DNA from: Odiellus spinosus
Lineage: Eukaryota > Arthropoda > Arachnida > Opiliones > Phalangiidae
Direction of reading: 5' to 3'
Assembly (NCBI GenBank): GCA_963920705.1
Contig: OY987228.1
Location: forward strand, 15,483,187-15,547,186
DNA: 64,000 nucleotides
The stretch's first letter is position 1, and every line of letters starts with the position of its first letter. Positions 1-64,000 of the stretch are shown one piece after another. The position numbers were made by a program, and so were the translations under genes. The notes beneath the pieces were generated by a model. It was not told where the DNA came from. It ran no database searches and saw nothing but the letters and a program-made list of their open reading frames with translations.

Positions 1-41
1 TTTTTTTCTGACTTAGATTTTACGAAGCATTTACTTTTTAG

Positions 42-1237
42 GGGAACATGGACCGTTGGATCTTTTGTATTAAATTCGTCGTTTCTTGGACTGCTTCTTT
101 CTAAGATGACAATTCCTTTAAAACCAGTTTATGTCGAAACATTTAGGGACGTTTTGCACCATCCTACCATGCATATTTACGCCTTGGACCCAAATTTGAT
201 CGAACCTTTATTCAAGGTGATTAAACGAATGCAGGTCTAATTATGTTGAAGCAGGAATTCATAACTAAATGAAGAAGGCACACTGGGCGTATCAATAGAA
301 GGAGGTTAAGAAAGTGGAGGCGGGAATTATTTCCTTAAAGCGTATCCACATAGTAACTAAGGCAACCAAATATATGTTTTTTTTTTTTGTTTGTTTTTGC
401 CTCAGTTCAAGAGAGCCAAATCCAATAAGAGTTTATAAAGTTTTGATAGACGTTGAGAGGTGGAGCTCTTCCTTGGGCTATGGGTCTGAATACAATAAGG
501 AAGGGCAATATGCCCATTATTCCTTATATATTTATGAATTCCTGGTTGTAGTTTATTATGCAATAAATTCATTTGGTTTATAGATTCGAGATCCACTGGA
601 ATCGGAGCAACTAAATAATCGCTTGAGAAGTATATTTTATCCGGAATCCAAGGGCCACATGGTGGATGCCCTGGTCATTATGTTTGATGAGCTCAAGCTT
701 AAAAAAGGATGTTACGCCGAATCCGAACTAGCTGTGGCCTTTTATTTGGATTTTACTTCTACTTGCGAGGAGATGACGCCACATCTGTATGCCTCTAAAA
801 GTTCGTACGCGGGAGTTCACATCAGTATGCCAATAAGAAAAAGCTTAAATCGTACCGTCAAGGCTGAATTAAACGCTGTGTAAGATAATTATTTATATTA
901 TATAAACATTGACTTTATCTTATTACATAATGCTTACAGCGCATTATTTAAATATTTAACCGTTTTTAGAATTGATTATGGCATTGCCAGCGGACTGATA
1001 TTTCATATGTCTGATGGCTTCATAACCAGAACGAAACATTGCTTTTTAAATCCTTATGATACGTTTGAAAAAGGAACAACCCAAATGAATACCAAAATGT
1101 ATGTTTTTCCGTTTGTGGTCCTAGCCACTGGAATTGGTTTGTCATTTACTTCCTTGATGACTTGTTACTTAATTATATTGTTGAATCATGAATTCTTAAG
1201 TTACAAGACTTTCTTTATAGACGATCCTTATTTTTAG
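42..1237 (+). CDS. Ionotropic-receptor-like channel, C-terminal part (5' end outside window)
   Basis: Three spliced exons, 42-236, 584-879 and 970-1237, join in phase (donors gtctaa and gtaaga; acceptors ttatag and tttag) and end at a TAG. The first carries a hydrophobic M3-like segment (GTWTVGSFVLNSSFLGLLLS) followed by a TIPLKPVYVETFRDVL stretch, as found after the pore of insect ionotropic receptors. The second looks like the S2 half of the ligand-binding lobe. The third has a GIASGLIFHMSDGF-type stretch resembling the conserved end of S2, then a final membrane helix (YVFPFVVLATGIGLSF) and a short tail. These receptors are variant ionotropic glutamate receptors used in smell, taste, humidity or temperature sensing. 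Upstream exons (ATD-like region, S1, pore) lie left of the window. The sequence is divergent; I cannot assign a subfamily. A GTG-started open frame at 314-583 runs through the intron and is not coding. Confidence 0.6.
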
Positions 1238-2212
1238 GGATAATCTCATAAGAACCTCTAAGCAGGTATTCTGCCCGGTGTTACATGTCTCCATACTCCA
1301 TAGTATAATGTTGTTCTAATCCTGAAAATATTACTCCATGGCCCTGTTTCTGTCGTCTGCTTAATTTACTCTCTGCTACAAAGTGTAGTGTTCGGCATTT
1401 GAAATTAAACTGCTACTTGTTTAGTGTGAAAATTAATCATTTAAAACTTAAATATTATTTACTGAAGTTAAGTGGTTTTGCTAAAGTTAAAAATAGTTTT
1501 GAATGTTCTTCTAAACCACGTGAAGATTAATAAATAATAGATGGAAGGAAACCGAAAACTAACTACAGCCGAGATTACAGCCTGCTTTAACTCTAGCAGT
1601 AGGATATGTTTCGGTGAGTGCGGTGTAATTCTTATAAACTGTAAGTTAACATTACGTACATAATTAGAATTAGGAATTTAGAGTTCCGTATAGGGAATCG
1701 TCTTTGCCTGTATTAATTTCAAATAACATGGTGTGCAGTCACTCTACAGCCACGACCTTTCCCTTCCAGAGACTTCTTAAACCAAAATGCTACCACATTT
1801 TACAGATTAACCTAACACTACCATATCATATATTAAACTATGATATATATAATTGAGATCTGTGGTTTTTTCAAGTCCTCTGAAGGGTGAAGCATGGGCT
1901 GCTATTATTTTTCATGGTAATTCGTGGATAATGGTTTTGAGCATTGTTATGCTCGTGTTAAGAGGGGGTGTTGGCACTGGCTTTCTTCTCTATGAAAAAC
2001 CAATCGAATTACTTGACTCAAATGAGTACAGACCCATGCTTAATAAACTCGATTTTAATGTATTATATTGTAATTACCAAATTACGGTAAATATATACTT
2101 ATTTATTGTATTTAGTGGAAATGATACCACACCTTTAGTTAGGTCAGAGGGTATATACCTATTTGTATGATAATGTTAATTATATATAATCTTAGGCAGT
2201 CTACTACCATTT
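1238..2212. other. Intergenic, no gene seen
   Basis: AT-rich sequence between the receptor stop codon and the 3' end of the first ABC transporter. A frame at 1853-2170 has a hydrophobic stretch but no ATG at the stated beginning, no splice context and no recognisable family. From about 2193 leftwards sequence similarity to the region after the second transporter copy (about 8171) fades, which marks one edge of the tandem duplication. Confidence 0.5.
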
Positions 2213-5200
2213 TTACTTTTTATATTTAAGTACAAGCGTGATACATATTATAAATATCGCGATCCAAACGATTGAAACGAGAAATCCAATTTGTATATCG
2301 AAGTGTTCGAGGCCCCAACCTCTATTCATGATAGATACGAACGCTTGCGATGGCAGAGTCAGATTCATCAAGTACGCAATTATCCTCATTGCTTTAGGCA
2401 TACCTTCCACTGGCCATAGAAAACCTGTAAACGAGAAGGATTAAAGAATTTCAATTAGGAATGGAGTAAAGTTTCGATGTTTAAACCATAAAGTATCAGT
2501 TTTAAACATTAAAGTATACCTGCAAGAGTTTTGTCAGAGATCCTCTCTCTTCAGTAACCGGAATTCATAGATAAATATAGAGGAATATTTAACTAATTGA
2601 CTTTACTGTACTCCGACTAATAGCCCAGGGAAGAGCTCCCCCTTAACGTGTATCAAAACTTTATACATATTTTACTGACTCTCTTGAACTGACGTTGCCG
2701 ACGTGAGAGGCAAAAAATCATATTTGGTTGCCCTGATTACCGACTCGGTTATGTCGAAGGAAAATAAGACCAACACGCCTCGTCTTTCCTACCCCCCCCC
2801 CTCCCATAGAAGGTGGTCGGGGGAATATTACACGTACTCACTAAATCCAGACAAATATTCCTTCTTTATTTATTTATGAATTCTTGACTGTAAGCATTCT
2901 GAGACAAATATAAACTTACCACAAGAAAGCGCCAATGCCATCACAATTGAATTCATGCAAGTCAATCCCATATTTTCATCCGATGTTACCGCCGATATCA
3001 ATAAACCTAATAATTAAAATATCATATATTAAATTTTAAAAAGTACCTTACCCTGATTATTGCAAAATTATCTTACCAAAAGACATTCCAATATATCCTT
3101 GCAAAATGGCGAGCGTCATTAGAAGGGGGATCGATCCTTGGTATTCGAAACCAAAAACTAAAACAGGGATGGCTAACATACCGCCGATTTGAATGACAAG
3201 AACAAAAAAATTGAACGTAATATGAGAGACGAGAATTTGCATTTCTGTTACTCCCGATAGTAAAAACCGATCGTAAATCCCTTGTTTTCGTTCCGAGATG
3301 AAAGTGATTGTAGTTAAGGCAACGGCCATCGTGAATGTTAGTACCATTATGATATTGGGCAAAATATAGACGGTGAAATCCGTGTCCTCCTCTCCATACA
3401 CTGTTTCGGAAAACTATTACGAGACACAAAAACCAGTATATCTTCACTTAAACGCTACGGGCAATGGCAATCGTCTTACGTCCATTATTGGGTTGGCAAG
3501 TTCCAAAGGACCTTCGACTAGGGCCAGCATATCCCGTTGAAATTCTTCGAAGCCATCGAAAAAGCTTTTGTTTAGAGTAGAAGCTAGTAAGAAATCTAAA
3601 TAACGAAACGGAATATTTCAAGCTATAGAATATACACGGTCACTGCTGTCTGCTTCGCTCGTCAGGAAAGGCATGAAGTTGAATAGCTACTTCTTACGTA
3701 TACAGTGAGACAACGTCAACAATTTGGCTTACTGTCAAGATACATTACTTACTAGAAAAATCCAAGTGACCCGAGACGGTGCTGCATAAAACTGTGCTGT
3801 TATCCACTTGTTTTCCAAGTTCATATCTTCTAACTAAGCATTTTGTAAAATTTTGTGGAATTTCCAAAACCCCTAGATGATGTCCATCTTTAACCGATTG
3901 AACGGCAGTCGCTAAATCACTGAATCGATTCTAGAATTTTTAAAATATCCCTTTTCAGTTTATGGCGATAGTGTGTATTCGCAAGAATTATTTTTAAAAT
4001 AGTTTCCAAAGGAATTCAAATGCTTTTATGGACAAGTACCTGATTGACCGTTTCGTTGTCAATGTAACTTAGAAACACGTTTCCCATCAAGTCCCTTGGC
4101 TCGTGATTGACAATAGCCAAAGGTAAATCGAAAGGCAGAGTTCCGATGAAAACACAAAAGCCTATCACTTCCGCTGGAGGTAACGCTAGCTCGAATAGAA
4201 GTAGGATTAAATTTCTCTTGAGCAAGATGGCGTTTCTCCACACAAGGACTAACACTTTCACGAAAAAAGTTTTTAAACGTCCCTTCATCGAATGATCTGG
4301 GCTATCATCATCTTGCAAGAAAATATCGTCGTCCGTTACTGATTCTCTGGGTTCAATTACTTCCTCGGAAGTAACCTAAACGTTATTGCATCTCTCATAA
4401 TTGGTTTATCAACTGGGATGTTTGTAAACTCTTACCTTTGGTTCTTCATTTTCTAACTCGTTTAAATCAATACGTTTCTTTCTCTGGAATAACTTGGCGA
4501 AAAAACTTCGCTTTTGAGACTTATCGGGTTGATGACTCCTGATATCAGATTTACACAGATGTATAAAGCAGGTCTCCAATGTTATAGTATTGTAAGACTT
4601 CATCAAGGCAGTAGGCTCCGATTCCACTAGAATTTTACCTTTCCTCATTAGACCAACCTGAAACATCAACCCAAATTGATATTTTTGTACTCCCAAATCG
4701 TTTCTGGATGTGACCACTGCCAATAATCGTGTACTCACCAGATTAGCGTACCTGGCTTCTTCTACGTAATGCGTTGTTATAATAATAGTTGTTTTATCTT
4801 TTTGAGCGAGGAGTAGCAGATACTCCCAAATATTTTTTCTCAGAGCCGGGTCTGATCCGACAGTCGGTTCGTCCAAAATAAGTAGCTTTGGAAGGTTAAT
4901 TAGAGCGCATGCCAAAGACACTCGCCGTCTTTGACCACCACTGAAGCGATATATATAATACATATTTATGTACCGAATGTCTTTTAAAATATCTTACCTG
5001 GCATTTCCAAGTAACAAAGATCCACTCGGTAGCTTCAGAGATTCGCTAATTTTTTCGAACCTCACCAAGGCGACGCTTTTCTTAATCCCGTGCAAGCTGG
5101 AAAACAGCAAAACCATTTCCTGTACGCTGAACCGATCGTATAACGCGACATCCTTCAAATTTAGAACATTTTTAAAGGAGATCATTATAATTTATTCGTT

Positions 5201-5983
5201 GCCATAACGATTTATCTTTACCTGTGGCATATATCCGAGACCAGGTCCAGGGATACTCGAATTCTTACTGCCTGGCTTCTTTCCAAAAACCCATAACTCT
5301 CCGCGATCTAGAGTAATTAAGCCGGCCAGAGCTTTTAGTAATGTAGTTTTGCCACAACCACTGGGTCCAAGCAGGCCATAGCTAAGGTGTGTCAGAAACA
5401 TTAACGCAAACCCCTGTACATCATGGTACACGGTCCAGCCGAGTACTTACATGACGCCTTTTGGAACTCTGATATTAGTTTCTTGTAGAACGGCGATTTC
5501 ATTTGAGTGTCCATAAGAGTACGTGGCGTTGAGCGTGCTAACCGCTAGCGATTTCGAATGTTTTAATTGACTAGACAATGATACGTTCGATGGGGTAGCC
5601 TCAAACACAGACTTTCTACCACTAGAACAGGCATCGTGAGTATCGCCTAAATAACCGTTTACGTGAAGAACAGATATAAATAACGAAATTATTATTTTAA
5701 AATAAGCGAATGGTGGTGGAATTGAGACATGCTACAAACTACCTCACGTTCCAGTAATTTTAAATCATTATATTTTTGGCATTTTAATTTTGAAGTTTCT
5801 TAAAAACAGTGAATCGAAAGTATTATAATTTTGAATGGTTTTTATTAGTACGAATATAATAAAAAATATAGCACAAATACCATCAAAAAAGTGGTGAGAG
5901 CATCACTTTAAAAATTTGCAAACCGTTATTGATAGCCGTGTAATTTAAATAATATTTCACTAACCATTACTTGGTGCTTCCAT
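2213..5983 (-). CDS. ABCH/ABCG23-like half ABC transporter, tandem copy 1
   Basis: Twelve exons: 5983-5965, 5646-5451, 5381-5222, 5152-4998, 4940-4739, 4657-4436, 4375-4040, 3930-3753, 3595-3480, 3413-3077, 3006-2920, 2424-2213. They sum to 2220 nt, 739 residues plus stop, with all phases compatible. Start is ATG GAA GCA CCA in a 19-nt first exon. Nucleotide-binding domain first: Walker A GPSGCGKT (about 77-84), signature SGGQRRR (about 177), Walker B LLILDEP (about 196-202), switch His in TTHYVEEAR (about 234). An acidic, lysine-rich linker follows, then an ABC-2-type membrane domain with one helix near residue 355, several in exon 10 and one at the C-terminus (WIAIFIICITLVLKYKK). This reverse NBD-TMD order and the YMPQ / GVIYGLLGPSG signatures match insect ABCH proteins, implicated in lipid and cuticle transport; substrate here unknown. 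Works as a dimer. Same orientation as the copy at 8191-13441. Confidence 0.9.
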
Positions 5984-6929
5984 GAATTCAGTATTTGTTT
6001 TACTTATGTTTTAAATGTCATTGTTTATCAGGTCCTTCTAATGATACGCTGGTTTACTAATAATACGTGTGTTTGTAAAATTTCGATAAACAAATTAAAA
6101 TAACGAACCAAATATAAGCACGCGCGAATCAATTTCAGTTCGAGTTCGTTATATTACGGAAATAGAAGCTTAGTAAATGTAATAAAAAAGACACAATAAG
6201 TGTAGAAAGAGTATCTCGGATTAAATAACTGGTTTTGTTTCAAAACCCACATAACTTATATCGCTGCGCCTAGATCTCTGGTTAAAACACAAGTTGCTGC
6301 AACAAATAATTTTTCAAACGTCCTTGATAAAACGAGGTTTAGCAGACCCTGACCGGCGTAAATATCTCAAGAAAACCGGTCTTTAGTTCAACCCCTTCAT
6401 TAATAAACACCGGTTATGTTGTTAAGATAAAAGAATTTTAATTGAAATTTAGCGGATCAATTAAAAAAAAACCTATTTCTTATAGATTTGAGCCTGGGGA
6501 TTTCTACCATACTATCTGTAATACTATAAATTAAAGAAAAATAATTATTAATTTGAATTTTAAAATTAGTGCAAATCTAAGCCATCCTTACGCGTACTTG
6601 TATGTCTAGTAGGCCGAAGTATACAAACAATGAGTCTATCGTTCATTTCCCAACTTTACCCAAACAAAATAAATAGTAGTTTAATTTAACTAACTCGCAA
6701 TGTTTTAAAATAAAATCCAACCTTACTATTTGTAGGAACGAGAAAACGTCGACGAGGTTCATTCAATGCAACAAGAAAATTTTAATTCTCATCCTTGAAA
6801 GATACTTAAAAGGAAACTTGGAATTTTCGAAATCACCATGGCAAAATTGTATTTTAGAATTTTTAGACACGTTTTTGGTGTGGTGATTCCAAAAATAAAT
6901 TCAAAAGCATTTTTAGCTCGAAGTTTTCC

Positions 6930-7010
6930 TTTAAAGTGAGGCTGTCACCATTTATTTCGAATTCCTCTGGATTATATTTGATGAAAAATCCGTGGCTGCC
7001 TCACTTTAAA
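6930..7010. mobile_element. Short MITE-like element, TIR tttaaagtgaggc
   Basis: About 81 bp bounded by tttaaagtgaggctg on the left and its near-complement gctgcctcactttaaa on the right. A partial second occurrence of the same end (aaagtgaggctgacacca) lies near 22200. Internal sequence is non-coding. Likely a non-autonomous DNA transposon remnant. Confidence 0.5.
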
Positions 7011-7428
7011 AAAAATCTTTTCTATTTGGAATTAGCTTTCTTTCAAAACACCTTTTGAATCATGGTGGCTATACTTTGACTTGAAATGCGCCCCTGGCAA
7101 CGGACTACTACATACAATTTAAAAGTGTAGTATGCTAAATAAGGTTTCCTTTATCGGACGAAATTTGCGTAGTACCTCAGTTAGTTGCCGTACTACATAC
7201 CGTCTTAAACAGTAATTGACAACTTGTGATCTCGTTCCTTCTAGTTTTCCTACTTTGTCCTTGGTTTCTATCTAAACCCTAGTTTTTAAACGAATCTCAA
7301 GCCGTTTGCACCCAGAAACTGGGTCAATAAACTTGTGAACCCTGAACTATCTTATTGCGCCGTCTATAGTCCTTGAAATACCTGAAAAAAACTTTTCTCT
7401 CTAAGCCCCAACCATCCTGTTGAATTTC

Positions 7429-7593
7429 TTAAAGGGACTATTTGCGATATTTAAATCCCCTTTAAAGTCGCCTTCTTTTCTAGCTTAGTAGACTACGTTG
7501 ACCAAAACAAATTGTACAGTCAAAGCTAGGCTGTGTGTGTATGAGGAAAGAGCTTTTTAAAAGGGCAAATGTCAGAGCAGATAGGGCCTTTAA
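7429..7593. mobile_element. MITE family A copy (TTAAAGGGACTATCTGC ends)
   Basis: About 165 bp, with a left end like ttaaagggactatttgc and a right end gcagatagggcctttaa. The body contains the shared markers cgccttcttttctagctta and tacagtcaaagctaggct. Other copies in the window: 14826-17523 (interrupted), 19852-19992, 22263-22425, 24899-25052, 33652-33751 (partial), 34558-34736 and a degenerate one at 34737-34890. Confidence 0.75.
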
Positions 7594-7835
7594 AGGATGA
7601 CACCCAACATGATAAAATTAGCATATTAAATTTCGTATAGTAAGGTCTAAAAGATGTATATATATAATTTCACTGAAAAATATTCAACCGTAAGAGGATT
7701 AAAAACTCGCTTTTTTAATATTTTAATTTTCAGAAAAGGGGAGTGGCCATATAGTCGCGCAATTTGAAGATTCTGCCGTGATTGTAGATATCTTTCGAGC
7801 AACTGGCTTCCAATTTTTATTGCATTCATTTAAAC

Positions 7836-7901
7836 CACGGCCAACTTAGATCAGCTCCTCCGTCGTACAGGTGACGGAGGAGCTGATCTAAGTTGGCCGT
7901 G
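7836..7901. repeat. Perfect 29-bp inverted repeat with 8-nt loop
   Basis: Left arm 7836-7864 and right arm 7873-7901 are exact reverse complements (cacggccaacttagatcagc...), separated by gtacaggt. The arms are GC-rich compared with the surroundings. It could be a tiny transposon remnant, a cruciform-forming site or a hairpin RNA; nothing around it decides. Confidence 0.85.
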
Positions 7902-8190
7902 TTTATACAAAACGCGCGCCAAATCTCGTGGTATTTCCAATTTGTTTCGTACGGCGGGGCATCTTGGAATCTATTTGAAATAGACCACTTTTTATCATTT
8001 TAAGGGAAGAAAACTCATTGAAAATTTTGGAAAATTATATACATTGCTGTCATCCTTTTAGATAATTCTGCTCTCCATTTACAATTTCAATCCTCCGACA
8101 CCAGGCATGCTAACTTTTATATAGGGTATTTTGTAATTAGTAGAATGATATATTTTATTTTATATTATTTTAGGCAGATTTCTACCATTT

Positions 8191-11100
8191 TCACTTTTTA
8201 TATTTAAGTACAAGCGTGATAGATATTATGAATATCGCGATCCAAACGAATGAAACGATAAATCCAATCTGTACATCGAAGTGTTCGAGTCCCCATCCTC
8301 TATTCATTATAGCTACGAACGCTTGCGATGGCAGAGTCAGGTTCGTCAAGTACGCGATTATCCTCATTGCTCTAGGCATTCCTTCTACTGGCCACATAAA
8401 ACCTAAATACAAGTATATAAATAGATTACATTACGAATTCAGTACCGCTCTCTTAATATTAAGGGAAACAGATATCCCAAATGGATTCTACTCTTCAGTT
8501 CTACATTTGAGTAGTATGTTAAATGGACCACATGTTCGATAAACGCCGCTCTTGGCTAGCAGGGTCGGATTAAGACAATGTGACACCGGGGCCCAGCATT
8601 AGTGGGTTCCAGATCTACCAAGTGCAATGTTCACCGAGCATGTTAATTTCCGGTGAAAACCATATTGACTTACCGCTGGCAAAGCATAAAGCCATTACAA
8701 TTGAATTCATGCAAGTCAATGCCATGTTTTCATCCGATGTTATCGCCGATACCAATAATCCTAATAGGAAAAATATTATTAAAAACCTAATTTCCAAACA
8801 ATGGATTTTTAATTGTATCCATTATATTAATTAGGACAAACTAGACTTAGCAAAGCCTTATCAAATTACCATTTCATCCCAACTTATTACAAAAATAGCA
8901 TACTTGATGCCTGGTTTTGTTTTAATAGGAAATTATACATAAGGAAACACTTACTTCAACGTACATTTATAAAAAATAAGTTAGATTAGGTATAATTACA
9001 CTATTAGAAAGAAAGTGTTTTGAAAATGTAATATTAGGCTATATATCATTGAAATGTGAATATTGAGGAAATATAATATTTACAACAACTGGGCTATATC
9101 ATCAAAACAATATCAGATTATCTACCAACTACGCTTCTAACACAAACTGTGACTCATGAATTCGAAATTTTTGTACAACAGAGCTCTTAGGTGTCTGCCT
9201 CCTCGATACCTAGGTTATAAATTATCTTACCAAATGACATTCCAATATATCCTTGTAAAATGGCGAGCACCACCATAAGGAAGATTGATCCTTGATATTC
9301 GAAACCGAAAACATGAACTGGGATGGCTAACATACCGCCGATTTGAATGAGGAGAACAAAAAAATTCAGAATAATGTGCGACAGGAGATTTTGCATTTCG
9401 GTTACTCCCGATAGTAAGAACCGATCGTAAATTCCTTGTTTCCGCTCGGAGATGAAAGTGATCGTAGTTAAGGCAACGGCCATTGTGAATGTAAGCGCCA
9501 CTATGACATTTGGTAAAATATAGACGGTGAAATCCGTGTCCTTCTCTCCGTACACTGGTTCGTCAAACTATGAAGTAACACCAAAAACAGTTATATATCT
9601 CGTTCGCTTTAACGCTACGGCCAATGATAATTGTCTTACGTCCATTATTGGGTTGGCAAGTTCCAACGGACCTTCTACTAAGGCCAGCATATCTCGTTGA
9701 AATTCTTCGAAGCCATCGAAAAAGCTTTTGTTTAGAGTAGAGGCTAGCAAGTAATCTAAATAACGAAACGAAAGAAATATTTCAGATAGCCTCAGGACTG
9801 CGAGTCTGGAACGGTCAAAAATTCACATCACACCACGGCCACTCCAACTTTTTATATATATAGTGAGGCAACCGCAGCCATAGATCCATTACTTACTAGA
9901 AAAATCCAAGTGACCCGAGACAGTGCTACAAAAAATCGTTTTGTTATCCACTGATTTGCCAAGTTGAAGTTTTCTAACCAAGCATTTTGTAAAGTTATGT
10001 GGAATTTCCAAAACTCCTAGATTGTATCCATCTTTAACCGATTGTACGGCAGTCGATAAATCACTGAATCGATTCTAGGATTTTTAAAAAAATGTTTCTC
10101 AGTTTATAGCGACAGTGTGAACCACGGAATAATGCGCGAGGATTATTTTGAAAATACTTTTAAAATGAATTCACGTGGTTAAATTGACACGCACCTGTCT
10201 GACCGATTCTTTGTCAATGTAACTTAAAAAAACGTTCCCCATCAAGTCTCGGGGCTCGTGATTGACAATAGCCAAAGGTAAATCAAACGGCAGAGTTCCA
10301 ATGAAAATGCAGAAGCCTATGGTTTGAAAGGGAGGTAAGCCTAGCTCGAATAGAAGTAGGATTATATTTCTCTTGAGCAAAATGACGTTTCTCCACACAA
10401 GGGCAAACACTATTACGAAGTAAGTTTTTAAACGTCCCTTCATCGAAAGATCTGGGCTATCTTCATCTTGCAAGAAAATATCGTCGTCCGTTACCGATTC
10501 ACTGGGTTGAATTACTTCCCCGGAAGTAACCTAAACGTTATTGTATCTTTCGTAATTGGTTTATCAACTGGATGTTTGTAACTCTTACCTTTGGTTCTTC
10601 ATTTTCTAACTCGTTTAAATCAATACGTTTCTTTCTCTGGAACAACTTTGCGAAAAAACTTTGCTTTTGAGACTTATCAGGCTGATGACTCCTGACATCA
10701 GATTGACAAAGATGTAAAAAGCAGTTTTCCAACGTTACAGAATCGTAGGACTTCATCAAGGCAGTAGGCTCCGATTCCACCAGAATTTTACCTTTCCTCA
10801 TTAGACCAACCTGAAACATCGACGGAAAAGCAGTATTTTATTCTCCCAAACTGTATTTTACGGTTTCTGGATGTGAGCAGTAATCGTTTACTCACCAGAT
10901 GAGCGTACCTGGCCTCTTCTACGTAATGCGTTGTTATAATAATGGTTGTTTTATCTTTTTGAGCGAGGAGTAGCAGATACTCCCAAATGCTTTTTCGCAG
11001 AGCCGGGTCTGATCCGACAGTCGGTTCGTCCAATATAAGCAGTTTTGGAAGGTTAATTAGAGCGCATGCCAAAGACACTCGTCGTTTTTGTCCACCACTG

Positions 11101-13441
11101 AAGCAATATATATTAATATATGTTTACGCAATTAACTTTGAACCGAATTTCGTGTAAAATATCTTACCTGGCATTTCCAAGTAGTAAAGATCCACTAGGT
11201 AGCTTCAGAGACTCGCTAATTTTTTTGAATCTCTCCAATGCGATGCTTTTCTTGATCCCGTGCAAGCTGGAAAACATCAGAACCATTTCCTGGACGTTAA
11301 ATCGATCATATAACGCGATGTCCTTCAAAATTAGAACATTAGAATTTGTTCGTTGCCATAACGATTTATCTTTACTTGGGGCATATATCCGAGACCAGGT
11401 CCAGGGATACTCGAATTCTTACTACCTGGCTTCTTTCCAAAAACCCATAACTCTCCGCGATCTAGAGTAATTAAGCCGGCCAAAGCTTTTAGTAGTGTAG
11501 TTTTGCCACAACCACTCGGTCCGAGCAGGCCATAACTAAGGTGTGTCAGAAACATTAACGCAAACCCCTGTACATCATGGTACACGGTCCAGTCGGGTAC
11601 TTACATGACGCCTTTTGGAACTCTGATATTAGTTTCTTGTAGAACGGCTACATCATTTGAGTGTCCGTAAGAATACGTGGCGTTGAGCGTACTGACAGCT
11701 AGCGATTTCGAATGTTTTAATTTACTAGGCAATGCTATGTTCGATGCGGTAATCTCAAATCCAGGCTTTCTATCATTGGAGCCGTCATCGTGAATATAGC
11801 CTAATTAATAATTTACGGCAAAGAATAGATATAAATAATGAAATTAAGTTTTAAATTCATATTTTAAAATAAGGGAAGGGTTAATGGGAGTATAAAGCTA
11901 TGGCCCAAAGTGGACGCTGAAAATTGATCAATTTGTTTATTGGTTCCGTGGTGCTTTTGTACAATTTGCTTAATGGTGTATTTCTGTTATCACCTTTAAT
12001 TTGAGAGTTCTATTTAAGCTTATATTTAAATACATTTTTAAAGATTTCGGTTTTTAAAATGTAAATGTAAATGTTTTTGGCGCCTTATCAATTTTGTCCT
12101 TACCAAAATCCGCCTAAAATCGTGATGGGCTTAATAGGAGAATAACAGATTTAAAATAAACCAGGAGATACCTCTTAACCAACCAGTGCTGAAGTGTTAA
12201 AATTATTTTGGATTAAAGGACATGTCGGGAAGTAGGTAAGAGATGAATTGTACCACAATCTACAAATTATTAACTTCGATACAGAGGATATGCGAATACT
12301 GTCCCATATTTCACTTTCACCCTCCCATAATTCCCGTTCTTTCCCCCAACCTGGTGCACTATATCATTTCTAACAATATTTTAAAACCGAATTAACATTT
12401 AATTTTTTTATATTTTTGGAAGAGTTTCCTCTTAAATTCTATAACTAATACTTTAACTATAAGTTATTCCGCCTTGGTAGCCTGCTACAAATCATTAGTT
12501 CTATGATTCGTTTATTTTTCTGACGCCAAATAGTAATTGGGAGGCTACACGACCGCCACTTCTCTTTTCTGTAATGTTAAAGTGATGCTTTTCTAATTAG
12601 AATTTGTTAAAAATTTTCGGAAAGATCGTTTAAAAACGAATTTAAATAATTTATTCGTAAGCGATACAAATAAATTACCACTACAGTGAATAATATCACA
12701 AACAATCTACTATATTACACTATGTGGTGCCTCATGGCCAAGGGTTTTCCCGAATTCTGTCACGTGATAATTTGCTTTCGGGTGTTCGCTTTCGTGAAAG
12801 TGTTTAATCCAGAAAGTCCCTCTTTTCATTTGAAACCATAGATACTATATTCAAAGTACCCCATCTAAGACACTGTGTAAAAACGTCAGAAATAGAAAAT
12901 ATTTATTCGCGCTGCTGTTTCGCCTTTCACTGTATAAAACTCACTCGCCACCGAAGGACACATGTTCCTCTGTGGCGCGAAAAATCTGTACAGTGGAAGG
13001 CGGGATAAAAATCTTCTATAGTGTACATCTACCTAAGAAAGGACTTGTGTATTTAGCGGATTAATTTTACTTCTATGTTTGAAACTTATCTTTAATCACG
13101 TAATTACAGAAAAACATAATTTTTGGTATATAAAAACCCCAAGGAGTAAAATTTTGAATATTGGTGTTTAATAGTATGAAAAAGCTAAAAAATATATTAA
13201 AAAGTGGTGACACCAACACTTTAAATATGTATTTGTTAAAAATGATCGATTATTTATTCAAGAACTTGGCTTACGTGAATAGTTTCTGATTTTACTTTAC
13301 TAGTTTTAATTTAAAACTTAGGCAAATCAATATTAAGCATACGAGGACCCATGAGTTTAGAATATTTTTGTTCCCATGTTCTTGGGTGAATAAATTAATT
13401 CTTGATATATTAAATAACCAACCATTATTTGGTGCTTCCAT
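8191..13441 (-). CDS. ABCH/ABCG23-like half ABC transporter, tandem copy 2
   Basis: Paralogue of the 2213-5983 gene with the same twelve exons at identical lengths: 13441-13423, 11800-11605, 11535-11376, 11322-11168, 11097-10896, 10810-10589, 10530-10195, 10074-9897, 9755-9640, 9567-9231, 8760-8674, 8402-8191. Total 2220 nt, 739 residues plus stop. The start exon encodes MEAPNNG. Walker A, SGGQKRR signature, Walker B and His switch are intact, so both copies look functional. Differences concentrate in the N-terminus before the ATPase domain (exon 2) and at scattered membrane-domain positions (for example GLPPFQT for ALPPAEV in the first helix region). Intron 1 is about 1.6 kb here but only about 0.3 kb in copy 1, so it has gained sequence or copy 1 has lost it. 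Substrate unknown; by family a lipid or xenobiotic exporter. Confidence 0.9.
12908..13008. repeat. Imperfect inverted repeat in intron 1 of ABC transporter copy 2
   Basis: The left part (cgcctttcactgta... ctcgccac) pairs imperfectly with the right part (tgtggcgcg... tacagtggaaggcg) around acacatg. It lies within the roughly 1.3 kb of intron 1 that has no counterpart in copy 1, and may be part of the inserted DNA. Confidence 0.45.
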
Positions 13442-14825
13442 GAATCCAGTTGTTGTCTTGGTTATGTTTTAAATACATTCATGTTACTGTACATCAAGAA
13501 CTCTAAACTTTAAAGCTTCCGAGACCTTCTTATGATAGACTTAATTACTAGTAATAACGCGTGTTGAAAATCGATAAAACAAAAAAAAAAAAAAACTAAA
13601 GAACGCGAAGGAATGAATCAAAATGCAAACACGCGCGAATAAATTTCAATCCGAGTCAGTTTTATCAAAAATTCATTCAGGTTCCATGGATTCTTGGTTT
13701 TATTACCGGAGTAGGAGCTTTTCACCCTTAGTAAATATAAGAAATAATCAAAGACACAATAATAACTAGAGGAAAAAGTTTCACAATTTTAATAACTGGT
13801 TTTGTTTCAAACACAACCTGCCATAATAAATCATTGAGTGAGAGAAAGTCCTTGATTAAACGAGGTTTAGCAGACCCAGACGCCGGGCGGGACAGCGTTA
13901 AAGGTGGATTCACATACAAGCACCTTTTGTGGAGCCGCAACTTTTGTGGAGCCGCAACGGAGTGGAACTATGGGATTTTTTGAAGATTGTGGTTCTAGAA
14001 ACAAAATCTTCCGTATTCATTTCTCCGTGTTGTTCCCCATTGCCGCGCCTCATCAGAATTACGCGAATCCTCCTAAAAGGTGGATGCTGCATTGGAACGG
14101 AACTATCGGAGTTTTAGTTTCGAGTACAATAATCATGAAAAATGTGGATATCGAGATCCCTGTAGTTATTGCTCCATATTCGGTAAAGCTGCCGCTTTGT
14201 TCATCCACCTTTACTGTTTCGTAATACCTGCTTTTAGGCAACCCCGTAATTAATAATAACCGGCAATTTTCTCTATCTATAATATTAAGATTCCGTTTAA
14301 AGGGTCAATGAAGATTTCTACAATGATAATTAAAAATATTTGGAAAACTCCGACAATTTGAGAAATATTTAGATTATCTGTAAGGCTATAGATCCTAATT
14401 AAACCTGTTATATAGATTAGGAAAGTAATTTTATGTTTAACTTTAAAAAATCCTAACAAATCTAACTCGAAAGGGTTCTAAATTTTCATTCCAAAGTCAG
14501 CACAATTTTTAGTTTTAGGAAATCTAACCTGGGGAATAGCTATACGGGCGAAATTAAGTAGCCGGTGTGATAACGTTCATTTCCCAGCGTTGTTGTATTT
14601 TACAAACTTGTAGTCAATGTATTTTTTTTTTTTTTTTTTTTTTTTTGATTATTTCGTAAACCTTTTAAAATTAGTATAGCGAACATGGCGTTTTTTACGG
14701 AAAAGCTTCGTAATTTTAGGGATGGCCCCATTACGAGCCACTAAGTAACCAGCGCTACAATTACCCTGTTGACAAATCTTGGAACCCTATGTGGACTCCT
14801 CTAAATCTGGAAGGTTATACTCCCT
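13442..14825. other. Intergenic upstream of ABC transporter copy 2
   Basis: 13442-13890 resembles the DNA upstream of copy 1. 13898-14214 is bounded by taaaggtggat and its complement atccaccttta and may be an inverted-repeat element of about 315 bp. A 20-plus T run lies at 14623-14646. Overlapping short open frames on both strands at 13904-14241 have no recognisable product. Confidence 0.45.
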
Positions 14826-14999
14826 TTAAAGGCCCTATCTGCTCTGAAATTTACCCCTTTAATATGCTCTTCCCGTATGTACACATCCTAGCTTTGACTG
14901 TACAATTCGCTTTGTGCAACGTCGAATGAATGAATGAATGCTTTATTTACCGTCCATGTGATACAATGGTCCCTTTTAAAACAGGGAGGAGCTCAGCTC

Positions 15000-15035
<36 letters not shown>

Positions 15036-16150
15036 ACAATATTAATAATGGTCAAAGACCTACAATTAAAATATTTACACTGGCGTCACACCACAACAAT
15101 TGTTTGTAGTATATTGGTTTCCTATCTGGTTTATTTTGTCCCCCACTTTTGTCTTAATCTGCTCCAGTTCAGTAAGAGCGTTTTCGTATCTGCTATAGCC
15201 CCCCAGTCCAGATCTCCGTCGGGATGGAGGCTTAGCCTGCGCCTAAACATTTCCTCCGCCGATAGTATGGCGTCTGGCTCCTGTCGCCACGCAGCCAAAG
15301 ATGGGCATACCCTTATGAGAGTGGCTATTGCCACACAAAACAAATGTGTCAATAGTCGCTTGACTATTGACACACAGTGTGTGTGTCAATAGGCGAGTGG
15401 TTATTGCCACACAGCTTATGTGCCAATAGGCGATGGGTTATTGCACACAAGGGGCCGAGCTACGAAACTCTTGGAACAAGGGCTACGCCATCTTTTTCAT
15501 CATTCTTCTTTGGCTAGGGCTAGCCATAGATACACGTTTTCGGAAGTTTCTGTATTATTTTGTTTTTTAAAACTTTAAAAGGGAAATTTGTGGAAAATAT
15601 CTTGTTAGATTATAAGTTAGAGCTAGTAAGATTTAAATTTATTTTCCTTCATATAATAAACGTGATTTTTTGACCTAAATCTATAAATTAAAATTATAAT
15701 AATTTACCCGCAAAGGCTTAGCTTTATCGTCTATTCGAGTTTCGTCGATTCGGCCCTGTACCTTTATTGCTCATAATATATTTTCTCAATAATCACTCTA
15801 TAAAGGTATAGTAAGAAGGCGAAATGACTATTAACTTAGAAATATTTTAAATTATAAAGTAAAAAATAGTTTTTTCATGTCTTGAATCCTCTGGTTTAAG
15901 TTAACCCTTGCCCCTTGGTCACGATTCACGAAGCTTTAAAACGTGGGCTGGGCCTTTGCGAGTTGTTTCTCTTTACAAAATAACTATCACATTCACATGG
16001 GATTAACACAAATATAAAATAGGTAGAATTAAAATATATTTGTTAATACAAAAATGGTAATTAAATGATATTTTCCATGTATATGAAAATGCCCATAAGG
16101 GGAGATTTCCGTTAACCGACCCCCCACTAAATAACGATGGTTATAGACTA

Positions 16151-16425
16151 TTTAGGACCTGGGGAGTTCAGAAAAAATAATAAAAAAAAATCTCCGCCAC
16201 CGGAAGTTTGAGAAAAACGTATTTGAAAATTTGAAATTCCCATGCTAAAATCCCATAGAATGCGCCATAGGTTAGGTTGGGTTAGGTTAGGTATATTTTA
16301 GGTTGGGTTGGGTTAGAATCTATGGGATTTAACATGCAAACTTCAAATTTTGAAATGCGTTTTTCTCAAACTTCCGATGGTTGAAGATTTTTTTAAGTAT
16401 TTTTTCTGAACTCTCCAGGTCCTAA
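16151..16425. mobile_element. Inverted-repeat element inside the LINE/minisatellite block
   Basis: Long terminal inverted repeats of roughly 100 bp: ttaggacctggggagttcag at the left, ctgaactctccaggtcctaa at the right. Internal matching stretches include agtttgagaaaaacg / cgtttttctcaaact and atcccatagaat / atctatgggat. The loop is made of aggttaggttgggtt-type repeats (16267-16316). Confidence 0.7.
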
Positions 16426-16435
16426 TTAGTTCAAA

Positions 16436-17200
16436 TTTGTGTCAATAAGAAGCTTAGAATTTAGATTGTGTGTCAATACAGACCCATAATTCAATTTGCG
16501 TGTCAATAGGGACCCATAATTCCATTTGTGTGTCATTAGGGACCCATAATTCGATTTGTGTGTCAATAAGGACCCATAATTCGATTTGTGTGTCAATAAG
16601 GACCCATAATTCCGTTTGTGTGTCAATAGGGACCCATAATTCCATTTGTGTGTCATTAGGGACCCATAATTCGATTTGTGTGTCAATAAGGACCCATAAT
16701 TCGATTTGTGTGTCATTAGGGACCCATAATTCGATTTGTGTGTCAATAAGTAGCCATAATTCGATTTGTGTGTCAATAAGAACCCATAATTCGATTTGTG
16801 TGTCAATAAGAAGCTTAGAATTTAGATTGTGTGTCAATACGGACCCATAATTCGATTTGTGTGTCAATAAGGACCCATAATTCGATTTGTGTGTCATTAG
16901 GGACCCATAATTCGATTTGTGTCAATAAGTACCCATAATTCGATTTGTGTGTCAATAAGAACCCATAATTCGATTTGTGTGTCAATAAGAACCCATAATT
17001 CGATTTGTGTGTCAATAGGGACCCATAATTCGATTTGTGTGTCAATAAGTACCCATTATTTGATTTGTGTGTCAATAAGAAGCTTACAATTTAAATTGTG
17101 TATAAATAAGAAGTTTATAATTTAAATGGTGGGCCAATTAGAAGTTTACAGTTTAAATTGTGGGCCAATTAGAAGTTTACAGTTTAAATTGTGTGTCAAT
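16436..17200. repeat. 30-bp minisatellite (unit like tcgatttgtgtgtcaataag + gacccataat)
   Basis: More than 20 tandem copies of a 30-bp unit with small variants (ggaccc, gtaccc, gaaccc, and a gaagcttagaatttagattg form that recurs near 16448, 16808 and 17080). Flanking tgtgtcaatag motifs, some palindromic, extend to about 15345 and 17390. Because 30 is a multiple of three and the unit lacks stops in several frames, long open frames with 10-residue repeats appear on both strands (16426-17125); these are artefacts. Confidence 0.9.
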
Positions 17201-17523
17201 AACGAGCTCAAAAAAAATTTAAATTATAATTGGTCCTCATAGATCACGTGATTGTGTGCCAATAGTCTCAGGCCTATAGGCACACAGATGTGTGGCAGCA
17301 GGTAAATGACTATTGCCACACTTTGAGAGTGTGTCAATAGTCAAGGGGCTATTGCTACATTTTGTGTGTCAATAGCCACAGCCTACCATGATAACGTGGA
17401 AGACATCTTCCACGAAGTCGTTGCACAGTGGACACTCCGGATCTGCCCCGAAAACGTCGTCTGCTAAGCTAGAAAAGAAGGCGACTTTAAAGGGGATTTA
17501 AAAACCGTAGATAGTCCCTTTAA

Positions 17524-17949
17524 TCGAACATCATGCTGTAACCGTACTATTTATCATGTTAAAATGTATTTTAATACTTTTGGTTTATTTTACTACATAT
17601 AAACGTGTTTTACCCGCAACAAGAATTCATTTCGAATCATAAATGAGTTCTTACCTGCATTCAATATTTTTTATCTTATTGTAACATATTTTTACCCACA
17701 TTTTGTTCTTGGAGTAGGTGTGATTTAATATGAAAAACTAAATAGAGCCTTGGAAGGTAGAAAACAAACGCCTACTATTCTTTTCAAATCTCGCGGGAGA
17801 TGCTTATGTTCTCCATTTACGAACCATGGGTTAAGGGTAAGGGATAAATAATTCTTAGATTATTTTCCATTTCGGTAATAAAACAAGTGGTCAGTGATTT
17901 AGGAGTTAACCAGTTCTTTAAAATAAATTTAATAAAACTCTATTCCCAG

Positions 17950-17990
<41 letters not shown>

Positions 17991-18013
17991 TAGTCTAAAT
18001 ACAGGTATAAAAC
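17524..18013. other. Intergenic with a 41-base A run
   Basis: A continuous run of A of about 41 bases lies at 17948-17988. No retrocopy is visible upstream of it. The open frame through it is a low-complexity artefact. No gene seen. Confidence 0.5.
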
Positions 18014-18294
18014 CAAGGAGGATTAGACAAGGAGAAGAAATGTGGGGACGGCGCGGTTCCTACTGCGTCGGCCTAAACTCCCACTCTGGGAGAACGGGGG
18101 TAGAGACGTTTCGTGGTAAAATGTTGTCGCGTGGGTAAAACGAATCCTTTATGAGACGCGCTAGCTCGCGACCACGTGACAACAGTTTACCTCGAGAATT
18201 TCCTATCCCCCCTTTCCACCCGAGTGGGAGGTTGGCTCTTCTCTCTCTAACTCAACGCAGCCCCACATTTCCTCTCCTTGTCTAATCCTCCTTG
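18014..18294. mobile_element. Foldback transposon family B, copy 1
   Basis: 281 bp, nearly palindromic along its whole length. Ends are CAAGGAGGATTAGACAAGG and its complement ccttgtctaatcctccttg. A 7-bp target duplication ATAAAAC lies at 18007-18013 and 18295-18301. No coding capacity, so mobilised in trans. GC-rich relative to its surroundings. Sister copies are at 23297-23576 and 48074-48355. Confidence 0.9.
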
Positions 18295-18809
18295 ATAAAA
18301 CCGTATTAAAACGTATAAAATTCAAAGCTGTCTGCTAAGGTTTCTGTTAAAACGTTGACGCAAGTCACGCGACTCTTATCATTCTGATTCTCGGAAGCAT
18401 AGGGTGTCTTTCTGCAGTTTGTAAATTAAACTTTCTCGAAACTACCAAAATAAAGAATAAGTGTAAGTCAACCTTGTTATTATAATATGTATAACAAAAT
18501 GCATTTGGTTAAAAAAGGTCTCTTATTTAAGCAAAAACGTCTTGACTCGTGCTCTGATGAAACCGCCCATAAACGCCATGAAATAATTATTAGCGCTAGC
18601 CATTAAATATGTTATGCCTTGCTCATGTGCCTAAATTTGTTTTTTAACATATCATCTTAAAAAAGAAAAGCTTGCTTGTTTTAAGGCCCACACTATTTTA
18701 CAGAAATAGCCGAAAAAATCTGAAAGTAGGAAAACTACTATATAACCAAATGTTTTTTGTATAATTACATTTATTGAAGAGGCACGTCTCTATTTTCAGT
18801 TTCATCGCA
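18295..18809 (+). promoter_or_regulatory. Glutaredoxin upstream region, probable 5' UTR exon and intron
   Basis: A consensus acceptor (tattttcag at about 18791-18799) sits 10 bases before the glutaredoxin ATG. A strong donor context, ataagtgtaagtc, occurs near 18460. Together they suggest a non-coding first exon around 18350-18460 and an intron in the 5' UTR. This is inference from splice signals only. Confidence 0.4.
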
Positions 18810-19224
18810 ATGGTACAAGCCAAGGAATTTGTGGACTCCAAAATTAAGGGCAAGAAAGTAGTTGTATTTTCCAAATCCTACTGCCCATTTTGCATCAAAG
18901 CTAAAGAATGCCTTAAGAAATTCGGGATACCCCCTGAGGAATACGAAGAAATTGAACTGGAAGATATGCCGGAATGCCAAGCTATACAAGATTATTTAAG
19001 AGACGTAACTGGAGGAAGATCCGTAAGTGTTTGAAACCATTTAGGCTCGGTTAAGATAGGTCAACAATATTCCAACTGATTGACCTAATGTGATGGGTGT
19101 AATTGCATTTTAGGTGCCTAGAGTATTTATTGATGGTAAATTTGTTGGTGGTTGTGATGACACACTTGCCAAAGACAACTCTGGCGAGCTTAAGGCGCTT
19201 CTTCAGAAGTGTGGGGCAATATAA
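18810..19224 (+). CDS. Dithiol glutaredoxin, Grx1 type
   Basis: Two exons, 18810-19022 and 19114-19224, give 107 residues. The start is the ATG of MVQAKEF; the open frame continues upstream only through a non-ATG region and a splice acceptor. It has the thioredoxin-fold glutaredoxin layout: VVVFSKSYCPFC with the active site C-P-F-C (about residues 26-29), then VPRVFIDGKFVGGCDD, which holds the cis-proline and the GG glutathione-binding turn, and a C-terminal helix ending KCGAI. Enzymes of this kind reduce protein-glutathione mixed disulfides with glutathione in the cytosol. CPYC is the commonest site; CPFC is a known variant. Length is normal for the family. The upstream neighbour is a foldback transposon; the gene stands alone. 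Confidence 0.93.
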
Positions 19225-20239
19225 TTTAAACTACAATGGATGAAGCTAAAAAAAAATATTTTTCATTCACGATGATTGATACTTTTTACTATGGCTAAAT
19301 TAAAGAACAGTACTTGTATTAATCTTCAGTTTTATCTTTTTCAAAAAATTGCGCCTAAGGGGCCAGATGGAGTTATGGCTTGATAAAGTACGAGTAGTTT
19401 AGCCTTTCCAAACCAAAAGTATAGAATAATACGCTGGCTGTGGCCGATATTATATAACTTACCGTTTATCTAAATGAGTTATTTACTTCGAGATAAACAA
19501 CCCTTTACTCTTTTCCACCCCAAATTGACAGCACAGACAAAGCTAGGTTCATCCTTTCATCTATAAATTATCAATCGTAGATGATGCGTATCCAAACATT
19601 TTACATGTTACCAATTCAAGGTGGAATAGACTATTAGACTTTGTAAGATAGACGTGTGCATGGATACTTGATTTAGAGGAAATCTAAAGTTTGGCCATGG
19701 CATATAAGTTTTAGCGATATCAATCAATACACAGGGTCACCTCTCTGTTCTGTTAAGGTCCCATGTAAAAGGATTGCTAATATGGTTGCGGTTTTTTAGT
19801 TTTAATACCACTGATTAAAGTGACTATGACTATGATGTTTGCAATTTTTTTTTAAAGCCCCTTTAAAGTCAACTATTTTCTAGCTTAGCAGATGATGTTG
19901 ATCATAAACAATTGTACAGTCGAAGCTATTCTGTGTGCATAAGGGAAGGGCATTTTAAAGGGGTAAATTTTAGAGCAGATAGGGCCTATAGGGTGCTTTG
20001 TTAGGGGTCCCGTTCTTTAGCTCTGGCCATCAATGCCAGTCTTTTCGGGTGAATATTTAGTTCAAACATTTATGATGGAAAACAATAGTTTGTGGGGAAT
20101 TCTTTGATTGGCTCAGAGAATAATGTTTCCTTCCAAGATAGCCATACACAACCCTGGATTGGAAGCCCAAACTTAGGAAATACGCTTTGGAATCGTTTTA
20201 CATATTTATTGTTTAATTAATTAGAACAACGGGAATAAA
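19225..20239. other. Intergenic with a partial MITE family A copy
   Basis: 19852-19992 is a family A MITE lacking its first bases (aaagcccctttaaagtcaac ... gagcagatagggcct). The rest is AT-rich with no gene recognised. It lies between the 3' ends of the convergent glutaredoxin and AARSD1 genes. Confidence 0.6.
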
Positions 20240-23047
20240 TTACAGTTTCAGAGCTTTTTGAATTATTTCTTCAGCCTTCTTTCTTTGACTTAGTTTGTTC
20301 ACTTTTCCTTGGAATCGTCCGTTTTTTCCATTGCCCTTTCCATCTAAAATATCACACACTCTGAAAACAATAATTTATAATTAAAATATAAAAGTGGGAA
20401 AAATTTGTAGCGTTTGTACTAACTCTGAACCTATCGCGCTAATTAATTCGGGTGGACCATTAAGAAGTAATTGTCCAGCTCCTTTAGGATCTCCAGCAGT
20501 CAAAAAGAATACTGTATCCTGTAATTATAAAGGGATTATATAACTATCAGATATCATTTAGTGGACCAAAATATAAACACAATTCAGGGCAAATAAAGAG
20601 TCCTTAAAAATATGAAATAGTAGATATTCACCTTATCATTAACTTCAGTAGCAAATAGTAATAAAAAATCCGCACCAACTTCTTGCCTGAGGAAAAAAAT
20701 TGGGAGGTGCAAATCTTGTGGCGAAATAACGTATTTTACTATTTTTATATGTTCAATACTTACTTGTGAAGCGAATAATATTTTGGTCTAGGATCTAGAC
20801 TTTTAAATAACTTTGCCTCTAAAAGAGCCAGTTCTTTTGACAAAACTGTGACTTTCTAAAACAAAAATCAAGTTTAAGTTAAAGGGAGAATGCAGCCCCA
20901 CAACAAATGTCTACCCATTACTGTATTTAGAAAAAAAAATAGGCTTAACAGCGATACAAAGTTTTCCTTAGCCCGGCTAACGAAACATTTTAGCACTTGC
21001 TTCTTATTATCAATAAGACAAACTTTCCATGAATCCTTGTTAAGCTTACTTTATGAGTAAGGTATAATATGTGTCGGAAGAGACTTTTTACCATCAAAGT
21101 CTTTCACCCCTTCTTACTCAATTATGATTATTTCATTGTTTGTTAAAAATAAAGAAAACTAAACTATACATATTTATTTTTTGTTTAGCTGCATTCCCCC
21201 TTCATAATAGTTTAGTGAACTTCTAAATTGAAAAAAATATATATATCCCCCATACCTTATTCGCTACTTTTAACTGTGACTGTATTTTTTCAATCATATC
21301 CACATGGTTTCGAGGGTTGCACCTTAAAAATAATTATAATAATTTATTACAATATCTTGCCATTAGTTAATTATTACTTTTATTTACTTTAGTAAAGAAG
21401 TCTCTTTCTGTTCTCGATCTAGACAGGTTCCTAAATATTTCAAAACTCGTCCACCAAAGACAAAATAGAGGTTTGTCTTGTCCCTTTTACCTTTCTCAGC
21501 GTACAATAACTTTACAGCCTGTGATGGGAGGGAATAAATTTGTCATGACGTTAATTATTTTACAACTTTAAACTGGAAGAAAGGATTTAATTTACTTGAA
21601 GTTGAGATAAACTCGAAACGTGAGTCCCGCAACACGTATTATTATCTATTCCATCAATTGTAACAACTCTAATTAATCCTTTCGCTTCTTCTGGAATTTC
21701 AATCCTGGTTATAACCTATTGACACAAATCGAAAAAATTAAAACCACTTTTGACATATAATCTAGCGCAACCATAAGAAAATATATTTCCCCATAAGTTA
21801 AACACGGAAAATTAAAAGAAAGCTTTATGGATTCCAAGAAAAGCTCACTTTTAGAATTTTATTAATGAAAAATTCAAAATGGTACATGATGTTAGAAACG
21901 GTTAGAAGTAGTTTAACTTTTAACGAATGTTTATAAAATATTATTACCTTCAACAATTCAGGATCATTTGGCTCGTAATAATTCACTTTTAAAGGGTTGC
22001 CATCTAGAATCCTGTCATTCAGGTAATTCTCTAATTTGTTTATTTCTTCTTCTTTCACGGATGGTGTATCGAGTTCTACAAAGCTGACTTCTTCCCCTAG
22101 ATTCCAAGATGTTGTTTTATATCCCAACAGTGTTTCGCATACCGCGGATAACAAGTGTTGACCTAAAATAATATCAATTGGAATGAGCAAGTTTTTTTTA
22201 AAGTGAGGCTGACACCATTTTTTCCAATGCCCAATAAATTTTTTCCCTACAAAATGTGACTATTAAAGGGACTATCTGCGTTTTTCAAATCCCCTTTAAA
22301 GTCGCCTTCTTTTCTAGCTTAGCAGACGACGTTGTACAAAACAAATTGTACAGTCAAAGCTAGGTTGCGTGCGTAAGGGAAGAGCATTTTAAAGGGGCAA
22401 GTTTCAGAGCAGATAGGGCCTTTAATGGATGAATAGTATTAGCTTATCTGAAATAAAAGAAAAAAAGCCATAATTATTACCAGAGTGTTGCTGCATATGA
22501 TCAAATCTCCTGGTCCAGTCCACTTCTAAGGTGACAGTTTCACCTTCGGTCAAAGGTTCACACAGAGTGTGTATAGTGGTGCCTTTCACTTTCTTAACAT
22601 CAATAATTTTATTTCCATTAATGATGCCAGAATCTGAGGGCTGAAAATTATCTATTTTATAACTGGCCATGCTAATCTTCATCATTCTTCAGAAGCAGAT
22701 GGAAACCAAAAGTTTCCATTCTCTTCTAATTACACTCACCTGACCCCCACCTTCCGGGAACAAAATAGTGTCTTCTAATACAACTTCATAGACTCCTTTA
22801 TCATTTTTAATCACAGATTTCACCGTAGTGGTAAACTAAATATAGTACAAATAAGGAATAAAATTATGACCAGTTAGTTTGTAATTTGGGACCCAATTAA
22901 GTTATCACGAAGATGATTGATGGCCCGGTTAGTCTGAAGAAAGTGAACTTAAGGAGGTAATGAAACAAATTACCAGGTTTAGGCATTGGTAACGTTGAAA
23001 AAGCTCACCTTTCTCTTATAGCTATCTTTTTGGCATTCAAGGATCAT
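20240..23047 (-). CDS. AARSD1: Alanyl-tRNA editing protein, AARSD1/AlaX type
   Basis: Eleven exons: 23047-23009, 22835-22740, 22640-22481, 22162-21948, 21715-21596, 21518-21388, 21322-21256, 20855-20764, 20686-20632, 20518-20424, 20360-20240. They sum to 1191 nt, 396 residues; the human protein is similar in length. It starts MILECQKDSY, followed by the LFPEGGGQPSDSG stretch typical of the family. The editing-site zinc ligands are visible as HMQQHSGQH (across exons 3 and 4) and CCGTHV (exon 5). The C-terminal part has the VGADFLLLFATE and GPPELI segments and ends KGRFQGK-like. Such proteins hydrolyse Ser-tRNA(Ala) in trans, backing up alanyl-tRNA synthetase proofreading in the cytosol. Introns carry MITEs (20879-21203, 22263-22425). 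Divergent from the chondroitin synthase gene, with about 0.87 kb between start codons. Confidence 0.94.
20879..21203. mobile_element. MITE family C copy in an AARSD1 intron
   Basis: Left end aaagggagaatgcagcccc, right end agctgcattcccccttc (inverted). About 325 bp, non-coding, in the intron between exons 7 and 8. Similar ends occur singly near 34880, 51650 and 56070 and as a pair at 61243-61463. Confidence 0.6.
22263..22425. mobile_element. MITE family A copy in an AARSD1 intron
   Basis: The best-preserved copy of the family: ttaaagggactatctgc ... gcagatagggcctttaa, 163 bp, in the intron between exons 3 and 4. It serves as the reference for the interrupted copy at 14826-17523. Confidence 0.8.
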
Positions 23048-23918
23048 TTTTATGAATTTATTCCAGGTTGCTAGCTTTGTTTACCTAATAGGAAGGTTTT
23101 GATCAGAATAAATAGCAGACGAAATTAGGTTGACGCTACAGTAGTTCAACTCCAACACGAGCGCCGTCGAAGACTCGAAGCGCGTACGGAAATAAACTAA
23201 GAACATCGAACAATGTTCGAATAACAATAAAATATAGGAGGCGTTGCTAATAAATTTGGAAACTTTAATGTGATGGAAAAGTGTCCAGTCTATAATCAAG
23301 GAGGATCAGAGAAGGAGAGGAAATGTGGGGACGGCGCGGTTCCTACTGCGTCGGCCTAAACTCCCACTCTGGGAGAACGGGGGTAGAGACGTTTCGTGGT
23401 AAAATGTTGTCGCGTGGGTAAAACGAATCCTTTATGAGACGCGCTAGCTAGCGACCACGTGACAACAGTTTACCTCGAGAATTTCCTATCCCCCTTTCCA
23501 CCCGAGTGGGAGGTTGGCTCTTCTCTCTCTAACTCAACGCAGCCCCACATTTCCTCTCCTTCTCTGATCCTCCTTGCTATAATGTATTAGTTACATCTAG
23601 AAGTCCTTGATGACTGATGTCAATCTGGTTCTTAAAGAATCATGATGCTGAAAATGGAATTATGCTGAAGTGTTCAGACTTTTAATGGCTGAAAATTTAA
23701 CATATTTTTGGCCCAACTGCTAGATCATGGGCAAGAGGTAAGTTGAACAGGTCTGAAGGTTTTTTACTGTCCAAAAACTCATTTGGGTAAACTCTTGTCA
23801 CAAGGTTAAATCTGTCATGGCTTTTGTTTTTTTAGGTGCCAAATGAAGAAGCTGTACTATATTGGTCACTCGTAAACGTATTAGTTGTCAAATTTTAGTC
23901 TAAAGTTCCGAGACAACC
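23048..23918. promoter_or_regulatory. Shared upstream region of AARSD1 (-) and chondroitin synthase (+)
   Basis: 871 bp between divergent start codons, so both promoters must lie here unless 5' UTR introns extend further. It contains foldback copy 2 (23297-23576). A tttttttaggtgccaaatg stretch near 23830 resembles a splice acceptor upstream of the synthase ATG, so a 5' UTR intron is possible. No clear TATA box seen. Confidence 0.5.
23297..23576. mobile_element. Foldback transposon family B, copy 2
   Basis: 280 bp. Ends CAAGGAGGATCAGAGAAGG and ccttctctgatcctccttg; target duplication CTATAAT at 23290-23296 and 23577-23583. The interior is almost identical to copy 1 (18014-18294) in the same orientation. 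Confidence 0.9.
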
Positions 23919-26900
23919 ATGTTACCTGTTAGAAGAGTTCAACAAGTGACATCTTGGGTCAGAGTCATTTTGGGATTCTTTATTGGCGTGATTTTGGCTT
24001 CATATTTGAAGAGCATCTATTTACGCGGTGGAGACCCATTATGTTCTCTTAAAGAGAGCATGGAAAAAAAGATCACAATTACTAAAACCACAGCTTTACC
24101 AACTAGGAGTCCTACAACATTGAGATCTAATGAAACACCCTTAAAATTGCTTTTCGTGGGTGTGATGACTGCCCAAAAATACCTGGATACGAGAGCTTTA
24201 GCCATTCACGAAACGTGGGGGCCTACAGTGCCGGGAAAATTAGTATTTTTCTCAAGCGAGTCTTCTCAAACTGAACATAATCTACCCTTGGTGACACTAA
24301 AGGGGGTTGATGATTCTTACCCCCCTCAGAAGAAATCGTTTCTCATGCTTAAATACATTCATGATAATTTTATTAATGACTACGAATGGTTTATGAGAGC
24401 CGATGATGATGTCTATATCAGAACTGATAAACTAGAACCATTCCTACGCTCTATCAACAGTAGTAAACCTCAATTTATCGGTCAAGCTGGAGTTGGAAAT
24501 AAGGAAGAATTTGGACAATTGAGCTTAGAACCTGGGGAAAATTTCTGTATGGGAGGTCCTGGAATCATCTTCAGCCGACAAACTTTAAAATTGATGGTAC
24601 CTCACGTTAGGTATTGTTTAAAACATCTCTATACTACTCACGAAGATGTTGAAGTTGGGAGGTGTGTTAGAAAATTTGCTTCAACATCGTGCACATGGTC
24701 TTACGAGGTAAATATCTCTTAGTAACATGTCACCTGTTGATTTCTCAAACTAAATTCTGAACTCTAGACCCACGAGGTTCAAAGAGAATAGAACATACAA
24801 GACTTTTTACTGAAGAACCCCATAATTTTAGGGATTGTCCCATGACAAACCACCAACCATATAACCTTCAGTAATAAAACTGAAGGCTTCTATTCCCTTT
24901 AAAGGGACTATCTCCAATTTAAAGAGACCCTTTAAAGTCGCCTTCTTTTCTTGCTTACCAGACAATGTTTACCATAACAAACTACAGTCAAAGCTAGTGT
25001 ATGTGAGAAAGGGATGATTTTAAAGGGTCAAATTGTAGAGTAGATAGGGCCATAGTAGACACGCAACCTGACTTAATTATAATTTGTGGGAATACGCAAG
25101 GCTGTTTTTACATACGCCATACGCGTGATGCCAGTTTTTTCTTTTCATTACAATGTGCTCCCATAGAATAATAAAAGAAATCAGCTTCCCAAATGACGAA
25201 AAATCTTCTATTTAGGTCAAATATGATCCTTTGGAAAATGCTAACAGAATTCGAAATAACCTAAATTTTTGTTGAATTAGGAAACTTATTTCATTTCGTC
25301 AAATTCTGTTAGAATTTTGTACCATTTTTCACCAAAATAGATTTTTCTCTCCTCATTGGGAAAGCCAATTTCTTTTGTTATTCTATAGGCTCATATTGAA
25401 ATGAAAGGCAGTAAAACCAACATCATGCGTATGTGAAAACAGCCTCAGGAATTTTTTAAATTTCTGAAGATGAAATTCGCATGCTTGACACCAGATTAAT
25501 TTGACAAGGTCAGAATCGAGTCAGGTTGCGTGTCTACAATGGAGTTGAAATCTATTTACGATATATCAACATCTTCAACTCAATTTAAGTCCAATCTCTT
25601 GATAACTGTCATTTAAATTATGCAGATGCAAACAATTTTCTATCACAACTTCACTGGCGAAGTTGCTACATCCCCAAACTTGAGAACTAAAGAGATTCAT
25701 CGAGCAATAACCTTGCATCCGGTAAAGCAACCGGTGAATATGCATCGGTTAGATGTGTATTTTCAAGGAGTCAAATCTCAAGAGCTTAGATACAAGGCCT
25801 TACAATTGCATCGAGAACTTCTTCAAGCCTCCAATTACTTGAAAGAAGACCCCGATGATTGGTTACGTTCCTATAAAGAATTGGCAGACACCACAAAATT
25901 AGGATTAAAACCGGATTTAAACAATTTTCGACCCAATTCTTCGAAACAACACGATTTGGTGCCTTGGGATTTTTTCACAAAAAGTCTTTATTCGTATAAA
26001 ATGCGAAATCCAAAGCTAAGATTACAAAGTTCATTTAAAATGGGCTTGGAAGATGTAATTATGGACGTAATGGATAGCATAAACAAGTTTAGCAAGCAAC
26101 GTGGTCGCATAATTGAATTCAAAGATATATATTACGGATATTATCGCGTTAACTCGTTATCTTTTGACATGATATTAGACATGCTTCTCACGTACAAAAA
26201 ATTTAGAGGAAAAAAGATGACAGTTCCTGTTAGAAGACACTGTTATTTGAGAAGACCTTTTAGCTCACTAGAAATACGTTCCTTATCATACAATTATACC
26301 GTAGCCACGGGAGTGGGTAAAAGCGTAGGTTCCCAGTCTCGGGTGATTAGTCAGAAAGAAATACATTTTATAGTTCCTTTATACGGAAGAATGGAAACCT
26401 TTAAAAGATTCATGAACAATTTTGAAAACGTATGTCTAACGAGACAAGAGTCTGTAAAACTAGCGGTTGTCCTCTTCCTCGATACTGATCAAAATCAAGA
26501 GTCTGCCAAGCAGGCGAAGGATCTCATAGATTCTTTAAGAATCCGGTACGTAGGGTACGATTTGAAGCTTATCGAGGCTAGTGGTACTTTTTCGAGAGCT
26601 TTAGCCTTAGAAATAGGAGCCAAACTATTTCCAGCCGACGCTTTGTTATTTTTTATCGACGTTGATATGGCTTTTGATGCTAGCGTATTAAGTCGAGTAA
26701 GAAAAAATACTATAAAGGGAAAACGAAGCTACTTTCCTATTGTATTTAGTCAATATGACCCAGTTTTTCGATCGAATACTCCTTCGGATCCATTTGATAT
26801 TGATGAAAATATCGGTTATTGGAGGCAATTTGGGTTTGGAATTGCTAGTTTGTACAATAATGACTTTCAAGCTGTTGGGGGAATGGACACCACGATTCAG

Positions 26901-27128
26901 GGTTGGGGTAAAGAGGATGTAGATTTATTTTCTAAGCTAATCACCAGTGAAATCGAAGTTTTTCGCGCCCCAGATCCCGGTTTAATTCACGTGTTTCACC
27001 CTATAACGTGCGATCCAAAACTCAACCCTTCTCAGTACGAAATGTGTTTAGGTAGCAAAGCTTCCAGCATGGGCACTGTAGAGCTTCTAGCCGAGCAGCT
27101 TTTAAAGCGGTACAAAGACTACTTTTAG
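23919..27128 (+). CDS. Chondroitin sulfate synthase (CHSY family)
   Basis: Two exons, 23919-24707 and 25626-27128, give 763 residues; the donor (TACGAG|gtaaat) and acceptor (atgcag|ATGCAA) are in phase 0. The N-terminus is a type II Golgi signal anchor (WVRVILGFFIGVILASYL, about 13-30). First glycosyltransferase domain (GT31-like): LLFVGVMTAQKYLDTRA, then ADDDVYIR with the acidic triad at about 162-164, and EDVEVGRCVRKF. The TWSYE/MQ junction matches CHSY proteins across the intron. Second domain (CHGN, GT7-like): MTVPVRRHCYL, FIDVDMAFD with DVD at about 608-610, IQGWGKEDVDLF, HVFHPITCDP and the LGSKASS tail. The enzyme alternates GlcUA and GalNAc transfer to build chondroitin chains. Both metal-binding motifs are present, which favours an active synthase over the CHPF cofactor. 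The intron holds two transposon remnants. Confidence 0.94.
24899..25052. mobile_element. MITE family A copy in the chondroitin synthase intron
   Basis: Begins tttaaagggactatctcc and ends tagatagggcc. Its last bases (ttta) are replaced at the junction with the element that starts at 25055. Confidence 0.65.
25055..25537. mobile_element. Foldback element in the chondroitin synthase intron
   Basis: Perfect 19-bp terminal inverted repeat: gtagacacgcaacctgact at 25055-25073 and its complement at 25519-25537. Nested pairs continue inward (ggctgtttttacatacgc / gcgtatgtgaaaacagcc; aacagaattcgaaat / atttcgtcaaattctgtt). 483 bp and non-coding. No clear target duplication. Confidence 0.7.
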
Positions 27129-28195
27129 TCCAATTATAATTTTTTAAATTTGGTAGAGAATACCAAAAATATATATTTGATAAAGTTTACAATTTTATAA
27201 TGGAAAACTTAATAAGTATATTATTTAAAAGAATGAGATTTAAATTTAAACACACAAAGTATCGAATTATTTTATGTAGCAGCTTCAATCTTTCATCAGG
27301 GTTCACACGTAACCTGGAAAAATCATGGAATTTCGAAATGAGCCCAAAAGTCAGGGAAATAATAATTGCTAAATCCAAAAAAAAACGTGATTTTAATTTA
27401 AAATAAATAATTTCATTTTAAATAATACACTTATTATTCAAATAATGTTAAGATGCATTTAGATAAGACATTTTTCTTCCTATTTTATCATTAAACTGTC
27501 TCCAATTTTTTTTTTTAGTTCTTGGTAAAACCACAAGTGAAAGAATAGTTTAAAGCTAAACTGGAAGATGTTGATTGCATGAAAAATTCACAAAGGATAG
27601 ATTGTTATTAATTTTTCAAATGCGCAGTAGTATTTTCAGGGAGAGATTTAATTTGCTTCGAAAATGTAAATGCATCAGATTACTTTCAGGTCAAATTTAA
27701 CCTTTAATTTCTTTAGCCCTGTTAACATGACTTAAATTTAAGTATATTTGTAATACTGAGGCTACAATATAATTTAGTGGCCTTGAAGAACTTTAATAAA
27801 TCTTCCTGTACTTCTATCTCAAGGTATTGGCTAACCTAGCTAAACCTAGAGGAGTTGGATTGATGCAATGTTAAACCACGTAGAAAAGGAAGTAGTCTGT
27901 GCCAAACCCCTTAAACAGAGTATAGTTTTTCACAATTTGATAATACTGAAGTGGACACTCCTAAAATTGTTGCTGTGTAGAAATAATTGAAAACCATTTG
28001 AATCAAATTTATAAAATTTAAATTATTATTAAATATTAAAATATGTTAAAAATATTTTACACATTTCTTTAAATATCAAAAAAGCTACTTAAAAATGTTT
28101 AGTTTTAAACCACTCGTCACAAATTACTAAGATTATTTTACTATGTACAAAAGTTCCTGTAGCTGCGTTTGGCGTACAATCAAATTAAAGCTTTT
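27129..28195. other. Intergenic, no gene seen
   Basis: AT-rich. 27297-27375 (aacctggaaaaatcatgg ... gtcagggaaat) resembles 39113-39180 (aacctggaaaagtcaggg ... gtcagggaaac), so it is a short dispersed repeat. The 68-codon frame at 27200-27406 runs through that repeat and is not a gene. Confidence 0.6.
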
Positions 28196-28738
28196 TTACT
28201 TGTTCATTTTATCTCTTAAAAATTGCATCACCTCTGGAGAGTGCAGGAGAGCCTACAAAGAAAGGTTTACATGTCTACGTTAATCAACTTAGGCACGGTT
28301 GTACTTGTTCTTGATGCTATATGAAGGACTGATTGCCACTTTAAACTTGAGATGGATGACAATTGTTTTGTACAGAGAATGAATTAAAAACTACCCTTAT
28401 GGTCATTATGGTGCAAAAGAGACCAAGAGGTTAGATGTCAAAATAATTATTCTGTTAGCTATTACCTTTTTCTTTTCACTCAGAACTTCATCAAGGATTG
28501 TGTTTTTTAGACAGTGGCTTCCAAAGGCGGACCGAGCAGCCTGATCTATCTTATGGTCTTTAGGCGCTTGTGCAGTTTGTGCGTCATTGCCTTCACTGTG
28601 ACTCGTTTCATCTTGATCTCCAATTCTTTCATTTTTCGAAGTTTGGTTTCCTGAAGCCCGTCTCGAGGTTTTCTTTTCAGTAGTTTCATTTGAACTACTC
28701 GTATCAGAATTGTCCATATCCCTAATTGATGAAACCAT
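28196..28738 (-). CDS. Unrecognised small acidic/polar protein, 109 aa, two exons
   Basis: Exons 28738-28466 and 28252-28196 join in phase 0 (donor AAAAAG|gtaata, acceptor ctttgtag). The predicted protein begins MVSSIRDMDNSD; an in-frame second ATG (28717) could be the start instead. The first 60 residues are Ser/Thr/Asn/Asp/Glu-rich and look disordered. The last 45 look like a helical, conserved-type segment: KIDQAARSAFGSHCLKNTIL, EVLSEKKK, then ALLHSPEVMQFLRDKMNK. No membrane segment or signal peptide. I do not recognise the family. Support comes from the matching splice phase, the change from disordered to ordered composition and the divergent spacing to Rpn2 (about 650 bp between starts). 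Confidence 0.6.
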
Positions 28739-28779
28739 AAGCCTATTAATTGTTCCAATTGGAACAATTAATAGGTTTA
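28738..28779. repeat. 42-bp near-perfect palindrome at the start of the 109-aa gene
   Basis: 28742-28775 (cctattaattgttccaattg...) is an exact 34-bp palindrome. It extends to about 28738-28779 with one G-T pair. It abuts the predicted start codon on the minus strand, so the mRNA leader could form a 17-21-bp hairpin with no loop bases beyond the turn. Confidence 0.85.
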
Positions 28780-29391
28780 TGATGAAACAGAAGCTTTGAA
28801 AAACAATGTAAGAATCTGAAATAGTGCTTAAAAAGGCCTGTAATTTGAATTTAAGTTGGAGACACTTCGATAATGAATTTACGAACCAGAAGTCGAAACG
28901 CAGCTGTCACTTTTAAGAGCAGAAAACTAAGCAGACATCAAAATAGTTCAAATATGAGAGCTGTAAATAAACACTTCGTAAACGATTTTATTTGATAGTG
29001 GACACTTTCTGTTATAATTTTTTAGCCGTCTTTAATCCGAGAAATATTATCAGATAAAATTTATCGAAAGTATTTTCCTGTGTAAAAATAAAAATGAGAA
29101 GGTTTTAAAGTTTGTAAATAACACAATAATCCTCATTATTTTATTTATTTCTGCATGGTCTCAGCGACAAAAAGTATTAAAAAGAACAAAAAAAAAAAAA
29201 AGAATCAACGAATCTTTGAAAACCGCCTTGTCATTTTGTAGAGCCGAGAAATTCGTCTGCACAATCCGTATCATAGAACTTAACAAAGGTTTTTGGGAAA
29301 AGTCTTGTCATTCAGCACGTAAGTTTTATATATAAACTTAAATTGTTTTCATAAATATTTTAATTAATAATCATCCACAGTTAAAATAGAA
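28780..29391. promoter_or_regulatory. Divergent promoter region, 109-aa gene (-) and Rpn2 (+)
   Basis: A donor-like ttcagcacgtaagttt at about 29310-29325 and an acceptor-like atcatccacag at about 29370-29380 imply a short intron in the Rpn2 5' UTR. No TATA box is evident, as expected for a housekeeping pair. Confidence 0.45.
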
Positions 29392-32300
29392 ATGAATATC
29401 ACATCAGCCGCGGGCATCATCTCCTTCCTGGAGGAAGACCAGTCGGAGCTTAGGATTTTTGCTCTTAACAAGCTAAATATCATCGTTGATGAATTTTGGG
29501 CAGAAATATCCGAAGCGATTGGAAAAATTGAGGTTTTATACGAAGATGAAGATTTTTCGCAACGTAAAATGGCAGCGCTGGTAGCTTCTAAAGTATACTA
29601 CCACCTGGGATCTTACGATGATGCTTTAACCTACGCTCTCGGAGCTGGAGAACTCTTCGACGTTAATCATTCATCAGAGTACGTTGAAACGATAATTTCT
29701 AAATGTATCGATCATTACACCAAACTTAGATTGGCGAATGCGGAGCTTAAGGAAGAGGATGAATTCATCCCAATTGATCCAAGGCTGGAAGCTATTGTAA
29801 ATCGTATGTTTCAAAGATGTTTCGATGATGGGCAGTTTAAACAGGCTGTGGGAATCGCTTTGGAAACACGAAGGATGGACGTGTTTCAAAATTCAATTTT
29901 AAGTTCCGACGACGTCAATGGAATGTTATCTTACAGCTTCAAAGTAACCATGTCTCTTATCCAAAACCGCAACTTTCGAAACAACGTTCTGCGAACCCTG
30001 GTCAATCTTTATAAAAATTTGGAAGTTCCTGATTACGTCAATATGTGCCAGTGTCTCATATTTTTGGACGACGCCCAGTCGGTCGCTGAAGTTCTGGAAA
30101 AACTGTCTAGAGTATCACGAGAGAGTGCCTTAATGGCCTATCAGATTGGTTTTGATCTCTACGAAAGCGCGACTCAACAATTCCTTTCAAGGGTACTCAA
30201 AGCTTTGAGAGCTTCGGCTCCATTTCCTGAAACTGTAGTCTCTCCGCTTTTATCAACACCTACTGCGGATCCTGAAGCGAGTTCGTCCGGTGTAACTAAA
30301 AAGGAAGGCGAAGACAAAGAAGAAGAAATGGATGTGGATAACAAAGCGACTGAAGAAGCTGAAAAATCATCAATTGCCTCTGCCAATGATGTTTCACCAA
30401 AGAGAGTAATCTTAAACGAAAGGGATAAACAGCTACAGGAGAGAATAGAAAATCTAGCCACCATATTAGGAGGGGAAACTACAATTGATTTACACCTTCA
30501 ATTCTTAATCCGAAATAATCACACGGATATGCTAATTTTAAAACAAACCAAGGAAGCCACTAGAAATAGTATTTGTCACACCGCTACAGTTATTGCGAAT
30601 TCTTATATGCATAGTGGAACTACCTCTGATCAGTTTCTTAGAGATAACTTGGACTGGTTGGCTCGAGCTACTAATTGGGCGAAATTCTCCGCTACAGCTA
30701 GCCTGGGTGTAATTCACAAAGGTCACGAGAAGGAGGCTTTAAATATCATGTCATCCTACCTCCCCAAGGATTCTGGACCAGGAAGCGGTTACACCGAAGG
30801 AGGTGGACTTTACGCTCTTGGTCTTATTCACGCAAACCATGGAGCTGCCATTACGGAATACCTTCTCACTCAGCTTAAAGAAGCTTCGAACGAAGTTGTA
30901 CGTCACGGAGGCTGTCTCGGTCTCGGTCTAGCTTCAATGGGAACTCATAGGCAAGATGTTTATGACCAACTGAAACACATTCTTTATCAAGATGACGCCG
31001 TAACTGGGGAAGCGGCCGGTATAGCCATGGGCCTAGTAATGCTGGGATCAAAATCTATTGGGGCTATCGAAGAGATGGTTGCCTATGCGCGAGACACCCA
31101 ACACGAAAAAATTTTAAGAGGCTTAGCTATTGGAATTGCATTAACAATGTACGGCCGACTCGAAGAAGCGGACACTTTAATTAACTCTCTTTGCATGGAT
31201 AAAGACCCCCTGTTGAGGAGATCTGGAATGCACACCATTGCTATGGCTTACTGCGGCACTGGCAACAACAAAGCTGTAAGAAAACTTCTACATTTTGCTG
31301 TCAGCGATGTAAATGATGATGTCCGTCGGTCAGCGGTGGAATCCCTCGGATTTCTTCTATTCAGGACCCCAGAACAATGCCCCAGCGTAGTATCTTTACT
31401 CTCTGAATCCTACAATCCTCATGTACGGTGCGGAGCTGCTACAGCTCTGGGCATTTCGTGCGCTGGAACTGGAAACAAAGAAGCTTTAGCTCTGCTAGAA
31501 CCAATGGTAAAAGATCCAGTAAACTTTGTCCGTCAGGGGGCCTTGGTAGCTTCTGCCCTAATCCTCGTTCAACAAACCGAATCCACTTGCGGAGCGAAAG
31601 TCAAGGAATTTCGACAACTCTATTCCAAGGTTATAACTGACAAGCACGAAGATGTTATGGCCAAGTTCGGAGCTATTTTGGCTCAAGGAATTGTCGACGC
31701 TGGTGGTCGTAATGTAACTGTTGGCCTCCAATCACGTACTGGGCACACAGACATGGAAGCCGTTGTTGGAATGCTGGTAGCTTCCCAGTTTTGGTACTGG
31801 TATCCGCTCTCGCATTTCATGTGCTTGGCATTCAAACCGACCTGTTTGGTTGGTTTGAACCACGAATTGAAGATGCCCAAGATGGAGTTTCGGTCCAACG
31901 CTCGACCTTCTTTATACGCGTACCCACCAGCCCTAGAAGAGAAAAAGGAACCCGAAAGGGAAAAGGTAACCACTGCCGTACTGTCCATTACGGCTCGCGC
32001 CACCAAAAAGAAGGAAACTGAGAAGAAAGAAAAGCAAAATGCTGAAGAGAAGATGGAAGTTGATGAAGAGAAGAAAGATGAGATTAAACCAAAAGCTTCA
32101 GGATCGTCTAAAAAGGAGACTGAAGCCAAAATGGACAGCAGTAAACCTTCCACCTCCTCGGGTGAAACTAGTAAAGACTCTAAGGACTCAAAAGAATCGG
32201 AGCCAGCCAAGAAAGATGCTGAACCAGCCAAAAAAGATGCTGAACCAGCCAAAAAAGATGCTGAACCAGCCAAGAAAGATGCTGAACCAGCCAAGAAAGA

Positions 32301-32661
32301 TGCTGAACCAGCCAAGAAAGATGCTGAACCAGCCAAGAAAGATGGTGAGCCAAACAAGAAAGATGGTGAGCCAGCCAAGAAAGACGCTGAGCTGGCTAAG
32401 AAAGAATCACCCGAACCTTCATTCGAAATATTGTCCAACCCTACCAGAGTGATGAGACAGCAATTAAAGGTCATCCAGATGGTAGAAGGTAGCCGATATG
32501 TACCCCTAAAAGACGTAACAATTGGGGGAATCATCCTACTTCGAGATACAAAATCACAGGAGCCTGAAAGTTTGGTAGAGCCAGTAGCCGCTGGCGGACC
32601 CAAAGTAGAAGAAGAAGATGAACCTGAACCCCCAGAACCTTTTGAATACATTGAAGACTAA
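29392..32661 (+). CDS. Rpn2: 26S proteasome regulatory subunit Rpn2 / PSMD1
   Basis: A single uninterrupted coding exon of 1089 residues. The start [20 protein letters not shown] and the end [11 protein letters not shown] match PSMD1 orthologues. The order is an N-terminal helical rod, then proteasome/cyclosome repeats forming the toroid ([82 protein letters not shown]), then a C-terminal domain. Rpn2 is the largest scaffold of the 19S base; it docks the ubiquitin receptor Rpn13 through its extreme C-terminus. The protein is longer than the human one (953 aa) because of charged low-complexity inserts: an acidic stretch near residues 300-325, a Lys/Glu-rich stretch near 845-935, and about ten 7-residue repeats (EPAKKDA) at about 937-1004. 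An open frame on the opposite strand (31683-32651) is a shadow. Confidence 0.97.
32200..32405 (+). repeat. 21-bp coding tandem repeat in Rpn2
   Basis: About ten copies of a 21-bp unit (gaaccagccaagaaagatgct with variants), each encoding E-P-A-K-K-D-A. The central copies are nearly identical. The 3' copies diverge ([14 protein letters not shown]), a pattern expected of recent replication slippage in the middle of the array. Confidence 0.9.
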
Positions 32662-35189
32662 AATAATTGAAAAATAAAAGAATTACGTCCTTAATTAAAA
32701 TTCTTGGAATATAACTTCTCAAAAGTTTTCAATTTTAACTTCAATTTTTTTTCTGGTTTTCTTTTGTAATTAAAGGCGTAATAAAATTAATTGGTATTTA
32801 TAAAATTATTTGTTATTTTCCATTCACGCAGAAACAAAAACCGTTGAAAATATTTTCAATTTCCCCTGAGGAGTAAATGAAATTGGGAAATTATGCAATT
32901 AAAGCTGATGGCTTTTTAAATGCACAATTAAGAAACCCTCGGTTTGAAGTTGCATGTCCAACCTACATATTCTTAAGGAAAATAACATCCTCCTTTCTTA
33001 TACTTTAACGCAAGCATTGTCTGTGATGGAAAATAATTAGCATTCTACACAAAGCGGGGATGATCCAAAAATTCAAGTGATATTTAATACTCCTCCATGG
33101 AAAGAGTTATTTAATTATTTTTATAACATTTTTTTTTTTTTTTTTCTTCTTAAGCGTTTATGTTGTAGAATAAAGGGGCTAATCTCAAAAGTTTTCCACG
33201 CGACGTAACCTTACTCATCCTTTTTTGTCAGTGCGTACAATCCTAGGCTTTTCGTTACCTCTATGATTATTTTACATAGAGATAGACGGAGCTTAACTTT
33301 GCGTTCATTGAAAAACTAACGTGGAATAGACGAAATGTTTCATTATAAAACTATATGAAATACCAAAACCCTTTACGCAATTTGCGTATAATAACGCCTA
33401 GACTTATAATATGTGTTGTTTGTTGTTAGTGCGACACAAAATTTTAAGTACAAACAAAACAAACAAAGAAAAATGCTTAAAATTTAGTCATTGTTGGACC
33501 CCGTCCGAAAAGTGGGAAAATAGTTTTATCTTAGAAAACTTTTTACGCTAAATATCATAATTTTTGTAGGAAAAATACCTTTGTTCCATGGCGTTTTAAA
33601 GGAAGAATGAAGCTTGCCAAGTGGTTTTCTATGGATTTTTTATATTTAAATAAAGGCCCTATCTGCCCTGAAATTTGCTTCTTTAAAATGCTCTTCCCTT
33701 ATACACACAGCCTAGCTTTGTCTGTACCGTTTATTATGATCAACGTTGTCTGTTGATTCAAGACAAACGGTTTCCCAAAGCCGCGTTCACACTACAAACT
33801 TTGGAACCATTTTAAATCGTTCTGGAAAGGTCAAAATGTAAATTTTTGGGGTCAACCGTAGAGCTTCTTTGTCAAAAAATGTAATTTTTGGTTTAAAACA
33901 TCGATTTCAACATTCGAAACGGTTGCAAAAAGTGTGAACGTAGCTTTTCTGCAGCGAAACATTTTGAATCGACTCCAAAGATTAGTTAATTCTTTGTATA
34001 ACAAAATATATGGAAGAAAAGGAAACGACACTTCTGTTTTTAAGTTTAATGAATCATTCGAACACTTACAAGAAATCAAATAAAGTCAAAAGACGTTATT
34101 CAGTAGCGGAAATATAAATAGAAATTTTGAAACATTTCGTGCCAAAAAATAAACGTATACAGTCTCGATCGAGTAAATTAATGGTAAAATTTCACCACCA
34201 GAGTATTTAAAATTTGTAAATATATCATATTTATTCGCGTTTCGGACGAGAAAGGATGAAATTAAAAGGAATGTTATCAACGTAGCTTATCAAACCAGAG
34301 TTCTTTTTCTTTTCTTAATCGAGTTCTTCGTTTTAATTAAGTTTTTTATATATATATATTTTTTCTTTAGATCTTCCCTTTTATCCTTAACGCCTTGGCT
34401 CATTCTCCATTGTCTTCGGAAGGTTTCTATAAGTTAAAAAGTTAATCATTTTATTTGATCATCGAGGTGTGTACAAGCCAAGCATTTCTTTGCGTATTCA
34501 AGAGAATTAAGTTTGGAAGAGTTGCCTTTTTTGGTGAATTGAATTATCTAACTACTCTTAAAGGCCGTATCTACTCGAAGAATCACCTTTGGAAATCATA
34601 TTTCCTTATGCACACAGTTTAGCTTTGTATAGTGAAATTTGTACTGTTCAACGTCGTCTAGCTGCTAAGAAAGAAAAGATGGCAACGCATAGGGAGATGA
34701 TTTTCAAGGGACTTTAAGAGCAGATAAGACCTTTAACCTTTTCTGTTTGAGAGTCCGCCCTTGAAAATTGTCTTCCTTTTTGCACATAGGCTAGTAGACG
34801 ACGTTGTACAACTCTAATTGCAATAGACAAAGCTAGGCTGTGTGCACGAAGGAAGGTAATTTAAAAGAACGAGCACTCCTATAAAGGGAGAATGCAGCCC
34901 AACATTAAGTGAACAAATATTCAACTAGAAATAAATTTTTAACTTCTTGTTGAATTACACTTCATCTTTAAAGTGAACCAAGCAAAGTGTTGTATTGAGG
35001 TGGGGTCCCCTTTTTACAGTTAAAAGAATAATCCATTTATTTTCTTTATAATTTATACATCATCCCCAGAACTGCGCCTAATAGCTTTATATTTACAAAA
35101 GTGATATAAAAATTGCTTCCCGGATTTATCCTCAGTGTTAGTGGAGTTAGAAAATAGAAAAGTATAAAAGATGCTTACTTTTTGAGGTA
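32662..35189. other. Intergenic with several MITE remnants
   Basis: Contains family A pieces (33652-33751, 34558-34736, degenerate 34737-34890), a family D element (33777-33947) and single family C ends (near 33598 and 34880). Long T runs occur near 33130. No gene recognised; frames at 33852-34079 and 34086-34280 are inside repeats or AT-rich DNA. Confidence 0.6.
33777..33947. mobile_element. MITE family D copy (ends aagccgcgttcacact)
   Basis: Left end aaagccgcgttcacactac, right end agtgtgaacgtagctttt. 171 bp, non-coding. A second copy is at 55449-55631 and a related fragment at about 50580-50745. Confidence 0.6.
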
Positions 35190-38100
35190 TCAAAGATCTT
35201 CTAGAAGACTGGGACAGATGTAAGAGGGAGTGGATAGATCCGACACGAGATCAAAACTGAATGTAATGGAATTGTCGAAACGACCGCTAGACACCAACCG
35301 CGCAGCCGTGTTGCCACAAAATATGTCCAGACTCTTCGTACCTTTCAAGTAAATTAAATACAATTTTTTATATCGATTCCTTTAAAATATAAATTTAAAA
35401 ATACCAAAAATGTTAAATGTGTAACTTTAACTTGCTCGAAAAGTAGGCTTAAAGTCTAAATGATGGTAATTTAAACAAAACTAACTTGGAACCGAGTCAA
35501 GGCCGCATATTTCGTCTACCAAATCCATGGAACCCGGGTCCAATCCGTCACCTCCTTTGATTTCCAGATAGTCTTCTAATCCTCTTTTCTTGCACTATAA
35601 AAATAAAAGTTTCGAATATTATCGTAATTATAATTTCGAATATCAGTCATATTTTCCCCCGAAATAATTTTTCGGAAGGGCCCTTATAATCTTTCCCTCC
35701 GTAATTAAACTAAAATGGAAGTTCTATACCTAGAAATTAAAATATGACAAGGGCGCCTTCTCTTTTCGCTTCGGAACGGTGATGGACAAATTTTCGTTTC
35801 GTCAAGTCATATATAGTCGTTCGAAAGATAAACTTTCCCCTCAAAACGAGAGACGAGCGGTTTGTTTTAATTATAAGTGCAAACAATACCACGTTGGGTG
35901 TTTTGGCAGCGGTATATGTACGCGTGATTAAAATTATTGCGCTTTATATATATAAAATCCCACGCTCTTTTAATATTTCCTAAACATTCTAATACTCAAA
36001 ATATTTTTACGTCAATTATACGTTTCCCGCCAATAATTCGTTTAGCGAACGAAGTGTAAGAGATATGATCGTACCTTTCTCAAGAGTCCAGTTTCCATTT
36101 CAAAATTTCTTGAACTCGGAATTCCTACGCTCATGGCCAACAATTTAACGCTTTCTGGATAAATAATGGAAACGCTGCAATTGATGCGTCGACCGTAATT
36201 TCGTAGGGTGTAAACTCCGGTTGGTTCTTGAAGTATAACGTTGCAGGCTGTATTACGAAAAAATTTATTTGATATTTAAATTTGGATACTTTTACACTCC
36301 CTTTAAAAACGCCTTTAGAAGTTTTTTTTTAATGTGAAGGGGGCTTTAGACGCCTTTGAATTTTGTATAATTTTGAAATATTCTTACGTTTTGGGTTTTC
36401 CTTGAATCTAACGGCAACCGTAAACCCTTCTGATTCGAGCGGAACCTTAAAGGCAATCAATCCAACATTTTGTGACATCTTTAGAGTCTTCCAAGGTTTA
36501 GATGACCCACAAAATTCGGTAAAACGATGCGATTTCGGTTTCGGATGGTCGTGATCACCGGGGAAAAACTGCCCGTTAAGCTCCCATCCGTCTATTACCT
36601 GAAACGAAGCATTCTTTTATCAATTTAATGATTTACTTAATAATATTGATAGTATTGAATAGGAAAGAATCTTACGCTTAACAGTCCCCCTTTACTGCAA
36701 CCTATGTCAAAATCGTCGAACTTGAATTCGACGAAAAATCCCGGCTGGGTGATTAAATATAAACCGCAAACTTGCTGGCCACCTGTTGACGAGTAGGTGT
36801 AAACGCCTTCTTCGGATCTTACGAAAACGCATTCTGAAATGTATAATTAAATTGGAGCGGTTCACAAATCTAATTTAAAGTCTTCAACAAAATAAGAAGC
36901 TTCGCCATATCCAAGTATAATTAGATTTCAAAAAAACCAGAAAAAAGAAAAAGCAATATATTTAATATCCGTACTGGACACCAAAGTTAAAGTTACAAAG
37001 ACGCTATATCTGGCTTCCAAGTTACCAGTCCATTATGATCGAATCAAATTGCTAATTTTTGTGGCTGTTTGCTAGTCTTTTGAACATCAGTAAGACCATC
37101 ATGCAAACCGTTTACGATACTCTTTCGTTAATTTATTCAGAATTCAAAAATGTTGGCACTCTTAAGGTATGTATAACAGTTTTCAACTATTGAAATTAGT
37201 AATTAAGTCCTCATTCGCAGAATTTATGATGTAGTTCTGGTATGGATAGCTCCCAGGCCTAGTCCCAAGTTGGCTCTCAGTTTTTTAGTTTATATCAGAA
37301 TTCAGAAATAATAGGTAGGAAGGTTTATTATTATATTATTATGTTTCTTCTGTTTCAATGTAATTTCTAAGGCAAAGCCAAATAGCAGAGATAGAGTTAT
37401 GGAAAATTGCAGATTTGAATAGGCGAATTTGCGATTAGTTGTCAAAATACTAAGAACTTTTCACCTTAAAAGAATTCTTAGTATTTTGATGCGCTAGAAT
37501 GGATGAAAAAATCTAATTTACAAATAACATTTTAAGACTTATCTAACGTAATCTTAGAAAATTCTAAAAAATAGCATGTAGATTTTACAATTATCAGTCA
37601 CGCCTGGGAAAAAATGAACTTTGTACACGTCGTCTGCCACAATGAATCCCATGGGTAAATTGCACCGAAAGCAAAATAAGGGAAGGGATATACGCGTAAT
37701 AACGTCACTACCTGTTTCTCCCTTCCCCGCTTTTAGGCTTTGTTGTTTGTTATCTTTGAAGTTTTTTATTAAACCCATATGAACAGGTCAATAAGGTCAA
37801 GGTAGCTCTAGAAGTTTAGATAAGGTCATTGCATCGGCTATCGTGGGATTCGTGGCCGCGTTTTTTTTTTGTGTTCATTTTTAAACATCGAGAGTTAATT
37901 CGTTTTTTAATTGTTCTCAGATTGATAACATAAACAATCGTAAATTTCAATGCGTCAACGTATTTTCGTGATTTTTCATTTGTGCGGTAGTATAACGGCA
38001 GTGACAGTGTGACACAGTAGTGGACAATTTTTAAGCCTCGGTGGTTGACGTATTTCGGAGTACCTAGGGCTGGACCTTTCTCAACGTTTCTCATGGGTAA

Positions 38101-41100
38101 GTTTGAATTTGTTTTTTTCAGTGTAATTACACATTAATTTCTTAACCAGTTTGGTCATACCGTCATATTGAATGCTCAGGATTTAGTTTACCTATAGTTC
38201 CGCTTTAGTAAGAACACCGAGCTGAAGAGAAAACCAGCTGGATTACTAAATAATAAACGGAAAGAAAGAAAACAACCTTTGATATTCTTAATTTTCATTT
38301 CTTATAAAGGATTATAATGAAATTTTTATTTGACTTTGCGCTTACGTAGCTTCTCTCAGTTTTCATTTGCTTTCGGGTTATACCATTTTCTTAAGCTGAA
38401 CACGAGCGGTGCATTTGAATGAATAAAAAACTTAAGGATTTATATAGCTGATTGAGGAAGGGATTTCCAAAATATATTCCTCCCATTAGCGATAAGTTTT
38501 TGCATCTAATTAACGAGCTGCAGTAAAGAAATTAGAAACCTTTGGATTAATTACATTTCGCTTGAGTTCAGTTTACTTCTTCTATAGTCGATAAATTAGG
38601 CTAAACTTAGCAGTAAAGTTCTAAGAGATTAGGCTAATTTAGCGAGTCTAATAAATAATTAGAGTACTCTAAAAGAACCATGAATGACTAATCTTGGGCT
38701 GTTTGTTCTAATATTTCTCCAGAGAACAATAATGTGGGTGACATCAAAGTAAGACAGATCGAAAAACACGTGAGCTCATATTAAGGGTCCGATATCGAAT
38801 GTATAGACTTAGTTGTGGGCGTTTCTCCGAATCTCATCAGATTACTCAAAGGACAAATATCGTGGTTGACGTCATTGTTACAAAACCTTTTTTTCTTGTT
38901 AGTGCTCCGTATATAGCTTAAGGATGTGTAAAAACACAATATTAGGATGCGATGACCTAAAAAACCACTATAAGTAAAATTCTTACGATGTTGAGCACAT
39001 TTAGCGTACTAACGGAAGTCAACAGCCTTATGACTACTGGGTAGCTAGCTAGTGTGTTGACCCATTTGTATACAGATGCATAAATAATGCTACCTTCCAT
39101 TGGGATGCTATAGGTCAGGGACAACCTGGAAAAGTCAGGGAATTTGAAAATTGAACCAAATGTCAGGGAAACAAATTGAAATGATATCATGGATGAAAGG
39201 AAACCCCAATATTTTACTTTTAGTCAGGGGAAGTTCCTAAATTGGTCATTAAAACCCTTGTAGTACCATTCCCTTGCGCTTTTATTTCGCGTAATATAGA
39301 CCTTTGTACCGAAACTCTTTAGTGAAATAGAGTATTCTGGGAGAGACCGCGGGGGGGGGGTAGGTGGAGGTATTTCGGCGTATCGAATTAGCCCCTCGCC
39401 GCGAATAGATTTCCTTGAAAGCGCGGTAATCCGATGATAGAGGGCTTTCAGCGGGGAATCGCTCCTCTAATCAACAAGTCCGTGTCAATAGGTTTCGTAA
39501 TGACGCGGTCCCGGATTATCTTGGGTGGAGGTGAACTACCTCCGGAAACGCCGGAAGACGGTTGACCCCGGCTCTCTCCTTCCTGAAAGGAACTAAACAA
39601 TGAACTAGCTTCTCCCTCGCTAAAACGTATCAGGTGTAATACTGCTGCTAAGATGTTTATGAAATAACCTTGTTATACCACCAGAGATACCACGTATAGA
39701 TCTTGCGGATAAGGATGGAGTTAACGGGATGAACTCGCCCTAATTATGTCAAAGTTCACGATAGAGAAACTACAAATTATATAAATGCAATAAAACACGT
39801 TTCCGGATATTTAAAACCTTATATATTTATAAAGTTTTAAGTTACACTCGTTGATGATCACTAAGAGGCTTATATAAGTTTTCAAATTGAGCTACGAAGG
39901 AGGGGCCAGTCATAGAAAATAAATGTAAAAGGAATAGAAGCTTTAGCCGTGCCTGTACAATGAGCAATAAACGGGGGGGGGGGGGCAAGTGATAAAGCGC
40001 GTTAATTGTGCTTTCGGCTGCCTCTTATTGGCTCTTTAAAATATTGTCTGCGCGATGGATAGAAATCAAAAATGGTTGAATTATTATAATTTAGTTTTTG
40101 AAACGGGCTTGTAACAAGGGTTTGTAAACCTATATGGGGGACCACCTGAATATAAAAGGGTAACAGGTGAATGATATGTGGGTTGGTCAAAAACGCGAGA
40201 GGAAAAGAAAAACATTCTTGGTTTTAAAGTTTCAAAACTTCCAAATCCCAGGATCGCCGTCGCTGAATAAATAATTTGTAGTCTATGGCGGAAGGAAAAT
40301 AAGACGCACCCTATCAGAGATGGCTCTAATTTCCGGAAAAAGAATTAAACAGTGTTCGGGCTATTTCAAGGCTGGGACCAGTTTTAAATAAGCTTCTACT
40401 CCTTTTACATTTATTTTCTATGTGCCAGTAACTTGGTGTACAGGCTTTACCTTTTACTGTACTCAAATGATTACAGGTAATATTTAAACCCTGCCTTTAA
40501 CAGTGCCAAAATGATTACGCGTAATCCGTAATCGGTGTACAGGGAATCTGAGAGTGACTAGCCCTTCGTTTACAAATTATTTTCAGGCCGCAATATTACT
40601 CACCGTTTTAAAAAAATGTATATATATTTAAACAATTAGCTAGGCTAGCGAAATCTCGGCTATATATTTTAGCACTATTTCTGTTTTAAATAGTACAAAA
40701 TTGAATTTGACACAACTATGTTTTCAAATAGTTTAAAAAGACAATTATTTTGAATAATTCTTAGGTAAACGAACGATGAAACAATGATGAGTCATGCAGC
40801 ATCGACGTGTATTCGAAACCGATAGAGCAAGTTCAAACGCATGTGAAAGACCATTCGCTTAAAAAATATTCAACCCCTACACTGGTATAGTAAAGGTTAC
40901 CAACGAGCTATAGTTTAGTGCCTTCCAAGACCCGAAGAGTGTGTTTATTCGCGTTTGTGAATTTGAAAGTTTTCGCGTTCTGTGCGTGTATTTTTTCCGA
41001 GTCGCGTGAAGTGTGAACATTGTCTGACCTACGCGTTATTTTGGATATCATAAACTCAACAGCATTCATCGTAGATCTTCAAACTGGTAAGTTTTTATAC

Positions 41101-41698
41101 CAATTGCATGTTTGCTTTGTTTTTATTTTTGTGTGAATATTAGTTTTATCGTGGTTAATTACAATATTGAAATTGAATCATTTAATACCAACAGTTAAGA
41201 ATTGAGTGTGATATGAAGTAATTTGTGGGGTTCCATATAATTCCTTCGCGTAAATTTGTTTACTTTATAATTAACCCGAAGATATAATAATATTTCCAAG
41301 TGAGGCAACATTTATTTGAATCTGAAATTTCTATCCTACTATCCCAATTGTGGTACTTAACTGCGAACTATCACGGGACATTTCGCGAGTTCGACCCAGT
41401 ATTTTTTTCACACGTACCCTAGGATGATAACTTTTTTTTTTTTGCTCGACTATAATTATTGGCACCTTTTCAGAGGATTTTGAGGCCGCTTTCGTTTGTT
41501 TTCTAAGCCCTTTTGAGTGGCTATAGCCTACCCCTGGCGCTACCACTGTTTTGTGTTTCGCGTATGTATAAGGATTTCAATTGTATACTTACGTCCTGAT
41601 TCGTCAGGTTCTATCTGAAACACTTCGAACTGCGTCGTTTCGGAAGATTGTCGTTTGCTTCTGATTGAACTCCTTGACAAACTAGGAGATAATTGTTC
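35190..41698 (-). CDS. CRHBP: Corticotropin-releasing factor-binding protein, first exon not found
   Basis: Six exons: 41698-41593, 36833-36676, 36598-36388, 36247-36075, 35594-35486, 35341-35190. They encode 302 residues in one frame and end TGA. The sequence follows the CRF-BP pattern throughout: QCVFVRSEEGVYTY, VCGLYLITQPGFFVEFKFDD, VIDGWELNGQFFPGDHDHP, FTEFCGSSKPWK, NPKPCNV (across a junction), RRINCSVSIIYP, EDYLEIKGGDGLDP, IFCGNTAARLVSSGRFDNSI. It has two CUB-like halves with paired cysteines. CRF-BP is a secreted glycoprotein that sequesters CRF-family peptides; in insects the expected ligand is the diuretic hormone DH44. The exon at 41593-41698 starts in phase 0 without ATG and ends its pro-region with KRQ, so a further upstream exon with the signal peptide must exist at higher coordinates. 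The intron between 36834 and 41592 is unusually long. Confidence 0.9.
37990..38096 (+). promoter_or_regulatory. Possible non-coding first exon ending in a consensus donor
   Basis: Plus-strand DNA more GC-rich than its flanks ends ttctcatgg|gtaagttt at about 38097. It has no long open frame, as a 5' UTR exon would. Nothing downstream proves splicing. Confidence 0.22.
39340..39610. other. GC-rich island in the CRF-BP intron
   Basis: About 270 bp clearly richer in G+C and CpG than the AT-rich surroundings, starting with a run of nine G. No open frame, repeat or RNA fold is evident. It might be an enhancer or the remains of an inserted sequence. Confidence 0.4.
40915..41090 (+). promoter_or_regulatory. 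Possible non-coding first exon ending in a consensus donor
   Basis: Preceded by tggtatagtaaagg (TATA-like) near 40880 and tttagtg (initiator-like) near 40915, and ending cttcaaactg|gtaagttt near 41086. No long open frame. It lies opposite and 500 bp from CRF-BP exon 41593-41698, so a plus-strand transcript may start here. Confidence 0.28.
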
Positions 41699-44600
41699 CT
41701 GTAACGAAAATTAGACGATGTAGACTCGTGTAGCGATAAGGAAATTGGTATTTTCAGATATATTTCAATATAGCCTCGAAAAAGTCATCCCCTAAACCCT
41801 AATATAATATTTTCCTTTTGATAAAAATATTTTGAAAAATATTATAGACGCTTCGGCGAATAAACCCCTTTCCCTCGAGTATGTAGAATCATGGACTCTT
41901 TATGTAGAATGTACAGTAGAAAGTCTTTCTACTTTCAATAGCAATCGAGAGCTAGCTGTTTAGAAAGCTTTGACGTCTTCTTTCTGTTTCCTCGAAAAAT
42001 AATTCCTGAAATTCCTCACACTTCGAAAAAAGAAAAGTTCGGTTCTGGGGTCACGTATTCGATCAAGATTAATTGTCCAAGGATCGAGGTTTTGCCTTAA
42101 TAAGAGCGAAGCTTAAGTCGGGCTTTTAGTTAAACCAATCTGAACAGCCTTCAAATGACAGAGAAACAGATTTATAAATACCTAGATAAAATGACGCCTG
42201 GGGCAAACAAATGTTTTTGGTGCCACCTAATATAACAAAACCAGACCAATTTTGGTACCCCAATCGCGCCCAGGGGAAGTGGTCCCTGCCTAGCAACGGC
42301 CCTGTTTGGCATGCAATCTTATTGGAAAGGAAAAGGAAAAATGTTGATTGAAAACTGGGATTAAGATTTGTCCTTGATAAAACCGAAATAAACTTTACTG
42401 CGCATGACCCAATCAAAACAACCCCCGCCCCCTCCCCACCTTTTTCACTCACGCTTTCGATCCTTCTTACATATAGGATCCTTGGCAGAATTTCATTTTT
42501 GTATTGAAATGGGTAAAATTTTCTATTTGTGAAAAGTGTAGTAGCGGAATATTTTCGTTTTATAGCAAACATCCGCTTCACAAAACGTTTCGTCTCCCTT
42601 TCTCGGGATGCTTATAAGAATACGAATGTGATTTTTTTTATATCCAAGACATTTTGACGACAGAGTTAAACGTAAGGCGGATTAAAACGCAGTGTTAAAC
42701 CTTATAGGGGATAAAAATAGTTTCGAAAAATGTTTTACAAAAGTTGTATAGAATTTACATGGTTCCTGACTTTATCTTCTTTGACAACATCATTATTTGA
42801 GGATCTGCGAAACTGTTGAACTACAAATCCTATCAAATTCGATTCATGTATTTTGCACATAAGTCAACAAGAAACCTTTCTTAGTTTTCTATCATTTTTA
42901 AAATGGGACAATCGTTTTTTTAGAGATATCTTTAAAGAGAAAATGAAGTAATGAAATAAATTTATTTTATAACGTATGCTATAACTTCCATCAAACTTAA
43001 CCATAAGATTTATGAAGTTTTATATTTTTTGTTGAATTCTAACGATAAACAAATTGAATTTTCATTTAAAATTAAATATATCGAAGAGACAATTTAAGGC
43101 CTAAATTTTAATATTTAATCTGATGTTTTAGTAATTTTTAATTATGGCATTAGACTTCTATTAGCATACGTTATCAAATCAACTTGTTTCATTAGTTCAT
43201 ACTCACTTTGAGATCATTTTTCGAATATGTACAGCCGAATCCAATAGTAGCTTTCCATTTTCTATATTACCTATCCAATTGAAGAAGAAAGATCTTGATT
43301 TTAAATGATTTTAAATTTTATTTGAAATCATCCTTCCATCATGCGGGATATCGTACTATATTAATTTTTTAAAACCCGTATAGGAAAACTAGCTTTGATA
43401 TATCTTATTTTAATTTCTTTTTAAAAATTTGACTTAGGATTTAAAAGGAATATAACATTAGTTAAATTTAATTTAAAGTATACCAAAGTTACGAAGTTAA
43501 GCGATATCACCTTTACAAAACAGAGTTTTCATACATTTCCAAGTAATATTACTTAGCCTAGCTTCGTAAGAAAATCGATATTTTGATGGGAACGTGGTCC
43601 CTTTAAATGGAACTCGATCCTTAATGAGGAACACCTAAGTGTGCTTTACATTTTAGAAATCCTAAATCAAAGGTACTATTCAGAATGTACTTAATTCTCA
43701 CCCATCATATAGGTGTTAAAATTAGTTTTGAAAACTATAACTTTTCTAACTTTTCTGAGTTGGGTGTGGACTAGGTGATCGCGATAAGACTCGTGTGTAA
43801 ATTATCCTTAGATATATACTTTAAATGTGACCTTTATTTAAATGAGTTTCAAAGGAGGCAAGTCCATTTGAAGTTTAAAGTTAATACGTAATATGCAAAT
43901 AGCTTTTACACGGTGCTGTATTCTATACCGCAACGTTCGAAAGGGGAACGCTCTACGCGGTGTAAGCTTTAAAATATACTTTTCGACTTATTTAAATTAA
44001 GAAAATTGAATATTGAATATAATTATATTTATAATAGGGAAAAATTTTATAAATGGAAAACAAAAGTTTAAATGTTTAATTACGTTAAAATAAAGAATTA
44101 TAATCGAGGGAAACGCTATGTTGACTGATCCTGAACTTTCCGATAAGTCGTGAATTATCTTATTCACCCATTTACAAACACTCCCCCAGAAAGAGGGTTA
44201 CATGACGTCAGGTGTTCTTCCACCTTCGTCCGTTTTCCGTTTCCTTATTTTCAATTTCGGACCTTTCCCTATAATGTAATATTTAGTCTTAAGAAGGCAA
44301 TTTTAATTTTAAAACAGTTCTTTTAAATAAAATTTTTCTTCTCTTCAATTTTTGTTTATATAAAACGAATTAAAAAATATATTAGAAACGTCTTCGCTTC
44401 AAAAGCCACAGTTAAATCAAATTATATGGAAATTAAACGTTAACTTTCTTACAATCATTAAGTTAAGCGCGAATGCGTGAATTGCTATTTTGCTAATCAA
44501 AATTGAATCTAAGAATCCTAAATATTATCTCTCGTCTTGTCCATACTCAATTTGCATAATATCACATGAATTTTAGCGCGTTATTGTTAATTTTTATTAA

Positions 44601-44763
44601 TTTTAACGCGTATACCAATTAAACTATACAACGAGATGATTGGTCGAGAAAAGACAGTTTCCCATTCACACGACTCATGCGAAACGTTTTGACGCGGTTT
44701 AAATCGATTCCAAGGTCTAGTATGAACGCGGCTATTCTGTTATACAGTCCGTATCATATGTAT
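41699..44763. other. Gene-poor AT-rich stretch
   Basis: No gene recognised. The 151-codon minus frame at 42126-42581 begins with GTG, has no recognisable domain and lacks splice context. The first CRF-BP exon could lie here or further right; I could not find a convincing signal-peptide exon. Confidence 0.5.
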
Positions 44764-45080
44764 CAAGAATCCATTCAGGTTCCATAAGAATATGGGAGGG
44801 CCGCGATTCAATAACCATCCTCCCAAACTTTGTAGCAAAAGTTCGTCTGCTTCGAATCGATTTTTTCAAGTAAATCGCTCCTGATATCTATTATTAACCC
44901 ACGCCACTAACGACCTTGACATAATATTTTGGGTAATAAAAATGGAGCCGACCGAAAAAAGATCTAAGCGTACAAATGTTGGGAAAATTGCAGACGAACT
45001 TTTGTTACAAAGTTTGGGAGGATGGTACTAGAGGCTAAAGGTATGCTCCCATATTCTTATGGAACCTGAATGGATTCTTG
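44764..45080. mobile_element. Foldback element with 7-bp target duplication, related to family B ends
   Basis: 317 bp. Left end caagaatccattcaggttcc, right end its complement ending ggattcttg. Inner arms also pair (gcaaaagttcgtctgc / gcagacgaacttttg; accatcctcccaaactttg / caaagtttgggaggatggt). The 7-bp duplication TATGTAT flanks it on both sides. It starts with CAAGAA and duplicates 7 bp, as family B does, but its interior is unrelated. Confidence 0.8.
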
Positions 45081-45959
45081 TATGTATTATACGTATCAAT
45101 GCGAAGAAATTCAGGATATCCTTGAATGTAGCGCAAAGCCTATTTTCCATCCAAGTTTTAATTGTTTTAATGGTATGCTAAAGGACTATTTGAACGATAA
45201 GGAATCGATAAAGAATCACTTGTTGTTAGGTTGTTTATCTCCGTTTAAAATAAATTGTCAAAATGAGAAAATCTGAGGCAAAATGACAAACAATATTAAA
45301 CTTCGTATAGTAAAAACTAAAGTCGTTGCTAACTCCACTTGTTAGCAAATATCTTGGGAACTTTTCTTGAGCCTCTGCGAGATTACTCTATCTTGATCCT
45401 AGTTACGTATATACGATACTGTATGGTACGTTGTACAGACTTGCCAAGCGTCTATCCGCTTAATAGCCGAGGACTAGTTATTTCTCCGTTCTCTGTTTAC
45501 CTTAGTTTCATCTGTAGCAATCTAGCGAAGCCAAGGTAAACGAGACCACGTCAAATAATATGACTTAGAACTAACTTTGATCTCACAATTTCCAATTACT
45601 TCCTACGATGAGTAGAGGTATTCTTAAAAAAAAAAAACGTTAGAAATAAAACTTAATTAGATCTATATTCAAGATCAGTTAAGTTAATAATTATTTATAA
45701 CTCCTTCACTTTCGGGTCATTCTTAAAGTTAATTGAGATTAAATATTATAAAAGATTTAATTGTTAATCTGGATTACTGATTAGTTAAAGATAATCTTTT
45801 AATTTTTAAATAACGTTCTTTTATTAAAGATACTTTTTTAATTAACCTCAGAAAATCGGACCAGAATGAATTTGATAAATATCATATACTCACATACAAC
45901 TAAAATTCCGTAAATTGAAGCGTTTAAAGTGATTCATGAATTAATCGTGATTCATATCA
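45081..45959. other. AT-rich intergenic, no gene seen
   Basis: Two short plus-strand frames (45070-45276, partly inside the foldback element, and 45339-45539) have no recognisable product. A tagatttaa-rich AT stretch runs to the satellite. Confidence 0.45.
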
Positions 45960-46994
45960 ACTTCCTAGGCATAAACCGATTGCACCATTAGAAAGAAGGT
46001 ATTTCATAGATTAATATAAAATAATAAAATTAACATGAGCCACTCTTTAAAGACTATTTCGACCCTGATGGAAATCTATCATAAATCCCAAAATGACCCC
46101 TATCTTGAAATGGCAGTAACTTTTTTATTTTAACACCTAGGCATAAACCGATTGCATCATTAGAAAGAAGGTATTTCCTAGATTAATATAAAATAATAAA
46201 ATTAACATGAGCCACTCGTTAAAGACTATTTCGCCACTGATGGAAATCTATCAAAAATCACAAAATGACCCCTATCTTGAAATGGCCGTAACTTTTTATT
46301 TTAACACCTAGGCATAAACCGATTGCACCATTAGAAAGAAGGTATTTCCTAAATTAATATAAAATAATAAAATTAACATGAGCCACTCGTTAAAGACTAT
46401 TTCGCCACTGATGGAAATCTAGCAAAAATCCAAAAATGACCCCTATCTTGAAATGGCCGTAACTTTTTTCTTTTAACACCTAGGCATAAACCGATTGCAC
46501 CATTAGAAAGAAGGTATTTCCTAAATTAATATAAAATAATAAAATTAACATGAGCCACTCGTTAAAGACTATTTCGCCACTGATGGAAATCTAGCAAAAT
46601 TCCAAAAATGACCCCTATCTTGAAATGGCAGTAACTTTTTTCTTTTAACACCTAGGCATAAACCGATTGCACCATTAGAAAGAAGGTATTTCCTAAATTA
46701 ATATAAAATAATAAAATTAACATGAGCCACTCGTTAAAGACTATTTCGCCACTGATGGAAATCTAGCAAAAATCCCAAAATGACCCCTCTCTTGAAATGG
46801 CCGTAACTTTTTTATTTTAACACCTAGGCATAAACCGATTGCACCATTAGAAAGAAGGCATTTCCTAGATTAATATAAAATAATAAAATTAACATGAGCC
46901 ACTCGTTAACGACTATTTCGCCACTGATGGAAATCTAGCAAAAATCCAAAAATGATCCCTATCTTGAAATGCCCGTAACTTTTTTCTTTTAACA
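45960..46994. repeat. Satellite array, six monomers of about 172 bp
   Basis: The marker cctaggcataaaccgattgc recurs at 45964, 46136, 46307, 46479, 46651 and 46823, giving a period of 171-172 bp. Monomers also share agaaggtatttcct, aacatgagccactcgttaa and tgacccctatcttgaaatgg. The central monomers are nearly identical. Non-coding, and about one nucleosome repeat long. Confidence 0.95.
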
Positions 46995-48073
46995 AGTACT
47001 AATTAAGAGTTAAAATTACATTTATTCACGATTTAGTAATTTTAATCATGATTTGTTCTCATTTATGAAACCAGTAGCATAGAAGAACCAGAGGGGGTTA
47101 GTTATTCCATGTGTACACCTACCTAATCTTGAGAGTGACTTGACCCTGTATAAATTTAAATTTATCAAATCCATCATTTTATAAGCTTAGGTGATAAGCG
47201 TGAGAGACAGCGAGAGAGAAAAACTTATTATTTTTAGTTATATATGGTGTCACTGTCTAAATCAGTTTAAATTTCAGCACGTAGGAATTATAATAAGCTT
47301 CATTCTGTTTACAAGCTAATGCGCTTATCATATTGCCGTGATTTTAAAGTAATTAAACCGAATAAATGGTTAAAAACGACCCCCATAATCTGCTCTGATG
47401 CATTCTTACTGTGACAGCCCAATTTTTAAAAAATATTTCGGTGGAAGAGATTGAAAATTGAGATCAAAAATGTGATTTTGAATATTTTGTTACTTCGAAA
47501 ACACGGATCGCCCGAAGCCCTTGTTAGACTTAATGGAAATGTATTGTACCGTATTCTATCCAAAGAAAGGCTTTTATAAAGTTTTTTTTCATTGGTTTGC
47601 GTCTTTGTGTTTGGTTATTTTAGTATAAACAACGTCTTATCCGTTTATATGATAAGCTTTATACGGCATCTTATTTTGAATATTGACATGACAAAAATTG
47701 TAAAAGTTAATGTAAAAAAGTTTATATTTAGCTTGCCACTCGATCGACCAAAATTAAATTTTCTTTTACGGGTGTAAAAAAATACATTTTTTTTATTCTT
47801 CAGCGGTTATATATAAGCTCATTTCAGAACAAAAAAAGCTTTAATCCAAAATCAATTTGTACTTCAGAATCTAGAAACTATATAGTTCTTATTTAAAGGC
47901 GCGAGCATGCTTAAAAGCATGTTCAAAGCAGAAGCCGGGAACAATTTTGAACTTCTCGTGAGCTTACAGTCGCGTGAAATTTTGTTTTAAAATTCAGTTT
48001 GTACCCGCAAGTGGTTTCAGTTAGTTTTTTAGATTACTCGTGCGCTTACGAACGCGTTTATACTTTCTGAAAG
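46995..48073. other. AT-rich intergenic, no gene seen
   Basis: No gene, RNA or clear repeat recognised; the frame at 47592-47777 is a hydrophobic AT-rich artefact. Confidence 0.45.
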
Positions 48074-48355
48074 CAAGAAGGATCAGATAAGGAGAGGAAA
48101 AGTGGGGCTGTGTTGAGTTAGAGAAAGAAGAGCCAACCTCCCACTCGGGTGGAAAGGGGGGGATAGGAAATTCTCGAGGTAAACTGTTGTCACGTGGTCG
48201 CTAGCTAGCGCGTCTCATAAAGGATTCGTTTTACCCACGTGACAACAATTTACCACGAAGCATCTCTACCCCCGTTCTCACAGAGTGGGAGTTTAGGCCG
48301 ACGCAGTAGGAGCCGCGCCGTTCCCACTTTTCCTCTCCTTATCTGATCCTTCTTG
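48074..48355. mobile_element. Foldback transposon family B, copy 3 (inverted)
   Basis: 282 bp, opposite orientation to copies 1 and 2. Ends CAAGAAGGATCAGATAAGG and ccttatctgatccttcttg; target duplication CTGAAAG at 48067-48073 and 48356-48362. The interior shares cctcccactcgggtgg, ttctcgaggtaaactgttgt and gcgtctcataaaggattcg with the other copies. Confidence 0.9.
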
Positions 48356-51300
48356 CTGAAAGTAACGTCCAGACTACGTGACTTTCTTTGCTTTGCTTGT
48401 TACGTAACGCTCGAGCGCTTCTTTCGTCTTTAGCGAACATTGTCCACACAACGTAAGATTCGTTCGTACTTGACCTTGCAATCTATTTAAACCGTTTCAA
48501 AACGTATAGCTATGTCGTGTGAACAGGAAACCATCTTTTCTCGAATCAATTTGATTCGATTTCTCGAAACTGCTTCGGGAACCAGTTTCATACTGATTCG
48601 GTTTCAACAACCGATAGATGAAGCTACAGTAAATCGATTTTTAAAGATAATGCGTGAACACCTGACGATTACAACGATTCCTTGCGATTTGAATATCGAT
48701 TTAATTTTATCGTTTCAAATCGATTAAGAAATGCTGGTGCGATCGTAGCTATAAATACACCATTTAGCCATTACTTGGGGCGCCATAGCGGCATAGTGTG
48801 AACTTTCACTTGGTGAAAATGGCAGGGAAAAAAACCTGCATGGGGTAATACACGGGATACTACGCGCGCCTCACCAAGTGAACGTTCTTTTTTTCGCCAT
48901 TAGTAAGCGTTTCGAGCGCGGGCATGCGCACAGTGGAAGAGCAAAGTGGTGTATTCGCACATATAAGCCTCCGATCACGAAGAAAAAATCTTTGGCGCGA
49001 TTTTTTTAAATCATTCTCAAACCTTAGAGCCAGATTTCCGATCTCTGCTAGAATCTATATCGACGAGAATATGATTTGGCGAGAGAGTTAAGTAATTAAT
49101 GAAGTTTTCCTCGAGTTGTGGAATTGAGATCTAAACTCCAGATCTACCATTATATCCACTCCAATTAAATAAATAGTAGATACAAAGACGCAATCTGTCT
49201 GTATCAGCGTTTTCAAAATGATGAAATATATATGCATAGTAACTGATGTATACGATTTTGATGCTTTTAATAATTAATCCACTTATATTTTCGTCTTAGT
49301 CAAGGAATAATAAGCAAAATGGAAGCAGTTTAGGGATAATTATATCATGAAGAATAATTAATGCTATAACCGCTTCACAGTTAATTGGAATTTCAACAGA
49401 TTTTTGCGACCTTTTGAGTTCATACTCCCTAATTGATCAGGCTCTGTAATAAGCGAAAGAGCAAAGCAAATTTTGATTGCGTGAAAGATATTCGTGAAAG
49501 ATGTAACACACGTAACGAGCGTAGAGAAGAAAATAGCGTAGTCTAAATCAAAAAAAGATGATTTTCGTTAACAAATCGATCTGAGATAATTTAAGGATAG
49601 CTTTATAGGTTTGTTCGTGCAACGAACTCGAGTTGAAATGGGCTGCGGGTATAATTTTATAGTGGAACCCAAAACTTTTCCATCAATTTACATATTCCTT
49701 TTCAAAAACTTCTCGCTGCTCGTGATTAACGAGGTCCCGTTTCACAATTAAATCAATCGATTTCCAGAATCAAATTAAAATGACTGAAACCCGAATTTAT
49801 TATTGTCTATGAAATATTGACTATGGTTGTTACAAAGGCTGTCGGGCTCCATTCTTAATTAGCCACTATTTTATTGCAACTTGGTTAAGACCAAGTTTTA
49901 TTTTAAACTATAAGGGTTGCAATCAATGTGCGGATTAACAAAACCTTCGAAGGTAGAATGAAGATTAACTAATCATTTTTAACGATTCATTTTCGTTAGA
50001 ATAAATGAAACCTAATTCACTTAAAATAATGTTAACGACCAAATAATTAAAATCATAGTTTCTGATTAAGTTAATATTTGTTTTTTGAGATGTCGTACAC
50101 TTTTAGTATTTTCTTGCTGAGGATTTTAATTTTAAGGACTTTGACTGAGATTTCGAAAACTTTTAGATCCCTTACAAGATTTTGTAATTGAGATTTTGGC
50201 ACGTATATCAGAAATATTGAAATCTGCAGGTACGACATTTTGTCGTTTTTCAAGAGAAATTTCGAGATTTTTAAGGATTTAAACTGATTGGATTGGAGGC
50301 TAGTTGAAGCAAAAGCGATGATTAATTATAAATTCAAAACTCTTATCTCATGGTTATTCTCGTTGAGGTTAAAACTCTCTTGATTATATACGAAGCCGAA
50401 CAACAAGTGACTTTACGTCGACTTCTTATCGTTAAAATTGATTTAAAGGTGGCTTTCCATAAGCGTAAGAAAAAGTGTAAATTTCGAAGCCGAAAACCGA
50501 GATAAATTCTCGCCGCTAGTTTTAAAGATGATATGTGAACGGATGGCGCTTAAATGGATTCCGAGCGACACAAATATCGGTTTGATATTATCGATTTTGA
50601 TACGCTATGGACTTTAAAACCTTTTCCAAACGGTTTGGAATTTTTGGACTAATGATCTTTACAGCTGCATGACCCCAAAATTTTACAATCTGACCTTTCT
50701 AAAACAGATAAAAACGATTTCTTAAGTTTCTAGTGTGAACGCGGCTTTGTTGTCAGGTTGAATTATCTCTTTAATGGGAAGAAGAATATTCGCTAATTAG
50801 TTTTTTAAAGCCTCTTGATACGGATAATTATTTTCAAAAAAATAATTTGAATAAAAGAAAATGAAAGTGTATTATCTCTGAGCGAAAAAAAAATCGGTAT
50901 AATTATGATAAGAACACTTAATTATTTGAATTAATTACCTAGAAATTCCCGCAATGCGTGGTATTCTCTTATAAACCTTACAAAAGTATAGCCCCCGCGG
51001 ATGGATATTCTAGTGCATCTAAACTACGATTTAGTCCCTTTAAAGGGTGTTCGGTATAGATACGTATATTATATTTGGATGTTTCCTACCGATATAGTCG
51101 GTTTCATTATATTGTATTAAAGATTGGAGAGAGAGAGGAGGCAAATTTTATAGGTATGGGCAAGTGAAAACATGATTATTTTTCAATGGAAACCTCCTAA
51201 ATCACCGTGATAATAGGTAATAGTTAATTTTGCAATGGCATCCCCAACTTTTTAAGGCGAAACCTGCAAGTCTATTGGCGCGTAAGTTCTTCAACGCTGC

Positions 51301-54300
51301 TTATATCTTAATTTTATTAATGGATCCAAATTAAGAAACTACTCTTTTTCTCACTTTTCTTCAAGTTTACCTTGGAAGCAGACCCCTAAATTAGGAAAGA
51401 GAAAAAATTCAGGGAATTGGGTTAAGATTCTCGTATCAGCACCGCATCAATACAATAGATAGGAGTGTATCTAGACTTCTAAATCAGTAAATTACCAAGG
51501 TAATTGTAATTTACGGTATACTCTCGTAAAAGAGAATTCCCGCGTAATTTTCCAATTTCAAAAGCTTCTGAACTTTTAGAGCTCTTAAGTTTATCCCTTA
51601 GAAGTGCTATTATATATCCTTTTGGGGTTATTAGATGATTAAATCAGAAGGGAGAATGCAACCTAACAACTTCCTATATGGTACTTCCTATTCTCGTAAT
51701 GTTAAAATCGTGGAATATCAAAGTCTCGCCATTGACTTAAGCATTGGTTTTCCCTAGACGCTAATTTATTCATAAACTTGAAAGATTTAGCATCATACCC
51801 ATATGAGCCGGGAGTTATGTAACGGTAACTTAACGCGTACGTCAAGGCAGTTCTTGAACTCTGATATTTCACCTTAAAGTGTCTCAAGGGGATACATAAC
51901 GAGCCCCTTGAATATTGTCTTTTACGTACGTCTTTGTACTCAAATGCCTTTGTTCGAAGCTATCTGAATTGGGAAGATGTGGTTCACGCAGGTCGTACTC
52001 GGTGCTCCAACCGCGGAGCTCTTAAGTTAAAGGTATAATGAAGTAATGAAACAATTTTCTCGCATTTGTATGCCAAGAGAAATCCTACAACGTTTTTGAA
52101 CACTATAGTTAAAATTTAGTAATGTTTCATCACGAGCGTAAATATTTATGACGCCTTTGAAAATAATTAAGAATTTTAGCGGAAACAACTCGTTTCCATG
52201 GAGTAATAATATCAAGAGATTTAACGTGTCACGTCGTTAACTATAAGTAACGTGATTATAATTGCTCCATTTGAATATCTTCTTGTGGAATTCACTAAAA
52301 GTTATCCAATTACAATACGTGACCAAATGTTCAATAAATATACGTGTTTAATTATTAAATAGAGAAAGAATTGAAAATTTGAATTAAAATTTAATACTTC
52401 ATAAATTAAATACAATTAACTCTAGCCAGAGGACAAATCCCCACTTGAGGGGGAAAGACCATTTGACTTTTCTCTACTATAAGATTTAAGATCAGTATTG
52501 CCTCCTCCCTATTTATTGATAATTTTAAAATTTCTCTAATAGCAATTGTTTCATAACTTTATATTCCCTTTAGACAAAATTTCATAATTGCTTTTGTGCT
52601 TTGATGTTTCAATAAAATGCCCCAGTCGAGGGTTTGCTTAGTTTTCTGGTATGCTTCGTAATCATTTGCAAACATCAAATTCTAAGATTTACTCGCAAAA
52701 TATTCGTGTTATATACTTCACATTTTGTCGTATGCCATAGAATTAAAATGTCTTTCAAGTTATTATATTACGGTATGAAACTTTTACATAAATCATTAAT
52801 CTGAGTTGTGAACTTCTCGGAAGAATTAATGGAAGTTATCGATATTTGCTCTCGTTTTTTTCCGTGCTCGTGTTAAAACGAGCTTTAAGTGCTCCGCGGG
52901 TAAGTGGACAAATCTGTATGCTAGAAGGATTTCTTATGTGCTAGCACGATCCCTCTGATATTTACTCTCTCTCCCTTATAACGAATTATGTTCAATTTTA
53001 CTGTGGAGGAATATACGAAGGGTTTAAGGTACACCTTTTTTTAACTAATGGGATATTGTTCAGAAACTTTTCTTCTGGGAACTTGTAGCTTACTGAACAA
53101 ACAAACTTTTTGGCGCTTTCGAGGACTTTTCAAAGTTTATTAATAACTGGAACACTAATAAACTTTTGTAATTAACTTTTATTATTATAATTTAATTCTA
53201 AAACAATAATTCCAGTTGCTGCTTAAAATTGCGTCATGATTAAAATGATTAATATCATTGCTAAGTGAGGGGATTCACCCCAAAGACATAAAGTTCATGT
53301 TCACCCTGTTTAATAAAATATGGGGGGCTCTGCGAATAAGATACTTCTATTTTTCTCTCATACATCAATCTAAAGTAATCTCGATGTAACTTTGCAATTA
53401 CAACCGTGTTGTATTCGTAATAAGGAGTACTCCTTGATATCGAAAAGATTGTACACAAACTTATCCCTTTGTAAACGAACTATAACATTGAGTTCAAGCG
53501 TCTTGTATACTCGCGGCTTCGGTAGAGCTAGCGTAAACAGTATCTGAAAGCATTCGTAAGTAATTTTGAAATATCCACAGCCTCTTTGATTACTAATAAA
53601 TTGAATAATCTATATTTTGATTAGTCGTATGTATTTAGATGGGAAGATATATAAGTTGGTTTATGGAGACTGGATTAATTAATTTACCCTAATTAAGCAA
53701 TTGTTTATCTTAAGACTTATAAGGTTAGATGGTTGGCTCAAAATTAACGCCGAGAGAGATCACGGAGTCTTGCAAATGAGATTATGAATTGGAAAACGGT
53801 GGTCGATTGAACTAAACTATAGGGACAGACGCTCCCGAACTCAAGTGTACAATGTTTTGAGGAGCTCTATGCTCTACCAAAGCTGAACTCGGTGAACTAA
53901 GTGTACAACGATTTCAAGAGTGTCCGTCCCTCACTTTTTAATTTTTTATCGTATGTTCAAAGTTTTTAAACATATGATAAAAAATTATATTTAATGAAAA
54001 ATTAATGATAAGACATACCCTAAAATTGTTAAAGACGCGTAAAAAAATATAATTTCAACGTTTTGTTCGAGTTAATACAAATCATTTTGAAAGTTAAAGC
54101 AAAAAGTATTCACAATTTTTACGTAAAATCCGCTTTCGCTGATCATACAAAATTATATTTAGATTTAAACTTCTGGAGCTTTTTGCCTACCTGTAGCGCC
54201 ACATTAATTATTAAACAAAAATCAATTACCTTTGAAACAGGTGAACAAGACGTTAACGATATAAAGATCAGAGTGCAGAGCGCCGCTAACGTCGTGGATT

Positions 54301-54700
54301 TCAGAGCGCGTTTCATGATAAAAGTTATTATTTCGGTACCAGCCAAAAATAAAAAGCAATTTGGGTTTTTAATGTGTAGAATTGAAAAGCGGGAGAAAAA
54401 TAATTCACTCGAAAGAAAATGAAAATTCTATCGTATTAATTATTATTTAAATTGATAAAGGGTACTTCAGATTTCTGGGAATTGACTTTTCAAGAATTGG
54501 GGAAGAAATTCAAAAAGTTTTTCGTGGAATATTTCGAAATATTCGGACAAAGCCGAATTGATGTTCGCTTAATATAAATGCGGAGTGAATATCTCGATCT
54601 TTGACAAGTCGCGAAAATGAGCCATCAGCACCAAATTTTCCCAGATTTTATCCCCGACTCTTTCACTAGCGAGATTGCTTTCAAATGACGCTCCGTCCCC
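48356..54700. other. Gene-poor region
   Basis: No gene recognised over about 6.3 kb. A 71-codon ATG-started frame at 48512-48727 has no family resemblance. 48805-48890 has a short inverted repeat (tcacttggtga / tcaccaagtga). About 50580-50745 resembles family D. 53821-53933 is bounded by agggacagacgctc and gagtgtccgtccct and may be a small MITE; a hairpin (ttttttatcgtatgtt / aacatatgataaaaaat) follows at 53940-53990. The frame at 54063-54422 starts with TTG and has no support. Confidence 0.45.
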
Positions 54701-54715
54701 TCTTTCACCTGGTTT

Positions 54716-54842
54716 TATATAAGGTCTTCCTCGGTCTTCCTCTCTCTAGTTCAGCGAGGCGATCTCGGCCCCAGCAGCGTCTCAGCTTCCTTCGTACATA
54801 TCCGAGTTTTACTCCCACACCCTAACCATTCTTCCTCGCACG
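54716..54842 (+). promoter_or_regulatory. Putative TATA promoter and first exon
   Basis: TATATAAG at 54716-54723 is followed about 32 bp downstream by tctagttcag (initiator-like, A at 54748). A GC-richer leader follows, ending cctcgcacg|gtatgc, a plausible donor near 54842. No open frame. If real, it would be the 5' exon of a plus-strand gene further right. Confidence 0.35.
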
Positions 54843-55448
54843 GTATGCTAAGAGCTAAACATATACGCCGGTTCTAAAAATTCTTGTTAAATGTGTTTGT
54901 CCATTTCTCTTTGGGACAAACGGATCTTCGTTGTCAGACTAAGAATAAGGGACCAAAAACCCATCTTCTCATACTCGATATTGATTCCTGAAAGTTTTTA
55001 GTTAAAAATAGTTTTTAATATTATTAAAAACGGAAGAAACGCGAAAAAATGAAGAGAATATGGAATTTATTGTCATATGTTGGCCATAAAGTATATGATA
55101 CCAGATACTTATCCCTATGTTCTTACGTGCATAAATGACTTCTTGAATTCTGGTCAGACGATCGTAGATACTTCAGAATCTACTCGCAGCCGGCCATTCT
55201 GTGAGAAAGGCGAGAAAAAGTCACGAAATTAAATTATAGGATATGTATGGACGGAATACTTGAACCATGATGTTATGCTAATTGAATTAACTAAGGAGTT
55301 AGAGGATCCCAAAGTATTTGCACTTTGCTTACTTTAAGTGTGACTTCATTATTAGATGAGTAGGTGAATTACTCGAGTTTCCACTTGTAAAACCGCGTAA
55401 GATATATAATAGCATCTTTCCCAAATTTTTTTAAGACTCTTTACGCTT

Positions 55449-55631
55449 AAGCTACGTTCACACTAGAGACTTGAAAACGTTTTCAAACTGTTTTAAATTT
55501 TAAAATTAACTTTTAAAGTTAATAATTAGTTTTTTTTGACTAAAGACTTCTGTTGACCTCAAAATATTTCAATTTGAACTTTATAAAATCGGATAAAAAT
55601 GGTTTCAGTCTTTAGTGTGAACTCTGCTTTA
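55449..55631. mobile_element. MITE family D copy
   Basis: Left end aagctacgttcacactaga, right end tagtgtgaactctgctt. 183 bp, non-coding; same family as 33777-33947. Confidence 0.6.
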
Positions 55632-57499
55632 GTTTCTTGAAACGAGTTTGCTTGGACAAATTGATTGAGGATTATACTTAAATCACGTAATAAAAATATA
55701 GTTAGGTCACGTGACTAAAGCTTTACCGGCGTCTAGTTGGTCTATTTACCGCATTGTTTCTAGTTACCTAGGGTCATGGTAAGGGTGGGGATGGAATCAA
55801 TTGGTATCATTATCTCGTTGTAGAGGTGAACCGCCACGAATGTATATAGAGGGCGTACTTTGTTAATTAGAGGGACTATTCCTATATTACGTCTAGGATT
55901 ACGGCTAAGTTAAAAGAAGAGCACGTTTTTCTTATAAAGGCGCCTTCTTTGGTTCACGAAGATGGGAGTAAAAAATAATAAATTTAAAAATATTCTTTGC
56001 ATATGATGATGTATTATTAAACAAAGGATTCGAAATTTTCCTTTTTTTTTTTTCGTACGTTAAAGCGGGAGAATGAAGTTGACAACTAAAACTTTTGTTG
56101 TCCCATAAATCCGCGTTAAGCCTGCGTTCAGTAAAAATTAAAACTTAATTTAACTTAAAAAATTAAATATCAAATCAGATAAAATATAATATAATTAAAA
56201 TAAATTAATAATACAGGTATATTTTAAAACAGCAAACTGGTCTTCGGTTTTTGAGTTTAAGATAATTATTTAGAATGTCATGAACGAAAATATTGAAATG
56301 TGTTTTTTGAATAAGTTGGTGAAGGGCAAATTATATGGGGTTCAGTTAGCCCAGGTCCGACGATTGAGGGGGGGGGGTTAAGCCCCTACCCCCGTTTCCG
56401 TTGCCCCTGACCATTTATTCTGTCCCGGAATTTTCCTATCAAAAGTTCGTGCCCCCTCTTCTCTAGTGAGTCCATGTTAACAAGAAATTTGACCGTGAAA
56501 TGTCGTCGTAAAAATTGGCATCCTTTGAGTGTTCTTATTGGAACTTTTAACCAGTGGATGTTTCAATAACCACCCGCTAGGCGCTATATTCCGTGTTAAA
56601 TTTTGCTTCTATTGGCAGCCAATATTACTCTATGATACGTCAAGTGCTCTGGGAGAAATTGCGTCAGAATTTGTTTATGAAGGCTCAGTAGACGCGCATT
56701 AACTTTTACCCATATTAAAGAGAAAGAGAAAGAAAAGCCCAAGTTTCTGCTCTCGGTATTAGAAAGGTTATTAGCTAAACTTCCCTCTATCAGGGTAGTG
56801 GTGAAGGCTCGTATATTCCTATTGGCTTATAAACCACGAAAAATCTACAAAATTTCAAAACCTTCGAAAAAATCCAAATGATCTCTCAGGGTGTATCTTC
56901 TATTATAGGTATTTACGCTCTTTGTGAAGGCCCCTTCAGTTAAACTTTTACCACGGGACTCATCAAACCTCGCCGTAAATAACTATTAATTAGTTTCTAA
57001 AGTAACCGGTACACGCCTTAGCACTTTTTCGGAAAAGGTTTACTACTATTTTTTTCTCAGATACTGCGTTTATCATAGTGTATGATTCCGTCGTATCCTA
57101 CCTTGTTATGTCATTTCACGTGAACTCGCCGATTTGAGTATCCGATGCTAAGTTCCAAAAGCCTAGTTTCGTCCAACTTTAACGTGATTTACGGTTTTCT
57201 AGGGATCTAATATAAAACCACTAACGTTGTAGAGTATTAAAAAAAAATTAAGTTAGTATTTCGTCCCTCAAGAAAAAAAAAAAATAAAATAAGAAAAAAA
57301 GTTTCATCTTATTAATATTAATTTATTCAAGGAGTAACTGCGGAGTCAAACTTGCAGGCCTATGTCCGCCGTTTCTCCCTGGTTATAACGACACTAACTT
57401 ACCGTATAGTCTGATTTTAAGCCTAAATTGTTTTCAAATCAAACGACGAATAACGAATTAATTATTTTAGTCATAGCTCAGTCAATCGTATTATAGCAA

Positions 57500-57628
57500 C
57501 CTCCAATAGCTCTTGTAATGTCATAATATTGAAAGAATAGGTCGGTGTTTGATGCCCAAGGTCTTAGGCACCAGACACCGACTTATTCTCTTAATGTTAG
57601 GACATTAAAAGCGATGTTGAAGGCTGAA
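57500..57628. repeat. Long imperfect hairpin
   Basis: Arms of about 45-60 nt pair with mismatches around caaggtctta. The best-paired parts are gaataggtcggtgtttgatg and ccagacaccgacttattc. The mismatch pattern fits either an old MITE or a microRNA-precursor-like hairpin. Confidence 0.5.
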
Positions 57629-59559
57629 ATAGTATGATTGGCCCGAATTTATATATCCTTTTGTTTAAACTTTAATCAACTTTAGATATTAATTTATACA
57701 CCAAAAAGGTGTCTAAACATAGTGAGAAATTTCTCGAATAATGATTCCGAAAATAATTCAAACGCTGTTTCATTTTTACCTCCAAGTTTCCCTTTAAAAT
57801 GTTAATCCGCAAAACATGAGTTTTAATTATATAAAATCCTACGTTAATAAACTTTATATATCGTGTTTAGTGTGATCAAGAACACATTAATGTTAAATGA
57901 TAAATTTCGGCGCTAGAAATCAAGCTTGTTCATTCTTGGAACCTGTTCCAACGTTCTCGGGTCTCGTCAATTTGTTCTTATTGTAATACACTTTCATTGA
58001 AAGAAGATAAAGTGTGAAATCGAGAAGCAGCTCTTGATGATGTTACAAAAATGAAAATCAATTTGCTCCAAGTTGTTGGTAAATTTACCGAAGGAAGTTT
58101 ATTTACAAACTTGTTGAGAAAACATTTTTGGTTCTCTTCAAGGGGAGCTTTTAAGCACTAGCTATCTCGCGTATCAAGGTTATGTCTTTATATATAAAAT
58201 TATTATATCAAAACCAATATTTTATGACCAAAAATTAAACGTAATTACTATACACGCGATTGAATTACAATCTACTGCAATCTACTTAGGTTTTGTATAT
58301 TTTTTCTTTCGGTTCCATTTATATACTTTAAAATCTTAAGAGAATTCTATATATAACCCTGTTATTTAATTAACCAGGCTCTTTAATTAAATTAATTAAC
58401 TGCTTTTAAATAGCTGTGGTGAGGTCAAACAGGAAAATGCAGAAAATGAATAATTTAGATATTGATTTTGAAGGAAATCTTGATTGATAAACCACCGTGC
58501 TTGCTGGTTAGTTAGTGCCATCTTAAATGGGTTGTGGTTAACTTAAATAGGGCTTATAAATTGATTTTGTATTTCAATGGGCAAAAATTTCATTATTTAA
58601 TACTTGGGTACTTTATACATTTTTTGGCCTCGGGTCCGCGATTTTACATTTCAAGAACTTGCCCTTCCATATTGATTTTTCAATACTTACGTCTTTGGAT
58701 TTGGTTGAATAATTTAACGGGGGGAAAAAACTAGACTTTTTCGCTTATTTAAACATGCATGTACCGTCTCTGAATTGTGGAAAAATATCGAAGAAGATTC
58801 AGGTTTTGGCATTCAAATAAAAAATAACCTCAGACTAATTAAAATACTCCACACCATTGGCTTCATAAAATATCCACGACACGCACTGTTGTACGCACGA
58901 TTGTGCGCGATTTAAAGAGTATGCCGCAGCACGTGTCGCGGAGATTTGATTAGTCGGAACAGACTAGTCGGAGTCACCCTACCCTTAATATAAGCTTTGA
59001 TTTATTTCAACCCCTTCCCTTGTACAAGAACAAGTCATACCCTTGATCAAGGCGTCTACACTCTTAGAGTTCATCTTTACGTGCAGTTCAAACTCTTAAG
59101 AAATCTGAATTCAGTTTAAGAGATTTGTACACCAGTTTTTCAACCTATTTTTCAACCACCCGTTTGGTTTGTTTTGGAATGCACTCATTTTGTGTCTGCC
59201 AACTTATTTTATCAACCTTAAACAATGGTCTTCTGCCTAAATTTTGGTTCGCAGCGCAAGCCCCTAACAGACGCTGCCAAGGTTGTTGTCTTTTTCACGC
59301 GACAAAACGTGGGACTGACAGAAAACCACGGTACAAGGCTTTCGGAGGGAGACAAAATGGGTACCGGTTGAGTTGATATGTCCGCTCCCATACAACGTAG
59401 CACGAAACAAAGTATTTAAGCGCTTCTCAGAAGAAGCCAAACGTATAGGAGATTTCTTGACGATGCTCGTAACTTTTATCGTCCTTTGGCTGACTGTCAT
59501 CGAGTTAGCGTTTGACACAGGGCAGAGTTAGGCCATTAACTCGGTAGATCCGTTGACTC

Positions 59560-60220
59560 AACTATAGCGTATCCATTTCAACGACGGGGTTTCGCGCACT
59601 TTATCAAAATCTAGACGGCGCCGTACGCGGGAGAAGACGACGACTCGGAGTTGGGTTGGCAGCTACGTTGGAATCGCTCGTACGCGGCTAGGCGCCAGGC
59701 TCGAAACGGGGCACCCCCGAAACCATTCGGCGACAATCTCGTATACGGAGATCCGAGGACCAACAAAATAAGTAGTAAATTAACGAGATAGCGCAACGAG
59801 GAACGTAGTTAACGTCTGGCAGTTCAGCTTTTATGGTAGCGATAATTTTGTTCCGAGAGGACCTGGTTAGTAATAAGCCCCGCGGGCGGAGAATTTAACT
59901 GGCACTGTCTCACGAAATATTTCGGCTATAACGTGTTCAAATATTCTTATCTCCCCCCACCCGCGTACCAAATCCGTGTTAATATCTAATTCGGGACATT
60001 CCTTTAGTCTGTTCGAGTTTGTTTATTAAACGTGCCATTCGATCGCGTCACGACTCAAAATTTAAGAGTGTCTCCTCTAATACGCGCGGAATGCCGACGG
60101 ACTCCGGAGGCCCCCCTATTGCTCTTGTTTTGGTTGACAAAATAAGTAACGAGGTCTCTCCGTGGTTGTTGCGCATCTCTTCATTATCCTCCCACTATTA
60201 GACTTTAAGCGAGGAGTTAA
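59560..60220. other. GC- and CpG-rich island
   Basis: About 650 bp markedly richer in CpG than the neighbourhood (for example cggcgccgtacgcggg, ccccgcgggcgg, atgccgacggactccgg). Short frames exist on both strands, but none shows a family, an ATG with context and splice support together. Possible enhancer or distal promoter. Confidence 0.4.
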
Positions 60221-60499
60221 TAGACGGCTGGTCAATTTAATTTAGTGGTATAACCTCATAATTTTCTAATTGAAATAATAAGATTCTGTTTATTTCGCTT
60301 CGTAACAATGTCGCTAATTAAGAAAACTAATTTCGGCTCTGAAACCATAGAAAATAAAGTGCAGTATTTAAATATAGTGCTGAAACTTGTAGATTGGAGC
60401 AAATTTTCTTATTTTCTGAACCACGCAAGCATTGAACCGATTTCGACTCGGGTCTTAGTGTAATTTGGTCAACAACTTGCCACGAAACACTTCGAAATT

Positions 60500-60645
60500 T
60501 TGTAGATTCGGGAAAGGTTCATTTCTTTAGAAATGTTAAAGGGATAAGTGACCACAATAAGCCACTAGACAGCTAGCTGTAAAAGTCGCTAATACAAAGG
60601 CTCTGCACCGTATATAGGTGAAAATAAACGTAATAGTTGTTCGGT
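60500..60645. repeat. Dispersed repeat, first of a pair
   Basis: Shares tttgtagattc, tctttagaaatgtt, agccactaga... aaaagtcgct, ctctgcaccgta and gaaaataa.cgta.t with 63836-63997, in the same order and orientation. Likely two copies of a small transposon or SINE-like unit. Confidence 0.6.
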
Positions 60646-61242
60646 TTAAACCAGCTGACAATCGAAAAAGTATAGGGTAAAGAATTCTAAATACAAGGTC
60701 GGAATAAATGTAAAAGCTTTATTGAAATCTTAATGGGGAAGGGTGAACTTCCTCCCTCATGGGTTTAAACGTTTATGCTCATTATTTCTCTATCTTAATT
60801 AAATGTGTCAAGTAGGTGTATAAAGCAACGTATATCGTTTAAAAACGTCACAATCGTTTACGTAACGTGTATATATAGTAAAGTTAATTCGCTTCTCGTC
60901 TAGAAGAGGTTAGTATTTAGAGTTCATTCTCGGGACAGTAGAGATTATTATTTACAAATAATTATTCTATTGTATTCGGCATCCTTCGATATTAATTGGA
61001 CTGGAATAGTCTCAATTAGAGTTGGTTAAAAATATTAATATCGCGTAGAAAACGTATAGAAAATATTCAATACTTTTGGTTTTTTTCATAGAAAATACCG
61101 TGATAGCGTTTTTAAACTTTGCAAGATTATGCCTATGATATGACCAAAGAGCTTTAAATTCGTCTGCAGTGATGACTATATTGAGTGATTACCCCGATAT
61201 ATTATGAAAAGTGATTTAAAATTATATATAGCAACTTTTTAT

Positions 61243-61463
61243 AAAGGGAGGATGAAGAGGAAAATTTTACTATTTTTATTAAGGCAAAAATGGAGCGTAT
61301 CTTCATTAGTCGAAGGTTCTCCTTTTAACTGAATGCCAAAATCGGAAGCTTTCATTTTTTTTACAATTCAGAAACTTTCTGTATGTTTACTGCACAAACA
61401 TGTCTTCTTTTTAGAAGCAGAATCAATTAAAAAAATCAGTTAATTTTTCCCTTCACCTCCTTT
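61243..61463. mobile_element. MITE, family C-like
   Basis: Left end aaagggaggatgaagag, right end cccttcacctccttt (inverted, with mismatches). 221 bp, non-coding. Confidence 0.45.
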
Positions 61464-62077
61464 AACGATTTAATGAATTTTAACGTCAACTGTCAATTAC
61501 GTACGTTAATTTTTTATAATTGATTACAGTAATTAAATAATTTTAAGATTACGTTTTAATTGAACATCAGCTTGGTATTTTAAAACTGATCTTGAAGAAC
61601 AAAACGTTTAGTGATTTTATGTGAGTGTTTTAGGTATGTATTATAATTGGAACACAATAGTAAGAACGCAGTTATAATCATTAATACAGGCGTAACCCAA
61701 ACCGGGTGATGCTATGACAATATCTAATATATCAAGAATATGATGCGCAAAATTTCATTATTAAGGTCCAAGGCAACTGAGAACCGTCTAACGAAGCGAC
61801 CGATCAAGGCTTGAGCTGAACGCTTTTCCACAGGCTATAGCTATGAAACTCCGCCCACGATCGTTCCCTTCGTTGGCGGCTAAGCTCTATTAATAGACGC
61901 TCATTCACAGTGTAACTTTCTATTATATCATTGGTAATATATTTTACGCGTAAATAAATAAACATACATAACGAGTATCTTCGTAATTATATCGTCAATT
62001 GTTTCTTCTTCTTGCCTTAAGATTATCATATTCTATTTCGGTTCAGATTGTTGTGAAATCTCAAAATCACAAACAAA

Positions 62078-62743
62078 ATGCATCATCGAACATTGATCGC
62101 TCTTTTAATCGTTTCAACTATGATATTTCTAGTTGTCGGTAAGTTTTAGTCGAAATTGTAATCAAAGAAAATGTATCATTATTCCGAAAATGATTTTTAT
62201 CGATTCAATAACGCAATTGTCACTGTTAGAAATTAGACCTAAATTCATCAGCGATAGACTTGAAAGCATCAAACTTTAGTTTTGAGTTCGTGACGTAATG
62301 GCATTGTCGTAAATTGCTCAAGATCAGTGCCGTGTAGATTTCTAGGGAAAGTGGGGAATATTTTAGGGGATAACCATAAATTTTCTTCTTCCTGTAATTG
62401 TCGTCCTCCCAATGAAAGTATTTTCGTTACTTTATTTTAATACGTAATCTCGCGTAATATATTTAAGGTGATCTTCCCAAGTTTTTTTTCGAAGGCGATG
62501 TAGTTCCCGCGAATCTTTACGTAGACGGTGTTGTTCCCGTAGAATTGGTGAGACTTAAATTTTAATTAAAATGCTTTTGAGTTTGTACAAAAATAAGAAT
62601 GTTTTTAACTCAAATTTGGTTTAAAGAGACAACTATGTCGCCACCATGGTGGTGAATGCATGCATTCGTGCACAGAAAGACTCAGACATGACACAATCGA
62701 TTGCCGGAAACTGGGACAATATTGCTGCGTATTGGTTAAATAA
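62078..62743 (+). CDS. Secreted six-cysteine peptide with beta-defensin spacing
   Basis: Three exons, 62078-62138, 62468-62547 and 62627-62743, give 258 nt, 85 residues plus stop. Junctions are consensus (GTCG|gtaagt, ttaag|GTGAT; GAATTG|gtgaga, ttaaag|AGACAA) and phases agree. Exon 1 is a signal peptide (hydrophobic ALLIVSTMIFLVV after MHHRTL). Exon 2 is an acidic propiece (net about -4). Exon 3 holds the mature part: cysteines at about 51, 58, 62, 73, 80 and 81, spacing C-X6-C-X3-C-X10-C-X6-C-C, with the G-X-C before the second cysteine typical of beta-defensins. The mature part is cationic (about +3, plus four His). Classical insect defensins have a different cysteine-stabilised alpha-beta pattern without a final CC. 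A polyadenylation signal AATAAA follows at 62868. Probable antimicrobial peptide; a venom-type or signalling role cannot be excluded. The family assignment rests on spacing, not on a database match. Confidence 0.75.
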
Positions 62744-62867
62744 TGGATTGCGAAACTATGCATACACGTGGGTTTATCAAGGTTTATAATTGTTTCACGT
62801 TATATATCAAAATTAAACGTTGTATCCCATAGTTCACAACTATTATTTCATGTACCCGAAAACATTC

Positions 62868-62873
62868 AATAAA
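62868..62873 (+). terminator. Polyadenylation signal AATAAA of the six-cysteine peptide gene
   Basis: Canonical hexamer 125 bases after the stop codon, consistent with a short 3' UTR for a compact peptide gene. Confidence 0.6.
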
Positions 62874-64000
62874 ACCAAATATAACAAACACCGTAAAATG
62901 TATTTTAAAAACGTTACTGGCGTATGTCAGAGGAATTATTACTCATTTGGCTTTCATACTTGTATGAACTCTAATGGCCTTTGCTAAAACACTTGTGGTT
63001 ATATTTGGATTTTATCGCTAACGTTTTTGTAATTTATTTTTTTTTCTTCATTTCAACAACCGCAATGCGTGACATATTAAACCCATGTTCATGCACTTAA
63101 AATTGGATATTCAAGGCGTGTAGCTTTAATCCGAATCTATTTTTCTTTTGATATAAACTTCTACATGCTCAGTTTTAAGAGAATAATGTAACACACTTTG
63201 AAATATAATTGAATTAATTGATTCAATTAACTTTTTTTTAATTCGAATATGGAAACTAGAAATTAGTTTAAAATCCAAAATCTATTTATCGTAGCCAGAT
63301 TGTGTTGATCTAATTGGTTTCTTCGATGTAAAATTAATTATTTTACTTTATTTTACACGGATTTATGGAAATATGTTCATTTTATTCCACGCCCTGAGAT
63401 TCTTTTGATAGGTATCAACTCCTTAATGGGGCTGGGACGAAGAAATATTGCGATAATTGTAACTTGCTCTAACGATAGTTTTCATTTTCACCTAAGACGG
63501 GAAGGTTGCGCTGATGTTTGCCAATCGCGTTATAGTATACTATTCCTTCTACATGTATTGCGTGGCCACAATTTTTCCACTCAAGCGAAATGTCAAGTTT
63601 GCCGACTTGGGAGAGGGCAGCGTCTGTTATACATTTTAATATTTAAAAAATTCAGTTATATTCACAAACAAGTTATGTCCACTTAAATAAACAGGCCCTG
63701 TCATCTTGGCGTATAGTGGAAGTAGGATATCGTAAATAAAATACAGCACACGTGTTATATAATCTTATTTTAAAAGCGTCCATCTTGCTTTTTATCTTCT
63801 TTTCAACGACTACCATCAATGGCGGCCATCTTTGCAAATTTGTAGATTCATGAAACATAAATTGTCTTTAGAAATGTTTAAGGAGATGTTTTTTACGGAA
63901 AAGCTCCATATAATTTTGTAGGTAGCCACTAGCTAGCACTAAAAGTCGCTATGACGAAGGCCCTGCACCGTAAAGGGATTGAAATAATCGTAGTGCTTCT
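62874..64000. other. AT-rich intergenic to window end
   Basis: A Cys-containing frame at 63405-63686 begins with TTG and lacks the six-cysteine pattern. 63836-63997 is the second copy of the dispersed repeat at 60500-60645. No gene recognised. Confidence 0.5.

Follow-up and report, generated by a model that had tools for sequence, protein, structure and literature searches.

A one-domain, tandemly duplicated gene related to insect carboxypeptidase-inhibitor-like proteins, with a probable beta-defensin fold

The window, by which we mean the whole stretch of 64,000 nucleotides analyzed here, contains on its plus strand a small gene at 62078–62743. Rechecking of the gene model gave three exons, at 62078–62138, 62468–62547, and 62627–62743. 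Intron 1 (62139–62467) and intron 2 (62548–62626) both have GT..AG borders and lie in phases 1 and 0, respectively, and the coding sequence of 258 nt, including the stop codon, specifies 85 amino acids. Exon 1 supplies the start codon and, in 20 codons plus one nucleotide, a signal peptide that was read by eye. Exon 2 encodes an acidic linker or propiece of 27 residues without cysteines or a basic cleavage site, and exon 3 encodes a six-cysteine domain of 38 residues followed by the stop codon. The cysteine array of this domain is C-X6-C-X3-C-X10-C-X6-CC (6-3-10-6-0). After the final Cys-Cys pair the protein ends in a tail, Val-Leu-Val-Lys (62729–62740), which we propose could bind a carboxypeptidase. 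Direct reading places an AATAAA polyadenylation-type signal at 62868–62873. The initial annotation had described a three-exon gene masked by a longer, misleading frame over exon 3, with this same cysteine array, an acidic propiece, and a cationic mature domain, and all of this was recovered: an ATG frame of 47 amino acids (62646–62789) overlaps exon 3 in a different phase, and the net charges (K + R minus D + E) are −4 for exon 2 and +3 for exon 3. Across all six frames of the window, a loose version of the six-cysteine pattern turns up at one place, in exon 3; because 40 first-order Markov versions of the window yielded the loose pattern only twice and the exact spacing never, a chance origin of the array is unlikely. 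Judged from its sequence, the three-exon gene is real and probably encodes a small peptide of the secreted type.

Several other features lie in the window. Exons of an ABC transporter occupy 4409–9555 on the minus strand, with an ABC_tran match at 4412–4963 and one exon (9187–9555) assigned by frame reading. A minisatellite at 16466–17079 consists of 20.5 copies of a 30-base unit; several of its frames are open, and its minus strand reads as repeats of the Thr-His-Lys-Ser-Asn-Tyr-Gly type. A chondroitin N-acetylgalactosaminyltransferase/Fringe-like gene with at least two exons lies at 23919–27128, and the gene for RPN2 of the 26S proteasome contains a 21-base repeat (32203–32405, 9.7 copies) with units that read Pro-Ala-Lys-Lys-Asp-Ala-Glu. 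The segment 45964–46994 is a satellite-like array of six copies of a 172-base unit, with 96% matches.

The 443 Mb genome carries at least two further copies of the gene, one in tandem and one on contig C16. The tandem copy starts 3583 bases (∼3.6 kb) downstream of the window gene, beyond the window end. It belongs to a head-to-tail duplication in which a plus-strand unit of ∼3.2 kb (60645–63769), taking in the promoter and the 3′ region besides the gene, recurs at C4:15547199–15550438 in blastn blocks of 75–93% identity. The tandem copy encodes 68 amino acids and retains the start codon, splice sites, intron phases, six cysteines, C-terminal block, and stop codon, with AGTAAA at the site that corresponds to the AATAAA signal. 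Its exon 2 comprises only 29 nt, or ten residues, which are unlike those of the window gene; the length gap of 51 nt (17 codons) is a multiple of three. Exon 1 is the same at 59 of 61 bases, with no amino-acid change over the 20 full codons, and the introns are the same at 226 of 270 (intron 1) and 67 of 77 (intron 2) aligned bases. In exon 3, 34 of 117 sites differ, and the protein identity is 47%. A search by cysteine pattern revealed no third tandem copy within 10 kb past the window. As a separate observation, the segment 58735–58947 is 77–92% similar to a site ∼0.76–0.95 kb past the window end; the two do not line up in the register of the tandem duplication, and the segment is probably a dispersed repeat.

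Jukes–Cantor divergence between the tandem copies is 0.14–0.18 in the introns, 0.17 in the 5′ flank, and 0.28 in the 3′ flank (0.33 in its first 137 bases). Exon 3 has a dN of 0.42 and a dS of 0.23 (dN/dS 1.82). This non-synonymous excess is significant against the introns (Fisher p 0.0008) and not significant against the 3′ flank (p 0.09) or the synonymous sites of exon 3 (p 0.45). The 17 amino-acid differences compared from the first cysteine onward appear to be derived in the tandem copy in 11 cases and in the window gene in four, with two ambiguous, and the window gene therefore seems to be the conservative copy. In the dispersed copy (L003, C16:6269334–6272441), a hydrophobic leader is followed by two six-cysteine domains encoded on separate exons, and the two introns are in phase 1. 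Its domain 1 has a Gly-Gly-X-Cys form, as in the two dipteran relatives described below and unlike the hymenopteran form. A further candidate, L006, was a weak match (E 1.74) without the cysteine pattern and was rejected.

When the spliced protein (an 86-residue query carrying one extra Gly) was searched against 5.8 billion proteins, a single match was obtained at E ≤ 10, an ant protein (P0003) named U-scoloptoxin(19)-Sm1a (E 0.0012). Two profile rounds raised this to 40 proteins, with E values down to 6.9e-41; 36 are named and all from insects, namely ants, bees, a hornet, a sawfly, parasitoid wasps, and two Diptera (horn fly and mosquito), and four are unnamed. The names among those listed include uncharacterized, U-scoloptoxin(19)-Sm1a (two of 40, P0003 and P0038), and Carboxypeptidase inhibitor, the last being the UniRef name of the ant protein P0021; that of P0029 begins with Carboxypeptidase. 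The relatives align over exon 3, with up to 64% identity, and share with the window gene a last domain of the CRHHGGECM...DC...CCVLV type, a short leader, and the same C-terminus. The window gene is thus significantly similar to insect carboxypeptidase-inhibitor-like or U-scoloptoxin(19)-like proteins. However, those proteins have two six-cysteine domains (12 cysteines), whereas the window gene has one, preceded by the cysteine-free exon 2. Additional cysteines for a second domain are present in 37 of the 40 relatives. With the three copies from this genome added, 43 sequences were compared, of which 42 have the domain; the 42 do not include P0025, in which domain 2 is missing. At least six cysteines precede the domain in 38 of these 42, the exceptions being the window gene, the tandem copy, P0009 (three), and P0024 (none). 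The latter two are predictions from short contigs, and we did not treat P0024, a 69-residue prediction on a contig of 3100 bases, as a one-domain gene.

We considered whether exon 2 is a decayed first domain, and this was rejected: its similarity to the 45 residues that precede domain 2 in the relatives is no better than that of shuffled sequences, the best score being reached by 1400 of 2000 shuffles with the first three residues of exon 3 included and by 1322 of 2000 without them. That domain 1 was lost, as opposed to never having been present, is something we infer. In a tree of the short domain, none of the 39 inner branches is well supported, and the tree therefore gives no placement for the window gene; the branch leading to the tandem copy is very long (2.8). 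The full-length window protein has no Pfam match, and NCBIfam returned nothing for the three proteins searched. Among 27 members, none matches a clip domain in Pfam at E up to 1, and 14 match Kazal_CFAI (E 9e-05, 23.2 versus 27.7 bits; below the cutoff in the three scored cases listed) over a span that joins the end of domain 1 to the start of domain 2.

Published descriptions connect the two-domain proteins with carboxypeptidase inhibitors. U-TPTX10 from the venom of the oak processionary moth has the double domain, and its authors link it to moth and tick carboxypeptidase inhibitors, to U-scoloptoxin19, and to the beta-defensin fold (PMC11335235, in part). The double domain is also described for U-Lampyristoxin-Ln3 of a firefly (PMC11209139, in part); both toxins are likened to the window gene by description only. 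In centipedes, family 19 has 12 cysteines and is listed as a “putative carboxypeptidase inhibitor,” and beside it stands scoloptoxin family 20, which is represented here by a single table line and has a one-domain C-C-C-C-CC framework of six cysteines like that of the window gene (PMC4379518). A similar domain pair is described for the ascidian Rusticalin in a paper that also assigns the domains of the tick carboxypeptidase inhibitor (TCI, MEROPS I68) to the beta-defensin type (PMC6339383, in part). A silkworm protein called carboxypeptidase inhibitor is reported to be active (PMC9861121, in part), and a section of a 2017 survey still treats I68 as confined to ticks (PMC5673224).

Our profile comparisons point to the same tick protein. 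Profiles of the family place TCI first among solved structures, with weak E values of 0.009–0.08, and TCI also leads when an ant relative is the query. With the window domain alone, a phospholipase A2 homologue ranks first in the PDB (E 0.86) and TCI second (E 1.1); with the dispersed copy, human beta-defensin 106 ranks first (E 0.28) and TCI is not listed. In Pfam, the I68 model (PF10468) scores at most 20 bits in the relatives against a gathering cutoff of 25; the window protein gives no match to it, nor do 19 of 27 members at E up to 1. Kazal_CFAI, by comparison, fits a larger number of the members and fits them better, which weighs against kinship with TCI. The window protein resembles TCI in its Cys-Cys pair and in the length of its tail. 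It differs in having one domain rather than two and in a similarity that falls below the Pfam cutoff, and its inhibitory action is a prediction. From these comparisons, we infer that the window gene is distant kin of TCI.

An AF2 model of exon 3 has a mean pLDDT of 85.3 and a pTM of 0.54. Foldseek returned 15 matches to it, all of them defensins or defensin-like, eight being variants of human beta-defensin 1; these matches are weak (best E 1.9). For a two-domain model, avian beta-defensin 11 ranks first (E 0.28) and TCI ranks 13th (E 9.7). The VIA lists cover the 17 and 16 chains that Foldseek had preselected, and families missing from them may still be similar. On the basis of the model, the exon 3 domain probably has a beta-defensin fold. 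The spacing 6-3-10-6-0 with adjacent last cysteines is within the beta-defensin range, and the window protein shares with vertebrate beta-defensins and lobster panusin, the latter compared by description only, a single secreted six-cysteine domain with adjacent final cysteines. In contrast to vertebrate beta-defensins, to which neither Pfam nor PDB sequence searches show significant similarity, it has a conserved Val-Leu-Val end and a secreted form that is not clearly cationic. None of the beta-defensin families in Pfam matches the window protein, and the tandem copy gives only E 3.7 (8.5 versus 22.2 bits). The N-terminal hydrophobic domain of big defensins is absent from the window protein as well. 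By sequence, then, the peptide is not a beta-defensin. Insect CS-alpha-beta defensins are likewise small secreted peptides with six cysteines and a central C-X3-C, but their last cysteine pair is C-X-C, whereas that of the window gene is CC, without a Pfam match and with fold matches of another type.

These results divide the proposal of the initial annotation that the locus encodes a beta-defensin-like peptide. The cysteine array and, with weak Foldseek support, the predicted fold type agree with it; membership in the beta-defensin family does not. The homologues form a different family of cysteine-rich proteins, albeit with a fold like that of beta-defensins, which goes part of the way to refuting that annotation on its own terms. 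The further suggestion that such a fold would be uncommon or undescribed in insects is overtaken by the double domains already published for moth venom and firefly (PMC11335235, PMC11209139). In the part of a 2020 review that bears on Ecdysozoa, the beta-defensin array is almost absent from that group, being limited to horseshoe-crab big defensins and panusins with no insect case (PMC7203481). Aphid BCR4 is described as combining the beta-defensin bonding pattern with another fold (PMC9604261, in part).

A tail of three to four residues follows the last cysteine in all 42 sequences that have the domain and begins with Val-Leu-Val in 37 of them. The end, Cys-Cys-(Val/Thr/Ile)-Leu-(Val/Leu/Thr) plus at most one residue, is common to Hymenoptera and Diptera and is more tightly conserved than the loops; a terminal Lys, as in the window gene, occurs in only three of the 42. 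We take the tail to be the working part because it is constant at three to four residues, because TCI has a tail of equal length, and because carboxypeptidase inhibitors of unrelated folds are described as having only such an active-site tail in common (PMC5511257, in part). By this analogy, the conserved short tail suggests an inhibitor whose C-terminus enters a carboxypeptidase, although conservation of Val-Leu-Val may simply reflect the last beta-strand. We consider it somewhat probable (about 0.55) that the window gene encodes a secreted one-domain derivative of the carboxypeptidase-inhibitor-like family that blocks M14 carboxypeptidases via this tail. Once secreted, the disulfide-held domain would extend its short end, Cys-Cys-Val-Leu-Val plus one Lys, into the active site of an M14 metallocarboxypeptidase. 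There, the enzyme would either remove the final residue or retain it in the S1′ pocket, while the Val carboxylate would lie at the zinc site, and the enzyme would thereby be blocked. With one domain, the protein would be a single-headed inhibitor and would have a changed range of targets.

A one-domain copy that left the inhibitor family could instead have become a cationic, immune-induced antimicrobial peptide that attacks microbial membranes in the manner of a vertebrate beta-defensin, exon 2 serving as a neutralizing acidic propiece. Measured from the first Cys onward, the charge is +2 for the window domain and +3 for the tandem copy, as compared to −3 to +1 in the 39 relatives from other species, but the dispersed two-domain copy in this genome is equally cationic (+3) over the same stretch. 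The propiece itself is problematic: neither a dibasic nor an RXXR site precedes the cysteine domain in the window precursor, the protein uncleaved apart from removal of its predicted signal would have a net charge of −1, and the tandem copy has just 10 residues at this position. A crude scan of ∼0.8 kb upstream detected two kappaB-like sites in the tandem copy (−721 and −211) and one weaker site in the window gene (−736), which are at non-matching places. The uniform defensin matches of the fold and the tandem duplication would suit such a peptide, as would the high exon 3 dN relative to the introns beside an unchanged signal peptide. However, that excess is not significant against the 3′ flank or the synonymous sites, and we did not accept fast evolution as proof of immune function; the argument is weakened by the divergence of the 3′ flank as well, by possible gene conversion in the 5′ half, and by the fact that most of the changes appear to be derived in the tandem copy. 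An immune role of the window peptide is possible and, on these data, unsupported; we regard it as unlikely.

Less likely still is a salivary, venom, or silk-gland peptide that acts on the channels or enzymes of another animal. The two relatives named after a centipede venom family and the double-domain proteins of caterpillar venom and firefly larvae (PMC11335235, PMC11209139) are consistent with such a role. Nevertheless, the family is found in ants, bees, hornet, sawfly, parasitoid wasps, and Diptera alike, a wide spread among insects that therefore fits a general body function. In addition, the U-scoloptoxin(19) name is a transferred annotation, and the firefly protein has a table entry, apparently of expression, of 2 against 18,044 for the top toxin (PMC11209139, in part). 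That the gene is decaying, or its exons misjoined, and is not translated is very improbable: exon 2 is almost wholly different between the copies and the exon 3 dN/dS is not below 1, yet both copies keep the start, splice sites, phases, cysteines, C-terminal block, and stop despite the 34 differences in exon 3, the exon 2 length difference preserves the frame, and exon 3 matches insect relatives at up to 64%.

Within the carboxypeptidase-inhibitor-like interpretation, we tentatively suggest that a double-headed inhibitor may have lost domain 1 and been duplicated in tandem. This history would have yielded a one-domain gene with the architecture of vertebrate beta-defensins, reached independently with an enzyme inhibitor, and not a big defensin, as its ancestor, and with a duplicate that is now diverging. 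Searches of open-licence PMC papers brought up no one-domain insect form, and the one-domain, tandem-duplicated form appears to be new. More broadly, insects commonly carry, under toxin or inhibitor names, a family with a probable beta-defensin fold, as opposed to the near-absence from Ecdysozoa noted in the 2020 review (PMC7203481). If the Val-Leu-Val end does block an enzyme, this would provide a function for the family, and the one-domain copies would tell whether the second head is needed. These copies may also be a test case for the interconversion of enzyme inhibitors and host-defence peptides.
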